The position numbers were made by a program, and so were the translations under genes. This document shows, one piece after another, positions 1-64,000 of a stretch of DNA of 64,000 nt. This DNA comes from Flavobacteriaceae bacterium. Its GTDB lineage: Bacteria; Bacteroidota; Bacteroidia; Flavobacteriales; Flavobacteriaceae. Where the stretch lies: positions 1-64,000 of the forward strand of contig JAQWJV010000041.1 of the NCBI GenBank assembly GCA_029248185.1, written 5' to 3'. The notes under the pieces are model-generated. The model had not been told where the DNA came from, made no database searches, and saw nothing but the letters and a program-made list of their open reading frames with translations. Numbering within the stretch: the first letter of the stretch is position 1; every line of letters starts with the position of its first letter.

Positions 1-58
1 TTGATGGTTTCACAAACAACACAAGGTTTAAAAAATCTTAGGTTTAATCCATAAGAAA

Positions 59-1126
59 ATGTATTTTCGAAACCATAGTAATACGTCTCTTTTGAAACCA
101 ATTCTCTATTTTTTATTCAAACATCTTTTCCGCTATTACAACTGGATTTATTTTCGATCTATTTCCGTTCATGGCAAAGAAAAGCTTCCCAAAGATGGGG
201 GTGTTTTATTTTCACCCAACCATCAGGGAGCCTTTCTTGATCCTCTTTTGATTAATTCAATGACGCCACGAAGAATGACTTCTTTAACTCGTAGTGATGT
301 TTTTGGAGGTCCATTACAGTGGTTTTTAGATGCCTTCCAAATGCTTCCTGTTTATCGAATTAGAAATGGATACAGCAATCTCAAAAAGAATGATTTAACC
401 TTTGCTAAATGTTATGAAATATTAGGAAACGGGAAGTTCTTATTGATGTTTTCTGAAGGTGGGCATCACAATGAGTACTTTTTACAAAATTTATCTAAGG
501 GGAGTAGTCGGCTTGCCTTTCAAGCCTATAAAGAAAATCTTGGGAAAAAAATTTATTTACAGCCCATGGGTATCAATTATGGGCATCATCAACAACCGCG
601 ATGTAGTCTACATTTGGTCTATGGAAAACCGATAGAAGTAGGAGGTTTTATCTCAGAAGACATCACCGACGCAGAAAATATCAATAACCTCAAAGAGGAA
701 CTGCAAGCTCGAATGAAAGACTGTTTATGGTTGCCAGAAAACACTGAACAATATCCAGAAAAGAAAAAAAGAATCAATCGTATCACTACCCAAATGGAGT
801 TTGATCAACTTAAATACGCACTGGAAAATTCATATAATAAACTCCCATTAGCCAAGCCTCCTTCTACAACAATTCGTTTTATTGCTTTTATTTTGAGTCT
901 TCCTAACCTTATCCCCTTACTAATTTCCAGAAAAATCATAGGCCAATTTAAAGACATTGTTTTTGTGAGTTCTATGAAATATGCCTTGGGTGTTTTCTTC
1001 TTTCCCATATGGTGGTTACTCAGTGCTGTAGGTATCGCTTACGCATTTGGCAATTCAGTGATGGTATTCTATTTACAAATCTGTATTCTCTCCATTTTCA
1101 TCAGACAACGTATTTTACTATTATAA
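59..1126 (+). CDS. PlsC-like 1-acyl-glycerol-phosphate acyltransferase family protein
   Basis: Probable membrane acyltransferase of phospholipid synthesis, moving an acyl group to a (lyso)phosphatidate-type acceptor. The acyltransferase block NHQGAFLD lies at residues 54-61; its His and Asp match the catalytic pair, with the HX5D spacing I associate with the Bacteroidota branch. A second block, FSEGG, lies near residue 131. The N-terminus is hydrophobic and basic, and two hydrophobic segments near residues 275-350 are likely membrane anchors. The 355-residue length suits this longer PlsC branch. It stands alone, and a hairpin terminator overlaps its stop codon. The exact substrate is inference. 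Confidence 0.8.
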   Translation: MYFRNHSNTSLLKPILYFLFKHLFRYYNWIYFRSISVHGKEKLPKDGGVLFSPNHQGAFLDPLLINSMTPRRMTSLTRSDVFGGPLQWFLDAFQMLPVYRIRNGYSNLKKNDLTFAKCYEILGNGKFLLMFSEGGHHNEYFLQNLSKGSSRLAFQAYKENLGKKIYLQPMGINYGHHQQPRCSLHLVYGKPIEVGGFISEDITDAENINNLKEELQARMKDCLWLPENTEQYPEKKKRINRITTQMEFDQLKYALENSYNKLPLAKPPSTTIRFIAFILSLPNLIPLLISRKIIGQFKDIVFVSSMKYALGVFFFPIWWLLSAVGIAYAFGNSVMVFYLQICILSIFIRQRILLL

Positions 1127-1146
1127 ATATTTTTATAATAGTTTTT
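1117..1146 (+). terminator. A/T-rich intrinsic terminator after the acyltransferase
   Basis: A perfect 11-bp inverted repeat (ACTATTATAAA / TTTATAATAGT, loop TATT) overlaps the stop codon and is followed by a short T run. The stem has only two G-C pairs, so its strength is uncertain. Confidence 0.5.
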
Positions 1147-1270
1147 CGTTATAATATGGCTATTCAAAAGAAGTATGGTTATGATTTCTTTGTAATAATA
1201 TTATTTTAATCTATTAAATTATATTTTATAATAAGTTTAATCTATTATTTAAAAGTCTTTAGAGTATTTG

Positions 1271-1278
1271 TACCTTAG
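1271..1278 (+). promoter_or_regulatory. Bacteroidota -7 box TACCTTAG, 12 nt before the ypdA start
   Basis: TACCTTAG resembles the Bacteroidota -7 consensus TAnnTTTG. Its first base is exactly 12 nt before the ATG at 1283, so transcription would begin at or next to the start codon. I found no convincing -33 TTG box. Confidence 0.4.
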
Positions 1279-1282
1279 CTTT

Positions 1283-2242
1283 ATGAATGATGTAATAATA
1301 ATAGGAGGCGGACCCATTGGCATTGCTTGTGGTATCGAGGCTGAAAAGAGAGGCTTGAATTATGTGATTTTTGACAAAGGTGCTTTGGTGAATTCCCTTT
1401 ATAACTATCCCTTGAACATGACGTTCTTTTCCACTTCTGACAAACTTGAGATCGGAAACATTCCCTTTATTTCTCACAACCCAAAGCCCACACGATCAGA
1501 AGCTTTAGAATATTACAGAAGAGTAAGCGCTCATTGGAAATTAAACTTGCATTTGTATGAAGAAATCCAAACGATTACTCAAATGAATGCCCTCTTTCAA
1601 GTAACAACTTCAAAAAACACCTACACTTCGAAAAATATCGTCGTGGCAACAGGATTCTATGACCGTCCTTTTTTACTAGGTGTCCCAGGAGAAGATTTGC
1701 CGAAAGTAAAACATTATTATACAGAACCACATCCTTATTTTGGTATGGATATCGTTGTCGTGGGTGGCGCAAACTCTGCAGTGGATGCCGCCCTTGAAAC
1801 CTATCGCAAGGGAGCCAAATCGGTTACTATGATCATACGTGAAGCAGCAATAGGGTCTAATGTCAAATATTGGGCACGACCAGACATCATAAACCGAATT
1901 GAAGAAGGAAGTATAAAAGCCTACTTCAACGCAGACATCACACACATTAAAAAAACAAGCGTTTGTTTTAAAGATCCTAAGGGAGACTATGAAATTCCAA
2001 ATGACTTTATTTTAGCAATGACAGGCTATGAACCTAATTTTGAACTGTTAGAAAAATTAAATGTGAAATTTCATGAGGATGAATTTAAAACACCCATATA
2101 CAATTCAGAAAATATGGAATCAAATGCGAAAGGGGTTTATTTAGCAGGTGTCGTTTGTGGGGGCTATAAAACCAATAAATGGTTTATTGAAAACTCCCGA
2201 GAACACGCAGTCAAGGTAATGGAATCGATTGCTAAAACTTAA
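1283..2242 (+). CDS. ypdA: YpdA-type FAD/NAD(P)-dependent bacillithiol disulfide reductase
   Basis: Cytosolic flavoprotein of the YpdA/Bdr family, which reduces bacillithiol disulfide with NADPH in organisms that make bacillithiol. The FAD Rossmann motif GGGPIG starts at residue 8, and a second nucleotide-binding motif, GGANSAVDAA, lies near residue 157. An FxxSxxDKLEIGNIPF-like stretch near residues 46-60 is typical of the family. I chose the ATG at 1283 over an in-frame TTG at 1268, because the protein then begins MNDVIIIGGG as the family does and a -7 box sits just upstream. No bacillithiol synthesis genes are in the window, so substrate use is inferred from the family. Confidence 0.85.
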   Translation: MNDVIIIGGGPIGIACGIEAEKRGLNYVIFDKGALVNSLYNYPLNMTFFSTSDKLEIGNIPFISHNPKPTRSEALEYYRRVSAHWKLNLHLYEEIQTITQMNALFQVTTSKNTYTSKNIVVATGFYDRPFLLGVPGEDLPKVKHYYTEPHPYFGMDIVVVGGANSAVDAALETYRKGAKSVTMIIREAAIGSNVKYWARPDIINRIEEGSIKAYFNADITHIKKTSVCFKDPKGDYEIPNDFILAMTGYEPNFELLEKLNVKFHEDEFKTPIYNSENMESNAKGVYLAGVVCGGYKTNKWFIENSREHAVKVMESIAKT

Positions 2243-2293
2243 TTTTTTACGATAGAAACCATTTAGTACCTTAGAACAAAAAAAGGAACGCTA

Positions 2294-3424
2294 TTGAAAG
2301 TACTCATTATTCCAGACTCATTTAAAGGTAGCCTAAAAGCGACGGAAGTCGCTTTGGAAATGGAAAAAGCCGTGTCTGAAGTTTTTCCAAATGCTCTATC
2401 TACTCTCATGCCTTTTTCGGACGGAGGGGAAGGCGCCTTAACTGTTCTTGAAAATCATGCGGATGGAAAGATTATCAATTGTACTACTACCGATAGCTTA
2501 AAACGAAACCTAATCGCCCCCTTTTTTTTATTTGAGAATTCCAAAAGTGCATGGATTGAGTTATCGCAAACAGCCGGGCTTGTTCAACTGAACCCAGAAG
2601 AAAGAAATCCTCTTAAAACATCGACTTGGGGAACAGGTGTTATGATACGGCGTGCTATGGATTTGGGGTGTAAAACTATTTTTTTGGGTATTGGAGGAAG
2701 CGCCACTCACGATCTAGGCACTGGCATCATCAGCGCTCTTGGTGGAAAGTTTTATGATGTCAATAACACTTCTCTTGAACCCAATGGAGCCCAATTAAAG
2801 GAAATAGATCGAATTGATTTAAGTGGATTAGACTCAAGGGTAAAAGAAATTAAATGGGTGATCGCCTGTGATGTTAAAAATAGTTTGACAGGGCCCTATG
2901 GAGCAGCAAATACCTATGCTAAACAAAAAGGAGCAACTCCAGAAGTTATTTTAGCCCTGGAAAAAGGAAGCAAACAATTTGCTAAAGTGATTAAGGAACA
3001 GTTTGATAAAAATATATTAGATATTCCCGGAGGCGGTGCAGCAGGTGGAGTCAGTGCGGGTTTATTTGGAGTCTTTGATGCAACTTTACAAAATGGATTT
3101 GAATTATTATCCCAGCAGACTAAAATAACCGAACAAATAAAAGAGATGGACTTAGTCCTAACCGGTGAAGGGCATTTTGACGAGCAAAGTACTTATGGAA
3201 AACTGGCACTTCAAGTAGCCAAACTCACTAAACAATACAAAATAAAAACCCTTGTCTTTGCCGGAAAAACATCATTATCTAGCCTTCCTAAGCTGCCTCA
3301 TCTTGAAATTCACCAAACAACACCCCCCTCAATGTCTCTTGAAAAAGCAATGAAGAATGCCGCTCAAAATTTAAGATCTAAATTGCTAGAAACCTTAAAT
3401 ACTTATAAAAAACAGATACACTAA
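2294..3424 (+). CDS. glxK: Glycerate kinase (type 1, GlxK/GarK family)
   Basis: Phosphorylates D-glycerate with ATP, probably to 2-phosphoglycerate as in the GarK/GlxK family. The N-terminus KVLIIPDSFKGSL is the family signature, and GIGGSATHDLGTG and the late LTGEGHFDEQS block (near residue 290) are also characteristic. The 376-residue length is normal. Only the TTG at 2294 gives the conserved N-terminus. A -7-like TACCTTAG box lies at 2267-2274. The stop is 2 nt before the GntP-family permease gene, so the two are almost certainly co-transcribed and probably form an uptake-and-phosphorylation pair. Confidence 0.92.
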   Translation: MKVLIIPDSFKGSLKATEVALEMEKAVSEVFPNALSTLMPFSDGGEGALTVLENHADGKIINCTTTDSLKRNLIAPFFLFENSKSAWIELSQTAGLVQLNPEERNPLKTSTWGTGVMIRRAMDLGCKTIFLGIGGSATHDLGTGIISALGGKFYDVNNTSLEPNGAQLKEIDRIDLSGLDSRVKEIKWVIACDVKNSLTGPYGAANTYAKQKGATPEVILALEKGSKQFAKVIKEQFDKNILDIPGGGAAGGVSAGLFGVFDATLQNGFELLSQQTKITEQIKEMDLVLTGEGHFDEQSTYGKLALQVAKLTKQYKIKTLVFAGKTSLSSLPKLPHLEIHQTTPPSMSLEKAMKNAAQNLRSKLLETLNTYKKQIH

Positions 3425-3426
3425 TT

Positions 3427-4755
3427 ATGGCTTTATCCCTTCTCAGCATTCTTCTTGTGATTCTATGGATTGTATTCGGAACTTCTTATACCAAGCTACA
3501 TCCCTTTTTAGTTTTATTAACCGCAGCATTTTTACTTGGCTTTTTGTTGGGCATTGACCCGCTGGATGCGATGGGTTTAATTCAAAAAGGCTTTGGTAAA
3601 ATAATACAAAATATAGGTCTATTAATTTTATTCGGAACGATTATTGGGGTAGTTTTAGAAAGATCTCATGGCACCTTAGCCTTAGCCAATGGAATTCTAA
3701 AGCACCTCAACAAACTTCCTTTGCCCTATGCAATAAGCTGTATTGGGTATTTAGTCTCTATTCCCGTGTTTTGTGATGCTGCTTTTGTCATTTTATCCCA
3801 ACTCAATAAAACCCTCTCTCAACAAACAAAAACACCTCTCATTGGACTTACTGTAGCCCTATCAACAGGTTTATTCGCACCCCATGTTTTGGTTCCTCCC
3901 ACCCCTGGACCTTTGGCCGCAGCTGCTAATTTGAATTTAGAAAACCTGCTTTTACTCATCATTGTTGGCGGAAGTATTGCATTCATTCTGATTCTGGTTG
4001 GAGGCGCGTATGGAAACTTTCTTATTAAAAAAAGTCCTTATGTGGCGCCCCAATCAGAAGAAAATCTAGAAAATACTTCTTCGGATACCCTCACACTTCC
4101 AAGTTTTACTCAAGCCTTATTGCCCATTGTGATTCCAATTGGACTCATGTGCTTGGGAACGGTAATTAAACTTGTACCCAACTTTATCGGAATTGAATAT
4201 TTAATTTGGATCACACAGCCAACCCTAGCATTAGGTGTTGGAATGCTTTTTGCTTTTCGGCTGCTTGTATCAAAAAAATCAATTAATTCTTCAGTAGTCA
4301 AAGGAATAGAGCAAGCCGCTCCAATTCTTATCATTACTGGAATGGGAGGCGCTTTAGGCACAATTATACAAACTATACCGCTGCAAAACTATGCGCAAGA
4401 AATTTCTACAATATCAAGTCTTGGGATTCTAATTCCTTTCATAATTGCCGCACTACTCAAAACAGCGCAAGGTTCTTCTACTGTTTCGATTATCACAACC
4501 TCTTCCATCATTTTCCCTCTCCTTCCCGTTCTAGGTTTAGATAGTGAAATGGGGAAAATCTGGGCAATAATGGCACTGGGTGTGGGTTCAATGACAGTTT
4601 CCCATGCCAATGATTCTTACTTTTGGATTGTAGCGCAAATGAGTGGAATGGATGTAAAAACGGCTTATAAAACACATACCCTTGGAACCTTACTTCAGGG
4701 GGTGGTGGGTTTAATCGTTGTCTTTACAGGATATACGATATGGCGTTTAGCCTAG
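3427..4755 (+). CDS. GntP-family proton symporter (gluconate/glycerate type)
   Basis: Inner-membrane permease of the GntP family (gluconate, glycerate and related sugar acids with H+). The 442 residues are almost entirely hydrophobic segments, about 12 by eye, and include the family-like stretches PVFCDAAFVIL and VPPTPGPLAAA. It lies 2 nt after the glycerate kinase gene, which makes D-glycerate the most likely substrate. Gluconate is the main alternative, since a gluconokinase is encoded near 55 kb. Its end overlaps the convergent DUF4270 gene by 4 nt. Confidence 0.85.
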   Translation: MALSLLSILLVILWIVFGTSYTKLHPFLVLLTAAFLLGFLLGIDPLDAMGLIQKGFGKIIQNIGLLILFGTIIGVVLERSHGTLALANGILKHLNKLPLPYAISCIGYLVSIPVFCDAAFVILSQLNKTLSQQTKTPLIGLTVALSTGLFAPHVLVPPTPGPLAAAANLNLENLLLLIIVGGSIAFILILVGGAYGNFLIKKSPYVAPQSEENLENTSSDTLTLPSFTQALLPIVIPIGLMCLGTVIKLVPNFIGIEYLIWITQPTLALGVGMLFAFRLLVSKKSINSSVVKGIEQAAPILIITGMGGALGTIIQTIPLQNYAQEISTISSLGILIPFIIAALLKTAQGSSTVSIITTSSIIFPLLPVLGLDSEMGKIWAIMALGVGSMTVSHANDSYFWIVAQMSGMDVKTAYKTHTLGTLLQGVVGLIVVFTGYTIWRLA

Positions 4756-6581
4756 TTTTTATAAGAAGAATAAATGAGCTCTAATCTTACTTTTTTATCC
4801 TCTATGGATGCTTCGGGATGAGATCCAATAAGAACCGCTCCCAAAGGATTTAGTGTAGCCGATAAAGGGTAAACAAGTTCTTCTTCCGATTCCGTTGTTG
4901 CTTTAATAGGAGTTAAATTGGAAATATCCGCATTGACCACTAATCCCAAATCAAAATTGATAGAGTCATTTCTGATAATGTTTGAAATATGATTGGTGAT
5001 ATTAAACTTATAACGAAGGGGAACGTTGTTTTCATCGTATTCTAATAATCCTCCAAAAATATTTTTATTGGTGTTGGTCCCAAAATTGGAAATCGAGGTA
5101 TCATTCGTATAATCTGAAAGAGGAACCCCTGAATTATAATCAAAAAGATATAAGCGCTGAGCCAATAATTCTTTTGAACTAGCAAGCGCAGGATCAATAT
5201 AGAAAATTAGATTCGCTTGATTTATTAGCAAAGTTTGAGATCTGAACCCCTCAATAAGTTCATTATCATTGGGGTCTTCATTTCCAAAAAGACGAACTTT
5301 TCCTAATAGACTCCCACTTTTAACATAAAGTCTTTCAGAAGGAATATTGTTATTTGAAGAAATCACCTGCTCTTGTATCGCAGCATCAAAAAGCTTATTG
5401 TTTAAGGTGTTGATTCGAATGCCATTAAAGCTGATTGATAATTCCTTTTCTACAGTCTCAACATCGTCATCACTGAGATCGTCTGGAGTTCCTTTAGTCA
5501 GATAATCATCATGTTCGTAAACAACATTTATTGCCGCATTTTGCATGTCCAATAACATATAAAGATCATCAGAAAAGTTATCTGTTCTGATAATTAAACC
5601 TCTTAGCGCCTTCTGAAAATCGGCAGCAGTTTCAAGCTCAGAAGATCCCTCTTTATCAATTAAATTTTGCTGAAAGAAATTCACATCTAAGGGGACTCTT
5701 ATTCTGGGGGAAAGTCTTGTTTCAACTTGCGTTGTCTCGTCAATATCTGGGGTGTCGGGATCATCTTCCTTATAATTGATGCGAATCTCATCAAAATTTA
5801 AAGAAATCGTTTCGTCAAAAAGTGTTGCATTGAAAAGGCCTTGTTCAAAATAATCTTGATCAGAGTAATACGTTTGGCTTGTTTCAAAATTGTTTTCAGG
5901 ATCTAAATTGTTAAGAAAAGTGGTTAATTCATATATCTTTAAATTGAAAGTAGCTTCACGATTTCCATATATTGAATCAATCTCATACACTTTGTTTTCA
6001 CTTTGATAACTTTCGTTGTCGTCATCATTATGGTCTAAAATACCGTCGCCATCACTGTCTGAACTTAAGGGATTCAATTCGGCTTGAGTCTCAACAATAT
6101 CGGTCAATTCATCTCCATCCGAATTACTTTGTGGATCATTGGGGTCGGCATCCAGAGAATCAATAACACCATCGTTATCTGCATCATTTTGATTGGTAAA
6201 GAAAGGAATATCTAAATAAACCCATTTAACTGTTTCATTTTCGGGTATTAAATTTGGATCCGTTTGGTTGGGATCCTCTTCAAATTCTTGTTCGTGATTT
6301 CCAAAAACAGGGGTTTCAGTAATGGTTAACTGTGCGGTAATACTTGCCTCAGCAAGACCAAAAACAGGATGATTTATTCTTCCAAGCTGAGCCAATGGAA
6401 GTCCATTGGTTTGAACTTTCTTTAATTTTTTTTGAAATGTAAATGCTGGGAAATTCTCTGTTATCGTCTCAAGTTTCTCATCTGTAAATAAATTTTCACC
6501 CACAGGATGAAAATCTTTGTTACATGAACTTAAAAACAAAATAAATGCAATACTTGCAAGAAATCTAATATTGGAACGCAT
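4752..6581 (-). CDS. DUF4270 lipoprotein with calcium-type (TSP3-like) repeats
   Basis: Exported lipoprotein of the Bacteroidota DUF4270 family, function unknown. The signal peptide ends in lipobox FLSSC with Cys20. Residues about 132-190 hold three Asp-rich DxDxDGxxD units (DADNDGVID, NSDGDELTD, DSDGDGILD), which resemble thrombospondin type 3 calcium-binding repeats inside the domain. The remainder looks beta-rich. The 609-residue length is somewhat long for the family, as expected from the insert. The gene sits 14 nt downstream of the GT5-like gene on the same strand, an arrangement I recognise from Flavobacteriia, so co-expression is likely. Confidence 0.8.
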   Translation of the reverse strand: MRSNIRFLASIAFILFLSSCNKDFHPVGENLFTDEKLETITENFPAFTFQKKLKKVQTNGLPLAQLGRINHPVFGLAEASITAQLTITETPVFGNHEQEFEEDPNQTDPNLIPENETVKWVYLDIPFFTNQNDADNDGVIDSLDADPNDPQSNSDGDELTDIVETQAELNPLSSDSDGDGILDHNDDDNESYQSENKVYEIDSIYGNREATFNLKIYELTTFLNNLDPENNFETSQTYYSDQDYFEQGLFNATLFDETISLNFDEIRINYKEDDPDTPDIDETTQVETRLSPRIRVPLDVNFFQQNLIDKEGSSELETAADFQKALRGLIIRTDNFSDDLYMLLDMQNAAINVVYEHDDYLTKGTPDDLSDDDVETVEKELSISFNGIRINTLNNKLFDAAIQEQVISSNNNIPSERLYVKSGSLLGKVRLFGNEDPNDNELIEGFRSQTLLINQANLIFYIDPALASSKELLAQRLYLFDYNSGVPLSDYTNDTSISNFGTNTNKNIFGGLLEYDENNVPLRYKFNITNHISNIIRNDSINFDLGLVVNADISNLTPIKATTESEEELVYPLSATLNPLGAVLIGSHPEASIEDKKVRLELIYSSYKN

Positions 6582-6595
6582 CTGCGGATTTTCTA

Positions 6596-7396
6596 TTAAA
6601 ATTTATTACTATAAAAATCAATATACACTTCCTCATTTTTAGAATCATTGAACTTTAAATGAGGCTTTTTACTTTTTTCTACTTCTTTAACTACCTCAAC
6701 AGGAACATCTTCTGCCGACAGTATCAGGCCATCTGAATGCTTAATGGCCAGAGAAATAAGAGATTCATAGCTAGCCGTTTTTAACTCTTCAAGCTGTGCT
6801 GTATCAATCTTATCAAATGCAACTTTTTCAAAAAAGTTTTTTGCAAAAGGAGTTTCAAAATCAGGGCCGTAAATAGAACTAATTATTTTGCTCTCAGAAA
6901 ACAGGGGTTCGTCTCGATAATAGGTCTGTAAGTACAACGGGAATAAGGCAGTAAACCAACCGTGAAGATGAATAATGTCGGGCGACCAATTCAATTTTTT
7001 GACTGTTTCCACAACCCCTTTCGTAAAAAAGATCATGCGTTCATCGTTATCATCATAACAATCACCTTTGCTGTCATGAAGCAATCCTCGACGCTTGAAA
7101 TACTCATCGTTATCTATAAAGTAAACTTGCATTCTCTCTTTAGGAATAGAGGCCACTTTGATAATCAAAGGCATATCGAGGTCATTGACGACTAAATTCA
7201 TTCCAGACAAACGAATCACTTCATGAAGCTGGTGCCTTCTCTCGTTGATTAATCCATAACGTGGCATAAAAATTCGCGTTTGTCCTCCATGCTCATTTAT
7301 CTTCTTTGGAATTTGAAATGAATTGATGGCTTGCTCGGTCTGGGGCAGATAAGGAACTACCTCAGAAGAAATGATTAAAACTTTCTTATCTTTCAT
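6596..7396 (-). CDS. GT5-type glycogen/starch synthase N-terminal domain protein
   Basis: Matches the N-terminal half of glycogen synthases: KVLIISSEVVPYLPQTE at the start, DNDEYFKRRGLL, and a DIIHLHGWFTAL motif near residue 140. At 266 residues it lacks the C-terminal GT-B Rossmann domain that would complete a glucosyltransferase site, so it is probably not an ordinary GlgA. This half-length form next to DUF4270 and divergent from panC recurs in Flavobacteriia. I chose the ATG at 7396 because an upstream in-frame start at 7456 would cross the promoter region and add a non-homologous tail. Function unknown. Confidence 0.75.
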   Translation of the reverse strand: MKDKKVLIISSEVVPYLPQTEQAINSFQIPKKINEHGGQTRIFMPRYGLINERRHQLHEVIRLSGMNLVVNDLDMPLIIKVASIPKERMQVYFIDNDEYFKRRGLLHDSKGDCYDDNDERMIFFTKGVVETVKKLNWSPDIIHLHGWFTALFPLYLQTYYRDEPLFSESKIISSIYGPDFETPFAKNFFEKVAFDKIDTAQLEELKTASYESLISLAIKHSDGLILSAEDVPVEVVKEVEKSKKPHLKFNDSKNEEVYIDFYSNKF

Positions 7397-7424
7397 ATGA
7401 ATGATTTCCGTGGGGAAAGTTCTG

Positions 7425-7457
7425 CAAAAATACAAAATTAATGCACATATACTCAAA
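7425..7457 (-). promoter_or_regulatory. Promoter for the GT5-like/DUF4270 pair
   Basis: On the minus strand a perfect -7 box TATTTTTG (7432-7425) is preceded by TTTG (7457-7454) at a 21-nt spacing, matching the Bacteroidota -33/-7 pattern. The start codon lies about 28 nt downstream. Confidence 0.5.
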
Positions 7458-7464
7458 AACTACC

Positions 7465-7472
7465 TACTTTAG
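7465..7472 (+). promoter_or_regulatory. -7 box for the panC-panD operon
   Basis: TACTTTAG lies 28 nt before the panC ATG and is close to TAnnTTTG. No clear -33 TTG was found. It lies back-to-back with the divergent promoter at 7425-7457, so the two may compete or be co-regulated. Confidence 0.4.
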
Positions 7473-7492
7473 CAGCGTTAATAAAATACTAA

Positions 7493-8356
7493 ATGTTGGT
7501 GTTTACTACTCATACTGAGATTCACTCCTTTCTCAGTGATAAAAAGAAATCGGTTGGATTGGTTCCTACCATGGGCGCATTACATAAAGGACATATCTCT
7601 TTAGTTGAAATAGCAGCTCAAGAGAATGAATGGGTAATTGTAAGTATTTTTATAAATCCAACACAATTTAACAATCCTGAAGATTTAGCAAATTATCCAA
7701 AGAATTTGGTTCAAGATAAAATTGCGTTAAGCGCATATGACGAAAAACTAATTCTTTATGTTCCTGAACCTGAGGATCTGTATCCAGAAAAGTTGGAGTC
7801 TAAAGAATACCATTTTAATGGCTTGGAAAAACACATGGAGGGAGCTTTTCGTCCCGGTCATTTTAATGGAGTGGCAACCGTAGTTGAGGCTTTATTTAAA
7901 AAATTAATCCCCAATCGAGCTTATTTTGGCGAAAAAGATTACCAACAATTACAGATTATTAAAGCACTAAATAAGCAATTGGATTTAAAAATTAAAATTG
8001 TCGAATGCCCCATTATCAGAGAAAAAGATGGACTGGCAATGAGCTCCAGAAACACCTTGCTTAATCCTGAGCAAAGGGAAGCAGCCCCTGTTATATTCAA
8101 AAGCTTAAAAGAAATTAAATTTCACCAAACCCAATGGAGTGTGTCCGAAATGGAAGCGTTTTTTCAAGCTTCTATTGAACGTGAATCCCAACTGAAACTA
8201 GACTATTTTTATGTGGCAAAAACATCGGACTTAATCCCTACATATAATCTTGAAGCAGGGATGACCTACAGGATTTTTGTGGCTGTATTTGCAGGAAAAA
8301 CAAGATTAATCGATACGGTAGAATTAGAGAAAAAGAATACCTTTACGCCATGTTAA
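7493..8356 (+). CDS. panC: Pantothenate synthetase
   Basis: Joins pantoate and beta-alanine with ATP to make pantothenate, in the cytosol. The ATP-binding signature PTMGALHKGH lies at residues 25-34, FINPTQFNNPEDL follows, and GEKDYQQLQ and MSSRNTLL mark the rest of the active site. Length is normal at 287 residues. The stop overlaps the panD start by 7 nt, so translation is likely coupled and the operon supplies both beta-alanine and the ligase step of coenzyme A precursor synthesis. Confidence 0.96.
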   Translation: MLVFTTHTEIHSFLSDKKKSVGLVPTMGALHKGHISLVEIAAQENEWVIVSIFINPTQFNNPEDLANYPKNLVQDKIALSAYDEKLILYVPEPEDLYPEKLESKEYHFNGLEKHMEGAFRPGHFNGVATVVEALFKKLIPNRAYFGEKDYQQLQIIKALNKQLDLKIKIVECPIIREKDGLAMSSRNTLLNPEQREAAPVIFKSLKEIKFHQTQWSVSEMEAFFQASIERESQLKLDYFYVAKTSDLIPTYNLEAGMTYRIFVAVFAGKTRLIDTVELEKKNTFTPC

Positions 8357-8700
8357 TTGAAGTACTAAAATCGAAAATTCATCGCGTCACTGTTACCGAT
8401 GCTGATCTTAATTATATAGGGAGTATTACCCTCGATAAAAACCTAATTGAAGCTGCAAATTTGATTGTTGGAGAAAAGGTTCAGGTAGTGAATATCAACA
8501 ACGGAGAACGTCTAGAGACCTACGTAATTGAAGGTCAAGCCGGTACGGGGGAAGTGACTCTAAATGGCCCTGCTGCAAGAAAAGTCCAAAAAGGAGACGT
8601 CATCATTATTATAAGTTATGCACAGATGAGTCCTGATGCTGCGAAGCAATTCCAACCTAAACTTATTTTTCCAAATGAATCAACAAATCAACTCCAGTAA
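8350..8700 (+). CDS. panD: Aspartate 1-decarboxylase (pyruvoyl enzyme)
   Basis: Decarboxylates L-aspartate to beta-alanine for pantothenate. The self-cleavage site that makes the pyruvoyl group is visible as Gly24-Ser25 in NYIGSITLD, and GPAARKVQKGD is conserved in the family. Full length at 116 residues. It overlaps panC by 7 nt, and the next gene starts 3 nt after its stop. Confidence 0.96.
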   Translation: MLIEVLKSKIHRVTVTDADLNYIGSITLDKNLIEAANLIVGEKVQVVNINNGERLETYVIEGQAGTGEVTLNGPAARKVQKGDVIIIISYAQMSPDAAKQFQPKLIFPNESTNQLQ

Positions 8701-8703
8701 AGT

Positions 8704-9663
8704 TTGCATACTCTAAAATCTTTTTTGAAAGTTGTTGTCCCTCTAAGTGTTGGCTTGTTCTTTATCTATTTGACCGTTAGTGCAACGACTCCTGAAGAGC
8801 GTGAATTAATTTTTAGCTACATTAAAAATGCTGATTATCGCTTTTTATTACTGTCTGTTCTTTTTGGAATTTTAAGCCACATCTCTCGAGCTTATCGCTG
8901 GAAATTCCTCCTTGCTCCCTTAGGGTACAAGCCACGCTTTATCAATTCTACATTGGCTGTCTTAATTGCTTATATCGCTAACCTGGGCATTCCGCGTTCT
9001 GGAGAAATCCTTAGGGCAACTACCTTAAGTTCATATGAAAAAATTCCTTTTGAAAAAACCTTTGGAACAATAATCGCAGAGCGATTGGTGGATCTAATTA
9101 TTTTACTCGGATTCATTCTATTAGCCTTAAGTCTTCAATTTGATCTTATCTGGGGGGTGCTAAAAGAAAAACAAATTTCTTCCAATTCTTTGATTCTTAC
9201 GGGGATATTATTCACTACTGTCTTTTTTATTATTCGTTTTTTATTTAAAAAAGAAAAATACCCCCTCATTATTAAAATAAAAAACTTTTTGAAAGGACTA
9301 TTAGAAGGTGTTTTAAGTCTCAAAACCATGCCCAACAAAGGGGCATTTATAGCCCATACCCTCTTCATTTGGGTGATGTATTTGGCCATGTTCTATGTGG
9401 TCAAATGGACGGTTCCGGAAATAGCAGTATTGGAATTAAATGCTTTAATTCCCGCATTTGTAATCGGAGGTTTAGCCATCTCTGCAACCAATGGTGGAAT
9501 AGGAATCTATCCTTTCTCAGTCGCCCTTATGTTAGCCGCTTTTGGAATATCAAACGAATCAGGACTTGCTTTTGGTTGGATTATGTGGACCTCGCAGACC
9601 TTGATGATTATCGTCTTTGGTAGTCTTTCCTTTTTTGTGCTACCTTTAGTCAATCGTCAATAA
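8704..9663 (+). CDS. YbhN/UPF0104-family integral membrane protein (LPG synthase TM-like)
   Basis: Polytopic membrane protein resembling the transmembrane domain of lysylphosphatidylglycerol synthases (YbhN family). It has about eight hydrophobic segments, SHISRAYRWKFLL near residue 60, NLGIPRSGEILRA near residue 98, and NGGIGIYPFSVA near residue 268, which are hallmarks of the family. The cytosolic aminoacyl-transferase domain is absent, so lipid lysinylation is not implied. Start is a TTG 3 nt after panD. Its role in the pan operon is unknown. Confidence 0.8.
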   Translation: MHTLKSFLKVVVPLSVGLFFIYLTVSATTPEERELIFSYIKNADYRFLLLSVLFGILSHISRAYRWKFLLAPLGYKPRFINSTLAVLIAYIANLGIPRSGEILRATTLSSYEKIPFEKTFGTIIAERLVDLIILLGFILLALSLQFDLIWGVLKEKQISSNSLILTGILFTTVFFIIRFLFKKEKYPLIIKIKNFLKGLLEGVLSLKTMPNKGAFIAHTLFIWVMYLAMFYVVKWTVPEIAVLELNALIPAFVIGGLAISATNGGIGIYPFSVALMLAAFGISNESGLAFGWIMWTSQTLMIIVFGSLSFFVLPLVNRQ

Positions 9664-9682
9664 AAGACTGTAAATTCAAAGT

Positions 9683-11035
9683 ATGGCTAAAATTAAAAAA
9701 GCCTTTTTCTGTCAAAATTGTGGAGCACAACACGCCCAATGGCAAGGTCAATGCCACGCGTGTAAAGAATGGAACACCTTGGTAGAAGAAATTATTGAAA
9801 AGGAAGCGCCTAAAGAATGGGCTAAGGAAGTGGTTAGGGAAATAACAAGTCCTGTTCGAATGGATTCAATAGATGTGGCTGAGGTTCCAAGAATAAAAAC
9901 ACAAGATGAAGAATTAAATCGTGTACTCGGTGGAGGGCTAGTTCCCGGATCCGTTATTCTCTTGGGTGGAGAACCAGGAATTGGTAAATCAACGCTATTA
10001 CTTCAAGTCTCTTTGAGTTTAAAAACCCCTGTTTTATATATTTCGGGAGAGGAAAGCCAACAGCAGATCAAACTTCGTGCTGACCGAATGGGATTGGACG
10101 GAAAAAACTGCTTTGTCTTAAGTCAAACAGAAACACAAAAAATTTTTCAGCAAATTCAAAAAGTAAATCCTGAGCTATTAATCATCGATTCGATTCAAAC
10201 ACTCCACAGCAATTATATCGAAAGCGGAGCTGGAAGTGTTTCTCAAATTAGAGCTACTGCAAGTGAATTAATTCAATTTGCAAAAAGCACCAATACTCCT
10301 GTAATCTTGGTAGGTCATATTACTAAGGATGGAAACATTGCTGGCCCTAAAATTTTAGAACATATGGTTGATACCGTACTTCAATTTGAAGGAGACAGAA
10401 ATCATATTTATCGGATCCTTAGAGCGCAAAAGAACCGCTTTGGAGCCACTTCTGAAATTGGAATTTATGAAATGATTTCTCAAGGCTTACGCCAAGTGAC
10501 TAATCCTAGTGAAGTATTAATTTCAGAAAGAGAGGAGGCTTTGAGTGGTCATGCTATTGCTGCAACGGTTGAAGGAATTCGCCCCTTAATGATCGAAGTA
10601 CAAGCTTTAGTAAGTACTGCTGTATACGGAACGCCACAACGAAGCAGTACCGGTTTTAACGCCAAACGCCTAAATATGCTACTCGCTGTACTAGAAAAAA
10701 GAGCCGGTTTTGCACTAGGAAGTAAAGATGTATTTATCAATATTACTGGGGGAATGAATATTGAAGACCCTGCTTTAGACATGGCAGTAATCGCAGCATT
10801 ACTCTCCAGTTATCATGATATCCCCATTGCACAAAATACTTGTTTTGCAGCAGAAATTGGTCTCTCTGGAGAAATTCGTCCGGTGTCTAAAGCTGAAATT
10901 CGAATTCAAGAGGCTGAAAAACTAGGCTTTGACAGTATTGCCATTTCAAAGTTTTCTAAACTAGGATCCCAACCGAAACAAATAAAAATTCAAGCTTTTT
11001 CTAAAGTAGAAAACCTTGTTGAATTTCTTTTTTAA
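9683..11035 (+). CDS. radA: DNA repair protein RadA
   Basis: RecA-like ATPase that helps branch migration and recombination intermediate processing. The N-terminal zinc finger uses Cys10, Cys13, Cys24 and Cys27; Walker A GGEPGIGKST lies at residues 95-104; the RadA-specific KNRFG motif lies near residue 248; a Lon-protease-like C-terminal domain follows. Length of 450 is standard. It starts 19 nt after the YbhN-like gene and is likely read from the pan operon or a nearby promoter. Confidence 0.96.
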   Translation: MAKIKKAFFCQNCGAQHAQWQGQCHACKEWNTLVEEIIEKEAPKEWAKEVVREITSPVRMDSIDVAEVPRIKTQDEELNRVLGGGLVPGSVILLGGEPGIGKSTLLLQVSLSLKTPVLYISGEESQQQIKLRADRMGLDGKNCFVLSQTETQKIFQQIQKVNPELLIIDSIQTLHSNYIESGAGSVSQIRATASELIQFAKSTNTPVILVGHITKDGNIAGPKILEHMVDTVLQFEGDRNHIYRILRAQKNRFGATSEIGIYEMISQGLRQVTNPSEVLISEREEALSGHAIAATVEGIRPLMIEVQALVSTAVYGTPQRSSTGFNAKRLNMLLAVLEKRAGFALGSKDVFINITGGMNIEDPALDMAVIAALLSSYHDIPIAQNTCFAAEIGLSGEIRPVSKAEIRIQEAEKLGFDSIAISKFSKLGSQPKQIKIQAFSKVENLVEFLF

Positions 11036-11060
11036 TCCTTTTTCCTTTTAAAAAAAGAAA

Positions 11061-11068
11061 TACCTTTA
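11061..11068 (+). promoter_or_regulatory. -7 box for gdhA
   Basis: TACCTTTA, one base from TAnnTTTG, lies 29 nt before the gdhA ATG in the only intergenic gap upstream. No clear -33 element. Confidence 0.35.
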
Positions 11069-11077
11069 ACTAACTAA

Positions 11078-12430
<1,353 letters not shown>

Positions 12431-12442
12431 ATTAAAGATTTC

Positions 12443-13168
12443 GTGCAAGCATCCATTGAAGCCCTCACCCTTACAACAGTAAAATACGGCGATTCTAGTT
12501 TAATTGCAGCATGCTATACCAAACAGTATGGGCTGCAGTCATATATGCTTAAAGGGATTTTGGCTTCACGAACCCAAAAAAAAATCCCCAAAGCGCTATT
12601 TGAACCCTTATCCCTTTTGGAAATTGAAGCTCCAAAAAATCCTACCGATCGTTTGGGCTACATAAAAGAGGCTAAACTTCACTTCCCCTATGCATCCATT
12701 CCTTTTGATCTTAGAAAAAAAACACTCCTTTTTTTCTTAGCAGAAGTGATTCATCAGGTTGTGAAAGAAGAACAAGAAGCCAATATTGAATTGTATTCGT
12801 TTTTAAAAAAAAGAATGCTTTGGCTGGATGTCGAAGAAAATGTCGGCTTATTTCACGTTAAGTTAATGTTAGATCTTTCAAAGTTCATTGGTTTTTATCC
12901 CAATATAACCGAAAAGAACGCCCCCTATTTTGATCTAGAAACCGGATGCATGAGTCATAACAAACCCAGGGGAGCCTTCCTAGAGGGATCCATGAAAATA
13001 GCGTGGATACAACTATTGGGCATGGAATTTGATACCATAGGGGAAATTAAGTTTACAAGAAAAGAAAAATCTACTTTATTAGATTTTGCAGTGCTTTATT
13101 TCGAACTACATTTACAACAATTCAAACCACCAAGATCAACCAAAATATTGAATGAAATTTTTAAGTAA
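12443..13168 (+). CDS. recO: DNA repair protein RecO
   Basis: Recombination mediator of the RecFOR pathway that loads RecA on SSB-coated DNA. The N-terminal OB-fold region (TTVKYGDSSLIAACYTKQYG) and the downstream helical region match Bacteroidota RecO. Length 241 is normal. The start is a GTG at 12443, which gives the usual short N-terminus. The last 17 nt overlap the start of the TonB-dependent receptor gene, implying co-transcription. Confidence 0.9.
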   Translation: MQASIEALTLTTVKYGDSSLIAACYTKQYGLQSYMLKGILASRTQKKIPKALFEPLSLLEIEAPKNPTDRLGYIKEAKLHFPYASIPFDLRKKTLLFFLAEVIHQVVKEEQEANIELYSFLKKRMLWLDVEENVGLFHVKLMLDLSKFIGFYPNITEKNAPYFDLETGCMSHNKPRGAFLEGSMKIAWIQLLGMEFDTIGEIKFTRKEKSTLLDFAVLYFELHLQQFKPPRSTKILNEIFK

Positions 13169-15629
13169 GCTAACTATTTTCTTTCTGCTAATTTCGCCTT
13201 TGTTCCTGATGGCACAGAGTATACTTGTATTGGATGCTGCCTCAGGTGACCCCATTGAAGGAGCTGCACTTTTCAATCAAGAAAAAACAAAATCAAGCCT
13301 CACCGATGAAAACGGAAGCGCCTCCCTTTCGGCCTTTTTAGAAAAGGAACGCGTATACATTCAGTATTATGGATACAAAACCTTGTCCATTCAACTTAAA
13401 TTAAAAAATATTCAAGATGGAATTACGATTCGACTCGAGGCCGAAGAGCAAACCTTAGATGAAGTTATTTTATCTGTTGCACGAAAAGCCTCTAACAGAA
13501 AACAAATTGCCGAAAAAGTGAATGTAGTCAGTGCAAGTGAGATTAAACTTCAACGCCCAGCCAATGGGGCTGATCTTGTAGGGCTTAGTCCGGGTGTGCG
13601 AATCCAAAAAAGTCAAGGAGGTGGTGGGAGTCCGGTTATTAGGGGATTTGAAGCCAATCGATTACTGCTGGTGGTGGATGGTGTTCGTATGAATAATGCA
13701 ATCTATAGAAGTGGTCATTTGCAAAATTCGATAACAATTAATCCCAACAATATAGAACGTGTTGAAGTTGTTTTTGGGTCTTCCTCTGTTGGCTATGGGT
13801 CAGATGCCCTGGGTGGAGTGATTCATTACTATACCCGCAGTCCATTAATCAATAGCGAGAAAAAAATTTCTACACAAGTTTCAAGTGACTTCTCAACGGC
13901 TGATAATGCTACAATCAATTCGTTCTCTACTGAAGTTAGTTTTAAGAAATGGGCAAGTTTGACCAGTATTAGTCATTCATCATTTGGTGACATTAGGATG
14001 GGGAAAAATAGAACCCATGGCTATCCAGATTGGGGACTGACTCCATTTTATTCTGCCAATTCAAGAAGCCAATACAGCCCTGTGCCCTTAGAAAATGAAA
14101 ACCCATTGATTCAAAAAAATACAGCTTATGATCAATTGGATTTATTTCAAAAATTTTTAGTGCAGATCAACGAAAAACGTCAGCTTTCACTGAATCTTCA
14201 ATACTCCAATTCTTCTGACATTCCCCGATATGACAAACTGGTGGAAACACGTAATGGAAATCTTCGATTTGCTGAATGGTATTACGGTCCTCAAAAACGT
14301 TTATTTATTTCCCCTCAATATAAATTTTTTACTGATAAAAAATTCTTGAATTCTGGACGCGTCACATTTGGATATCAGCATCTTGAAGAATCCAGAAATA
14401 GTCGTGAATTTGAAAGTCTTACAAGAGAATATCAAAGAGAGAAAGTGAAAGTATTTAGTTTGAATGGAGATTTTGAATTTGATTTAGACGAAAAACATTC
14501 CTTTTCCTATGGCTTTGAGGGAACCTATAATAAAGTTCGCTCTTTGGCTTATGAATACGATCTATTAATCAATCAAAATAACATAGAAGGGAGTAGCCCT
14601 AGACTACCTATCCCCACTCGCTATCCAAGCGCAAAAAGCTCTTATGGGAGCTTTGCCCTTTTCATCAATTGGGTTTGGGACCTCAACGAAAAATTAACTT
14701 TAAATGCAGGGGCACGAATCACTACCACAAGATTGGCTGCGCGTTGGAAGGAGTCTTATAATATTAATTCTTTAATCTCGGAAGTCAATCTTAATAATGA
14801 GGCTTTAACTGAAACCTTAGCCCTAACTTACCGTCCCTCAGAAAAAAAACAATGGAATGTGATTGTTTCTAATGGTTTTAGGAATCCAAACATTGACGAT
14901 GTTGGGAAAATTAGAGAAAATAAAGGCATCCTTGTTGTTCCCAACCCTTTTCTTTTCCCAGAATACGCATATAATTTCGAACTGGGCTTTACCAATTATC
15001 TGAATTTACCCAAAAATTACATCTCCATTAGAGGGTTTACAACACTTATTTCACGGCATATTGGACGTGATAATTACGTGATTTTTGCTGACAACACGAC
15101 CCCTGACATGAATACTATTCTTTATCAAGGAAAAGAAGTTGAAACTTTTGCCAATATTAATTCTGGAGACCGTTATCTATTTGGGGGGTCTATTGACGGT
15201 TATTATTCTTTCCTAGATTCGTTTTCAATTCTAGCCAATGTATCCTTTATTGAGGCTGGAAAAAATAAAAGATACGGCCCTTTACCCTCTGTTTCTCCTA
15301 TTTTTGGAAATCTGCTCTTAAACTATCAAAAACAAGCTTGGATAGCTAGCTTGCGCTTTCAATTTAGCGGCAGTAAAAATCCAGACACCTACAGCATAGG
15401 AGGAGAAGATGGTTTAGAGGAAACTCCCTTGATATCTGAAAATCTAGGGATTTATGCCGGAAGCCCCGCATGGAATGATTTGTCCTTCTTGACACAATAT
15501 AATTGGAAAGAAAATATAACTTTTCGATTGGGTATAGACAACATCTTTGACATTCATTATCGTAGCTTTGCCTCTGGCGTATCTGCACCTGGGAGAAATT
15601 TTAAAATAGGGGCTAATATTTCTTTTTAA
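13152..15629 (+). CDS. TonB-dependent outer-membrane receptor
   Basis: Outer-membrane active transporter energised by TonB. A signal peptide ends near MAQS (residues 1-21). A carboxypeptidase-regulatory-like beta domain follows (about 22-100), then the plug (VIRGFEANRLLLVVDGVRMN near residue 165), and a long beta-barrel ending in the aromatic residue Phe. No SusD partner is present, so this is not a SusC-type glycan importer. The substrate (metal chelate, vitamin or other) cannot be read from sequence. It starts within the recO gene, overlapping by 17 nt. Confidence 0.88.
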   Translation: MKFLSKLTIFFLLISPLFLMAQSILVLDAASGDPIEGAALFNQEKTKSSLTDENGSASLSAFLEKERVYIQYYGYKTLSIQLKLKNIQDGITIRLEAEEQTLDEVILSVARKASNRKQIAEKVNVVSASEIKLQRPANGADLVGLSPGVRIQKSQGGGGSPVIRGFEANRLLLVVDGVRMNNAIYRSGHLQNSITINPNNIERVEVVFGSSSVGYGSDALGGVIHYYTRSPLINSEKKISTQVSSDFSTADNATINSFSTEVSFKKWASLTSISHSSFGDIRMGKNRTHGYPDWGLTPFYSANSRSQYSPVPLENENPLIQKNTAYDQLDLFQKFLVQINEKRQLSLNLQYSNSSDIPRYDKLVETRNGNLRFAEWYYGPQKRLFISPQYKFFTDKKFLNSGRVTFGYQHLEESRNSREFESLTREYQREKVKVFSLNGDFEFDLDEKHSFSYGFEGTYNKVRSLAYEYDLLINQNNIEGSSPRLPIPTRYPSAKSSYGSFALFINWVWDLNEKLTLNAGARITTTRLAARWKESYNINSLISEVNLNNEALTETLALTYRPSEKKQWNVIVSNGFRNPNIDDVGKIRENKGILVVPNPFLFPEYAYNFELGFTNYLNLPKNYISIRGFTTLISRHIGRDNYVIFADNTTPDMNTILYQGKEVETFANINSGDRYLFGGSIDGYYSFLDSFSILANVSFIEAGKNKRYGPLPSVSPIFGNLLLNYQKQAWIASLRFQFSGSKNPDTYSIGGEDGLEETPLISENLGIYAGSPAWNDLSFLTQYNWKENITFRLGIDNIFDIHYRSFASGVSAPGRNFKIGANISF

Positions 15630-15687
15630 TACTTACAGTGCTAGTAGCCTAGTATCATAAAAAACACGCTGTTTTCTTTAAATTAAT

Positions 15688-15695
15688 TACTTTCG
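15688..15695 (+). promoter_or_regulatory. -7 box upstream of ileS
   Basis: TACTTTCG, close to TAnnTTTG, lies about 90 nt before the ileS ATG in a 157-nt gap and implies a leader of roughly 85 nt. I saw no T-box-like or strongly folded element in that leader. Confidence 0.35.
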
Positions 15696-15786
15696 CATTT
15701 GAATGCAAAAAATGGTAGTTTTCAATTACTATTTTAATATTTTATTTACAATACACTAAGACTAGAATACAAACGAAAAACCAAGC

Positions 15787-18700
15787 ATGAAATTCAAGGA
15801 ATACAAAGGGCTAAACTTACCTCAAATTGCTGATGAGATATTGGGTTCTTGGAAGGAAAACAACACCTTTTCAGAAAGCATAAGTCTTCGTGAAGGGAAA
15901 CCCTCCTTTGTCTTTTATGAAGGTCCTCCCTCTGCCAATGGAATGCCGGGGATTCATCATGTTATGGCTCGTGCGATCAAAGATATTTTTTGTCGCTACA
16001 AAACACAAAAAGGATTTCAAGTGCACCGTAAAGCAGGGTGGGATACACATGGTCTTCCTGTAGAACTTGGTGTTGAAAAAGAATTAGGAATTTCCAAAGA
16101 TGCGATAGGCAAATCAATTACTGTAGAAGAATACAACCAAGCTTGTAAAAAAGCGGTTATGCGATATACCGATGTCTGGAATGAACTGACCCAACGCATT
16201 GGCTACTGGGTAGATATGGAAGATCCATATGTTACTTATACTTCAAAATATATGGAGTCGGTATGGTGGTTGCTAAAACAAATCCACGAAAAAGGACTTT
16301 TGTACAAAGGCTACACAATCCAGCCTTATTCCCCCATGGCAGGAACAGGATTAAGTTCTCATGAACTCAATCAACCCGGAACTTATCAAAATGTAACAGA
16401 CACTACAATAACAGCACAATTTAAAGCAAAAAAGGAGAGTCTTCACAATACTCTAGAAGCAGAAATTCCGCTCTATTTGTTGGCATGGACCACTACCCCC
16501 TGGACGCTCCCATCCAATACTGCGTTGACCGTTGGAAAGAATATTGACTATGTAGTTGTTCGTACTTACAATCAATATACTTTCGAGCCCGTCCGAGTTC
16601 TATTAGCAAAAGCCTTGCTTTCCAAGCAATTTGGAAAGAAGTATATTTTACAAGACGATCTAAAAACCTATCAAGCTGGAGATAAAACTATTCCTTACTT
16701 AATCGAAAATGAAATAAAAGGAAGAGAATTGATTGGAATTCGCTACGAACAGCTATGGACCGCAGCCCCATTACCCTTAACACATCCAGAAAATGCTTTC
16801 CGAGTGATTGCAGGAGATTTTGTGACTACAGAAGAGGGAACAGGTATTGTACATACGGCGCCTACCTTTGGAGCAGATGACGCCAAAGTAGCCAAAGAAG
16901 CTAAACCTGAGGTTCCGCCCTTATTGGTTTTAGATGAAAATCACAATGCAGTCCCACTAGTAGATCTCCAAGGTCGTTTTAGAACTGAAGTTGGTCCTTT
17001 AGGAGGTCGTTATGTTAAAAATGAATACTATCCCGAAGGAGAAGCCCCAGAACGTTCAACCGATGTGGAGATCGCTATTCAACTCAAGGAGGAAAATCGA
17101 GCGTTTAAGGTTGAAAAATACGTTCACTCCTACCCGAATTGTTGGAGAACCGATAAACCCATTTTATATTATCCATTAGATTCTTGGTTCATCAAAGTGA
17201 CCGATGTACGAGATCAAATGGTGGATCTCAACCAAGAAATCAACTGGAAACCAAAATCAACTGGAGAAGGGCGATTTGGGAATTGGCTTTCCAATGCAAA
17301 CGACTGGAATCTTTCTCGCTCACGTTTTTGGGGGATTCCCTTGCCCGTTTGGCGGACCGAAGATGGGCAAGAAACTCAAATAATGGGGTCTATTGCAGAA
17401 TTAAAAGATGCAATTGATTTAGCAGTAGAAAAAGGAATGATGCAAGAAAATCCTTTTCGAAATTTTCAAGAAGGTGATTTTTCAGCGTCCAATTACGACC
17501 CCATAGACCTCCACAAGAACGTTGTTGACCAAATTGTGTTATGTAGCGCAAAAGGACAACCCATGTATAGAGAATCCGATTTGATTGATGTCTGGTTTGA
17601 TTCAGGAGCAATGCCTTATGCACAATGGCACTATCCGTTTGAAAATAAAAATAAAATTGATTCTGGAGAACGCTTCCCTGCAGATTATATCGCCGAAGGG
17701 GTGGACCAAACTAGAGGCTGGTTTTATACTTTACATGCTATTGGAACACTTGTTTTTGGTAAAAAAGCATACAAAAATGTCGTCTCCAATGGATTGGTTT
17801 TAGATAAATCAGGACAAAAAATGTCCAAGCGTTTGGGCAATGCAGTAGATCCATTCGAGACACTCGATCAATACGGAGCCGATGCAACCCGATGGTATAT
17901 GATCTCCAATGCCAACCCTTGGGATAATTTAAAATTTGATGCTGATGGAATTGCTGAGGTACAACGTAAATTTTTTGGTACGCTCTATAACACCTATTCA
18001 TTCTTCAGCTTGTATGCCAATATTGATGCTTTTGATCCTAAGAAAGAAAAAACTGTACCTTTTGAAGACAGAACAGAGCTAGATCGTTGGATATTATCAG
18101 AATTACACAGTTTAATTCAAACTGTAGATGCTGCTTTCGAAGAGTATGAACCAACCAAAGCCAGTCGAGCGATTTCAGATTTTGTACAAGAGAAATTAAG
18201 TAACTGGTATGTACGTCTTTGTCGTAGACGTTTTTGGAAAGGAGAGTATGGCTTAGACAAGATCGCTGCTTACCAAACGCTTCATGAATGCTTGGTTACT
18301 GTTTCAAAGCTAGCCGCTCCTGTAGCGCCCTTTTATATGGATCGTTTGTATCAAGATTTAACTCAAGAAAATGTCTCAATACATTTAACCGATTTTCCTG
18401 AAGCGAATAAAGACCTTATTAATGCCGATTTAGAGCATCAGATTAATACCGCAAGAACGCTGACCTCTTTGGCCTTATCCCTTCGGAAAAAAGAACAAGT
18501 CCGTGTTCGTCAACCCTTACAAAAGATAATCATCCCTGTAAAAGACCAAGCAGAAAGAAATCGTATTGAGCAAATCACAGAACAACTAAAAGGAGAAATA
18601 AACATTAAAACCGTTGAACTTCTGGATGATGCAAATTCACTTTTAGTAAAAGAAATTAAACCTAATTTTAAAACTTTGGGGCCTCGTTTTGGCAAAGAAG

Positions 18701-18936
18701 TGAAAGCAGTAGTTGAGCTTATCAAAAGTTTAAATGAAGAACAAATCAATCAATTAGAAGGAAAAGGAACCCTTGAAGTACAACTAAACGAAAAAAACCT
18801 TATTTTAGAACGTTCGGACATAGAAGTCTCTTTCAAAGATATTGACGGATGGCAAGTTGCCCAAGGAGGCGGAATGACCGTAGCTCTCGACATGACATTG
18901 ACACCCGAATTGGTTCAAGAAGGTATTGCAAGATAA
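15787..18936 (+). CDS. ileS: Isoleucyl-tRNA synthetase, interrupted by an in-frame TAA before the C-terminus
   Basis: Charges tRNA-Ile. The HIGH-equivalent region (NGMPGIHHVM, residues 51-60), the CP1 editing domain and the KMSKR loop (residue 678) are intact, of the longer type without a C-terminal zinc finger. Reading stops at a TAA (18934-18936) directly after ELVQEGIAR. The conserved family sequence there reads IARELVNRIQNLRK, and the next codons do encode LVNRIQNLRK in the same frame. The simplest reading is a GAA-to-TAA nonsense change at codon 1050 of 1127. All catalytic and anticodon-binding parts precede it. Base-call error, a tolerated truncation and readthrough are all possible. 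First gene of an ileS/dksA-like/lspA operon. Confidence 0.93.
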   Translation: MKFKEYKGLNLPQIADEILGSWKENNTFSESISLREGKPSFVFYEGPPSANGMPGIHHVMARAIKDIFCRYKTQKGFQVHRKAGWDTHGLPVELGVEKELGISKDAIGKSITVEEYNQACKKAVMRYTDVWNELTQRIGYWVDMEDPYVTYTSKYMESVWWLLKQIHEKGLLYKGYTIQPYSPMAGTGLSSHELNQPGTYQNVTDTTITAQFKAKKESLHNTLEAEIPLYLLAWTTTPWTLPSNTALTVGKNIDYVVVRTYNQYTFEPVRVLLAKALLSKQFGKKYILQDDLKTYQAGDKTIPYLIENEIKGRELIGIRYEQLWTAAPLPLTHPENAFRVIAGDFVTTEEGTGIVHTAPTFGADDAKVAKEAKPEVPPLLVLDENHNAVPLVDLQGRFRTEVGPLGGRYVKNEYYPEGEAPERSTDVEIAIQLKEENRAFKVEKYVHSYPNCWRTDKPILYYPLDSWFIKVTDVRDQMVDLNQEINWKPKSTGEGRFGNWLSNANDWNLSRSRFWGIPLPVWRTEDGQETQIMGSIAELKDAIDLAVEKGMMQENPFRNFQEGDFSASNYDPIDLHKNVVDQIVLCSAKGQPMYRESDLIDVWFDSGAMPYAQWHYPFENKNKIDSGERFPADYIAEGVDQTRGWFYTLHAIGTLVFGKKAYKNVVSNGLVLDKSGQKMSKRLGNAVDPFETLDQYGADATRWYMISNANPWDNLKFDADGIAEVQRKFFGTLYNTYSFFSLYANIDAFDPKKEKTVPFEDRTELDRWILSELHSLIQTVDAAFEEYEPTKASRAISDFVQEKLSNWYVRLCRRRFWKGEYGLDKIAAYQTLHECLVTVSKLAAPVAPFYMDRLYQDLTQENVSIHLTDFPEANKDLINADLEHQINTARTLTSLALSLRKKEQVRVRQPLQKIIIPVKDQAERNRIEQITEQLKGEINIKTVELLDDANSLLVKEIKPNFKTLGPRFGKEVKAVVELIKSLNEEQINQLEGKGTLEVQLNEKNLILERSDIEVSFKDIDGWQVAQGGGMTVALDMTLTPELVQEGIAR

Positions 18937-19170
18937 TTAGTCAATAGAATTCAAAACCTCAGAAAAGATAGTGGCCTAGAGGTGACTGATAAAATTGCTG
19001 TTTTCCTAAAAAACGAACCCCAATTAGATGCTGCAGTTTCAGAAAATAAAAATTATATATTGTCTGAAATCCTTGCTGAAAATTTAACTTTTGAGCCGAA
19101 TTTAACAAACGGTTTAAGTCTTGAATTTGAAAATATAAAAACCATAATACGAATACAAAAATTATCCTGA
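18937..19170 (+). pseudogene. ileS: In-frame C-terminal remainder of ileS beyond the premature stop
   Basis: The 77 sense codons after the TAA stay in the ileS frame and read LVNRIQNLRKDSGLEVTDKI and onward, ending IIRIQKLS. This is the usual C-terminal tail of Bacteroidota IleS. The tail shows no second stop or frameshift and ends in a TGA sharing one base with the ATG of the next gene. That suggests either very recent inactivation, readthrough or a sequence error. The first internal in-frame start is a GTG at 18982, but independent translation is unlikely. Confidence 0.8.
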
Positions 19171-19547
19171 TGAGCGAAAAAACAAAATATAGCGATGCGG
19201 AACTACAAGAATTCAAAAGCTTGATCGAAGAAAAGATTCAAAAGGCACGATTAGATCTTGACTTATTGAGAAGTTCCTACATGAATGATGGAAACAATGG
19301 GACAGAAGATACAGCACCCACCTTTAAAGCGTTTGAAGAAGGTTCTGAAACCATGTCCAAAGAAGCCAATACACAATTAGCCATTCGACAAGAAAAGTTT
19401 ATTCGAGATCTTAAAAATGCATTGATAAGAATTGAAAATAAAACCTACGGAATTTGCCGTGTTACAGGAAAGCTAATCAATAAAAAACGCTTATTTCTGG
19501 TACCTCATGCAACCTTGAGTATTGAGGCAAAAAACATGCAAAAATAA
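19170..19547 (+). CDS. TraR/DksA-family protein (Bacteroidota short type)
   Basis: Belongs to the DksA/TraR family, whose members bind RNA polymerase in the secondary channel. A helical N-terminal region is followed by YGICRVTGKLINKKRL and VPHATLSIEAK. The usual four-cysteine zinc finger is reduced to a single Cys, as is common in this Bacteroidota subgroup. 125 residues. Its ATG overlaps the ileS stop by one base (TGATG), indicating translational coupling. How it is expressed with the ileS nonsense codon upstream is an open question. Confidence 0.82.
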   Translation: MSEKTKYSDAELQEFKSLIEEKIQKARLDLDLLRSSYMNDGNNGTEDTAPTFKAFEEGSETMSKEANTQLAIRQEKFIRDLKNALIRIENKTYGICRVTGKLINKKRLFLVPHATLSIEAKNMQK

Positions 19548-20250
19548 GCTCCAAAACCCATTTATTCTGAACAAGAAAAAAACATATTTCACCCTTACAT
19601 GGGCGCTAGTGATTATTGTTAGTGTGTTGCTAACGGATCAATTCAGTAAGTTTTATATCAAATTAAACTACCCGCTGTCCGGTTATGGCGTCCCTCCAAT
19701 TGTAGATTGGGGCTTTTTCAAATTACTTTTTGTTGAAAATAAAGGGATGGCCATGGGAACCAAATTCAATGATATTCTTCCTTTTGTACAAGAAGATACT
19801 GCCAAACTTTTTTTGACACTCTTTCGATTGGTGGCTATCTTTGGTTTAGGGTATTGGCTTTGGGATTCCATAAAAAAACAAAGTCCTACATTACTGAATT
19901 GGGCATTGGCTTTTATTTTTGCTGGTGCTTTAGGGAATATTATTGACTCCGTATTCTATGGGGTTATTTTCTCAGATAGTTACAATGGTGTCGCTAAATT
20001 ATTCCCAGAAGAGGGGGGATATGCACCCTTATTTTACGGTCATGTTGTAGACATGCTCCAGTTTCCTTTAGTAGAATGGACTTGGCCCCAATGGATTCCT
20101 ATCCTAGGAGGAGACACTTTTTTATTTTTTCAGTACATCTTCAATGTTGCCGATACTGCCATCAGTACAGGCGTAGGAATCTTAATTGTTTTCAATAAAA
20201 AAATCTTTAAAAAAGAGGAGGTTAAAACGAGTGAATCTGATCAGGACTAA
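19522..20250 (+). CDS. lspA: Lipoprotein signal peptidase (signal peptidase II)
   Basis: Aspartic protease of the inner membrane that removes signal peptides from prolipoproteins. The paired catalytic Asp motifs GNIIDSVFYG and FNVADTAIS are present among four hydrophobic segments; the loop between them is enlarged, as in Bacteroidota LspA (242 residues against about 165 in Proteobacteria). No ATG start exists: the listed TTG overlaps the previous gene by 26 nt, and a CTG at 19567, 20 nt after that gene, would give the cleaner N-terminus LNKKKTYF. The start is therefore uncertain. It ends 29 nt inside the convergent cyclo-ligase gene. Confidence 0.9.
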   Translation: MRQKTCKNKLQNPFILNKKKTYFTLTWALVIIVSVLLTDQFSKFYIKLNYPLSGYGVPPIVDWGFFKLLFVENKGMAMGTKFNDILPFVQEDTAKLFLTLFRLVAIFGLGYWLWDSIKKQSPTLLNWALAFIFAGALGNIIDSVFYGVIFSDSYNGVAKLFPEEGGYAPLFYGHVVDMLQFPLVEWTWPQWIPILGGDTFLFFQYIFNVADTAISTGVGILIVFNKKIFKKEEVKTSESDQD

Positions 20251-20788
20251 CACAATAGTCCAGCACAATATCTTCTTTTCGTATCCCTTCAATATGATCT
20301 ACAGGATCAAAAAAAGAGAGTCCAATCTTGATCACTTCCTTTTTACATTTTTTCAAAAAAGTATCATAAAACCCTTTGCCATACCCCACTCGATTTCCTT
20401 TTATATCATACGCCAATAGCGGAATAAAAACAACCTCCAGCATAGTGGGATCAATAGAAATACCCCCTTCGGGTTCGGGAATCCCCCAAGGGTTTTGTGC
20501 TATTTTGGTCCCATCGGTCAATAAAATGTGAGTTAAGGTTTCTTCATCCAACACCTTAGGTAAAACCACCTGTTTATCTCTTCCTTGAAGTAAGGTTAGA
20601 ATTAAGGCCGTATCCACCTCAGCTTTTGAGGCAATGGGTAAAAACAAATGAAAATATTCCAAGTCCCATATAGGAAGTTTTAAACATTGATTGGCAAGTG
20701 CTAAACTTTGTTCATCATACTTTTCGGATGAAAGTGCTTGTCGCTTTTCTGAAAAAAAGATACGTAAGGCCTGTTTTGAATTCTCCAT
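20222..20788 (-). CDS. 5-formyltetrahydrofolate cyclo-ligase
   Basis: Converts 5-formyl-THF to 5,10-methenyl-THF with ATP, a folate salvage step. KQALRIFFSEKRQAL near the start and the conserved GYGKGFYDTFL motif near residue 132 identify the family (YgfA/MTHFS). I chose the ATG at 20788 over an in-frame TTG at 20800; this gives 188 residues. The 3' end overlaps the convergent lspA by 29 nt. Confidence 0.92.
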   Translation of the reverse strand: MENSKQALRIFFSEKRQALSSEKYDEQSLALANQCLKLPIWDLEYFHLFLPIASKAEVDTALILTLLQGRDKQVVLPKVLDEETLTHILLTDGTKIAQNPWGIPEPEGGISIDPTMLEVVFIPLLAYDIKGNRVGYGKGFYDTFLKKCKKEVIKIGLSFFDPVDHIEGIRKEDIVLDYCVSPDQIHSF

Positions 20789-20878
20789 TAAATTTTTCAA
20801 TTATTCATAAAAACATTGAAAATTAGTTAAAAAGATTACATCAATCGTTCCGTCAGAAAAAAATATTACTCGCCGTTT

Positions 20879-21656
20879 TTAAAAACGATAACCAATACTC
20901 AATCCTGCACGAGCTCCACCCCATGGTCCAGAAAAATTGATATTGATTGCGCGATCAGTGATTTCTGTAGTTTGATCAACAAGAGGAAAGTCAAATTCGT
21001 TTGCTTCTGTATTTAATGCCTCTTTTTCATATTCAGAAAAGGGCTGAGAATTTATCCCATTTATAGCTCCTGAGGCGCTTCCATAATGTGGCCCAATAAT
21101 CCACCAGTCTAAAACAAATGATTTTCCCAAGTTAAACTGACTCCCTATCAGCAAACCCACGGTATTTCCATTAATGGATCCTTTAGCTTTTATGCTTGAG
21201 GGTGTTCCTAATTCGTCTTCATAATCGAAAGAAACCCCTTCGAGAGACAATTTAGAATTTCTGTAAAAAGGAGCAAGATAAAAGCCTTTTCCATATCCTT
21301 TTTTTCCTAAATAAAATCGAATTTCGGGGGTAATACTGTACAACAAGCTCTGATAATTTATCAAAAGTTGCTTCATCATTTACAAAACTTTTAACAGAGA
21401 CTTGAAGGGGAATTCCTGACTGGGGGATTGTTCCGTATGATAGGGCTACAGAAGTTTTAGGCTTTAAGATTCGTTCGTATTGGAACTGAATATTATTAAA
21501 TGTAAAACTTGTAAAACTTAGCTTAATTAAATTCTTTTTAGATTGGTTGGTTTGCTTTAAAGAATCGATCTCATATGTTGGATCGGAAGAATCAAATTGT
21601 TGCGCATGAATAAATGAACATAACATTAAAACAAGGTTATAGGCTAATTTTTTCAT
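20879..21656 (-). pseudogene. Frameshifted DUF3575-like outer-membrane beta-barrel protein
   Basis: Two overlapping frames together encode one small outer-membrane protein. The 5' frame gives a signal peptide (MKKLAYNLVLMLCSFIHAQ) and strands up to FVNDEATFDKLSEL. The 3' frame resumes with YSITPEIRFYLGKKG and continues to a C-terminal GYRF. Removing one G (plus-strand C) at about 21341-21344 restores a single frame of roughly 255 residues. The barrel pattern and SITPEIRFYLG resemble DUF3575-type proteins. Whether the indel is real or a sequencing error cannot be told here. Confidence 0.75.
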
Positions 21657-21679
21657 ATTGGTAAAAATTTGGTTTAAAT

Positions 21680-21711
21680 TAAAAATACTGTTTTTTGCTT
21701 GAAAATTTCAA
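21680..21711 (-). promoter_or_regulatory. Promoter of the broken outer-membrane protein gene
   Basis: On the minus strand TATTTTTA (21687-21680) is preceded by TTG (21711-21709) at a 21-nt spacing, fitting the Bacteroidota -33/-7 pattern 24 nt before the ATG. Confidence 0.4.
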
Positions 21712-21750
21712 TTGGCAATAATTAAAGTTTCTTTAGACAAAAAGAATCGA

Positions 21751-21758
21751 TATTTTCG
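21751..21758 (+). promoter_or_regulatory. -7 box TATTTTCG, 12 nt before the uvrC GTG
   Basis: TATTTTCG begins exactly 12 nt before the GTG at 21763, the same geometry as at ypdA, the DUF3108 gene, gntK and the sulfatase. It supports the GTG as the start and a leaderless mRNA. No -33 box is evident. Confidence 0.4.
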
Positions 21759-21762
21759 TTCT

Positions 21763-23556
21763 GTGAAATCTGATCTCATTGAAATTCAATTAAAAAGCCT
21801 TCCACAGGTTTCAGGGGTGTATCAATATTTTGATAAATCAGATCGTGTAATCTATGTCGGTAAGGCTAAAAATCTAAAAAAAAGGGTTAGCTCTTATTTC
21901 AACAAGGTCCATGAAAATAAAAAAACCACCGTACTGGTAAAAAATATCGTTCGGATAGAACATATTGTTGTTGAAACTGAAATGGACGCCCTTCTTTTGG
22001 AAAATAACCTCATAAAAAAGTACCAGCCCCGATACAATATTTTACTTAAAGACGACAAAACCTATCCCTGGATTTGTATCAAAAAAGAACCTTTTCCACG
22101 TATTTTCTATACGCGTCGTGTGATCAAAGACGGTTCGGAATATTTCGGACCCTATACCAATATGAAAACAGTAATGACGCTTTTGGGATTGGTGCGTACT
22201 TTGTACCCACTGAGAAGCTGTAAGTTTGATTTAAGTGACGAAAAAATAGATGCTGGTAAATATAAAGTTTGCTTAGAGTACCACATGGGTAATTGCTTAG
22301 CGCCCTGCACCAAACAAATTGAAGCTCAAGTCTATGAAAACAATATCAAAGACATCCGAGAAATCATCAAAGGAAACTTTAAAGAATCCACACAAGGGTT
22401 CAAAAAGCAAATGGATGCTTATGCTGCAGCTATGGAATTTGAAAAAGCCCAAACCGTCAAAGAAAAAATCGAATCGCTGACAAATTATCAAGCCAAATCT
22501 ACTATTGTAAATTCCAAAATAAATAATGTAGATGTCTTTAGTATCATCTCAGACGAAAGCTATGGCTACATCAATTTTATTCAGGTGTCCCATGGAGCAA
22601 TTGTGCGATCCCACACCCTGGAAATAAAAAAGAAGTTGGATGAATCAGATGCTACCTTATTACAATTGGGAATCATTGAAATAAGACAATTATTTGCTAG
22701 TTCCGCCAAAGAAATTTATTTGTCTGAACTGGTTGCCCTGGGTGAAAATTTAAAAGTAAGTGTACCCCTTCAGGGAGATAAACGAAAGCTCGTAGATCTA
22801 TCGCTGCGCAATGCCAAATTCTTTAGAATGGATCGCTTTAAACAGATGAAAATTGTAGATCCAGAACGACATACCTCACGGATAATGAGTCAAATGAAAA
22901 TCGATTTGAGGTTGCCCAAGGAGCCCTATCATATTGACTGTTTTGATAACTCTAATATCCAAGGCTCTAATCCAGTAGCGGCTTGTGTGGTTTTCAAAAA
23001 CGGAAAACCATATAAAAAAGAATATCGGCATTACAACATAAAAACAGTAGAAGGGCCAGACGATTTTGCTTCTATGGAGGAAGTTGTATACAGGCGCTAC
23101 AAACGTTTGTTGGAAGAAGAAGCTTCACTCCCCCAACTCATCGTCATTGATGGAGGAAAAGGACAACTTTCCTCCGCAGTAAAAAGTTTAGATTTATTAG
23201 GCCTTAGAGGAAAAATTTCTATTGTGGGAATTGCCAAACGTTTGGAAGAAATTTACTTTCCTGGAGATTCTATTCCTTTGTATCTCGACAAAAGATCAGA
23301 AAGTCTTAAAATATTACAGCGTGCTCGAGACGAAGCACACCGCTTTGGAATAACTTTTCACAGGCAAAAACGAAGTAAGGGAAGTTTAAATTCTGAATTG
23401 GATCAAGTCGAAGGAATTGGTCCTGCAACCCGAGATAAATTATTACGTCATTTTAAATCCTTAAAACGAATTAAAGAAGCCTCAAAAGAAGCCCTAGAAA
23501 ATGTTTTAGGAAAACAAAAAGGATCCAAAATCTATGATGGATTACATCCCCAATAA
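21763..23556 (+). CDS. uvrC: Excinuclease ABC subunit C
   Basis: Makes the dual incisions in nucleotide excision repair after UvrAB. The GIY-YIG nuclease starts at GVYQYFDKSDRVIYVGKAKN; a UVR motif (MEFEKAQTVKEKIESL) lies near residue 230; the RNase H-like domain with CFDNSNIQGSNPV and VIDGGKGQL follows; helix-hairpin-helix motifs end the protein. The frame is open from a TTG at 21712, but the GTG at 21763 gives the usual N-terminus (KSDLIEIQLKSLP) and lies downstream of a -7 box. That yields 597 residues. Confidence 0.94.
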   Translation: MKSDLIEIQLKSLPQVSGVYQYFDKSDRVIYVGKAKNLKKRVSSYFNKVHENKKTTVLVKNIVRIEHIVVETEMDALLLENNLIKKYQPRYNILLKDDKTYPWICIKKEPFPRIFYTRRVIKDGSEYFGPYTNMKTVMTLLGLVRTLYPLRSCKFDLSDEKIDAGKYKVCLEYHMGNCLAPCTKQIEAQVYENNIKDIREIIKGNFKESTQGFKKQMDAYAAAMEFEKAQTVKEKIESLTNYQAKSTIVNSKINNVDVFSIISDESYGYINFIQVSHGAIVRSHTLEIKKKLDESDATLLQLGIIEIRQLFASSAKEIYLSELVALGENLKVSVPLQGDKRKLVDLSLRNAKFFRMDRFKQMKIVDPERHTSRIMSQMKIDLRLPKEPYHIDCFDNSNIQGSNPVAACVVFKNGKPYKKEYRHYNIKTVEGPDDFASMEEVVYRRYKRLLEEEASLPQLIVIDGGKGQLSSAVKSLDLLGLRGKISIVGIAKRLEEIYFPGDSIPLYLDKRSESLKILQRARDEAHRFGITFHRQKRSKGSLNSELDQVEGIGPATRDKLLRHFKSLKRIKEASKEALENVLGKQKGSKIYDGLHPQ

Positions 23557-23609
23557 GATATTTAACATTTTATAAACGTGTGCCTATCAACTCCCATGCG
23601 CGGATTCGT

Positions 23610-23617
23610 TATCTTTG
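23610..23617 (+). promoter_or_regulatory. Perfect -7 box TATCTTTG, 12 nt before the DUF3108 gene
   Basis: TATCTTTG matches TAnnTTTG exactly and begins 12 nt before the ATG at 23622, so the transcript would start at about the first codon. No -33 TTG at a usual spacing. Confidence 0.45.
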
Positions 23618-23621
23618 AAGT

Positions 23622-24419
23622 ATGATTAATAACTTCTTCTTTATACTTTTTTTTGGAATTTTTGTTAACCACGCACAACCTATTCCATTCGATAGCACTG
23701 AGCCTTCTGCTCCTTTTCAAGAGGGAGAGTGGTTTCAATTGCGAATCCATTATGGTTTTTTAAATGCCAGTTATGCTACGCTTTCACTGGAACGGGATAC
23801 ACTGAAAGGAACACCTGTCTTTCATGCCAAAGCCTTTGGAGAAACCACTGGAATTGCAAGTTGGTTTTTTAAAGTAGAAGATTATTACGAAAGCTATTTT
23901 GACCAAACAACCATACTACCCTATAAATTTATCCGAGACATCAATGAAGGAGGGTATACCAAAAATGTAGAAATTGACTTTAATCACGAACTCCAAAAAG
24001 CTAAAGTCAACAACAAAAAGAAAAAAGTAACAGAAGAGTTTGAAATTGAACCCAATGTTCAGGATTTGATTTCCTGTTTTTACTATTTACGCAACTTTTA
24101 TCCCAAAGAAAAAATTAAGGTCAATGAAAGCTTTGATATCAATATGTTTTTTGATCAGGAAAACTATGTGTTCAAACTAAAATATTTAGGAAAAGAAGTG
24201 ATTAACAGTAAGTTCGGGGCTGTAAACTGTCTGAAATTTCGTCCTATTGTTCAATCGGGCAGAGTGTTCAAGGAGCAAGAAAGTGTCACCTTATGGGTTT
24301 CTGATGATGAAAACAAACTTCCGATTCGTCTGCAAGCCGACATCTTGGTGGGATCAATCAAAGCGGATATTGAAAATTTCAAGAATTTAAAGTACCCTTT
24401 TAAAATTAATGTCAACTAG
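23622..24419 (+). CDS. DUF3108 domain exported protein
   Basis: Exported protein of the DUF3108 family, of unknown function and probably periplasmic. Residues 1-19 (MINNFFFILFFGIFVNHAQ) form a signal peptide. The body has family-like elements: FQLRIHYGFLNASYATL near the start, KVEDYYESYFD, and KLPIRLQADILVGSIKADI near the end. Length of 265 is typical. It precedes the M23 lipoprotein gene by about 80 nt and may act with envelope proteins, but nothing in the sequence says how. Confidence 0.8.
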   Translation: MINNFFFILFFGIFVNHAQPIPFDSTEPSAPFQEGEWFQLRIHYGFLNASYATLSLERDTLKGTPVFHAKAFGETTGIASWFFKVEDYYESYFDQTTILPYKFIRDINEGGYTKNVEIDFNHELQKAKVNNKKKKVTEEFEIEPNVQDLISCFYYLRNFYPKEKIKVNESFDINMFFDQENYVFKLKYLGKEVINSKFGAVNCLKFRPIVQSGRVFKEQESVTLWVSDDENKLPIRLQADILVGSIKADIENFKNLKYPFKINVN

Positions 24420-24501
24420 CCTGTACAGAAAAAGAGGATAACTTTTCCATTGCTTTTTTTATTATTCACTTTAAGTTTAGACCTTTGCAAAAAATAACTC
24501 T

Positions 24502-25791
24502 ATGTATCGAGTACTGACACTTCTCTTTTTTTTGATGCTACTCTCATGTAATAATAGTGGTGAAGCTACTACGAGTGAAACAGAAGTTGCTGAGGTTGAA
24601 ATTCAACCCAATTTTCATTTTGGAATTGACCTCAACGAATATGAATTACGTGAAAATAAAATCAAAAGAGGGGATACTTTCGGTAAGATCCTGGAAGAAA
24701 ACGGAATCGATTACCCTCAAGTCTATGCTATTCTTGAGGCCATCAAAGGGAACGTTAGTGTTCGTAAACTAACTTTAGGAAAACCGTATAGCCTTTTTTA
24801 TAGCAAAGACAGTATTCCCACACCCGAATATTTTGTCTATCACCCGGGTGTTTCGGGTTATTCTGTAATTCATTTACGAGACAGTTTGTATGGTCAAGAA
24901 GTTGTAAAACCCACTCGTTTGATGGAATTGGAAGCTTCAGGTGTTATCGAAAGTTCTCTTTATGAAACCATGCAAAATAGCGGAATTAATGAAAGTTTGA
25001 CTTATTATCTTTCGGATGTATATGCATGGACAGTTGATTTTTTTAGATTACAAAAAGGAGATCGTTTCAAAGTTATTTATACCGAAAAGTTTGTGGATGA
25101 TTCAATTTCTGTAGGGATTGAACGAATTAAAGCTGCCTATTTTGAGCATAATGGCAAACCCCTTTATGCCTTTGAATTTATTAGCGATCCTGAAAAAGGC
25201 ATTGTAGATTATTTTGACAATGAAGCCAACAGTTTACGTCGCGCTTTTTTGCAAGGGCCTTTAAAATTTAACCGCGTCTCCTCTCGCTATAACTTAAGGA
25301 GAAGAATTGCCTATTACGGAAATAGTATACGTCCTCACAAAGGAACTGACTTTGCCGCTTCGGTTGGAACACCCATTTTAGCAACAGCCAATGGAACTGT
25401 CGTTAAATCTAGTTATACCCGGGGGAATGGAAACTATGTTACCTTAAAACACAATGGCACCTACTCGACCCAATACCTTCACATGAAAAAAAGAAAAGTA
25501 AAAGTCGGGGAATTTGTCGAGCAAGGCGATATTATAGGATGGGTAGGAATGACCGGAAACACCTCTGGACCCCATGTCTGTTATCGTTTTTGGAAAAATG
25601 GCAAACAGGTGGATCCATTCAAACAAAAACTTCCCGATGCGAAACCTATTTCTTCCGAGTTAAAATCTAAATTTGCCGAATATATTGTTCCTTATAAAAC
25701 AAAACTAGATTGTATTTCATTTGAACCTTCAGCATCAGATGAATTTGTAGAAAATAACAATAACCATAACAATGCACAAGATCCTTCCTAA
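24502..25791 (+). CDS. M23 (LytM-type) metallopeptidase lipoprotein
   Basis: Probable envelope peptidoglycan endopeptidase or its regulator. The lipobox LMLLSC places Cys16 at the mature N-terminus. A LysM/OapA-like central region (RGDTFGKILEENG) precedes the M23 domain, where HKGTDFAA and LHMKKRKVKVGE supply the zinc ligands typical of active LytM proteins, and GNTSGPHVCYRFW completes the motif. 429 residues. A GACCTTTG box 22 nt upstream is one base from the -7 consensus. It overlaps pgi by 20 nt. Confidence 0.9.
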   Translation: MYRVLTLLFFLMLLSCNNSGEATTSETEVAEVEIQPNFHFGIDLNEYELRENKIKRGDTFGKILEENGIDYPQVYAILEAIKGNVSVRKLTLGKPYSLFYSKDSIPTPEYFVYHPGVSGYSVIHLRDSLYGQEVVKPTRLMELEASGVIESSLYETMQNSGINESLTYYLSDVYAWTVDFFRLQKGDRFKVIYTEKFVDDSISVGIERIKAAYFEHNGKPLYAFEFISDPEKGIVDYFDNEANSLRRAFLQGPLKFNRVSSRYNLRRRIAYYGNSIRPHKGTDFAASVGTPILATANGTVVKSSYTRGNGNYVTLKHNGTYSTQYLHMKKRKVKVGEFVEQGDIIGWVGMTGNTSGPHVCYRFWKNGKQVDPFKQKLPDAKPISSELKSKFAEYIVPYKTKLDCISFEPSASDEFVENNNNHNNAQDPS

Positions 25792-27415
25792 TTCCAATCC
25801 AACAGCATTAGATGCTTGGGAATCCCTCAAACAACATTTCCAAAATACAAAACACACCACCCTCAGAGAGCACTTCAAAGAAGAACCCAACCGTTTGGAT
25901 TATACGGTTTTAGAATGGGAGGAGTTTTATGTAGATTTTTCAAAAAATAGATTAGACAAAAAAGGATTTGATTTATTACTTAAACTAGCAAAGGAATCCG
26001 GTTTAAAAGAGGCTATTGCAGCTCAATTTTCAGGAAATAAGATTAATGTAACAGAAGATAGGGCCGTTTTACATACTGCATTGAGAACCTTAAAAAAAGA
26101 TCCCCTACTCTTCGAAGGAGAAAATGTACTCCCTGCGCTTGCAGAAACCCAACAAAAAATGTACGCTTTCTGTGATAACGTAATTTCAGGAGCATGGAAG
26201 GGATATACTGGAAAAGCCATTACCCATATCGTCAATATTGGAATTGGAGGTTCAGATTTAGGCCCTGCCATGGTTGTAGAAGCACTAGAGTATTATAAAA
26301 ATCATTTAGATGTTCGCTTTGTTTCTAATGTAGAGGGAGATCACCACCAAGAAGTGATCAAAGACCTCAATCCAGAAACTACCCTTTTTGTCATTGTATC
26401 AAAAACGTTTACAACTCAAGAAACCTTGAGTAATGCGAACAGCATCCGAGCTTGGTTTTTAAATCAAGCACCTGAACAAGCTGTTGCTCAACATTTTGTA
26501 GCCGTTTCTACCAATACCGAAAAAACTGCTGCTTTTGGAATTTCAGCTGAAAACACCTTCCCGATGAATGACTGGGTAGGGGGTAGATTCTCCTTGTGGA
26601 GTACAGTGGGTTTAAGTATTTGTTTGGCCGTAGGACCGAAACACTTTACTGGACTTTTAGAAGGGGCGGGCAAAATGGATGCCCATTTTCAAGAAACTCC
26701 TTTTGATAAAAATATTCCCGTAGTTCTTGCCTTAATCAGTGTCTGGTATAACAACTTTTGGAATGCAGAAAGTGAAGCAATTATTCCTTACACACAATAC
26801 CTTAGAAACCTTCCTGCCTATTTACAACAAGGAATCATGGAGAGTAACGGAAAAAGTGTAGGGCGTGACGGAAAAAGAGTAAATTATCAAACAGGAACAT
26901 TGATCTGGGGTGCTTCTGGAACCAATGCGCAACATGCCTTCTTTCAGCTAATTCACCAAGGGACCAAGTTAATTCCAGCTGATTTTATCGGCTTCAAAAA
27001 AGCTCTTCATGGAAATAAAGACCACCAGGAAAAATTATTGGCCAACTTCATCGCGCAAACCGAAGCCTTAATGAATGGAAAGACACTCGATCAAGTTAAA
27101 GTTGAACTGAATGCAAGTGGAATGTCTCCTGAAGAACAAATTAAAATTGCTCCTTTTAAAGTATTTGAAGGAAACAAACCCACCAATACACTACTAATCG
27201 ATTCTTTGACGCCAAACTCCTTAGGTGCTTTGATTGCCCTTTACGAACATAAAATTTTTGTTCAAGGAATTTTATGGAATATTTATAGTTATGATCAATG
27301 GGGTGTTGAATTGGGGAAACAATTAGCCAATGTCGTTTTAGAAGACATCAAAGACAATGCAAATCACCCGCATGACAAGTCAACCCAAGCACTTTTAAAG
27401 CATATTTCTGATTAA
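25772..27415 (+). CDS. pgi: Glucose-6-phosphate isomerase
   Basis: Interconverts glucose-6-phosphate and fructose-6-phosphate in glycolysis and gluconeogenesis. GIGGSDLGPAM, VSKTFTTQET and LPAYLQQGIMESNGK mark the active site of the large bacterial class; 547 residues is full length. The ATG lies 20 nt inside the M23 peptidase gene, so the two are likely co-transcribed. It converges on recJ with only 9 nt between, and no terminator is visible there. Confidence 0.97.
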   Translation: MHKILPNSNPTALDAWESLKQHFQNTKHTTLREHFKEEPNRLDYTVLEWEEFYVDFSKNRLDKKGFDLLLKLAKESGLKEAIAAQFSGNKINVTEDRAVLHTALRTLKKDPLLFEGENVLPALAETQQKMYAFCDNVISGAWKGYTGKAITHIVNIGIGGSDLGPAMVVEALEYYKNHLDVRFVSNVEGDHHQEVIKDLNPETTLFVIVSKTFTTQETLSNANSIRAWFLNQAPEQAVAQHFVAVSTNTEKTAAFGISAENTFPMNDWVGGRFSLWSTVGLSICLAVGPKHFTGLLEGAGKMDAHFQETPFDKNIPVVLALISVWYNNFWNAESEAIIPYTQYLRNLPAYLQQGIMESNGKSVGRDGKRVNYQTGTLIWGASGTNAQHAFFQLIHQGTKLIPADFIGFKKALHGNKDHQEKLLANFIAQTEALMNGKTLDQVKVELNASGMSPEEQIKIAPFKVFEGNKPTNTLLIDSLTPNSLGALIALYEHKIFVQGILWNIYSYDQWGVELGKQLANVVLEDIKDNANHPHDKSTQALLKHISD

Positions 27416-27424
27416 ATAAAGGGG

Positions 27425-29119
27425 TCATTTCTCAAATTTGAGGTCCTTCACTTTAAGTTGTAGGTTCAGTATTCCATTAAACTCGTTTTCTTCAAGGGTG
27501 TATAAAACAGAAAAAAGAGCTTGATTTTTTATGGCGATTAAATGGGATCCCATTCCAAAAGCAATCCCTTGAATCTTGGTTCCAGAAGGATCCGTGATTT
27601 CAAGCTTAAGATGCTCCTGCGCTTTCCCAACTTGGCGGGTCCCTCCTGTATCTCTGCATTGATGTGTAACAAAGACAGGACGCATATTTTTGGGTCCAAA
27701 AGGCCCCATTTGGTTTAAAATTCTTAAGAGTTTGTGATTTATTTCTTTAAAACTCAAAACCATATCATATGTCAAACTTGGGGCTCGTTGTTCAGGCAAA
27801 ATATGTGCGCTTACATAGGATTCAAATGCAGCTTTAAGACCGTCTAATTGCTCTGTTTTTAGGGTTAAACCCGCAGCGTACTTATGGCCCCCAAATTGGA
27901 TCATATATTCCTGACAGAACTCCAGGGCCTTATAGACATCAAAACCTCGCACAGAACGAACAGATCCTGACAATACACCTTCGGATTCAGTTAATACAAT
28001 TGTGGGACGATAATAGGTTTCAATCAATCGGGAGGCTACAATACCAATGACACCCTTATGCCAGGAGGGATGATACACCACAGTAGAATAGTTCTCTTTT
28101 TGTTCGTTTAAAATAATTTGTTGCAAGGCTTCTTGAGTAATCCGTTCATCGGTTGCTCTTCTTTCAGAATTGTAAAACTCAATAGAACGTGCAACGGGAA
28201 GCGCTACTGCTGGATCTGTTGCAGCAAGTAAATGCACTGCATTAAGTCCATGATCCATTCTTCCTGCGGCATTAATTCGCGGTGCAATAACAAAAACTAA
28301 ATCAGAAACACGCAGGGGTTTTTTTAAGCTTTTTAAAAAAAACTGAAATCCAATACGTGGACTTTTATTCAGCTGCTCAATTCCCAAAAAACTAAGGATT
28401 CTGTTTTCACCCACTATGGGAACAATATCTGCAGCAATAGCAGTAGCCACCAAATCTAAATAGGGAAATAAATCTTTTTCGGGAAGTTCCAAGCGCTGTT
28501 GGAGCGCTTGAATTAATTTGAAGCCAATACCACAACCACACAACTCTTTAAAGGGATAAGGACAATCGATCCTTTTGGGATCTAACACGGCAACAGCTTC
28601 AGGTAAAATTTCACTGGGTAAATGATGATCACAAATCACAAAATCAATCCCCAATTTATGGGCATAAGCTATTTGTTTATTTGCTTTAATTCCGCAGTCT
28701 AAAGCAATAATAAGACTAATCCCCTCCTCTTTGGCCTTGTCAATTCCTGCAATAGAAATGCCATACCCTTCTTTATATCGATCGGGGATATAGGGTGTTA
28801 AGTTCTCCATTTTATCCTTTAAATATGAATAAACTAAAGCTACAGAAGTTGTTCCGTCTACATCATAATCCCCATAAATCATTACCTTTTCTTGCTGTTT
28901 TATAGCATTCTCAATTCGATGGACAGCTTGAACCATATCTTTCATTAAAAACGGATCGTGAAGTTGTGACCAATCGGGTCTAAAAAAAGTCTTAGCTTCT
29001 TCATAGGTGGTAACTCCTCGTTGCGCCAATAATTGAGCAACTACAGGAGAAATTCCCAACACTTTGGACAAATGTTCAGCAGCGTTTTCTGAGGCTAAAG
29101 GAAGGACATTCCATTCCAT
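27425..29119 (-). CDS. recJ: Single-stranded-DNA-specific exonuclease RecJ
   Basis: 5'-3' single-strand exonuclease of recombination and mismatch repair. DHH-family motifs are visible: YGDYDVDGTTS near residue 82, ALDCGIKA, CDHHLPSE and the DHHA1 region with the GGHKYAAGLTL motif near residue 416. Length of 564 is normal. It lies 2 nt after rsmI on the same strand, so they are presumably one transcript. Confidence 0.96.
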   Translation of the reverse strand: MEWNVLPLASENAAEHLSKVLGISPVVAQLLAQRGVTTYEEAKTFFRPDWSQLHDPFLMKDMVQAVHRIENAIKQQEKVMIYGDYDVDGTTSVALVYSYLKDKMENLTPYIPDRYKEGYGISIAGIDKAKEEGISLIIALDCGIKANKQIAYAHKLGIDFVICDHHLPSEILPEAVAVLDPKRIDCPYPFKELCGCGIGFKLIQALQQRLELPEKDLFPYLDLVATAIAADIVPIVGENRILSFLGIEQLNKSPRIGFQFFLKSLKKPLRVSDLVFVIAPRINAAGRMDHGLNAVHLLAATDPAVALPVARSIEFYNSERRATDERITQEALQQIILNEQKENYSTVVYHPSWHKGVIGIVASRLIETYYRPTIVLTESEGVLSGSVRSVRGFDVYKALEFCQEYMIQFGGHKYAAGLTLKTEQLDGLKAAFESYVSAHILPEQRAPSLTYDMVLSFKEINHKLLRILNQMGPFGPKNMRPVFVTHQCRDTGGTRQVGKAQEHLKLEITDPSGTKIQGIAFGMGSHLIAIKNQALFSVLYTLEENEFNGILNLQLKVKDLKFEK

Positions 29120-29121
29120 AG

Positions 29122-29793
29122 CTACGGATTTTTTTTGCCTGCTACCACAATGACAAATTCCCCTTTTGGGGGGTGGGATTGGAAAAACTGAAGCCCTTCT
29201 TCTATGGTTCCGCGAAAAGTGCTCTCATAAAGTTTTGAAATTTCACGAACCACAGCAAGTGAACGATCAGCTCCAAAATGAATCCTCAACTGATCTAAAG
29301 TTTTAAGTAGTTTATGTGGAGACTCATAAAATACTTGAGTCCTTTCTTCCTGAGCCATCTGCTCAAGGCGGGTTTGCCTTCCTTTTTTTGGAGGTAAAAA
29401 GCCTTCAAAAATAAATCGATCACAAGGAATTCCGCTTTGAACTAAGGCTGGAATTAATGCAGTAGGACCTGGTAAACACTGTACCTCAACACCTTCTTTT
29501 AATGCTCCACGAACCATTAAAAAGCCTGGGTCCGAAATTCCAGGAGTTCCTGCATCAGAAATTAGCGCTATGCTTTTCCCTCCTTTTAGTTGATTTAGAA
29601 CACTTTGTACTTTTTTATGTTCATTATGCATGTGGAAACTCTGATAAGGAGTATCAATTTCAAAATGCTTTAAAAGTTTTGAACTGACTCTTGTATCTTC
29701 TGCTAAAATCAAATCTACTTCGTTGAGTAAACGGATGGCCCGAAGGGTGATGTCCTCTAAATTGCCGATCGGTGTGGGGATCAAATAGATCAC
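29122..29793 (-). CDS. rsmI: 16S rRNA (cytidine(1402)-2'-O)-methyltransferase
   Basis: Methylates the 2'-OH of C1402 in 16S rRNA with S-adenosylmethionine. The N-terminus LIPTPIGNLEDITLRAIR is the family signature; AEDTRVSSKLLKHF, SDAGTPGISDPG and FYESPHKLLKTL follow in order. The 223 residues match the core tetrapyrrole-methylase-fold domain. The start is a GTG at 29793. It is followed after 2 nt by recJ. Confidence 0.95.
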   Translation of the reverse strand: MIYLIPTPIGNLEDITLRAIRLLNEVDLILAEDTRVSSKLLKHFEIDTPYQSFHMHNEHKKVQSVLNQLKGGKSIALISDAGTPGISDPGFLMVRGALKEGVEVQCLPGPTALIPALVQSGIPCDRFIFEGFLPPKKGRQTRLEQMAQEERTQVFYESPHKLLKTLDQLRIHFGADRSLAVVREISKLYESTFRGTIEEGLQFFQSHPPKGEFVIVVAGKKNP

Positions 29794-29830
29794 TTATTCT
29801 TGTTTTGAGCGTTACGGGTTAAAAAATACT

Positions 29831-30505
29831 TTAATCACTAAAATTTTTCTGCAAAATAGAAATGAATCGTTCTTCAATTTGTTCTTTATCCTTCCAATTT
29901 TGATATTCAGGTTTTACCATTTTTTTTAAAAATACTTCTACCTCCTCCCAGCGTTCAAAAGTAATAATCTGAGAGAGTACCCGTTCATAGGCCTGAGCAT
30001 CCTCCTCAAATAAATGTTTAATAAACGAAATACGGTCATTTAAGTCAATACTTACCGTTTTAGCAAAAAGATCATTGATGTTTTTTTTCTCTTCCTCTAC
30101 AGGCTCCAAATCTAATCCTGAAGAAACGTCTTCTTTAGCAACAAAAGTGGGAGTATCTGATACATTTTCAAAGAGATTATCATAGGTTTCTGTTTCGGGC
30201 ATTTCAGTAACTAAATTTTTTATGGCATCCATCACAGGAGGAACTTCTAACTCTTCTTCTTGCAGTACATGTTCTTCCTTTCGTTCTGAGGTACTCAGTG
30301 AATCCAATACCCCCCTGAGTTCATTTTGATGACGACTCCATTTCTTAGCGTTTTGCATTTCTTCTTCCTGGAGCAACTTGTAATAAACTGAAATTTCATA
30401 AAGCCTTTGTATGGCTGCATGCGTTTGATCTACGTCCCAATTACTTTGGTTTTTGAGAACCTTCTCTGCCCATTTCGCTAAAGCACTTTTTATTTGTTCT
30501 GTCAT
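29831..30505 (-). CDS. Conserved hypothetical acidic protein
   Basis: I do not recognise a functional domain. The 224 residues are highly charged. An N-terminal helical part (about 1-85) and a C-terminal helical part (about 140-224, with LNDRISFIKHLFEEDAQAYERVL) flank an acidic linker rich in Glu and Val. There is no signal peptide or membrane segment, so it is probably cytosolic. It lies upstream of rsmI-recJ on the minus strand and divergent from tdk, a position where I recall such a protein in Flavobacteriia, but no role can be assigned. Confidence 0.7.
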   Translation of the reverse strand: MTEQIKSALAKWAEKVLKNQSNWDVDQTHAAIQRLYEISVYYKLLQEEEMQNAKKWSRHQNELRGVLDSLSTSERKEEHVLQEEELEVPPVMDAIKNLVTEMPETETYDNLFENVSDTPTFVAKEDVSSGLDLEPVEEEKKNINDLFAKTVSIDLNDRISFIKHLFEEDAQAYERVLSQIITFERWEEVEVFLKKMVKPEYQNWKDKEQIEERFISILQKNFSD

Positions 30506-30537
30506 GATTTTTCCAGTATCAACCCAAGAGATTTTAA

Positions 30538-30545
30538 TACCTTTG
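30538..30545 (+). promoter_or_regulatory. Perfect -7 box for tdk-alr
   Basis: TACCTTTG matches TAnnTTTG exactly, 56 nt before the tdk ATG in the divergent gap. This implies a leader of about 45 nt. No clear -33 TTG. Confidence 0.4.
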
Positions 30546-30593
30546 TTTGAACAGGGTTCATAAAAAATCTATTTTAAAGTTGAAAATTACAAA

Positions 30594-31190
30594 ATGTTTT
30601 TAGAAAATACCGTAAAGTCAAACGAACAATTTGGTTGGATTGAGGTCATCTGTGGTTCCATGTTTTCTGGAAAAACCGAGGAACTCATTCGGCGACTCAA
30701 ACGTGCACAATTTGCCAAACAAAAAATTGAAATTTTCAAACCCGCTATTGACTTGCGCTATGATGACGAATTGGTGACCTCTCATGATCAAAACCAAATT
30801 CCTTCTACCCCTGTTCCGGCTGCAGCCAATATTCCCATTTTAGCTGATGGTTGTGACGTCGTTGGAATCGATGAAGCCCAATTTTTTGATGATGAAATTG
30901 TTAAGGTTTGTAATGATTTAGCTAATTCAGGAGTGCGCGTTATTGTAGCAGGTTTAGATATGGATTTTCAAGGGAACCCTTTTGGTCCCATGCCCGCATT
31001 GATGGCTACTGCAGAATATGTAACTAAAGTTCATGCCATTTGTACCCGTACAGGAGGCTTAGCAAATCACAGTTTTCGAACCAGTGAAAATGATTCCATT
31101 GTACTCTTGGGAGAAAAAGAAAGCTACGAACCGCTTTCACGGGCTGCATTTTACAAAGCGAACAAACAGAAAACAAAGGACAAAGAATAG
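30594..31190 (+). CDS. tdk: Thymidine kinase
   Basis: Salvages thymidine to dTMP with ATP. Walker A GSMFSGKTEELIRRL begins near residue 21, the Walker B-like DEAQFFDDEIV follows, and the thymidine-binding lasso is present. Of the four zinc cysteines of type II kinases only one remains (CTRTGGLA, and PLSRAAFYKA where CRxC would stand), as in other Bacteroidota Tdk proteins as far as I recall. The 198-residue length is normal. alr follows after 17 nt. Confidence 0.94.
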   Translation: MFLENTVKSNEQFGWIEVICGSMFSGKTEELIRRLKRAQFAKQKIEIFKPAIDLRYDDELVTSHDQNQIPSTPVPAAANIPILADGCDVVGIDEAQFFDDEIVKVCNDLANSGVRVIVAGLDMDFQGNPFGPMPALMATAEYVTKVHAICTRTGGLANHSFRTSENDSIVLLGEKESYEPLSRAAFYKANKQKTKDKE

Positions 31191-31207
31191 GAATCTAATT
31201 TAACCGC

Positions 31208-32296
31208 TTGAACACACTCACACTTCACCTTTCGCATTTGGATCACAATTACAACTGTATTCGTGAAAAGATAAATTCAAATACCCAATTGGTAGGCGTA
31301 GTAAAAGCGGAAGGCTATGGAAGTTCATCTGTTCATTTCGCAAGACGTCTTGTTGACCTCGGTGTGGATTATTTAGCTGTTGCTTACACCGAAGAAGGGC
31401 AAGAATTAAGAAATCAGGGGATTACAATACCCATCATGGTATTTTATCCTTTAGAGAATTCTTTAGAAGCGCTCATCGATTCTTGTCTTGAACCCTGTTT
31501 ATACAGTCAAACTATTTTGGAAGGCTTTAAAAAAATACTCCTTCAAAAAAAGATTACTCAGTATCCAATTCACATTAAATACAATACAGGTCTAAATCGA
31601 TTAGGTTTTCATCCTAACCAAAGTGATTGGGTAATCCACCAAATGGAAAATAACTGTTTCCAATTGGAAAGTGTCTATTCTCATTTGGCCGCTTCAGAAG
31701 CGGAACGACCTTCTCTCCTTTGTAACAAACAAATTACACTTTTCGAAGGCATAAGAACAAAACATAGCACTGCGTCTTCACCCAGCCCAAAATTTCATTT
31801 ACTGAATAGTTCAGGAGTTTTTAATTATCCTGAATGTCAATACGATATGGTTCGCTGTGGAATTGCCCTGCACGGTTTTGCCAATCATCCTGAATGGGAT
31901 ATTCAACTCAAACCCGTGAGTGTGTTGGAAAGTATAGTAACACAAATACACACCGTAAAAAAAGGTGATTTTGTAGGGTATGATCACGGTTGGAACGCCC
32001 CACAAGATACTCAAATTGCAACCCTCCCCTTGGGGCATGCAGATGGCATTGGAAGACACTTCGGTCACCATCAAGGGAGCGTGATTATTCATGGACAAAT
32101 GGCACCTATTGTAGGAAATGTTTGCATGGATTTACTCATGGTGGACGTCGGTTCTGTTCGCTGTAAAGAAGGGGATCGGGTCGTATTTTTTAACCCATCG
32201 CATACTGCATCCTCTTTTGCAAAACAAGGGAACTCCATTAGTTATGAACTTCTGACGGGTTTGGGTTCAAGGATCAAAAGGGTCGTGAGAGCGTAA
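31208..32296 (+). CDS. alr: Alanine racemase
   Basis: PLP enzyme that makes D-alanine for peptidoglycan. The PLP lysine lies in VVKAEGYGSSS near residue 33, YNTGLNRLGF is the conserved mid-region, and VGYDHGW and GNVCMDLLMVDVG carry the second-subunit active-site residues. 362 residues. The start is a TTG at 31208, 17 nt after tdk. This is the short free-standing form, not the MurF-Alr fusion found in some Bacteroidota. Confidence 0.93.
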   Translation: MNTLTLHLSHLDHNYNCIREKINSNTQLVGVVKAEGYGSSSVHFARRLVDLGVDYLAVAYTEEGQELRNQGITIPIMVFYPLENSLEALIDSCLEPCLYSQTILEGFKKILLQKKITQYPIHIKYNTGLNRLGFHPNQSDWVIHQMENNCFQLESVYSHLAASEAERPSLLCNKQITLFEGIRTKHSTASSPSPKFHLLNSSGVFNYPECQYDMVRCGIALHGFANHPEWDIQLKPVSVLESIVTQIHTVKKGDFVGYDHGWNAPQDTQIATLPLGHADGIGRHFGHHQGSVIIHGQMAPIVGNVCMDLLMVDVGSVRCKEGDRVVFFNPSHTASSFAKQGNSISYELLTGLGSRIKRVVRA

Positions 32297-32300
32297 AAAC

Positions 32301-32337
32301 TTTGTTTTGTTATAAATAAAACAAATTGTTATTTTTT
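32301..32337 (+). terminator. Possible A/T-rich terminator after alr
   Basis: TTTGTTTT (32301-32308) pairs with AAAACAAA (32318-32325), and a six-T run follows at 32332-32337. The stem has a single G-C pair and the T run is 6 nt away, so the call is tentative. Confidence 0.3.
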
Positions 32338-32379
32338 CTTAAATCTGTTGTAAAGCATGGTAACTCTGGTTTTTAATTC

Positions 32380-32387
32380 TATTTTTG
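32380..32387 (+). promoter_or_regulatory. Perfect -7 box for asd
   Basis: TATTTTTG matches TAnnTTTG and lies 24 nt before the asd ATG, downstream of the possible alr terminator. Confidence 0.4.
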
Positions 32388-32403
32388 GCAAAAATTAAAA
32401 AAA

Positions 32404-33390
32404 ATGAAAGTAGCGGTAGTTGGAGCCACAGGAATGGTGGGCCATGTCATGTTAGAAGTCTTAGCGGAACGCAAACTTCCCATTACGGAATTATTACTGG
32501 TTGCCTCAGAACGTTCTGTTGGAAAAGAAATGGAATTTGAAGGTAAAAACTATAGTATTATAGGTTTGGAAACTGCGGTGGCGGCACAACCTGATATTGC
32601 TTTGTTTTCTGCGGGTGGTGAAACCTCGCTTGAATGGGCTCCAAAGTTTGCTGCAGTCGGAACAACTGTAATTGATAATTCTTCTGCCTGGAGAATGGAT
32701 CCCTCCAAAAAATTAATTGTTCCTGAAATTAATGGCGATCAATTGACTGCTGAAGATAAAATTATTGCAAATCCAAATTGTTCAACCATTCAAATGGTGT
32801 TAGCCCTAGCCCCTCTTCACAAGGCATTCGGCATCAAACGCTTAATTATATCTACCTACCAATCCATCACCGGAACAGGAGTAAAAGCGGTAGCCCAACT
32901 AAACAGTGAGGCAGAAGGAAAACCTGCAGATATGGCGTATCCCCATCCCATTCATAAAAATGCGCTTCCCCATTGTGATGTCTTTTTGGAAAATGATTAC
33001 ACCAAAGAGGAAATGAAATTAGTTCATGAAACCCATAAAATCCTTGGAGATGATCGTCTTGGAATTACAGCAACAGCCATTCGTATTCCCGTTGTGGGCG
33101 GACATAGTGAATGTGTCAATATTGAATTTGAAAAACCTTTTGAAATCGATGCTATACGGAAGCTTTTAGATCAAACTTCAGGCGTAATTGTTCAAGACAA
33201 TCCCAAAACAAATACCTATCCAATGCCCATTTATGCTGAAGGGAAAGACGAGGTCTTTGTAGGACGTATCCGACGAGACACTTCGCATAACAATGCGGTT
33301 AATATGTGGATCGTAGCCGACAATCTTCGTAAAGGAGCAGCCACAAATACAATCCAAATTGCTGAGTATTTGATGGCAAATAAACTTTAA
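32404..33390 (+). CDS. asd: Aspartate-semialdehyde dehydrogenase
   Basis: Reduces aspartyl phosphate to aspartate semialdehyde with NADPH, leading to diaminopimelate, lysine, threonine and methionine. GATGMVGHVML is the nucleotide-binding N-terminus; the catalytic Cys is in NPNCSTIQM near residue 127; the catalytic His is in VVGGHSECVN near residue 237. Full length at 328 residues. It has its own -7 box. Confidence 0.96.
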   Translation: MKVAVVGATGMVGHVMLEVLAERKLPITELLLVASERSVGKEMEFEGKNYSIIGLETAVAAQPDIALFSAGGETSLEWAPKFAAVGTTVIDNSSAWRMDPSKKLIVPEINGDQLTAEDKIIANPNCSTIQMVLALAPLHKAFGIKRLIISTYQSITGTGVKAVAQLNSEAEGKPADMAYPHPIHKNALPHCDVFLENDYTKEEMKLVHETHKILGDDRLGITATAIRIPVVGGHSECVNIEFEKPFEIDAIRKLLDQTSGVIVQDNPKTNTYPMPIYAEGKDEVFVGRIRRDTSHNNAVNMWIVADNLRKGAATNTIQIAEYLMANKL

Positions 33391-33452
33391 CGATTGTCTT
33401 AAAAACAATTTAAATTATTATTGTAATTTGAGGGTTAAATTCAATTTTACTA

Positions 33453-35366
33453 ATGATACCCTATCTACTAAAAAAGCTAAGTTTTATTTGGCTCGTTCTT
33501 TTGTACGCTGGTTGTCAGTATGAAACGAGCTCCGTCACTATCGCACCTATTTTTTCGGATCATATGGTTCTTCAACAGCAAATGGAAGTTCCCATATGGG
33601 GAAATGGAACTCCAGGGACTCGTCTCGCTATCGAGGCGAGCTGGGGGGCAAGCGCTAGGGTTGAAGTAAACGCTGAGGGAGCATGGAAGACCTTACTCCA
33701 AACCCCAGCTTACGGAGGTCCTTATGAAGTTAATATTCGTTCAGAGCAACACCAAATCGTTTTGCAAGATATTATGATCGGTGAAGTTTGGCTCACCTCA
33801 GGACAATCTAATATGGAATGGAAAATCCAAGATCCAATTGATAATCAAGCCGATGAAATTGCTACAGCCAATTATCCCAATGTTCGTATGTTTTCAGTAC
33901 CTAGAAATTTGGGGGGATCTGCCATTCACTCTGCCTCATGGAAAGTGACAACCCCAGAAAATGTAAAACAATTTAGTGCCGTAGCTTATTTTTTGCAAGA
34001 GAATTAAATCAAAAATGAAAATCTTACCGTGTCCACCTTTAATGCAAGCTATCTAAATGAAAAAAACTTTCCCTATCCTGAAGGAGATGAGCTTGAAAAA
34101 ATTTGGTCAGCACTTGAGCTTGACGATGGAGATTTTTCTGAATCCAACTTTGATGATTCCAATTGGGATACTTTTGAAGTGGAACTGCAAACAGGCGAGA
34201 ACATCGATTCCCCTATCACTTTTGAGCAATTTTACGAAAAAGGTAGTCTGGCAGAAAACGGGGTAGTTTGGTACCGAAAGACATTTGATGTAACGGATCC
34301 TCAAGAAAACCATACCCTTAATTTTAATAAAGGAATAGACGATATAGATTACACTTATGTAAATGGAGTTCTTATTGGAAGTACATTAGCCTGTTGTGCC
34401 AATAAAAAGTATGAAATCCCTCCTGGAATTTTAAAAGAAAAAGGAAATATTTTAGCCGTCAGAGTAATTGATATAGTGGGTGAGGGAGGATTTAGAGGAA
34501 GTATCACTTTAGAAAGTAAATTACATAATAAACGCTTAGATCAGGGTGTATGGCGTCAAAAACACCATGCTTTTTATTTATATCCGACCTTTCAACTTCA
34601 TAACTTAAGTTCTTCAGAATTAATTGCTAAAAACACCGAATTAAAAGCAAATCTAAAACAAGGAGAAATTCTAAATAATCCCAATAATTACAGCATTTTA
34701 TTCCGAAAAATGATACACCCTATTTTACCTTTTGGAATTAAAGGAGTGCTTTGGTATCAAGGGGAATCTAATGTTGGAAATCATCAAGAATATCAAGAAT
34801 TATTTACCGGAATGATTGAGGATTGGCGTGAACGTTGGGGCTATGAATTTCCGTTTTATTTTGTTCAAATTGCACCCTATATTTATAGTGAAACAGAGCA
34901 GTCACAAGCACTAAGGGATGCGCAACGAAAAAGTCTTTTTTTGCCTAATACCGGGATGGCAATTACCCTAGATATTGGAGAAGAAAAAGATATCCACCCC
35001 ACCAACAAACAAGATGTTGCCGCACGCTTGGCCGCTTTAGCATTACATCATAATTATGGAAAAAAAGAACTTGTTCCCTCCGGACCCTTGTATAAAAAAC
35101 ACACTCTACATACAAACTACATTGACATTGAGTTTGATTATGTGGGTTCAGGATTAATTAGTAAAAATAAATTAACCGGCTTTGAAATTGCGGGAGCTGA
35201 TGATGTTTTTATTCCGGCCAAGGCTACCCTTTTAAATAATAAAATTAGGGTTAGATCACAAAAAATAAAAAATCCAAAACGCGTTCGTTATGGCTGGAAA
35301 AACTATTTTGAGGCAAGCCTTTTTAATCAAGAAGGGCTCCCTGCATCCTCTTTTCAAACTGACTAA
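33453..35366 (+). pseudogene. Degraded sialate O-acetylesterase (SASA/SGNH) lipoprotein
   Basis: Encodes an exported esterase of the type that removes O-acetyl groups from sialic acids or other glycans. The N-terminal part has lipobox LYAGC and the nucleophile block LTSGQSNMEW. The C-terminal part has GVLWYQGESN and DIHPTNKQDVAARLA with the catalytic Asp-His. Between them the frame stops at 34005-34007 after FSAVAYF, where the alternative frame reads FFARELNQK as the family does, so one T is missing from a T run. The PVGLI..WGGT block usually found next is absent before the original frame resumes, implying an internal deletion. It is probably inactive and is followed by an intact GH20 gene. 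Confidence 0.75.
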
Positions 35367-35378
35367 CCCCAAGCTAAC

Positions 35379-37478
35379 ATGAAAAAATTATTCACACTTC
35401 TATTCCTTATTTTATTCCTCTCATGTCTCCAAAAGAATTCAAAATCCGATCCTTTTGAGTTACTTCCTTTTCCGCAAAAAATTTCTCTTAAATCCGAATT
35501 TTCAAACCTTAATGTAACGGCTTTGAAATGGGCCTTTAGTAGTCAAAAAAACAGCCTTCCTATTCGCTATGGAGCTTTAAATGATATCCAGCAAAGCACG
35601 GAGGATGAAAAGGCTCAAATACGGTTCAATATTCTTGCAAAAGAAAATCGAAAAGCCGAAAGTTATTCTATCAAAATTGAAAAAGAAAGGATCCATATTG
35701 AAGCCCAAGATGATGCCGGATTATTTTATGCTTTTGTCACTCTTTCCCAAATTATTGAGGATACAGGAGAACAAGCTCTCCCACTTTTAGAAATTCATGA
35801 TGCCCCAGAAATTGCTTTCCGTCCCATTCAAATTGATATTAAACATCATCGAGAAAAAGAATCCTACTATTATGATTTAATGGATCATTTGGCACAATTA
35901 AAAATCAATGGCGTGATTTTAGAAATTGAAGACAAACTCCAATACAAACGTCGCCCAGAAGTAGGAAGTCAGGACGCCTTTTCGATTGAACAATGGAAAG
36001 CAATCAGTGAATATGCACAGCAAAGGAACATCAACATCAGTCCCTTGGTACAAGGTTTAGGACATGCTTCTTTTATCTTAAAACACGAAAAAAACTTTCT
36101 TCTGCGTGACGATCCCAAAAGTGATTGGGCGTTTAATCCTTTAGACCCAAAAACCTATGAATTACAATTTGACCTATATCTGGATGCCATGGAAGCAACC
36201 CCTTATGGAAAGTACCTCCATGTTGGTGGTGATGAAGTAAAAACAACAGGGCGCAATAGTGGGAAATCTGCGCTAGAGTTGAACTTAATTTGGCTCAATA
36301 AAGTAAGTGCTTTTGCAGCAGCACATAACCGAATTCCAATTTTTTGGGATGATATGCCTCTCAAAGAAGCGGGACTCATGGCGCCCATATATGATAACAA
36401 AATGAGTAAACAAACCGTAGATTCTATTTGGGTTGAAAACGAGTCCAAACTCAATCAATTCATTAAACAATTTCCCAAAAACTGTGTGTATATGCGTTGG
36501 AATTATCATCGGGCAGAATCCTATGGAAATGGAAAGGCTATGGATTGGTTTTCTTCCAATGGCTTCAATGTTATGGGTGCAACTGCAGGACAAACACGAT
36601 GGACCTTAATGCCGCAAAGAGAAAGCAATATTGATCAAATAAAAAATTTTGCACAGCAATCCATTGATCGAAATTACAATGGCTTGCTCTTAACCCTTTG
36701 GGATGACGACTCTCCCCATTTTGAACTCTACAAACGAGGAATTGCTGCTTTTGCAGAATACAGTTGGGCAGGGATAAAACGCAGTAAAAAAGAATTTAAA
36801 TCTAGTTTTAGACACCGTACTTTCGGAGCGTCTTTTCAATCTGAAGACTATGCTTTTATTGATGCCTTAGACCAACCCGTTGCCCTATGGACAAATGTAT
36901 TATTGGAAGAAGGCATACATCGTAATTCGTTAGTTCACAGAGAAAATGTGATTGAAGATCACCTAATGGATCTTCCTGATTTTAAGGACAAAGGAGCTTG
37001 GGCTAAAAAATATGCAACCCGCTTAGAAAGTATTTCAAAACAAAATGAAAATTTAAATAATATCCAGCAAACCCTTGTCAAAATTCAATCCCAAGGCGCA
37101 CTGAATCAATATACTTTAGCGATTTATGAGCAAGTAAGGACCTTAGTGGCGTATAATTTTGAGCTCTTGAAGAAAATAGAGGCCTTTGATCTTGCTACAA
37201 CTCAGGATGAGGAAACAAAAATTATATTGGAACTACGAGAACTAACACAAAAATTTACTTCATTACGACAAGAATTTGAAGAGGTGTACAGCCAGTCTAG
37301 GGTTCTCAATAAGCCTGAAAATTACATCCTCGATCAAGATCATCACCGCCATCCAGCAAATCAATCCATTAATTTCGATTGGCAATTTATTTCTGAAATT
37401 TTCTTTTTAGCAAAAGTCAATTCTCATTTCAAAGCCAAATCTGTTTGGAAAGAAGGCACACAACCTATACTTAACTGA
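35379..37478 (+). CDS. GH20-type beta-N-acetylhexosaminidase lipoprotein
   Basis: Exported glycoside hydrolase, probably removing terminal N-acetylhexosamine from glycans. The lipobox LFLSC gives Cys16. A zincin-like domain 2 with GLFYAFVTLSQI precedes the TIM barrel. The catalytic Asp-Glu pair of GH20 is seen in HVGGDEVKTTG near residue 287. 699 residues include a long helical C-terminus. It starts 12 nt after the broken esterase and is followed 18 nt later by the S9A peptidase gene, so the three form one glycan/peptide-scavenging block. The exact linkage is unknown. Confidence 0.82.
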   Translation: MKKLFTLLFLILFLSCLQKNSKSDPFELLPFPQKISLKSEFSNLNVTALKWAFSSQKNSLPIRYGALNDIQQSTEDEKAQIRFNILAKENRKAESYSIKIEKERIHIEAQDDAGLFYAFVTLSQIIEDTGEQALPLLEIHDAPEIAFRPIQIDIKHHREKESYYYDLMDHLAQLKINGVILEIEDKLQYKRRPEVGSQDAFSIEQWKAISEYAQQRNINISPLVQGLGHASFILKHEKNFLLRDDPKSDWAFNPLDPKTYELQFDLYLDAMEATPYGKYLHVGGDEVKTTGRNSGKSALELNLIWLNKVSAFAAAHNRIPIFWDDMPLKEAGLMAPIYDNKMSKQTVDSIWVENESKLNQFIKQFPKNCVYMRWNYHRAESYGNGKAMDWFSSNGFNVMGATAGQTRWTLMPQRESNIDQIKNFAQQSIDRNYNGLLLTLWDDDSPHFELYKRGIAAFAEYSWAGIKRSKKEFKSSFRHRTFGASFQSEDYAFIDALDQPVALWTNVLLEEGIHRNSLVHRENVIEDHLMDLPDFKDKGAWAKKYATRLESISKQNENLNNIQQTLVKIQSQGALNQYTLAIYEQVRTLVAYNFELLKKIEAFDLATTQDEETKIILELRELTQKFTSLRQEFEEVYSQSRVLNKPENYILDQDHHRHPANQSINFDWQFISEIFFLAKVNSHFKAKSVWKEGTQPILN

Positions 37479-37496
37479 GTATAAAATAAACACTCC

Positions 37497-39635
37497 ATGA
37501 AAAAATTAGTTTTACTTCACCTTATTTTGACCTTATTTTCTTGTCAACAAAACAACCAAGAAATGACATACCCAACAACACAGAAAATTCCAGTGACAGA
37601 CACTTATTTTGACACGGAAGTGGTCGATAATTATCGTTGGCTAGAGGACGACCGCAGTGAAGAAACTGAGAAGTGGGTGGAAAGACAAAATGAAGCAACC
37701 TTCTCTTTTTTAGATCAAATTCCTTTTCGAAATCAGCTTAAAAATCGATTAGAACAAATCTGGAATTATGAGAAAGTTTCTGCTCCTTTTCAGGAAGGAG
37801 ACTATACTTATTTCTACAAAAATGACGGTCTTCAAAACCAATATGTCGTTTATCGTCAAAAAGGACAGGAAGCCGCTGAAGTCTTTCTAGATCCCAATAC
37901 CTTTGAAGAAGATGGTACCACCTCTTTGTCGGGACTAAGCTTTTCTAAATCAGGAAATATCGCCGCCTATTCGATCAGTGAAGGGGGGAGTGACTGGCGA
38001 AAAATTATTGTTTTAGACGCCGTTCAAAACACCATTTTGGAAGACACCCTAGCGGATATTAAGTTTAGTGGAATTCAATGGAGGCTGGATGAAGGGTTTT
38101 TTTATTCCAGTTATGACAAGCCCGATGGTAGCGAACTTTCAGAAATGACGGACCAACACAAACTCTATTATCATAAACTGGGAACTTCACAAAGCGATGA
38201 CGTTCTTATTTTTGGAGGAACACCTGAACAAAAACATCGCTATGTCGGTGCTTCTGTGACTGAAGATGGTCGGTATTTAGTTATCTCAGGCTCAAAAACA
38301 ACTTCTGGGAATGTTTCCTTTCTCAAAGATTTAAGCGTTCCTAACAGTCCCTTAATTCCAATGGATGAAGATTACAGCACCGATAGTTATCTTCTGGAGG
38401 CAGAAGGGGATCAATTATATATTGTAACCAACAAAAATGCTCCCAATCAAAAGCTAGTGACTACCTCAACAAATCGTCCACAAGAAAAGTATTGGAAAGA
38501 TTTTATTCCAGAAACTGAACAGGTGTTATCCCCTAGCAGTGGAGGGGGCTTCTTTTTTGCAAAATATATGATTGATGCCATTACTAAGGTCTATCAATAC
38601 GATAAACAAGGAAATAATAGGGAAGAAATTGAACTCCCAGGTGTTGGAACTGCAGTAGGATTCAATGGTAAAAAAGAAGTAGATATTTTGTACTACAGCT
38701 TTACTAATTATCATTCGCCTGGTGTAATTTATTCGTATGACCCCAAAACTCAAATGTCTAAAAAATATTGGTCTCCCAACATTGATTTTAATCCAGATGA
38801 TTATACCTCAACTCAAGTTTTTTATACTTCCAACGATGGGACTAAAGTTCCCATGATTATCACCCATAAAAAAGGAATAGAGTACAATGGTAAAAATCCA
38901 ACCATTCTCTATGGTTACGGTGGATTTAACATTAGTCTTCAACCCTCTTTTAGTATCACCAATGCGGTATGGATGGAACAAGGAGGTGTCTACGCAGTTC
39001 CCAATTTAAGAGGGGGTGGTGAATATGGTAAAAAATGGCATCAAGCAGGAACGCAACTGAGAAAACAAAATGTCTTTGATGATTTTATCGCTGCAGCCGA
39101 GTACCTCATTTCAGAAAAGATAACCAATCCTGAATATTTAGCCATTCGAGGAGGATCAAACGGAGGGCTTTTGGTGGGAGCTACAATGACACAACGACCG
39201 GAACTAGCCAAAGTAGCCCTAGCTGCCGTTGGAGTTTTAGATATGCTGCGCTATCATAAATTTACCTCCGGTGCCGGTTGGTCATATGATTATGGAACAT
39301 CAGAGGATTCTCCAGAAATGTTTGCTTATTTAAAAGGCTATTCTCCTGTGCACAATGTCAGGAGCGCAACGCGTTATCCTGCCACTCTCATTACCACAGG
39401 AGATCATGATGATCGAGTCGTTCCAGCACATTCATTCAAATTTGTAGCCGAACTGCAAGACAAGCAACAGGGAGAAAATCCAGTACTCATACGTATTGAA
39501 ACCAATGCTGGTCATGGCGCGGGAACCCCTGTTTCTAAGACAATTGAACAGTATGCCGATATTTTTGGCTTTACACTTTACAATATGGGATTCAAAGTTT
39601 TACCTGAAACCCTGGCCAAAAAACCTAAGGGATAA
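37497..39635 (+). CDS. Prolyl oligopeptidase (S9A family) lipoprotein
   Basis: Serine peptidase cleaving after proline in small peptides. The signal sequence ends in lipobox TLFSC (Cys16), placing it in the envelope. A seven-bladed propeller spans about residues 80-430. In the hydrolase domain the nucleophile Ser is in RGGSNGGLLVG near residue 558, the Asp in TTGDHDDRVVP near residue 642 and the His in NAGHGAGTP near residue 674. 712 residues is full length. Upstream neighbours are the GH20 and esterase genes. Confidence 0.93.
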   Translation: MKKLVLLHLILTLFSCQQNNQEMTYPTTQKIPVTDTYFDTEVVDNYRWLEDDRSEETEKWVERQNEATFSFLDQIPFRNQLKNRLEQIWNYEKVSAPFQEGDYTYFYKNDGLQNQYVVYRQKGQEAAEVFLDPNTFEEDGTTSLSGLSFSKSGNIAAYSISEGGSDWRKIIVLDAVQNTILEDTLADIKFSGIQWRLDEGFFYSSYDKPDGSELSEMTDQHKLYYHKLGTSQSDDVLIFGGTPEQKHRYVGASVTEDGRYLVISGSKTTSGNVSFLKDLSVPNSPLIPMDEDYSTDSYLLEAEGDQLYIVTNKNAPNQKLVTTSTNRPQEKYWKDFIPETEQVLSPSSGGGFFFAKYMIDAITKVYQYDKQGNNREEIELPGVGTAVGFNGKKEVDILYYSFTNYHSPGVIYSYDPKTQMSKKYWSPNIDFNPDDYTSTQVFYTSNDGTKVPMIITHKKGIEYNGKNPTILYGYGGFNISLQPSFSITNAVWMEQGGVYAVPNLRGGGEYGKKWHQAGTQLRKQNVFDDFIAAAEYLISEKITNPEYLAIRGGSNGGLLVGATMTQRPELAKVALAAVGVLDMLRYHKFTSGAGWSYDYGTSEDSPEMFAYLKGYSPVHNVRSATRYPATLITTGDHDDRVVPAHSFKFVAELQDKQQGENPVLIRIETNAGHGAGTPVSKTIEQYADIFGFTLYNMGFKVLPETLAKKPKG

Positions 39636-39709
39636 ATAAAGTATAATGATTGGATTGATGTCGGTTACTGGCAATACTCCCTGAACAAAGAATAAAAATC
39701 TAAATATTC

Positions 39710-41050
39710 CTATTCCTCCATTGAAAAATCTTCCATAAACTTTGTCGTATACACTCCCTTTACATAGGCAGGGTCACTCATTAGTTGTAAGTGGAAGGGG
39801 ATGGTTGTTTTAATCCCTTCAACGATAAACTCTTCTAAGGCACGCTTCATCTTACTGATTGCGCCCTCTCTGGTTTGCGCAGTAGTAATGAGCTTGGCAA
39901 TCATAGAGTCGTAATGGGGAGGTATCACATACCCACTGTACACATGTGTATCGATTCGCACTCCATGCCCTCCAGGGAGGTGGAGATTTGAAATCAATCC
40001 AGGACTGGGTCTAAAACCATTTTCAGGGTCTTCAGCATTAATTCGACATTCAATAGAATGGAGTTTAGGTAAATAATGTTTCCCTGATATTTTTTCACCT
40101 GCAGCAACTTTAATTTGCTCACAAATCAAATCAAAATCAATGACCTGTTCGGTTATGGGGTGTTCTACCTGAATCCTTGTATTCATTTCCATAAAATAGA
40201 AATTTCGGTGTTTGTCCACCAAAAATTCAATGGTCCCCGCTCCTTCGTATTTTATATACTCGGCTGCTTTCACAGCGGCTTCACCCATTTTCTTTCTTAA
40301 AGCATCCGTCATAAACGGAGAAGGTGTCTCCTCAGTTAACTTTTGGTGACGCCTTTGTATGGAACAATCACGCTCTGATAAATGACAGGCTTTCCCCGAT
40401 GAATCTCCTACAATTTGAATTTCAATATGACGGGGTTCTTCGATCAGTTTTTCCATGTACATACCGTCATTTCCAAAAGCCGCTTTGGCTTCTTGACGCG
40501 CACTCTCCCATGCTTTTTGAAGCTCATCTTCTTTCCAAACTGCACGCATTCCTTTTCCACCTCCACCGGCAGTCGCTTTGAGCATGACAGGATAGCCAAA
40601 TTCTTTAGCGATGGTTCGGGCTTCCTCCAATGATTCCAAAAGTCCTTCAGAACCAGGGATGGTAGGTACTCCTGCTGCTTTCATTGTTGCTTTAGCAGAA
40701 GCTTTATCACCCATTTGATCGATCATGGATGCAGAGGCACCAATAAATTTTATTTCGTGTTCTTCACAAATTTTTGAAAATTTAGCGTTTTCAGACAAAA
40801 AACCATATCCTGGATGAATGGCGTCTGCATTGGTAATTTCAGCTGCAGCAATAATATTAGGAATCTTTAAGTAAGATTCGCTACTTGGGGCAGGCCCTAT
40901 ACAAACTGCCTCATCTGCAAAACGAACATGTAAGCTATCGGCATCTGCCTTAGAATAAACAGCAACCGTTTTAACGCCCATTTCTTTACATGTGCGAATG
41001 ATACGCATGGCAATCTCTCCACGATTGGCAATTAATATTTTATTAAACAT
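39710..41050 (-). CDS. accC: Acetyl-CoA carboxylase, biotin carboxylase subunit
   Basis: Carboxylates the biotin of AccB with bicarbonate and ATP, the first half-reaction of fatty acid synthesis. ATP-grasp elements are clear: [15 protein letters not shown] near residue 159, [11 protein letters not shown] near residue 288, and the N-terminal [16 protein letters not shown]. 446 residues. Last gene of fabH-accB-accC, 9 nt after accB. Confidence 0.97.
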
Positions 41051-41059
41051 AAGGGAGGT

Positions 41060-41542
41060 TTAAGAAGGGTTTATCACAAACAGTGGCTGATCAAATTCTA
41101 CAGGAGAAGCATCATCCACTAAAATTTTAACAATGGTTCCGCTTACTTCTGATTCAATTTCATTGAAGAGTTTCATGGCTTCAATTACGCACAAAACATC
41201 CCCTTCTGAAATCGTATTCCCGACCTCAACAAAATTGGGCTTGTCTGGTGCTGCTTTTCGATAAAAAGTGCCAATAATTGGAGATTTGATGGTAATAAAA
41301 TGATCCTCCGCTTTTTCTGCAACGGGAGCTACAGCTTCAGGTACCGCAACAGCTGGTGCTGACTGAAGTTGAACCGGTGCAGGAACGGTTTGAATTTGTT
41401 GAACCATACCCGTTGTTTCCACAAGAGGTTGATCTGAACCCGTTTTGATGGTGATTTTAATGTCTTCCATCTCAAGTTTCACTTCTTGTGCTCCTGATTT
41501 AGCAACAAATTTGATTAAGTTTTGAATGTCTTTAATATCCAT
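41060..41542 (-). CDS. accB: Acetyl-CoA carboxylase biotin carboxyl carrier protein
   Basis: Carries biotin between the carboxylase and the transferase. The biotinylated Lys lies in CVIEAMKLFNEIE near residue 126. The N-terminal 30 residues are helical and a Pro/Ala/Val-rich linker (about 45-80) is typical. 160 residues. It lies between fabH (20 nt upstream) and accC (9 nt downstream). Confidence 0.97.
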   Translation of the reverse strand: MDIKDIQNLIKFVAKSGAQEVKLEMEDIKITIKTGSDQPLVETTGMVQQIQTVPAPVQLQSAPAVAVPEAVAPVAEKAEDHFITIKSPIIGTFYRKAAPDKPNFVEVGNTISEGDVLCVIEAMKLFNEIESEVSGTIVKILVDDASPVEFDQPLFVINPS

Positions 41543-41562
41543 ATCTATTTTTCAATTGATTT

Positions 41563-42567
41563 TTAATAGGCCCATGTGAGGTGCGCCGCACCCCAAGTGA
41601 ATCCACCGCCAAATGCAGCGAAAACGAGCTTGTCTCCTTTTTTAAATTTTGATTCGTAATCGTATAATAAAAGCGGCAAAGTAGCCGCAGTGGTATTGCC
41701 GTATCGGTCAATATTCATGAGTACCTTGTCGTTAGATAAATCCAAACGATTGGATGTAGCATCAATGATTCTTTTATTTGCTTGGTGTGGAATAAGATAA
41801 TCTATCTTACCCTCTTCTAAGTTGTTGCGCTTCATAATTTGCTCTGCAACATGTGCCATTTCAGACACAGCATACTTGAAGACAACTTTTCCTTCTTGAT
41901 GAATATTGTTCCAACCCTGATCCAATGTGTCTTGAGTTGTAGGATGTAAAGATCCTCCCGAAAGAATTCGTAATGCCATTCTTTCGCTTCCGTTGCTTCT
42001 AAAATATTCATCTTCCCACCCGAATTCATTGGGACTTGGCTCGAATAAAACAGCACCCCCCCCGTCACCAAAAATAATACAGGTAGTTCGATCCGTATAA
42101 TCTACAATAGAAGACATTTTATCTGCCCCAATGAGCAGTATTTTTTTATATCGTCCAGAGCTTATGTAGGCTGCTGCAGAACTCATTCCATATAGGAATC
42201 CCGAACAGGCTGCATTTAAGTCATAAGCAAAAGCGTTTGTTGCCCCAATACTTGAAGCCACGTAAGCTGCGGTGGCTGCTACATGTATGTCGGGTGTAAT
42301 GGTCGCTACCAAAACCAAATCAAGGGTACTTGGATCAAGATTCTTTTTTGATATTAAATCGTTGGCTGCTTGTATGGCAAGATATGAAGTCGCTTTTTCA
42401 GGATCTTTTAGAATACGACGTTCTTTTATACCAGTTCGTGAAGTTATCCATTCATCGTTCGTATCGACCATTTTTTCTAAATCTTGATTAGATAAAATTG
42501 TATCTGGAACGTATCCTCCCACTGCAGTAATAGCTGCTTTTAGCACTTGATTACTCCCTTGATTCAT
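41563..42567 (-). CDS. fabH: 3-oxoacyl-ACP synthase III
   Basis: Condenses acetyl- or branched acyl-CoA with malonyl-ACP to start fatty acid synthesis. The catalytic Cys is in NAACSGFLYG near residue 120, the His in IPHQANKRI near residue 256 and the Asn in YGNTTAATLP near residue 286. 334 residues. The gene has its own promoter after the rpmF terminator and starts the fabH-accB-accC unit. Confidence 0.96.
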   Translation of the reverse strand: MNQGSNQVLKAAITAVGGYVPDTILSNQDLEKMVDTNDEWITSRTGIKERRILKDPEKATSYLAIQAANDLISKKNLDPSTLDLVLVATITPDIHVAATAAYVASSIGATNAFAYDLNAACSGFLYGMSSAAAYISSGRYKKILLIGADKMSSIVDYTDRTTCIIFGDGGGAVLFEPSPNEFGWEDEYFRSNGSERMALRILSGGSLHPTTQDTLDQGWNNIHQEGKVVFKYAVSEMAHVAEQIMKRNNLEEGKIDYLIPHQANKRIIDATSNRLDLSNDKVLMNIDRYGNTTAATLPLLLYDYESKFKKGDKLVFAAFGGGFTWGAAHLTWAY

Positions 42568-42603
42568 TATAGATTTTCAGTAGAAAAATACATTAACACG
42601 AAG

Positions 42604-42634
42604 TGAAGATAGTAGTTTTTTGATGCAATCAAAA
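42604..42634 (-). promoter_or_regulatory. Promoter for fabH-accB-accC
   Basis: On the minus strand TTTTG (42634-42630) and TATCTTCA (42611-42604) are 18 nt apart, a good Bacteroidota -33/-7 pair, about 37 nt before the fabH ATG. Confidence 0.5.
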
Positions 42635-42643
42635 CAATTGTAA

Positions 42644-42671
42644 TAAAAAGAGCCCTCCTAAACGGAGAGCT
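42644..42671 (-). terminator. Intrinsic terminator after rpmF
   Basis: On the minus strand AGCTCTCC (42671-42664) pairs with GGAGGGCT (42658-42651) around a 5-nt loop, with one G-U pair, followed by CTTTTTATT. It separates the DUF177-rpmF transcript from fabH. Confidence 0.7.
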
Positions 42672-42690
42672 GTTTATTATAACTTATTTC

Positions 42691-42888
42691 TTATGCCTCA
42701 GCGGTAGCTGCAGCATCAACAAGGACCTTACCTCGGTAGTACAATTTCCCTTCATGCCAATGCGCACGGTGATAAAGATGTGCTTCACCAGTGGTTGTAC
42801 AAGTTGCGATTTGTTGGTCGGCCGCTTTGTAATGCGTACGTCTTTTGTCTCTTCTTGTTTTGGAAATTTTCCGTTTAGGATGTGCCAT
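42691..42888 (-). CDS. rpmF: 50S ribosomal protein bL32
   Basis: Small ribosomal protein with the standard start [20 protein letters not shown]. The region that carries zinc cysteines in some lineages is cysteine-poor here (one Cys in [16 protein letters not shown]). 65 residues. It follows the DUF177 gene by 24 nt, and a terminator lies 20 nt after its stop. Confidence 0.97.
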
Positions 42889-42912
42889 AATATTTGTTTT
42901 ACGTGATCGCTC

Positions 42913-43434
42913 TTACAAGAGATCTTTTAATTTATTCCAACGAGGGTCTTCACCTCCGTTTAAATTTTCTTCTTTAGGTTCTAGATCTTTGAGTTTTTTT
43001 ACAATATCACTTTGTAAAGTACCATCTTCAATTCCTGGATGAATCCGTTTCAAAGGAATCGCCAAAATAATAAGTTCATAAATATATTGGGCGACGTTTA
43101 TTTGATAGCTCCCTTCTGGCAAGATGATTATCTCATCTGAGCTGCTTTCTGTATTCGATCCAAATTTGACTAATAAATCAAATTGGGAATCGAGGGGAAG
43201 ATCAAATAATTCAGTTGAAACATCACAAGGAAGGATTACTTTTCCTTGAACATCGAAACTTAATTCTAAAAAGCTTGGCTTTTTATCCAAAACAAGTTTG
43301 GCTTCAAGTTGTGCTTGATCAAAATCGGTATACTCAAAATGTGCAAAGAACGTATTGTCTATTGGAAAAGAAAAGCTGTGTTTTCCGTCTTTTAACCCCA
43401 CAAATGGGATAGTAAATTCTTTCAACACTTCCAT
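42913..43434 (-). CDS. DUF177 (YceD) family protein
   Basis: YceD-type proteins are widely encoded just before rpmF and are linked to rRNA or ribosome metabolism, with no settled function in Bacteroidota. The sequence has VQGKVILPCDVSTELFDLPL in the middle and ends RWNKLKDLL, typical of the family. I chose the ATG at 43434 over an upstream in-frame ATG at 43455; this gives 173 residues. Upstream of rpmF on the same strand. Confidence 0.88.
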   Translation of the reverse strand: MEVLKEFTIPFVGLKDGKHSFSFPIDNTFFAHFEYTDFDQAQLEAKLVLDKKPSFLELSFDVQGKVILPCDVSTELFDLPLDSQFDLLVKFGSNTESSSDEIIILPEGSYQINVAQYIYELIILAIPLKRIHPGIEDGTLQSDIVKKLKDLEPKEENLNGGEDPRWNKLKDLL

Positions 43435-43452
43435 TGTTCTCCAATTGAGCGG

Positions 43453-43460
43453 CAAATTTA
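43453..43460 (-). promoter_or_regulatory. Perfect -7 box for the DUF177-rpmF unit
   Basis: On the minus strand TAAATTTG (43460-43453) matches TAnnTTTG, 26 nt before the ATG at 43434. This also supports the shorter start, because a start at 43455 would lie inside the box. No clear -33 TTG. Confidence 0.45.
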
Positions 43461-43604
43461 TAAAAAAAATTAATGTAACACGTTAAAATTGCAGGGATTA
43501 TAATTTATGCTGCTTAACAGGCTCTTTTTAAAATGATTTGGAAAGCCATTAACTTATTGTGGATAAGATTAAAAAAAAAGATATCTTGAAATGAAATTAT
43601 TATC

Positions 43605-44526
43605 TTGAATTCATACGCTCAAAAAATTACAACTGCATTTCCCTGGATTGTAGCTTTATTTTCGTTCACGGCACTTCTCCATCCTCCCTTGTTCACTTGG
43701 TTTCAGGGAAGTCTTATCACATTGGGTTTGGGCGGAATTATGCAGGGTATGGGATTGACACTGCACGCCTCTGACTTCAAACAAATAGTAAAGCATCCCA
43801 AATGGGTGCTCCTTGGAATTGGATTACAATTTATTGTTATGCCCAGTTTGGGATGGGGCTTAGGAAAAGTTTTTGAATTACCCCCTTTTTTTGCAGTAGG
43901 GTTAATTTTAGTTTCTTGTTGTCCGGGGGGTACGGCTTCAAATGTGATTGCTTATCTGGCAAAAGCCAAGGTAGCGCTTTCTGTTTGCATGACGGCTATT
44001 TCTACTTTAGCAGCCATTTTAATTACCCCTTTTCTAACGAGTCAACTCTCTGGAAATTATGTTAATGTAAATGCTGCAGGCCTTTTGTATTCTACTTTAA
44101 AAGTGGTTTTATTTTCCCCTTTTATTAGGTGTTATTTTAAATCGATATCTCCCAAAACAGACTGCCAAAATATTACCTGTAGCACCTGCTGTAGCGGTTT
44201 TACTCATTACACTTATCGTGGCAAGTATCATGGGTCAGGGTAAGGAAATTATTTTAAATTCAGGAATGGATTTGATTCTAGCGTTGGTTTGTCTTCATTT
44301 GACGGGATTTGTACTCGGCTTTTTGATTAGTCTCGGTTTATTTAAAAACTGGAGTGTAGCCAAAACTATTTCGATAGAAGTAGGAATGCAAAATTCAGGC
44401 TTAGGGGTGGTTCTCGCTCGAGAAAATTTCACAAACCCCATGGTAGCCATTCCAGCCGCAATTTCAAGTCTGATTCATTCTTTATTAGGAAGCCTTTTTG
44501 TAAGTCTTTTTAAAAATAAAAGCTAA
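43605..44526 (+). pseudogene. Frameshifted bile acid:sodium symporter family protein
   Basis: A membrane transporter of the BASS/PanS family split between two frames. The first part (from a TTG at 43605) has IMQGMGLTLHASDF and the family motif CCPGGTASNVIAYLAKA. Near LLYSTLKVVLF it shifts out of frame; the +1 frame continues ...GVILNRYLP and joins QTAKILPVAP, LIVASIMGQGKEI and the C-terminal GMQNSGLG block. Removing one T from the TTTT run at 44112-44115 restores about 306 residues. It stands on the plus strand between pdxA and the DUF177 gene, splitting a cluster that is usually contiguous. Substrate unknown. Confidence 0.8.
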
Positions 44527-44534
44527 CTGTTCTT

Positions 44535-45542
44535 TTACTCTTTTGTCTCTTCTCGCTGAAGAAAAATTGAACGGGCGCAATACACTGCTGCAGTAAAAGA
44601 ACTTGGATCCGCTTCTCCTTTTCCTGCCAGATCGAAAGCCGTACCGTGATCTGGAGAGGTTCTTACATGGCTCAAGCCCGCAGTGAAATTGACTCCTTGA
44701 CCAAAGGATAAAGTTTTAAATGGAATTAAGCCTTGGTCATGATAGGTTGCCAATACAGCATCAAATTTGGTATAGCTTTGGTTACCAAAAAATCCATCCG
44801 CAGGATAGGGTCCAAAAACTAAACTCCCTTTTTGAGCCCATTTTTTTATTAACGGACTCAAAAGTGTATCGTCTTCCTCTCCAATCACACCATTATCTCC
44901 AGTATGTGGGTTAATTCCCAAAACTGCAATTTTTGGACGTTGAATTCCAAAATCTTGAATTAAACTCTTTTCAAGTGAGGCTATTTTTACGTTAATTTTT
45001 TCTTCATTTAAAAACCCAACAACGTCTTTAAGTGGGATATGATCACTCATTAGTGCTACTTTGAGCGTATCCGTTACCATAAACATCAAACTTTCACCCG
45101 CTAGTTGCTTGTTGAGGTAATCGGTATGTCCTGGAAACTTGAAGGAATCCGATTGAATGCTTTTTTTATGAATTGGTGCCGTTACCAAGACATCAACCGC
45201 TCCATTTTTTAGTGCAAGGGTTGCTGCTTCTAAGGAAGTAATCGCGTGCGCCCCTGCTTCTTGCTGTTCTTTTCCATAAGCAATTGGAAAAGGAGTGCTC
45301 CAAACATCAACAACATTTAACTGCCCCTTATTTGGATTTTTTAAATTTTTAAGTCTAAAAATACTTGTTGAAAGGCCTAACTTTTTTCGCTCTTCAATAC
45401 AATTATTAGCATGTGCAAAAACAATAGGGGTAAAAAAGTCAAAAATTCGCTTATCCTCAAACGCTTTTAAAATAATTTCAAACCCTATCCCATTGGGGTC
45501 CCCAACAGAAATACCGACTCTAATTTTTGGGATTGCGCTCAT
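44535..45542 (-). CDS. pdxA: 4-hydroxythreonine-4-phosphate dehydrogenase
   Basis: Oxidises 4-phosphohydroxy-L-threonine in pyridoxal phosphate synthesis. GISVGDPNGIGFEI opens the protein; the metal-binding His residues lie in KFPGHTDYLNKQ, ATYHDQGLIPFK and RTSPDHGTAFDLAGK. 335 residues. It converges on the broken symporter gene and diverges from ribE. Confidence 0.95.
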   Translation of the reverse strand: MSAIPKIRVGISVGDPNGIGFEIILKAFEDKRIFDFFTPIVFAHANNCIEERKKLGLSTSIFRLKNLKNPNKGQLNVVDVWSTPFPIAYGKEQQEAGAHAITSLEAATLALKNGAVDVLVTAPIHKKSIQSDSFKFPGHTDYLNKQLAGESLMFMVTDTLKVALMSDHIPLKDVVGFLNEEKINVKIASLEKSLIQDFGIQRPKIAVLGINPHTGDNGVIGEEDDTLLSPLIKKWAQKGSLVFGPYPADGFFGNQSYTKFDAVLATYHDQGLIPFKTLSFGQGVNFTAGLSHVRTSPDHGTAFDLAGKGEADPSSFTAAVYCARSIFLQREETKE

Positions 45543-45566
45543 TCCTAGTTTTTATACTTATTTTTG
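45533..45566 (+). promoter_or_regulatory. Promoter for ribE
   Basis: TTG (45533-45535) and a perfect TATTTTTG (45559-45566) are 23 nt apart, and the ATG follows 26 nt after the box. This fits the Bacteroidota pattern; the -33 part overlaps the start of pdxA. Confidence 0.45.
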
Positions 45567-45592
45567 AAGCAAATGTAATTAAATAAAAACGC

Positions 45593-46180
45593 ATGTTTAC
45601 AGGAATTATTGAAGCTTTTGGAAAGGTTACAAAACTTGAAAAAGAAGACCGAAATTTACACATTACCCTAACAAGTGAGTTAGCTTCCGATTTAAAAATT
45701 GATCAAAGTGTCGCACACAATGGGGTGTGTCTAACTGTAGTTGCTTGTGATTCAACTTCCTATACCGTAACGGCCATAGACGAAACGCTTATTAAAACCA
45801 ATTTAGGCACGCTACAGGAGGGAGATTTAATCAATCTTGAGCGGGCTATGAAATTGGGAGATCGACTGGATGGACATATGGTGCAAGGGCATGTAGACCA
45901 AACTGCAGCATGTATAACCGCTTCAAATCAAGAAGGAAGTTGGACCTATACTTTTGTTTATCAACCCGATAAAGGAAATATTACTATCGAAAAAGGATCT
46001 ATTACTGTCAACGGAGTTAGCCTTACTGTTGTAGATTCTAAAGAAGATCGTTTTTCAGTAGCCATCATTCCCTATACCTATGAACAGACTAATTTTCACA
46101 AATTAGCTCCAGGTAGTATAGTCAATTTGGAGTTTGATTTAATAGGAAAGTATTTAACAAAACTCTATCAAAAAAAATAA
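45593..46180 (+). CDS. ribE: Riboflavin synthase
   Basis: Dismutates two lumazine molecules to riboflavin. Two lumazine-binding repeats are visible: MFTGIIEAFGKV with NGVCLTVVA in the first, and GHMVQGHVDQTA with NGVSLTVVDS in the second. 195 residues is standard. No FMN riboswitch-like element is seen in the short leader. It precedes the antiporter gene by 29 nt. Confidence 0.96.
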   Translation: MFTGIIEAFGKVTKLEKEDRNLHITLTSELASDLKIDQSVAHNGVCLTVVACDSTSYTVTAIDETLIKTNLGTLQEGDLINLERAMKLGDRLDGHMVQGHVDQTAACITASNQEGSWTYTFVYQPDKGNITIEKGSITVNGVSLTVVDSKEDRFSVAIIPYTYEQTNFHKLAPGSIVNLEFDLIGKYLTKLYQKK

Positions 46181-46209
46181 TTCCTTAGCTTTAATAAAAA
46201 ATAACCATA

Positions 46210-47478
46210 ATGAATTTACTAGAATTCACTGCGCTTTTACTCTCACTAGCCTCCGTTTTTTCGATTATTAATCTACGTATCCTCAAACTTCCTCAAACTA
46301 TCGGATTGATGGTATTGGCAATTGTATTGTCATTAATCATCATGATCTCAGGTTTGATTTCTCCTGACTTTTTAAATTTTATGACTCAACTCACCAAGGA
46401 GTTTGATTTTAGTGTTTTATTAATTGATGTCATGCTCCCCTTCCTATTGTTTGCAGGAGCCATTAGTGTGGACGTACACGAACTATTAAAAGATCGACTT
46501 ACCATCCTTGTCCTTGCTAGCTTCGGAGTTCTCTTTTCAACCTTTGCTGTTGGAACCGGTGTTTTTTGGTTGGTTCAACAGCCTTTTTTTGGTTTAAGCA
46601 CTCTAGGACTTAGTTATGTAGATTGTCTTCTCTTTGGTGCACTCATTGCCCCAACAGATCCCATCGCTGTATTGGCCATGGTCAAAAAAATGAACCTTTC
46701 TAAAATAACAGAAACTCGAATTGCAGGAGAATCATTATTTAATGACGGAATTGGTGTTGTTGTTTTTCTCACCTTACTGAGTATAAAAATCGAGGGCATT
46801 GACAATGTAACACTACAAAGTATTGGATCTCTTTTTGCTCAAGAAGTAATCGGTGGGATTGTTTTGGGTGGGGTCATGGGCTTTTTAGGCTTGAAATTGG
46901 TTAAATACATAGAAAATACCTATGTAGAATTAGAGGTTTTAATCACGCTTTCGCTTGTACTTTTGGTGCCAGTAATCTCTCATTTATTTCATTTTTCTGC
47001 GGTACTAGGAGTGGTGGTCATGGGTCTCTTTTTAAATCAAAATATTGATACTGATAAGGATCAAGATGGAGTTCAAAAGGCTATGGGAGATTATGTCTAC
47101 AAATTTTGGCATCTCTTGGATGAAACACTAAATGCTATATTATTCATTTTAATTGGCTTAGAAATTATCCCCATTCTTCAAAACTTTGATATTTCATATA
47201 TCATTGTCATTTTATTGGTGATCGTATTGGTTGTAATTTCCAGAGGTATTGGAGTCTTTGTTCCCATTTCAATTCTTTCAATTAAAAAGAAGTTTGAAAA
47301 AAACACAGCCCTTATTATCACTTGGGGAGGTCTCAGAGGTGGTCTCAGTATTGCTTTAGCATTGAATCTACCCGATTCTATTGGAAGCGGTAAAGAACTG
47401 ATTTTAATCCTTACTTATGCGGTTGTTTTATTCACCATTTTAGTTCAGGGACTCACCTTGAAAAAAATTGTAAAATAA
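46210..47478 (+). CDS. CPA1-type Na+(K+)/H+ antiporter
   Basis: Inner-membrane cation/proton antiporter. About 12 hydrophobic segments, with APTDPIAVLAMVKK near residue 152 and the ion-binding FNDGIGVVVF near residue 180, place it in the NhaP/CPA1 group. WGGLRGGLSIALAL near the C-terminus is also characteristic. 422 residues with no large cytosolic tail. It is probably co-transcribed with ribE. A new promoter-leader unit begins 25 nt after its stop. Confidence 0.9.
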   Translation: MNLLEFTALLLSLASVFSIINLRILKLPQTIGLMVLAIVLSLIIMISGLISPDFLNFMTQLTKEFDFSVLLIDVMLPFLLFAGAISVDVHELLKDRLTILVLASFGVLFSTFAVGTGVFWLVQQPFFGLSTLGLSYVDCLLFGALIAPTDPIAVLAMVKKMNLSKITETRIAGESLFNDGIGVVVFLTLLSIKIEGIDNVTLQSIGSLFAQEVIGGIVLGGVMGFLGLKLVKYIENTYVELEVLITLSLVLLVPVISHLFHFSAVLGVVVMGLFLNQNIDTDKDQDGVQKAMGDYVYKFWHLLDETLNAILFILIGLEIIPILQNFDISYIIVILLVIVLVVISRGIGVFVPISILSIKKKFEKNTALIITWGGLRGGLSIALALNLPDSIGSGKELILILTYAVVLFTILVQGLTLKKIVK

Positions 47479-47503
47479 GTGTCTCACAAAAGCTTCCTAT
47501 TGT

Positions 47504-47511
47504 TATATTTG
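47504..47511 (+). promoter_or_regulatory. Perfect -7 box of the structured leader transcript
   Basis: TATATTTG matches TAnnTTTG exactly in the gap after the antiporter gene. The transcript would start near 47517-47520. No -33 TTG at the usual spacing. Confidence 0.45.
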
Positions 47512-47557
47512 AAATGAGAAGTTAACGCTGTGACAACAGCTAAGTTTAATTTAATGT

Positions 47558-47632
47558 AGAAAGGAGGTGTCTTATGTTTTATGAAAATCATTTGAGGAAT
47601 CGTGAACAGCTGACACCTACATTCGTAGGGTC
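47558..47632 (+). promoter_or_regulatory. Bistable RNA leader with 12-nt Shine-Dalgarno sequence
   Basis: AGAAAGGAGGTG (47558-47569) is complementary to the 16S rRNA 3' tail over 12 nt, as known for Flavobacteriia, and sits 4 nt before an ATG. Its 3' part AGGTGTC (47565-47571) pairs perfectly with GACACCT (47612-47618). The same downstream strand can instead fold as GAC-A-CCTAC (47612-47620) with GTAGG-GTC (47625-47632) around ATTC. The two folds exclude each other: one hides the ribosome site, the other frees it. A small stem GCTGT/ACAGC precedes at 47527-47540. A terminator follows. This looks like a cis-regulatory switch. I cannot match it to a known RNA family. Confidence 0.6.
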
Positions 47633-47639
47633 TCTGTAA
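47574..47639 (+). CDS. 21-residue leader ORF
   Basis: ATG to TAA, encoding a 21-residue peptide that starts MFYENHLRNR and ends PTFVGSL. It is the only start in the window preceded by a long Shine-Dalgarno sequence at proper spacing. There is no run of regulatory codons (no Trp, Cys or repeated residue), so classic amino-acid attenuation is unlikely. Its second half overlaps both alternative hairpin arms, so a translating ribosome would change the RNA fold. It could act as a leader peptide, a small protein, or simply a ribosome-loading device. Confidence 0.5.
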   Translation: MFYENHLRNREQLTPTFVGSL

Positions 47640-47655
47640 CTTTCCTTATCTATAC

Positions 47656-47683
47656 AAAGCGGACCGATGGGTCCGCTTTTTTT
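47656..47683 (+). terminator. Strong intrinsic terminator immediately before the 2OG oxygenase gene
   Basis: A 10-bp perfect stem (AAAGCGGACC with GGTCCGCTTT, loop GATG) runs into seven T at 47677-47683. The next start codon is only 12 nt later, leaving no room for a promoter in between. The terminator therefore either controls read-through into that gene or ends a stand-alone RNA. Confidence 0.85.
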
Positions 47684-47695
47684 AATTTATTTGCG

Positions 47696-48640
47696 ATGCA
47701 ACACATTCCACAAGCGGATCTTACCGACTTTCTTTCTGGCAACCCTGCTCAAAAAAACGCCTTCGTTCAACACATTGGAAGTTCATTTCAAGAGATTGGT
47801 TTTCTAGCATTGAAAGGTCATTTTTTGGAAGAATCCCTTCAAGAAGATTTATACCGGGAGATCAAAGGTTTTTTTGCAATGCCTACTTTAAATAAGGAAG
47901 CTTATGAAATTCAAGGAGGAGGGGGTCAAAGAGGCTATACTGGTTTTGGAAAAGAACATGCAGAAGGTCGAACAACAGGGGATCTCAAAGAATTTTGGCA
48001 TTTTGGCCAAGACCTTAACGCCCATCCGAATCTCAAAGGAATTTACCCCGATAACATACACGTAAAAGAACTACATCACTTTAATTCCGTAGGGAATCAA
48101 GTCTTTAAAAAATTAGAAAAAACCGCTGAAGTATTACTCCAGGCCATTGCTTTATATCTAGGGTTAGATGAATTTTATTTTGATCCCTATATCCAAGAAG
48201 GAAATTCCATTCTCAGGGCCATACATTATCCACCCATCACCCAAGCACCTGAAGAAGCAGAACGGGCGGCAGCGCATGGGGATATAAATTTAATTACTCT
48301 TTTAATGGGGTCCCAGGGGGGCGGTTTACAAGTATTAAACCGTAATGAAAAATGGATTGATGCAGTAGCTGCTCCAGATGAATTGATGATCAATATTGGA
48401 GATATGCTTTCTCGACTTACTAACAATCATTTACCCTCAACCATCCACCGTGTGGTAAATCCACCTCAAGAAGAATGGGGAAAGGCACGCTTTTCACTCC
48501 CGTTTTTTATGCATCCTGTTCCAAAAATGCCGTTGAATTGTTTGCCTCAAATGATCGATGAAACGCATCCCAAGAAGTATGAAGATATTGAGGCGGGTGC
48601 TTTTTTACATGAACGCCTGGTGGCCTTAGGTCTATTGTAA
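47696..48640 (+). CDS. 2-oxoglutarate/Fe(II)-dependent oxygenase (isopenicillin N synthase-like)
   Basis: Soluble oxygenase of the isopenicillin-N-synthase-like superfamily. The iron ligands are His and Asp in AAHGDINLITLL near residue 193 and the distal His in STIHRVVNP near residue 248; the 2-oxoglutarate Arg is in KARFSLPFF. An N-terminal DIOX-N-like part is present (PQADLTDFLSG). 314 residues. The substrate is unknown. It begins 12 nt after a strong terminator, so expression probably depends on attenuation by the upstream leader; a TAACTTTC sequence at 47637-47644 is an alternative weak promoter. It converges on the nucleotidyltransferase gene. Confidence 0.85.
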   Translation: MQHIPQADLTDFLSGNPAQKNAFVQHIGSSFQEIGFLALKGHFLEESLQEDLYREIKGFFAMPTLNKEAYEIQGGGGQRGYTGFGKEHAEGRTTGDLKEFWHFGQDLNAHPNLKGIYPDNIHVKELHHFNSVGNQVFKKLEKTAEVLLQAIALYLGLDEFYFDPYIQEGNSILRAIHYPPITQAPEEAERAAAHGDINLITLLMGSQGGGLQVLNRNEKWIDAVAAPDELMINIGDMLSRLTNNHLPSTIHRVVNPPQEEWGKARFSLPFFMHPVPKMPLNCLPQMIDETHPKKYEDIEAGAFLHERLVALGLL

Positions 48641-48648
48641 GATCACAT

Positions 48649-49500
48649 TTATTCCAAATCCGAAAAAGAAAGTATATCCTCCGCAGAAGTTAAGTCGGGT
48701 AAATGAGCCCGTAAAGGAAAACATTTTATGGGATGTTCACCGACTAAAGACAAATTTCGAACGGCCTCGGGGAGCTCCTTTTCTTTTCTCAGGGGATGAA
48801 TTGGGCAGTTTTTCAGATAAGGATACAACAAACTCCCCTCAAAACTGAAGATGTTCATACTCACTCTAATTTCTCCACTACTGTCTCTATATTGTTCTAT
48901 CGTTTCAGGATCTGGTTTTTCAATAATACGAATCAGCTGGTTTTGCGTATTTATATCCATAACGGCAAATTTAGCAATGCGTTCATCATCAAATAACAAT
49001 CCCGATCGAGCATAACTTATCAATGCGTGGGGAGTATCCCGTACTTGATGCAATAGGGCCAAGGCTTTCACTGAATAAAAATTATCGCCATTACATATAG
49101 TCAAATATTGAGTCTTCAATATTGGATATTGATCCATGGCTTGCTGCACTGCATCGGCTGTTCCTAGGGGTTTATCTCTCCCTTGAGGTGTATATTGAAT
49201 TGCAAAATGCACCTGAGCACCTGCAAAAGAGTTGTGACTTGATTTTGTTCCTACCCATTGCTGAAAAGCTTCATTTTCGGGACTTGTAACTAGGTAAATA
49301 TCTGTGTAACCTGCTTCGACCGCATTTTGAATTAAATAATACAACAATGGCTTTTTTACTTTACCTAAGGGGATCAAGCTCTTATGCGAAGAACGTGCAA
49401 TGCTTTTTGTGGCATCGGAAAGCTCGGAGTTTTCTAAAGAACGCTTCATTCTTGAAGAAGTACCGCCTGCCATAATCAATAAATTGGTAATGGGTTTCAT
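48649..49500 (-). CDS. Sugar nucleotidyltransferase (NTP_transferase family)
   Basis: Probably transfers a nucleotidyl group to a sugar-1-phosphate. The N-terminal NTP-binding motif MAGGTSSRMKR begins near residue 10 and is interrupted by a Ser-rich insert before the conserved Lys-containing LIPLGKVKKPLL. TICNGDNFYS near residue 135 carries the metal-binding Asp, and IIEKPDPETIEQY the usual mid-domain motif. 283 residues, with no left-handed beta-helix domain. It overlaps the GHMP kinase stop by one base and is the last gene of a three-gene unit. Confidence 0.8.
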   Translation of the reverse strand: MKPITNLLIMAGGTSSRMKRSLENSELSDATKSIARSSHKSLIPLGKVKKPLLYYLIQNAVEAGYTDIYLVTSPENEAFQQWVGTKSSHNSFAGAQVHFAIQYTPQGRDKPLGTADAVQQAMDQYPILKTQYLTICNGDNFYSVKALALLHQVRDTPHALISYARSGLLFDDERIAKFAVMDINTQNQLIRIIEKPDPETIEQYRDSSGEIRVSMNIFSFEGSLLYPYLKNCPIHPLRKEKELPEAVRNLSLVGEHPIKCFPLRAHLPDLTSAEDILSFSDLE

Positions 49501-50555
49501 TATAAACTTGTTAGTTGAACTTCATAAGCGGCAACAGCGCCCTGAGAAAGAAAAGCGTCTATTACCTTTTGCTTTGTGTCTTCTGTGACCATGGCAACCA
49601 TACAGCCTCCCCCACCCGAACCTATGATTTTTGTCCCCAAAGCTCCAGCCTTACGTGCAGCCTCCATTTGTAGCTTCATAGCATCAGGAGTATTTTGAAT
49701 TCGTTCTTCTAGAATTTGTTGGTGTTCATTCATCCATTTCCCTAGTTGAACCCTATCTACAGAAGGAGCACTCAAGGCTTTTTTGGCCTTTAAGGTTAAA
49801 TCATAATTGTGAATTGCAGCATACCAATGGTTTTGATATAACCCAGGAACAGCATCTATATATCGTTCATAATCAGCTACTTGAGCTTGTTGAATATTAA
49901 ACTTGGGATCGTGCTTTTTTACTGCTTGAATGGCATTTTGACCATACTCACGTGCATTTTGCAATACACTCAAGGTTTGCTTGGAAATCCCTGATTCGGC
50001 TACTAGCAGCTGCCCTAATTGGGGCGTCAATGGTGTTGTGTTTCCGTCTTGAGTGTCAATGTAAATAAGACCCCCTTGTGCGATTGTATATTGATCCATC
50101 AAGCCTCCGGGTTGATCAAAAAAAAGAACCTCAGCGGCATAAGCCCATTTTCCAATTTGAATGGAGCGAACAAGTTTGGGCTTTTTTTGGGCCTGAACTA
50201 AAAACCGAAGCCAAGCAACAACTAATGCGGAGGAACTGGAAACCCCAGCGTTTACAGGAATGTCTCCAGTAATCTCGATGTCATAGCCTTGTTCAAAAAC
50301 AGCCCCTTCTTTTTGTAAAACGGCTAGAGAAGAACGATAGTAATCTGCCGCTTGAATATCTTTAAACTTTTCATTAAGGTTAATAGTTATAAATTTATTT
50401 AAATCAATTAATTGTATAAAATAAATAGCGTCAAGATTTGGGATTGCTTTAACTGTTATTTTACGGTCAATTGTTCCTGCAATTACAGGAAGCTTTAAAT
50501 AATCTTGATGATCTCCAAAAAAACAAATTCGTGCTGGAGCTTCTGTAATAATCAA
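49500..50555 (-). CDS. GHMP-family sugar kinase (galactokinase-like)
   Basis: ATP-dependent kinase acting on a sugar, probably at C1. The N-terminal signature ARICFFGDHQDY resembles the galactokinase GExTDY motif. The ATP-binding loop is PVNAGVSSSSALVVAW near residue 88, and the third motif KIIGSGGGGCMVAM lies near residue 313. 351 residues, shorter than classical galactokinase. The start is a TTG at 50555. Together with the overlapping nucleotidyltransferase gene it probably activates a free sugar to an NDP-sugar; the GH109-type gene 24 nt upstream suggests the sugar source. The sugar identity is inference. Confidence 0.8.
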   Translation of the reverse strand: MIITEAPARICFFGDHQDYLKLPVIAGTIDRKITVKAIPNLDAIYFIQLIDLNKFITINLNEKFKDIQAADYYRSSLAVLQKEGAVFEQGYDIEITGDIPVNAGVSSSSALVVAWLRFLVQAQKKPKLVRSIQIGKWAYAAEVLFFDQPGGLMDQYTIAQGGLIYIDTQDGNTTPLTPQLGQLLVAESGISKQTLSVLQNAREYGQNAIQAVKKHDPKFNIQQAQVADYERYIDAVPGLYQNHWYAAIHNYDLTLKAKKALSAPSVDRVQLGKWMNEHQQILEERIQNTPDAMKLQMEAARKAGALGTKIIGSGGGGCMVAMVTEDTKQKVIDAFLSQGAVAAYEVQLTSL

Positions 50556-50579
50556 TCTAAAAATATTAAATAGTTCTAC

Positions 50580-51974
50580 TTAGGATAAAATCGTTAATGG
50601 TTTTGTTTGTACCCATTGTTTTCTTGTGAAATCGGGAAATTTTTGTGGCATTCCTCCTTGTGCAACGGAAGCTTCGCTCAGTGGAGCTACAGCACTCCAT
50701 AAGCACCCTTCATATACATTTTGGTCGAGGGGTGCTCCTGTTCTTAAACACTCAACGATACGATATAACATCATAAAATCCATTCCTCCGTGGCCTCCCA
50801 TTTTTGTTGCTAGTGCTCCCAAACGCTTGTACAATGGATGCTCGTACTGTTCATACAATGCGTCTAGTTGTTCCCCTTGTGCCCATTGATAATGACTGTC
50901 TGTAGCCCCCTCAACACCTCCTTCAAGCGCAACGCGTGTGGGAAATCCGGCTAAAGTCCCATGGGTTCCCTGCACTAAATTGTGCCGAGAATAAGGGCGT
51001 GGACTGGTTTCATCCCATTGGATCATAAGGGTGCGTCCTAAATGCGTTTTTACAATCGATGTATTTAAATCCCCTCCCTGATAGTCTAAAGCATTCCACT
51101 TGTGCTGGGCAGGGTAGTGTTTCTCAGCATAAGTTTGTCGACCTCTTGCTGGAGTAGAAAAAGAAACCAAGGTGTTGAATTGGTCTTCTCCTCTTCCCAA
51201 ATTCATATATTGTGCCACAGATCCTAACCCATGTGTAGGATATAAATTCCCATTTCTTTTGGCATAATGGGGTGTTCTCCAAGACCCTGTTCCCCGTTCT
51301 TGTTCTTCCATTTGGAATCTCAATTCATGAATATAAGCGGCTTCTGCATGCAATATTTCTCCTATTTTTCCTTGGCGACATAAATTCAAGTAAAGTAATT
51401 CTTCTCTACCGTAATTGACGTTTTCCATCATCATACAGTGCTTTTGGGTTTGCTCAGAAGTGTCTACGATATCCCACATTTCTTGGAGGGTAACTGCTAT
51501 GGGTACTTCTACAAAAGCATGGGCCCCTTGTTTCATGGTTTCTATGGCCATGGGTGCGTGATTGCCCCAGTTAGTCGCAATAAAAACAGCATCGGGTTTC
51601 ACCTCAGCCAACATTTTTTTCCATTCATGATCACCGCCAGAATACGGTGTAATGTTTTGGTGTCTTCCTTTGCCCACTTCTATACATTTGGCTATTGAAC
51701 GTGCTACCAAATCTTCATAAACATCGGCAATAGCAACAATTTCTGTTCCTTCAATGCTTGCCAACTGACTGGCGTGTCCACTTCCTCTTGCGCCTACTCC
51801 TATGATTGCAATGCGAACAGTTTCTAATGTTGGAGCGGCAAAATCACCCATATAGGATCCCCCCGAGGGTTGGTTTTCTTTATCTGTCGCACAGGCAACC
51901 GTACTTGCCATATACAAAGAAGCCGCTGAAAGAGAGGTCTTCTTTAAAAAATTTCTTCTGCCAATTTTTGCCAT
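50580..51974 (-). CDS. GH109-type Gfo/Idh/MocA family protein with Tat signal
   Basis: Resembles family GH109, NAD+-dependent glycosidases such as alpha-N-acetylgalactosaminidase. The twin-arginine signal GRRNFLKKTSLSA is followed by a possible lipobox (VAC). The NAD-binding IAIIGVGARGSGH lies near residue 53, and the YPTHGLGS motif near residue 232 matches the GH109 active-site Tyr/His. GGHGGMDFMMLYRIVECL and PLSEASV are also typical. 464 residues. A TACTTTTA box (52023-52016) may be its promoter. First gene of the GHMP kinase/nucleotidyltransferase unit. A plain dehydrogenase role remains possible. Confidence 0.82.
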   Translation of the reverse strand: MAKIGRRNFLKKTSLSAASLYMASTVACATDKENQPSGGSYMGDFAAPTLETVRIAIIGVGARGSGHASQLASIEGTEIVAIADVYEDLVARSIAKCIEVGKGRHQNITPYSGGDHEWKKMLAEVKPDAVFIATNWGNHAPMAIETMKQGAHAFVEVPIAVTLQEMWDIVDTSEQTQKHCMMMENVNYGREELLYLNLCRQGKIGEILHAEAAYIHELRFQMEEQERGTGSWRTPHYAKRNGNLYPTHGLGSVAQYMNLGRGEDQFNTLVSFSTPARGRQTYAEKHYPAQHKWNALDYQGGDLNTSIVKTHLGRTLMIQWDETSPRPYSRHNLVQGTHGTLAGFPTRVALEGGVEGATDSHYQWAQGEQLDALYEQYEHPLYKRLGALATKMGGHGGMDFMMLYRIVECLRTGAPLDQNVYEGCLWSAVAPLSEASVAQGGMPQKFPDFTRKQWVQTKPLTILS

Positions 51975-52055
51975 GAATAGTATTTTAAGGTGTTATAAAA
52001 TTTGGTATCGCATCCTAAAAGTAAAAAATATTTAAGAAGGACAATAAAAAATGCA

Positions 52056-52086
52056 TTGGGATAATTCCAAAAAAGTAATACCTTTA
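52056..52086 (+). promoter_or_regulatory. Promoter for the small membrane protein ORFs
   Basis: TTG (52056-52058) and TACCTTTA (52079-52086) are 20 nt apart, matching the Bacteroidota -33/-7 pattern, 20 nt before the ATG at 52099. Confidence 0.45.
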
Positions 52087-52098
52087 AAATAAAAAATT

Positions 52099-52182
52099 AT
52101 GGGTGTAGGTGGAATTGTTATTATAAGCGCTGTTATTTGTCTCGTTTTTGGATTACTGATAGAAATTCAAGAACGTATTTAA
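52099..52182 (+). CDS. Predicted 27-residue membrane protein
   Basis: MGVGGIVIISAVICLVFGLL followed by an acidic tail (IEIQERI). The ORF consists of one hydrophobic helix long enough to span a membrane. It has its own promoter-like sequence and is followed after 9 nt by a second single-helix ORF. Size and layout resemble small accessory subunits of membrane complexes, but I cannot name a family. Confidence 0.45.
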   Translation: MGVGGIVIISAVICLVFGLLIEIQERI

Positions 52183-52191
52183 TTTATATCG

Positions 52192-52296
52192 ATGGGATAT
52201 TTTATTCGTAATCTTATTGTCTATGGCGCCATTGCCCTTGTGGTATGGATGCTCTATGCCGGAATTAAAGGGATGAACAATAAAGATTCCCAATGA
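52192..52296 (+). CDS. Predicted 34-residue membrane protein
   Basis: MGYFIRNLIVYGAIALVVWM then LYAGIKGMNNKDSQ: one transmembrane helix with a short N-terminus carrying Arg and a hydrophilic C-terminal tail. It lies 9 nt after the 27-residue ORF and is likely co-translated with it. No family recognised. Confidence 0.45.
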   Translation: MGYFIRNLIVYGAIALVVWMLYAGIKGMNNKDSQ

Positions 52297-52676
52297 AACC
52301 ACCCCTTCTATCTTTATTTAAATATTCTCCTTAATCGTATAAAACGAAAATCCCTGATGAAAACCCCTTCTAAAAAAACATTTTATTATTTATTCACTTT
52401 TGGAATACTCAAAAAAGTAGCCTTAGTGCTTTGGATTTTTTATTTTTAAGCTCTGATATTGATAAAACACGTTTTACCGAATACTGCATAAAATTAATTA
52501 GCTGTTCTTACCTACTTAAAGAAGTTTTTTGGAATTCCCAACTTGATCTTTTCATCAATATTAAGCATAATAAAAAGAGCAACCCTGAGCAAGTCTATTG
52601 TGAGGCAGCAAAAGCCCAAAAGAATCAATACAGTCCTATTAAGTCTAAAGTATTCTTTTCAAAAAGATGCGTGCTT
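52297..52676. other. Gap between the small membrane ORFs and the minus-strand lipoprotein
   Basis: Apart from the possible 30-residue ORF listed separately, this gap holds no recognised gene, hairpin terminator or repeat. A longer plus-strand frame from a TTG at 52431 has no family-like composition and runs into the opposite-strand lipoprotein gene. Confidence 0.4.
52357..52449 (+). CDS. Possible 30-residue basic hydrophobic ORF
   Basis: Begins MKTPSKKTFYYLFTFGILKK and ends VALVLWIFYF. Lys-rich at the start and hydrophobic afterwards. It lies 60 nt after the two small membrane ORFs on the same strand. It may be a third member of the set or chance; no promoter or ribosome site decides. Confidence 0.25.
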   Translation: MKTPSKKTFYYLFTFGILKKVALVLWIFYF

Positions 52677-53051
52677 TTACTCTTTTACCCGAGTTCCTTC
52701 AACCTCAAACATACCCATCATAGAGCCTGAAATCTCATCCCCTTCTACCGTAAGTTCAAAATAAATATCATATCCCGAAGTGTAGGCTTCAATCGTCATG
52801 ACTCCATTTTCAAAAGTTGTACTATTGATTTCAAGCGGTCCGGAACCTTGACTGTCTCCTGTAACCTCCATTTGAGACGTGTAGCCTTCTCCTTCCTTGT
52901 TGAGTGTCAATTTGACGGGAATATCTCCAAAATTATCTACTTCAAAAATTGTAAAATCAAAGGTCCCAACATAAGGGTCTTTAGCCGTATTTTTTAAGAC
53001 TCCACAAGAAGTAATTAAAAAAAGAATCGATAAGGAAAGTATTTTTTTCAT
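52677..53051 (-). CDS. Small lipoprotein of unknown function
   Basis: The lipobox LFLITSC gives Cys16; the mature part (about 108 residues) has an alternating hydrophobic/polar pattern suggestive of a beta-sandwich or lipocalin-like fold (VGTFDFTIFEV, FENGVMTIEAY, YFELTVEGDEISGSM). It resembles Bacteroidota lipoproteins without assigned function. A second small lipoprotein gene lies just upstream on the same strand. Confidence 0.65.
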   Translation of the reverse strand: MKKILSLSILFLITSCGVLKNTAKDPYVGTFDFTIFEVDNFGDIPVKLTLNKEGEGYTSQMEVTGDSQGSGPLEINSTTFENGVMTIEAYTSGYDIYFELTVEGDEISGSMMGMFEVEGTRVKE

Positions 53052-53087
53052 GTTTATGTTTAATTAAATTAATAAAGCCTCCGTAAA

Positions 53088-53561
53088 CTATTCCGCGGCA
53101 ACCGATGTAACTACACGATCCCAAACTGTCACCCCGCCACTGGTTTGATCCACCCAGGTCATACGATTGTTACTATTGGAAAAAGTGACTAAATATTCAA
53201 TTACATTATTGCCTAGCACAAATTTGTAATATCCTGTTTCATCATCTATTTCCCATGTGTAAGCAAAAACTACTGGATTTTTACAAACCGATGTATTTTC
53301 ATCTATTATGACGTAACGTGTTGTTACAATTCGATCTGTAGCCGAAGCTGTAAATTCCATACAACTATAGGTTGGAATAAACTCAACTAAGCTGGCTTTT
53401 AGCTCTTCCCAAATTACTGAGGAACCGGAGGAATCTGCGATGGAATAAACATTCCAATCTCCAATTAAATTGTCAGGGGGGAGGACTTCTTCTTCACTAC
53501 AGCTTGCAAGCAAAAACAGGGTAAAAAATAAAAGTGTAATTTTAACTGTGATGTTTTTCAT
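53088..53561 (-). CDS. Lipocalin-like small lipoprotein
   Basis: The lipobox LLASC gives Cys21. The mature protein starts with NLIGDWNVYSI, reminiscent of lipocalin-like Bacteroidota lipoproteins whose N-terminal strand reads G.W.l. Two cysteines (SCMEF and VCKNP) could form a disulfide. 157 residues. A perfect TAATTTTG box lies 21 nt upstream (53582-53575). Function unknown; probably co-transcribed with the next lipoprotein gene. Confidence 0.65.
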   Translation of the reverse strand: MKNITVKITLLFFTLFLLASCSEEEVLPPDNLIGDWNVYSIADSSGSSVIWEELKASLVEFIPTYSCMEFTASATDRIVTTRYVIIDENTSVCKNPVVFAYTWEIDDETGYYKFVLGNNVIEYLVTFSNSNNRMTWVDQTSGGVTVWDRVVTSVAAE

Positions 53562-53574
53562 TTCGGATTTTTTT

Positions 53575-53582
53575 CAAAATTA
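53575..53582 (-). promoter_or_regulatory. -7 box for the two small lipoprotein genes
   Basis: TAATTTTG on the minus strand matches TAnnTTTG, 21 nt before the ATG at 53561. No -33 TTG at the usual spacing. Confidence 0.35.
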
Positions 53583-53661
53583 AATAAAATTGATTCATTT
53601 ATAGGGTCATTTAAAAACAATTTAAGAATGATGTTTCATATTTACATTAAAATGTAATCGC

Positions 53662-54603
53662 TTGAAGATCCGCTATTATCCTAGCTATGTCATAAAATGC
53701 CTCCGATTCGGACTAGGCGTTTTTTTAATCCCTTTGTTCATATGGTCTCAAAATGAGGTAAAAGAACCTTACCTTAAGGTGCTGGGTACCATTCAAGATG
53801 GGGGTTCTCCTCATATTGGATGCGAAAAAATCTGTTGTAATGCGCTATCCCAAGAACAACGTTCAGAAAGAAGCGTAACTTCCCTTGCCATCCTAGCTCC
53901 TCTAACAAATTCAAGTTTACTCTTTGAAGCAACTCCTGATATTGTCGCGCAATGGAGCGAACTCCAGGGTACTTCCGTTTCTATTTTTTTGACCCATGCA
54001 CATATGGGTCATTACTCTGGATTAATACATTTAGGGAGGGAAGCATTGGGCGCTAAAAACATCCCAGTCTATGCAATGCCCCAAATGAGAGCTTTTCTAA
54101 CCGAGAATGGTCCTTGGAATCAACTGCTAGCTTTAAAGAATATCAAACTCATACCCTTGGAAGCAAACACCTCGGTTACTCCAAATAATCAAATCAAGGT
54201 AACTCCATTCCTTGTTCCCCATCGAGATGAATTCTCCGAAACCGTTGGATACCGCATTCAAGGACCAGAGAAAAGTATCCTTTTTATTCCTGATATAGAC
54301 AAATGGTCTCAATGGGATAAGAATTTAATCGAGGTGCTAGAAACCGTGGATTATGCATTTATTGATGCCACTTTTTTTGACACAAAAGAGATCAACTATC
54401 GTCCAATAGCCGAAATTCCCCACCCATTAGTCACAGAAACAATACTGTCGTTATCAATGGCCTCAAAAATATTGAAAAACAAGGTGTATTTTATTCATAT
54501 GAACCACACAAACCCGCTACTCAATTCAGAAAGTAAAGCTTCTCATTGGTTAAAAAAACAAGGATTTAACATTGCGCGTAAGGGACAGCAATTTAAATTA
54601 TAG
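53662..54603 (+). CDS. PqqB-like metallo-beta-lactamase-fold hydrolase
   Basis: Resembles PqqB and relatives. The cysteine-rich entry IQDGGSPHIGC..ICC near residue 40 and the metal-binding THAHMGHYSGL near residue 110 are visible, with PHRDEFSETVGY and FIPDIDKW supplying further ligands. A hydrophobic segment (residues 8-27) is a signal peptide or anchor. 313 residues. The TTG at 53662 is the only start giving the signal sequence. No other pqq genes are present, so it probably acts on another substrate. Confidence 0.8.
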   Translation: MKIRYYPSYVIKCLRFGLGVFLIPLFIWSQNEVKEPYLKVLGTIQDGGSPHIGCEKICCNALSQEQRSERSVTSLAILAPLTNSSLLFEATPDIVAQWSELQGTSVSIFLTHAHMGHYSGLIHLGREALGAKNIPVYAMPQMRAFLTENGPWNQLLALKNIKLIPLEANTSVTPNNQIKVTPFLVPHRDEFSETVGYRIQGPEKSILFIPDIDKWSQWDKNLIEVLETVDYAFIDATFFDTKEINYRPIAEIPHPLVTETILSLSMASKILKNKVYFIHMNHTNPLLNSESKASHWLKKQGFNIARKGQQFKL

Positions 54604-54968
54604 GGCGTTATCCTATCGCTTTAATAGTTTATTGAATATTTAAAATATATTATTGATCTCCTAAATTAGATGATATTTTACTTATAAAATTGAGCCTGGA
54701 ACGGATATTTCTACTACCCCTTTGAAAGGTTTTAATACAATGGCAGATTCCAGAGGTGAGAATAATCAAATGGTTGAAAGTGGCGCTTGTCAAATTGAAG
54801 TGAGTGTTTACATCATGTCTATTCTAAGAATTCACTTACTCTGAATCATTTCAATTGTCACAAAACGCACAAAAGTGATTAGTTACTGTATTTTATGATT
54901 CAACTGCTACACTCTAAAAGACAGGATAAGACCATCACCCACGAAGTGTTTTTTTATATCTTTAGCCT
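54604..54968. other. 365-nt gap without a recognised gene
   Basis: It holds no tRNA, strong hairpin or repeat that I can see. The only ORF of note is 54740-54844 (+), 34 codons starting MADSRGENNQ, with no promoter or family support. The last 12 nt contain the gntK -7 box. Confidence 0.5.
54957..54964 (+). promoter_or_regulatory. -7 box TATCTTTA, 12 nt before the gntK GTG
   Basis: One base from TAnnTTTG, beginning exactly 12 nt before the GTG at 54969; implies a leaderless gntK-gnd mRNA. No -33 TTG is seen. Confidence 0.4.
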
Positions 54969-55460
54969 GTGTCAAAATCAATTATAGTAATGGGGGTAAG
55001 TGGTAGTGGAAAAACCACATTAGGTAAAAAATTAGCTGCTTTTTTAGACCTCCCTTTTATAGAAGGAGATCAGTTTCATGCTACTGAAAATATTGAGAAA
55101 ATGAAAAGTGGAATCCCATTAAACGATCAAGACAGATTCCCATGGCTTGCGGATTTAAATGAAGCGCTCATTCGAGAAAAAAATACAGGCGTTGTATTGG
55201 CATGTTCTGCTCTAAAACAAAAATATCGAGATCTTTTAAGCCAAAATATTCCTTCCAACCAATTGCTTTGGGTCTATCTCGCTTGTGATATACAAACACT
55301 CCAAGAACGGATGCAAAACCGAAATCATTTTATGCCCACTTCCCTCCTGAAGAGTCAACTTGAGACCCTAGAAGTCCCAAAAGATGCCCTCCATTTGGAT
55401 GCCAAGGACGAATTAAAAATATTAATAAATCAAATAAAAACCTGTCTTCATGAACAATAA
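54969..55460 (+). CDS. gntK: Gluconokinase
   Basis: Phosphorylates gluconate to 6-phosphogluconate. P-loop MGVSGSGKTTLGKKLA begins near residue 8; EGDQFHATENIEKMKSGIPL and FPWLADLNEAL are the gluconate kinase signatures, with ACSALKQKYRDLL following. 163 residues. The start is a GTG. It overlaps gnd by 11 nt, so the two enzymes form a short gluconate route into the pentose phosphate pathway. Confidence 0.95.
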   Translation: MSKSIIVMGVSGSGKTTLGKKLAAFLDLPFIEGDQFHATENIEKMKSGIPLNDQDRFPWLADLNEALIREKNTGVVLACSALKQKYRDLLSQNIPSNQLLWVYLACDIQTLQERMQNRNHFMPTSLLKSQLETLEVPKDALHLDAKDELKILINQIKTCLHEQ

Positions 55461-56868
55461 ACCAAATTGGGGTATCATCGGATTGGGAGTAATGGGGACT
55501 AGTCTCAGTAGAAACTTTGCTCGAAAAGGAGTGGCTCTTGCGCTTTACAATAGGTATGTAAAAGGAAAAGAAGAAAACATCGCTAAAAAACATTGTTCTA
55601 ACTTTCCAGAACTCCAATCGGCCCTGCCGTTTGAAGACTTGAATGAATTTGTTAATGCCCTCGAATCGCCTCGGAAAATTTTGCTCATGTTGCCCGCTGG
55701 ACTGGCTACAGATTCAATATTAAATGAACTGAAATTTTTATTAGCCAAAGGAGATGTCATTATTGAAGGAGGAAATTCTCATTACGAGGATACTGAAAAA
55801 AGAGCAGAGGAATTGGCACGCCAAGGAATTCACTTCTTAGGAATGGGTGTTTCTGGTGGGGAAGAAGGTGCCTTGAAAGGCCCTTCATTAATGCTTGGAG
55901 GGGCTGAAGAAGCCTACCCCCTTGTTGCAGAAGCATTAGAAAGCATTGCCGCTAAAAATTCCGATGGCTCCCCTTGCTGTGCCTACCTTGGTTCAGGAGG
56001 GGCGGGACACTTTGTGAAAATGGTTCATAATGGGATCGAGTATGCAGAAATGCAATTACTCGCAGAGGCCTTTGAATTAGCTGGGGCGAATCCACTAAAT
56101 AATTTTACTACTCTTCGTGAAATGTTTGGAGCTTGGCAAAATACGGCAAGCAAGAGTTATCTTTTAGACATTACACATGCGCTTTTGAACTTTACCGAAA
56201 ATGGACGACCCTTTATCGATTTAATAAAAGATGAAGCCTCTAATAAAGGAACTGGAGCTTGGGCAACTGCTGCAGGTGCAGCATTAGGCAATTCCAATAC
56301 CCTGATGACAGCTGCACTTCACGCTCGTTTTACTTCCTCCAACAAAGAGGCTCGAGAAAAAGGGGCTAAACGTTTTCCAAGAAACACAAAAAATCATGAG
56401 ATCTCTTTGGAAGCAATCAAAAAAGCCTATGATACATCGCGCTTAATTAATCATCACCAAGGATTTGAAATGATCCGTAGTGCAGCACAAATTTATGGGT
56501 GGAAAATGAATTTATCTACAATCGCTCGTCTTTGGTCAGAAGGATGTATTATCAAATCAGATTTGATGTTTTCTCTCATCGATCTCTTTAAATTCAATGA
56601 AACGCTCCTTGAACACAAACCTTTTATTGATGAAATTAACTCAAGTCTAACCGCTTGGGAACAAGCCTTGGAAAGAGGGTTAAAACTGCGCATCCCTCTT
56701 GTATGTATGAATTCTGCGTGGCATTATTTTTTAGCGATAACACAAAAACAAAGTAATGCAAACTTGATTCAAGCACAACGAGATTATTTTGGGGCTCATG
56801 GCTTTCGTCGAACAGATTCAAAAAATGAAGGTTTACATCACGGTCCTTGGGCTACTCAAAAAAAATAG
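55450..56868 (+). CDS. gnd: 6-phosphogluconate dehydrogenase, decarboxylating
   Basis: Oxidises 6-phosphogluconate to ribulose-5-phosphate and CO2. The nucleotide-binding GIIGLGVMGTSLSRN opens the protein, ALYNRYVKG supplies the residues that usually select NADP, FLGMGVSGGEEGALKGPSLM is the substrate loop, and FVKMVHNGIEYAEMQL carries the catalytic Lys. 472 residues. It overlaps gntK by 11 nt. Confidence 0.96.
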   Translation: MNNKPNWGIIGLGVMGTSLSRNFARKGVALALYNRYVKGKEENIAKKHCSNFPELQSALPFEDLNEFVNALESPRKILLMLPAGLATDSILNELKFLLAKGDVIIEGGNSHYEDTEKRAEELARQGIHFLGMGVSGGEEGALKGPSLMLGGAEEAYPLVAEALESIAAKNSDGSPCCAYLGSGGAGHFVKMVHNGIEYAEMQLLAEAFELAGANPLNNFTTLREMFGAWQNTASKSYLLDITHALLNFTENGRPFIDLIKDEASNKGTGAWATAAGAALGNSNTLMTAALHARFTSSNKEAREKGAKRFPRNTKNHEISLEAIKKAYDTSRLINHHQGFEMIRSAAQIYGWKMNLSTIARLWSEGCIIKSDLMFSLIDLFKFNETLLEHKPFIDEINSSLTAWEQALERGLKLRIPLVCMNSAWHYFLAITQKQSNANLIQAQRDYFGAHGFRRTDSKNEGLHHGPWATQKK

Positions 56869-56872
56869 CTGC

Positions 56873-58288
56873 TTACTCCTGAATTTGTCCCACGGGGCGT
56901 ACTTCATTCCCTTTAACTCCAGTCAATCGGTCTCCTAATACCAACCGAATGGAATCGGCTATTTGGGTTATTTTCTTGACGATCGCTGGGTGTTGATCTG
57001 CAATATCAAATTGCTCCGCTGGATCTTGAGAAAGGTCAAATAATACAGGGGTTTTAACTTCATTCATTTCATAGGGAACTGGAAAGCCGTCATTCGTGCC
57101 TATTCTTCCATTTAAAGAACGATAAGTATGGGGTACATATAATTTCCAATCTTGATGTCGTACCGCATGCAATTCATTTGTTCGATAATAAAAGAAAAAG
57201 TTTTCATGGGGAGATTTCTGGTGCTGTCCCGTCAGAAGGGGAACCAATGAAGCACCATCAATTTTCTTTTCGGGCAACTCAGTCTGCGCAAATTCTGAAA
57301 GTGTAGGCAACCAATCAATTCCCATGGCCGGTTCGTCTATCAGGGTGTTGGGAGCAATTTTGTTTGGAAAACGAATAATCCCAGGTACTCGGTGTCCGCC
57401 TTCCCAATTGGTTCCTTTACCTTCTCTATATATTCCAGCAGATCCAGAATGACCCCCATAAGACAACCATGGTCCATTATCTGAAGTAAAAATAACGATG
57501 GTGTTTTCAACCAAATTTTCTTCTTCAAGCGTATCCAAAATACGTCCCACTGAGGCATCAATTTCATGAATTACATCTCCGTAAAGCCCTCTTTTTTGTG
57601 ACCCTTTTAAACTGTCGACTGCAAATAAGGGTACATGGGGTTGTGGATGAGGTAAGTAAACAAAAAAAGGCGTTTCCTTATTGCGTTGAATAAAGTCTAC
57701 AGCTCTATCGGTAAGGGCTCCCGTTAAAAAAGACTGATCCTCAAGGGCCTTTAATGGGATTTCGTTTTCATATAAATAAATATCAGGGAAATTAAACCAA
57801 TCTCCTTGTTGAGGATGTTTAGGCCACATATCATTAGAATATAAAATTCCATAGTATTCATCAAAGCCATGTTTTCTGGGTTGAAATTCTGGTGCATCTC
57901 CCAAATGCCATTTCCCAAAAATTCCTGTAGCATATCCTTTCGCTTTTAGAAGTTCTGCTAAAGTTGTTTCTTCTGGATTAAGTCCAACCTTAGACCCAGG
58001 ACTATACGCATTGTGAATTCCAATTCGATTAGGATAACATCCTGTCAATATAGAAGCGCGTGACGCTGAACAAACTGGCTGAGTAGCATAATACGAACTA
58101 AAACGTGCCCCCTCTGCAGCCAATTGATCTAGATTCGGCGTTTCAATATCTGTAGCGCCATAGATTCCTAAATCCCCATACCCTTGATCATCAGTCAAAA
58201 TAAAGATAATATTGGGCGAACGATCCCTTTGTGGGTGGCTGCAACCAAAGCATAATAAGACAATAAGGAATTTCAAAAAATATTTCAT
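56873..58288 (-). CDS. S1-type sulfatase lipoprotein
   Basis: Exported formylglycine sulfatase. The lipobox LLCFGC gives Cys16. The modified Cys is in PVCSASRASILTG near residue 72 (C-x-A-x-R), and the second signature GYATGIFGKWHLGD lies near residue 116; metal ligands are in LTDDQGYGDLG and FTSDNGPW. 471 residues. It lies next to the L-fucose operon, so a sulfated fucose-containing glycan is a reasonable target, but the S1 subfamily cannot be judged by eye. Confidence 0.9.
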   Translation of the reverse strand: MKYFLKFLIVLLCFGCSHPQRDRSPNIIFILTDDQGYGDLGIYGATDIETPNLDQLAAEGARFSSYYATQPVCSASRASILTGCYPNRIGIHNAYSPGSKVGLNPEETTLAELLKAKGYATGIFGKWHLGDAPEFQPRKHGFDEYYGILYSNDMWPKHPQQGDWFNFPDIYLYENEIPLKALEDQSFLTGALTDRAVDFIQRNKETPFFVYLPHPQPHVPLFAVDSLKGSQKRGLYGDVIHEIDASVGRILDTLEEENLVENTIVIFTSDNGPWLSYGGHSGSAGIYREGKGTNWEGGHRVPGIIRFPNKIAPNTLIDEPAMGIDWLPTLSEFAQTELPEKKIDGASLVPLLTGQHQKSPHENFFFYYRTNELHAVRHQDWKLYVPHTYRSLNGRIGTNDGFPVPYEMNEVKTPVLFDLSQDPAEQFDIADQHPAIVKKITQIADSIRLVLGDRLTGVKGNEVRPVGQIQE

Positions 58289-58532
58289 GGGTCAAATTTA
58301 AGTCTTACTCAAACTTAGGCATTCTGATTGATAAATCAAATACAGGCGCAAAAGCAGCATCATAAAAAACATTTCCACACTTGGTTTCCTATAAACCTGC
58401 CCAAAAATAAATACATACACATTTTAATCCGGTTGCATTGAAGATTTCACAAAAGCCTATGCTGATTATTGAATTCTTAATAAAATTGCATTTGTTAATG
58501 ATTACGTAACATTATATTCATTCTTTTAAATT
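58289..58532. other. Untranslated gap before the candidate small RNA
   Basis: Besides the sulfatase -7 box at its left edge I see no ORF, tRNA, terminator or repeat here. The rest of the gap to 58689 is covered by the candidate small RNA. Confidence 0.4.
58293..58300 (-). promoter_or_regulatory. Perfect -7 box TAAATTTG, 12 nt before the sulfatase ATG
   Basis: On the minus strand TAAATTTG (58300-58293) begins exactly 12 nt before the ATG at 58288, the same geometry as at four other genes here. No -33 TTG at a usual distance. Confidence 0.45.
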
Positions 58533-58540
58533 TATCTTTG
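58533..58540 (+). promoter_or_regulatory. Perfect -7 box of a candidate small RNA
   Basis: TATCTTTG matches TAnnTTTG on the plus strand in a gap where both flanking genes are on the minus strand. No -33 TTG is found. Confidence 0.35.
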
Positions 58541-58545
58541 AAAAA

Positions 58546-58696
58546 TCTTTAAAAGAATTGGGATTATCTTGAATTTTTTAAATCTTAGTTTAATTCTTGA
58601 GGTTTAGTTACCCTCTTTTATAAATCTTATAGTTTAATTATTAATCAATTTGTTTGTTAGTTTAACCGCCTTTTTCGAGAGGCGGTTTTTTATTTC
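58546..58696 (+). ncRNA. Candidate small RNA
   Basis: Inferred transcript from just after the -7 box at 58533-58540 to the terminator ending near 58696, about 150 nt. It contains no ORF of note. AAGAATT (near 58553) can pair with AATTCTT (near 58593), giving a possible 5' stem. It is the only visible source for the plus-strand terminator, since no plus-strand gene ends here. Confidence 0.35.
58671..58696 (+). terminator. Intrinsic terminator pointing to the plus strand
   Basis: An 8-bp perfect stem AACCGCCT/AGGCGGTT with loop TTTTCGAG runs into TTTTTT on the plus strand. On the minus strand no T run follows, so it would be poor for the minus-strand gene ending at 58690. Confidence 0.7.
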
Positions 58697-58980
58697 TTTT
58701 GCTTGGGTTTCTGATCTACTGTCAGAAAAAACTCCCAAAGATAGGATCCGATAAAAATGACAATAATGGGAATAATATAGATATAGTAAAAATAACTGTC
58801 TTGTAAAAGGATATTCAAATATTCACTAGATGAAGAGTAATACAACATTTTCTCCGTTGTAAGATCATATATCAAGCCTGAATAAATAATCAAAAAATAA
58901 AGAAGAAGAAGGATTCTTAACGGCCAATATTGCTTGGGTTTTAAATAAGAAAACCCAAAATAGTACACTAATTTTTTCAT
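58690..58980 (-). CDS. Small membrane protein of unknown function
   Basis: 96 residues with two hydrophobic segments (about 20-40 and 63-85) between a basic N-terminus (FGFSYLKPKQYWPLR) and a Lys-rich tail. No family recognised. It is the most downstream gene of the minus-strand fucose gene run, 53 nt after the FAD oxidoreductase gene. Confidence 0.55.
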   Translation of the reverse strand: MKKLVYYFGFSYLKPKQYWPLRILLLLYFLIIYSGLIYDLTTEKMLYYSSSSEYLNILLQDSYFYYIYIIPIIVIFIGSYLWEFFLTVDQKPKQKK

Positions 58981-59033
58981 TGTATAAATGTAATAAAACT
59001 AATCAGAGTTAAAAAAAAGGATCTGAGGGTGAT

Positions 59034-60155
59034 TTAATCCAACAACAAGGCTGCGGTATCTCTCCCTATTTTACTTCCTATTGCAATTCCCATTCCCCCC
59101 AATCTTACTCCCATAGCACAGTGGTCTCCCACTTTTTTTACCAAGGGCATCTTATTTTTTCCAAATGCCATGATCCCTGACCATTGATCCTCAAGGGTGT
59201 AGGCTGAATTTGGAAGAATGAATGAAGTAAGATCGTGAATTAATTTTTCTTTAATTTTTTCATTGATCCCAAAAGCTGTTGTGGTCTCGGTTTTAAAATC
59301 AAGATTTCTTCCACCTCCAAACAGAAGTCGATTTCCTATGTTCCTGAAGTAATAATAGCCCTCATCATAATGAAAAGTCCCTTTAATTTTAAGTCCTTCT
59401 ATAGGGGCTGTTGCCAAAACTAGACCCCTCCCTGGATTCAATTCTATATCCTGAAAAAACTGTTTTGCAAAAGCGTTATTACAAATTGCCAATTTAGTAT
59501 AGCGAAACACTATCGTTTCCGCATTACTTTTTACAGAGACTGTTTTTTGATCCGCATCAAAATGGGTTACCTCAGTATGCGAGAAAAAGAAAATATGAGC
59601 TTCATGTAGTTGGGTACGAAGCGCCCGCATCATCATCCCGGTATTGATTTGAGCTTCAAAAGAATTTTCAATTAGATGGTTAACCTTTCCCGTATCAAAT
59701 CCAAAAGACTTTATCTTATTGGACCTAAGATGATAAACGTCTTCATTAAAAATAGGCCGCAGTAGCGCATTGTAATGTGTGATGAAATCTAGGGCTCTGG
59801 GATTTTCTTCGAAAAATAGTTCAAAACCTCCGTACGCTTTATAATCAAGGGCTTTATCTCCTACAGTTTTTCTTAAAAGTGTCAAACCCTTGACCCTAAG
59901 TTCTAGTATTTTAAGCATCGAATCTTGATCCATTTTGGTGGCATCATCCATCAATTCAGTAAGGGAACCAAAACAGGCAAATCCAGCGTTTTTAGTACTT
60001 GCCCCCGAAGAAAATAATCCTTTTTCCAGGATAGCAATTCTTGCTTTTGGATATTTTTCACGGTAAGAAAGGGCACAAAATATTCCTGTAATTCCTCCTC
60101 CAACCACAATTAAGTCGTAGTCTACTAATTGCGTCTTTTCCCAATAACTCAACAT
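59034..60155 (-). CDS. FAD-dependent oxidoreductase (DAO family)
   Basis: Flavoprotein of the D-amino-acid-oxidase-like fold. The FAD motif VVGGGITGIFCALSYREKYP begins near residue 17, SSGASTKNAGFA near residue 51 is the usual second contact, and the C-terminal GVRLGGMGIAIG stretch binds the flavin again. 373 residues, no signal peptide. It lies downstream of the fucose genes, 31 nt after the mutarotase gene, so it may oxidise a hydroxy acid arising from fucose (for instance a lactate-type product) or be unrelated. Substrate unknown. Confidence 0.8.
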   Translation of the reverse strand: MLSYWEKTQLVDYDLIVVGGGITGIFCALSYREKYPKARIAILEKGLFSSGASTKNAGFACFGSLTELMDDATKMDQDSMLKILELRVKGLTLLRKTVGDKALDYKAYGGFELFFEENPRALDFITHYNALLRPIFNEDVYHLRSNKIKSFGFDTGKVNHLIENSFEAQINTGMMMRALRTQLHEAHIFFFSHTEVTHFDADQKTVSVKSNAETIVFRYTKLAICNNAFAKQFFQDIELNPGRGLVLATAPIEGLKIKGTFHYDEGYYYFRNIGNRLLFGGGRNLDFKTETTTAFGINEKIKEKLIHDLTSFILPNSAYTLEDQWSGIMAFGKNKMPLVKKVGDHCAMGVRLGGMGIAIGSKIGRDTAALLLD

Positions 60156-60186
60156 GTCAATTCAGTTTTCCTCTTTTTATTTATCA

Positions 60187-60522
60187 CTACAGAGAGAATA
60201 TATTCTCCATTAGCATCCATTTTTCTCCCGGAGCTGCTGAGGGAAGTGCTTGCTGGTACTTCCACATCAAGCTTTCCCATTCCTGAACCACAGGATTGTC
60301 AGCGTCTTGCCTTTGTTTGTTTTGTAAAGAAAATTTAGTCTCCATCTCCATGATCATAAAAAGACGATTGGCAACTAAATAAATCTCTAGGGCAATGATT
60401 CCTGCATCTTTAATACTTTTTATTATTTCAGGCCATACTTTTTTATGATATTCCTTATACTGAGCTATCGCCTCTTGGTCATCAATCAAATCAAGTGCGA
60501 AGCAATATTTATTAGTTTTCAT
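60187..60522 (-). CDS. RhaM-type sugar mutarotase (probably acting on L-fucose)
   Basis: Small cytosolic mutarotase of the L-rhamnose mutarotase family, which speeds the alpha/beta conversion of 6-deoxyhexoses. ALDLIDDQEAIAQYKEYHKKVWPEI has the catalytic His region, and NRLFMIMEMET and WESLMWKYQQALP are typical. 111 residues. It sits directly between the fucose symporter gene (10 nt) and the flavoprotein gene, so L-fucose is the likely physiological sugar despite the family name. Confidence 0.88.
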   Translation of the reverse strand: MKTNKYCFALDLIDDQEAIAQYKEYHKKVWPEIIKSIKDAGIIALEIYLVANRLFMIMEMETKFSLQNKQRQDADNPVVQEWESLMWKYQQALPSAAPGEKWMLMENIFSL

Positions 60523-60532
60523 AATGCACTAT

Positions 60533-61855
60533 TTATCCAATTTTATACACCTTCAAAGTTCGGTATCCGTAAAGGGCTACAACTACAAAACAAAGTAGCG
60601 GTAAAAAGAATGAAAAGTTGACTTCGGGGACTCCAAAAATTTCAATGTCGTTGTAACCACTTCCTCCAAAATCTAAAATTTGTCCTTGTAGCACAGGCAT
60701 AAATGCGCCGCCAACGATGGCCATCACTAAAAAAGCTGAGGCTGGTTTTGCATCTTCTCCCAGCCCTGTTAGGGCAATCCCGTAAATGGTGGGAAACATT
60801 AATGACATACAAAAAGAAATCAAGACAAGGGCATACAATCCTCCCATACCTTCTATAAAAATTGTCCCCAAACAACACGCTATAGCCATCATCGATAAAA
60901 TCATTAAAAGTTTCCCTGAATTCATAAATTTGAGCAAATAAGTACATAAAAATCTACCCAAAAGAAAAATAACTAGAGCCGTATAGGCATAATTGACTGC
61001 TTTTTGATTTGATATCCCTAAGTTTTCGGCATATTGATAAATATACGTCCAACACATGATTTGTGCCCCCACATAGAAAAGCTGAGCGAATACACCTCCT
61101 ACAAAACGTTCGCTTCTGGAAATTCTTTTAATGGAATCCCAAAGGCTGATTTTTGTCTCCTTTTGGGTAATCTTGGGCATTTTTACAAATGAAATTACCA
61201 CCATCATCAGTAAGACAAAAACACCCAAAGCGACATAAGGATTTCGAATTACTTCCAAGTCGGCTGTTTTAATTACGGCTTTGGCAGAATCCGAAAGGGA
61301 TTCATAGATCCCATTGCCTTCTGCATCTACATCATCGGACTGTAAGGCACCTAAAATAAAACTTTGTGCGACAAATAGGCCCATCAGTGCTCCCATGGGG
61401 TTAAAGGCTTGTGCTAAATTTAATCTTTGAGTAGCCGTGGCTTCGTCTCCCATTGAAAGAATAAAAGGGTTGGAAGTCGTTTCTAAAAAAGCCAACCCAA
61501 AAGTGAGAATATAAAGTGCCAACAAAAAGAACGTATAATTTTCCAAAGCGGCTGCAGGATAAAACAATAAAGCGCCAAGGGCATAGAGGGTAAGTCCCAC
61601 TAAGATTCCTGTTTTGTAAGAATATCGTTTTACCACATAGGCTGCTGGTAATGCCATTGTGAAATAACCTCCATAAAAAGCGGCTTGTACCCAAGACGCT
61701 TGTGTGTTATTAAGCTCTAAAATTTTTTTGAATGCGGAAACCATGGGATTGGTAATGTCATTGGCAAAGCCCCAAAGCGCAAATAACGATGTAATTAAAA
61801 CAAAAGGGAGCAATACTCCTTTTGAAACAATGGCAGGTTTATCGTTTTTTTCCAT
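60533..61855 (-). CDS. fucP: L-fucose:H+ symporter (FucP-type MFS)
   Basis: Inner-membrane major-facilitator transporter with about 12 hydrophobic segments. LITSLFALWGFANDITNPM at the start and AAFYGGYFTMALPAAYVVKR are signatures of the FucP group; LETTSNPFILSMG and NLAQAFNPMGALMG follow. 440 residues, with a longer loop after segment 6 (about 173-200) than E. coli FucP. It lies between the dehydrogenase and mutarotase genes, supporting L-fucose as substrate. Confidence 0.9.
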   Translation of the reverse strand: MEKNDKPAIVSKGVLLPFVLITSLFALWGFANDITNPMVSAFKKILELNNTQASWVQAAFYGGYFTMALPAAYVVKRYSYKTGILVGLTLYALGALLFYPAAALENYTFFLLALYILTFGLAFLETTSNPFILSMGDEATATQRLNLAQAFNPMGALMGLFVAQSFILGALQSDDVDAEGNGIYESLSDSAKAVIKTADLEVIRNPYVALGVFVLLMMVVISFVKMPKITQKETKISLWDSIKRISRSERFVGGVFAQLFYVGAQIMCWTYIYQYAENLGISNQKAVNYAYTALVIFLLGRFLCTYLLKFMNSGKLLMILSMMAIACCLGTIFIEGMGGLYALVLISFCMSLMFPTIYGIALTGLGEDAKPASAFLVMAIVGGAFMPVLQGQILDFGGSGYNDIEIFGVPEVNFSFFLPLLCFVVVALYGYRTLKVYKIG

Positions 61856-61864
61856 AATCCGAAT

Positions 61865-62644
61865 TTATAAAGATCTGTCTAAATGAGCGTAGCCTCCATC
61901 CACAAACATTAATTGTCCTGTTGTATGACTCGAGCGTTCAGAGAGCAAAAAAGCTACGGAATCCCCTATTTCTTCCGGAGTTGTCATACGGTTTCCTAAA
62001 GGTATTTTTTTGTTTATCGCTTCCAATTTTTTTTCAGGATCAGAAAAGCTTCCAATCCATTTTTTATATAGCGGTGTATAACATTCTGCAACAATAACAG
62101 CGTTAACACGAATAGCATAAGGCAATAATTCAACAGCCCATTCTCTTGTTAAAGCATTTCTACCTCCGTTAGCAGCAGCATAGCCAGAGGTCCCACCCTG
62201 ACCGGTAAAAGCAGTTTTAGAGCCAATATTGACAATCGCACCTTTGGATTTTTTTAAGGCAGGTAATGCATGGTGTGCCATCAAGTAATAATGAGTAAGG
62301 TTTCTTTGAATGGATTCGGTAAATGCTTGATGACTCCCAGATTCTAAGCCTATACTGTCATTTACCCCAGCATTATTTACTAAACCATCAATTTGTCCGT
62401 ATTCCTTTATCACTGTGTCTACTGCCGCTTGGCATTGCTTTGGGTCTGTAAGTTCGGCAAAAACATGTCCTACGGCGATTTCCTTTTGACTCAGTGTTTC
62501 AACCGCTTGGATTATCGTTTGTTTATTTCTTCCTACGATAATAGGAATTGCTCCTTCTTTAACTAAACACGCACAGATTCCATAACCAATTCCTTTTGAT
62601 CCTCCTGTAACGATAATTATTTTTCCCTTTAGTGCTAAATCCAT
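61865..62644 (-). CDS. SDR oxidoreductase, probable L-fucose dehydrogenase
   Basis: Resembles NAD(P)-dependent L-fucose dehydrogenases that give L-fucono-lactone: MDLALKGKIIIVTGG at the start, LVNNAGVNDSIGLESG near residue 88, RVNAVIVAECYTPLY near residue 180 and FVDGGYAHLDRSL at the end. The Ser (VNIGSKTAF) and Tyr (SGYAAANGG, near residue 155) of the SDR site are present, but the Lys of YxxxK is Asn. Either this subgroup uses another residue or activity is altered. 259 residues. It lies between the lactonase and fucP genes. Confidence 0.82.
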   Translation of the reverse strand: MDLALKGKIIIVTGGSKGIGYGICACLVKEGAIPIIVGRNKQTIIQAVETLSQKEIAVGHVFAELTDPKQCQAAVDTVIKEYGQIDGLVNNAGVNDSIGLESGSHQAFTESIQRNLTHYYLMAHHALPALKKSKGAIVNIGSKTAFTGQGGTSGYAAANGGRNALTREWAVELLPYAIRVNAVIVAECYTPLYKKWIGSFSDPEKKLEAINKKIPLGNRMTTPEEIGDSVAFLLSERSSHTTGQLMFVDGGYAHLDRSL

Positions 62645-62654
62645 CTGATTGCTT

Positions 62655-63485
62655 TTAAATTGTTAGGTTATAAATTTCACAAGCATTCGCTCCAAAAATT
62701 CGGGTTTGTTCTTCTTTGGAAAGGTTTGCAGTAAAGTCTTGAACAAGCTGAAGTACCTTTTTATATTCTGCAGCGAGAAGACATACCGGCCAATCCGATC
62801 CAAAAAGAATACGCTCTACACCAAAATAGTCGAATACGGTTTGTAAATAAGGGGTAAAATCTTTTGCCTTCCAATGTGCTGAATCGGCTTCTGTAACCAT
62901 TCCAGAAAGCTTACAACTAATATTCGGAGCTGCAGAAATCCGCTCGATTTGAGATTTCCAAGACTCAATTTCATGGGCTTTAATGTTAGGCTTGGCCAAA
63001 TGGTCCAAAATAAAGGTTTGTTCGGGATGCTGAAAAACCAATTCAGTGGCAGCTTCCAACTGATGTGGATAAACCAAAAGGTCATATGTCAATCCCAAAG
63101 GGGTCAGTTTACGGATTCCATTTTGAAAATCTTCCTGCAAAACAAAATCACTTTTCTCAGCTTGAACAATATGCCGTACGCCTTTAAAGAAGGGGTTTTT
63201 CGAAAAAAAAAGGAGGCGTTCTTCTACCGTATCTGCACATAAATCAACCCAACCCACTACGCCTTTGATGAAATCATTTTCAGTGGCAAGATTCAATAAC
63301 CATTTTGTTTCTTCTTCAGATTGATCTGCTTGAACTGCAATGCATCCCTGGATGGAATTTGCTTCTAGAAGTCCTTTTAAATCAGAGGGTAAAAAATCAG
63401 CTTGAAGCTTAGCCATGGAATCATCTATCCATGTATCCCGTTCGGGTGTATACTTCCAAAAATGTTGATGGGCATCAATTTTCAT
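62655..63485 (-). CDS. Amidohydrolase-2 family lactonase (probable L-fuconolactonase)
   Basis: Metal-dependent hydrolase of the COG3618 lactonase group. The metal-binding IDAHQHFWKY begins at residue 3; YPHQLEAA, FILDHLAKPNI and ILFGSDWPVCLL near residue 235 supply the other active-site residues. 276 residues. It probably opens L-fucono-1,4/1,5-lactone to L-fuconate, given its place beside the L-fucose dehydrogenase and FAH-type genes; rhamnonolactone is an alternative. Confidence 0.87.
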   Translation of the reverse strand: MKIDAHQHFWKYTPERDTWIDDSMAKLQADFLPSDLKGLLEANSIQGCIAVQADQSEEETKWLLNLATENDFIKGVVGWVDLCADTVEERLLFFSKNPFFKGVRHIVQAEKSDFVLQEDFQNGIRKLTPLGLTYDLLVYPHQLEAATELVFQHPEQTFILDHLAKPNIKAHEIESWKSQIERISAAPNISCKLSGMVTEADSAHWKAKDFTPYLQTVFDYFGVERILFGSDWPVCLLAAEYKKVLQLVQDFTANLSKEEQTRIFGANACEIYNLTI

Positions 63486-63486
63486 T

Positions 63487-64000
63487 TTACTGATAGGCTT
63501 TTACTTCTTGTCTGGAAGTCCCAAGCCCTTCAATCCCCAATTCAACAACATCACCGGGCTTCAAATATTTGGGTGGTGTCAACCCTAATCCCACTCCAAA
63601 AGGTGTTCCTGTAGAAATTATATCCCCAGGTAGTAGGGTCATGAATTGACTAATATGACTAACTACTTGTTGAACATTAAAGATAAAATCAGAAGTAGCA
63701 CTGTCCTGCATTATCTCTCCATTGAGTTTTAGCCACAAGTGTAAATTATTAGGGTCGTTAATTTCATCTCGGGTTGCAATAAAAGGACCTAAGGGAGCAA
63801 AAGTATCACAGCTTTTCCCTTTTACCCATTGTCCGGAACGTTCCAGTTGAAACTCTCGTTCACTTACATCATTATGAAGAACATAGCCAGCGATATGATC
63901 CATTGCCTCTTCTTGAGCAACATAGGAGGCCTTTTTTCCAATCACAATAGAAAGTTCTACTTCCCAGTCTGTTTTAACACTGCCCTTAGGAATAATGATC
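63487..64000 (-). CDS. Fumarylacetoacetate hydrolase family protein (partial at window edge)
   Basis: C-terminal part of a FAH-fold hydrolase whose 5' end lies beyond the window; the frame is open to the last base and reads IPKGSVKTDWEVELSIVIGK there. The metal-binding acidic residues are in TDWEVELSIVIGK, followed by GYVLHNDVSER and GDIISTGTPFGVGLG. In the known non-phosphorylative L-fucose route such an enzyme cleaves 2,4-diketo-3-deoxy-L-fuconate to pyruvate and lactate; ureidoglycolate lyase-like alternatives exist. It ends 1 nt before the lactonase start. Confidence 0.88.
   Translation of the reverse strand, partial: IIIPKGSVKTDWEVELSIVIGKKASYVAQEEAMDHIAGYVLHNDVSEREFQLERSGQWVKGKSCDTFAPLGPFIATRDEINDPNNLHLWLKLNGEIMQDSATSDFIFNVQQVVSHISQFMTLLPGDIISTGTPFGVGLGLTPPKYLKPGDVVELGIEGLGTSRQEVKAYQ

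Follow-up and report, generated by a model that had tools for sequence, protein, structure and literature searches.

In the genome of a Flavobacteriaceae bacterium (assembly GCA_029248185.1, contig JAQWJV010000041.1), a 2OG-Fe(II) oxygenase gene is preceded by a short element that combines a very long Shine-Dalgarno (SD) sequence, a small open reading frame (ORF), and a terminator. Is this element a leader that senses the state of the ribosome and sets oxygenase expression, as a first-pass annotation proposed, or is it a gene in its own right? The window that we analyzed is the whole stretch of 64,000 nt at positions 1 to 64,000 of the contig, and all features described here lie on its forward strand. 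Direct reading of coordinates confirmed the annotated parts: a 12-nt SD, AGAAAGGAGGTG, at 47558-47569, 4 nt 5' of the ATG at 47574; an ORF of 21 codons plus TAA at 47574..47639, encoding the peptide MFYENHLRNREQLTPTFVGSL; and an intrinsic terminator (H3, 47656..47683) made of a 10-bp helix (47656-47679) and seven T (47677-47683), which ends 12 nt before the oxygenase ATG at 47696. The annotation had also stated that no other gene start here has a long SD, and neither GAAAGGAGG nor AAAGGAGGTG was present elsewhere in the window. Upstream of the element lies a gene for a Na+/H+ antiporter (PF00999, 46210..47478), and downstream the oxygenase gene itself (PF14226 and PF03171, 47696..48640). Farther upstream, at 43605-44526, two overlapping ORFs of 212 and 102 amino acids look like the pieces of a single membrane transporter gene, separated by a frameshift that is either real or an assembly error.

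We evaluated the strength and rarity of the SD in its own genome (1.9-Mb assembly, 89% complete). The 16S rRNA gene had no match in this assembly, and the full 16S genes of five relatives from the same genus have tails ending in GGAACACCTCCTTTCT; if the organism's own tail is the same, the pairing extends to 13 nt, AGAAAGGAGGTGT at 47558..47570. With the genus tail, the energy of SD pairing was -21.2 kcal/mol for the small ORF and -19.9 kcal/mol for rpsU, compared with 0.0 for the oxygenase and 1.3 for the antiporter, so that the small ORF lies well beyond the < -13 kcal/mol of rpsU-type extended SDs. The exact 12-mer occurred once in the assembly, and 17 sites matched at least 11 of its 12 nt. 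At only two of the 17 is the site followed by the start ATG of a conserved gene, namely, rpsU and the small ORF, which therefore stands out among the long-SD sites of its genome alongside rpsU. The GTG frame at L130 starts 506 open codons inside a longer frame, and the remaining sites have shorter frames or no start; the conservation check covered the sites other than the short frames L122 (TTG, 64 codons) and L131 (GTG, 19 codons). A shorter pattern, AAGGAGG followed by ATG after 4 to 11 nt, gave 49 raw matches in the genome versus 42 for a backward control, and the genome may contain further, weaker SD users.

If the element is more than a chance assembly of signals, it should recur in relatives. 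A DNA search found it in 34 of 38 genomes of the genus. In the four others, the antiporter was either unmatched (three genomes) or matched only up to residue 275 of 422 (one genome), so the missing element may reflect incompleteness. Across a family sample of 199 genomes, nine hits of covariance model R1 reached 77 bits or more; two belong to the same genus and the other seven to one further genus each. In an order sample of 395 genomes, the model gave no strong hit beyond the organism's own genome. Weak R1 hits of up to 41 bits in the two samples were attributed to chance, being ∼50 to 215 nt long and in several cases lying on both strands of the same place. Five more genomes, G698, G648, G722, G679, and G744, came from searching 397 family genomes with a pattern. 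Among the 40 sites listed in this search, 14 are the element and 26 are not, and a pattern match alone is no evidence, since a backward control also matched in a number of genomes. Covariance model R2, run on the 397 family genomes, scored 17 hits with E ≤ 1e-6 that fall in 9 of the 237 genera; new among them were G688 and a copy in G670 that looks decayed. Outside its own genus, the element was thus present in 14 genomes from eight Flavobacteriaceae genera, and the stricter filters set for the two large scans may have let more distant forms escape. The nine genera have small genomes, with listed assemblies of 1.0 to 2.2 Mb, many of them incomplete. No second copy was found in the organism's own genome, where the other hits were short chance matches. 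A single hit in a viral contig (IMG/VR, L314:9937-9979) proved unrelated by eye: it is a phage-like gene that starts MAEEIMLTTVDN behind a strong, extended SD, GAAAGGAGGTGTC.

The small ORF was open in all 42 rows of the alignment, with a length of 19 to 21 codons, and at a shared position its stop codon swapped among TAA, TAG, and TGA. Much of the genus shares the peptide sequence MSYDNHLRNSRQQVPTxGPL, and an N-terminal half resembling MSYDNHLRN can be recognized in most of the nine genera. In genus g166 the peptide differs (MSNTKYLSWNGLNDAFLVI), and the SD, the length, and the stop are retained. A pN/pS of 0.60, calculated from 31 ORFs of 20 codons, indicates weak to moderate constraint, to which the hairpin overlapping the ORF adds its own. 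Residues 2 to 21 matched no Pfam family at E ≤ 1, a search that so short a peptide could escape.

The transcript also appears to have its own borders. At 47504..47511 we found TATATTTG, a match to TAnnTTTG, which we take to be the -7 promoter box of the Bacteroidota type, and from this box a transcript start near 47516 is predicted. A box of this type lies 21 to 24 nt 5' of the first hairpin (H1, GCUGU-GACA-ACAGC, 47527..47540) in 38 of 41 rows, against 2.7 expected from shuffling (L009 was too short and was dropped; L043 was misparsed and scored as a miss). With the box at one end and the terminator at the other, the transcript would measure ∼165 nt.

We examined whether the neighboring genes are as constant as the element. 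By eye, the antiporter gene lies directly 5' of the element at all 14 loci in other genera and, in the genus itself, in every row with a sufficiently long flank; at 12 of 12 loci outside the genus, the antiporter is itself preceded by an ORF that is presumably of the riboflavin synthase type. This constancy would fit an antiporter terminator and 3' untranslated region that contains a chance ORF, given that the antiporter is directly upstream at each locus with adequate flank. However, such a region would not be expected to carry a promoter box at fixed spacing, covarying hairpins H1 and H2, an invariant SD, and swapping stop codons, and G434, a genome of the same family, has the antiporter without the element. 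We consider this explanation most improbable.

The downstream side differs. An oxygenase gene follows the element on the same strand in 6 of the 14 genomes from other genera (G553, G722, G449, G502, G688, and G698), and other or opposite-strand genes follow it in the remaining 8 (G590, G475, G670, G584, G744, G648, G488, and G679). Conversely, BLAST found the element at only 8 of the best 80 oxygenase loci, seven of the type seen in the genus plus L063. Within the genus, the oxygenase follows the element at 30 of 31 loci (G007, G009, and G014 lie outside this set), and no oxygenase start was seen within the ∼400 nt read downstream of the element in G002. In the 30 parsed loci of the genus, the oxygenase ATG follows the U-tract by 0 to 18 nt, and the interval from the ORF stop to this ATG contains no TAnnTTTG box; in the parse as a whole the L252 row was misparsed, and L262 remained unparsed, yet the oxygenase is visible there. 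With no box between and no room for a separate promoter, oxygenase transcripts in this genus probably come from polymerase reading through the terminator. In G553 (L263), a TAnnTTTG box is present before the oxygenase.

These data bear on the proposal that the element is a regulatory leader in which passage of transcription through the terminator depends on the state of the ribosome at the small ORF. The arrangement in the genus, where the oxygenase comes next at 30 of 31 loci with no box in between, is what such a leader predicts, and control of the oxygenase could hold in part there. As the main role it is unsupported, because a different gene lies downstream in 8 of the 14 genomes from other genera and no oxygenase start was seen in the stretch read in G002; the position upstream of an oxygenase is not constant, which speaks against membership in a class of cis-acting leaders. 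The distance between the stop codon and the terminator differs among rows, which argues against gating of the terminator by a terminating ribosome, and a ribosome at the stop codon, given the size of the ribosome footprint, should end short of the terminator. No conserved antiterminator was seen by eye; a candidate pairing between the ORF end and a terminator arm was inconstant over about six rows and was rejected. The link to ribosome state made in the first-pass annotation remains plausible, as the SD of rpsU is nearly identical, whereas an oxygenase leader is unlikely, and control of the oxygenase would be no more than a side effect, confined to some lineages.

Together, the promoter box at a fixed distance, the open ORF with swapping stops, the covarying hairpins, and the varying downstream gene point to a small gene of its own. 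Judged by comparison among genomes, from which its borders, ORF, hairpins, and SD are drawn, the element is a real, conserved, and previously unlisted small gene whose extended SD is, beside that of rpsU, a second one in Flavobacteriaceae.

How is the SD of this gene controlled? The RNA folds with an energy of -52.6 kcal/mol, compared with -35.2 ± 3.8 kcal/mol for shuffled sequences (z, -4.57). Its minimum-energy fold hides the SD by means of a stretch resembling the anti-SD, UCCUUAUCUA (47643..47652), which lies 3' of the stop codon and pairs with 47557-47565, A47648 being bulged; we call this pairing P_SD. We evaluated the structure on alignment A3, comprising 37 of 42 rows (without L009, L028, L030, and L031, each closely resembling another row, and the truncated L043); alignment A1 left out L009, L026, L028, and L043 and kept 28 of 32 unique rows. 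H1, P_SD, hairpin H2 (47606..47637, in the 3' half of the ORF and ending in the stop codon), and H3 together had 92.3% of their cells paired in A3, compared with 36 to 55% when the structure was slid along the alignment. Double-sided changes affected 85 cells, against 22.8 ± 5.6 in shuffled alignments, none of which reached 85 in 500 trials, and this score is favored by the fact that the structure was picked with the aligned sequences in view.

The individual helices differ in their support. In H1, 99.5% of the cells are paired and three of five pairs changed on both sides, with a GACA loop that is invariant in the 37 rows. H3 is paired in 100% of cells, and 6 of its 10 pairs changed on both sides. 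The same proportion changed in H2 (6 of 10 pairs; 77.6% of cells paired), for which 179 of 500 shuffles matched the number of covarying pairs and none matched the number of cells. P_SD is paired in 96.3% of cells with one covarying pair and, UCCUUAUCUA being nearly invariant, is supported by conservation rather than by covariation; genus g166 retains five of its nine pairs.

The first-pass annotation had the SD hidden by a different helix, a 7-bp pairing of AGGTGTC (47565-47571) with GACACCT (47612-47618), which an alternative hairpin would compete away. The rival arm, GTAGGGTC at 47625-47632, is indeed present, and its hairpin, H2, covaries, as the annotation had asked of both helices. The annotated helix itself can form, but it has no covarying pairs, and its 92.3% of paired cells (35 to 50% when slid) is no better than the 92.0% of shuffles. 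In the full RNA of the window, mean pair probabilities were 0.90 for P_SD, 0.72 for H2, and 0.07 for the annotated helix, which dominated only when the RNA was cut near the stop codon (0.90). A switch during RNA synthesis, from the annotated helix to P_SD and H2, is thus predicted for the window. Across the 37 rows of relatives, the full-RNA mean pair probabilities of P_SD and H2 were 0.43 and 0.49, respectively.

The near identity of the two SDs in this genome relates the small gene to rpsU. In the sections of McNutt et al. (2023, PMC9976891) on which we draw, ribosomes lacking bS21 are reported to favor mRNAs with an extended SD, including rpsU, in F. johnsoniae, and a survey of annotated protein-coding genes in 200 Flavobacteriales suggests that SD-dependent control is limited to rpsU. 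We therefore compared the two SDs in the genomes from other genera that carry the element. Among the 13 that have rpsU, its SD is strong in 9 (-17.4 to -20.6 kcal/mol), weak in G475 (-9.9 kcal/mol), and lost in G502, G688, and G488 (-1.3 to -2.2 kcal/mol); no rpsU match was found in G679. The SD of the element is retained in G502 (-21.3 kcal/mol), G488 (-17.0 kcal/mol), and G475 (-20.6 kcal/mol), and the copy in G688 has the same SD stretch as that in G502. Since the element keeps its SD where rpsU has lost it, the element is not simply tied to rpsU autoregulation, and a clean link between loss of the rpsU SD and presence of the element was dropped because the two do not track each other cleanly. 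Within one genus, G670 (L359) combines a decayed-looking element and a weakened SD with a strong rpsU SD, whereas in G475 (L350) the element is intact and the rpsU SD is weak.

In the bS21 proteins of these genomes, residue 54 by our count, a Tyr reported to be important in the model organism, is His in G502, in G488, and in one of the two G688 copies. A linked change of the anti-SD pocket where the rpsU SD is lost (L327, L338, and L340, the rpsU genes of G502, G488, and G688) is possible, and the pattern is suggestive only. The rpsU genes L326 and L336, from G592 and G434, lack the SD and keep Tyr54, so the SD of rpsU has been lost in more than one context. The two rpsU copies of G688 (G688:C6 and G688:C2) differ and come from an assembly with 7% contamination, perhaps of mixed genomes.

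We propose that the element is a self-contained small gene, with an RNA of ∼165 nt, whose output is switched on by the ribosome state that also activates rpsU, and we give this reading a probability of about 0.5. The dependence on ribosome state, like the switch and the read-through, is what we infer beyond the comparison. Transcription would start from the gene's own -7 box near 47516 and the RNA would end at the terminator, its SD being held by the anti-SD-like stretch as long as it is untranslated. Ordinary ribosomes, with the 16S tail hidden by bS21, bS18, and bS6, would use this SD poorly. A 30S subunit whose tail is free, for instance one lacking bS21, could out-pair the internal helix that holds the SD (-21 versus -12 kcal/mol; calculated value for the helix, -11.8 kcal/mol) and start the ORF, and a ribosome at the stop codon would then cover the anti-SD-like stretch and keep the SD open. 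In the genus, the oxygenase just downstream would be transcribed through the terminator.

The same SD would also suit a noncoding or dual-function RNA that retains or titrates free-tailed 30S subunits, the ORF serving only to turn ribosomes over. The constancy of SD, ATG, ORF length, and stop beside a drifting peptide (pN/pS as above, and an unrelated peptide in g166) agrees with this idea, as does the persistence of the element SD where rpsU lost its own. Titration would, however, not need the MSYDNHLRN-like half that most of the nine genera share, and we regard this alternative as possible if doubtful. Within the reading of a small gene switched on by ribosome state, a more specific and rather improbable version makes it a dedicated sensor of ribosome composition. 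In this version, subunits lacking bS21 would open the RNA when they initiate on it, and either the freed anti-SD-like stretch would pair with the SD of rpsU in trans or the peptide would act on the 30S platform. If that were true, the two extended-SD genes would form a feedback circuit that sets the share of specialized ribosomes. The gene is a candidate for a second natural target of specialized ribosomes and could serve as a ready reporter of when ribosomes whose anti-SD is free appear. Because it persists in genomes whose rpsU has lost the SD, the roles of the two genes could be told apart, and its equally strong SD illustrates that counts based on annotated protein-coding genes can miss small genes.

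We compared the element with known systems. Rfam gave no match at gathering score in the whole window. The best-scoring weak match, L20_leader (RF00558), mostly covered the terminator hairpin, with 19.0 bits versus a gathering score of 58.7 and with broken pairs; ohsC, U6, and mir-329 also scored below the cutoff, and the idea of a 6S-like or other catalogued RNA, having no match to back it, was abandoned. The element was undescribed among the matches listed in a literature search of titles and abstract openings, whose coverage leaves out most subscription papers and preprints. Small dual-function RNAs form a general kind of RNA with a short ORF, and the element shares with them a short ORF and a terminator on a brief, autonomous transcript; unlike them, its outstanding feature is the complementarity to the 16S tail. 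The closest likeness is to the autoregulation of rpsU by ribosomes lacking bS21 in Flavobacteriales (PMC9976891): both have an extended SD of 11 to 13 nt, stronger than -13 kcal/mol and a few nucleotides before the ATG, with a TATATTTG box upstream, and both belong to a clade in which SDs are rare at other genes. The element differs in encoding a peptide of ∼20 residues unlike bS21 and in having a terminator, hairpins that covary, and an anti-SD-like stretch of its own, and by eye no hairpin like H1 was present in the rpsU leaders inspected.
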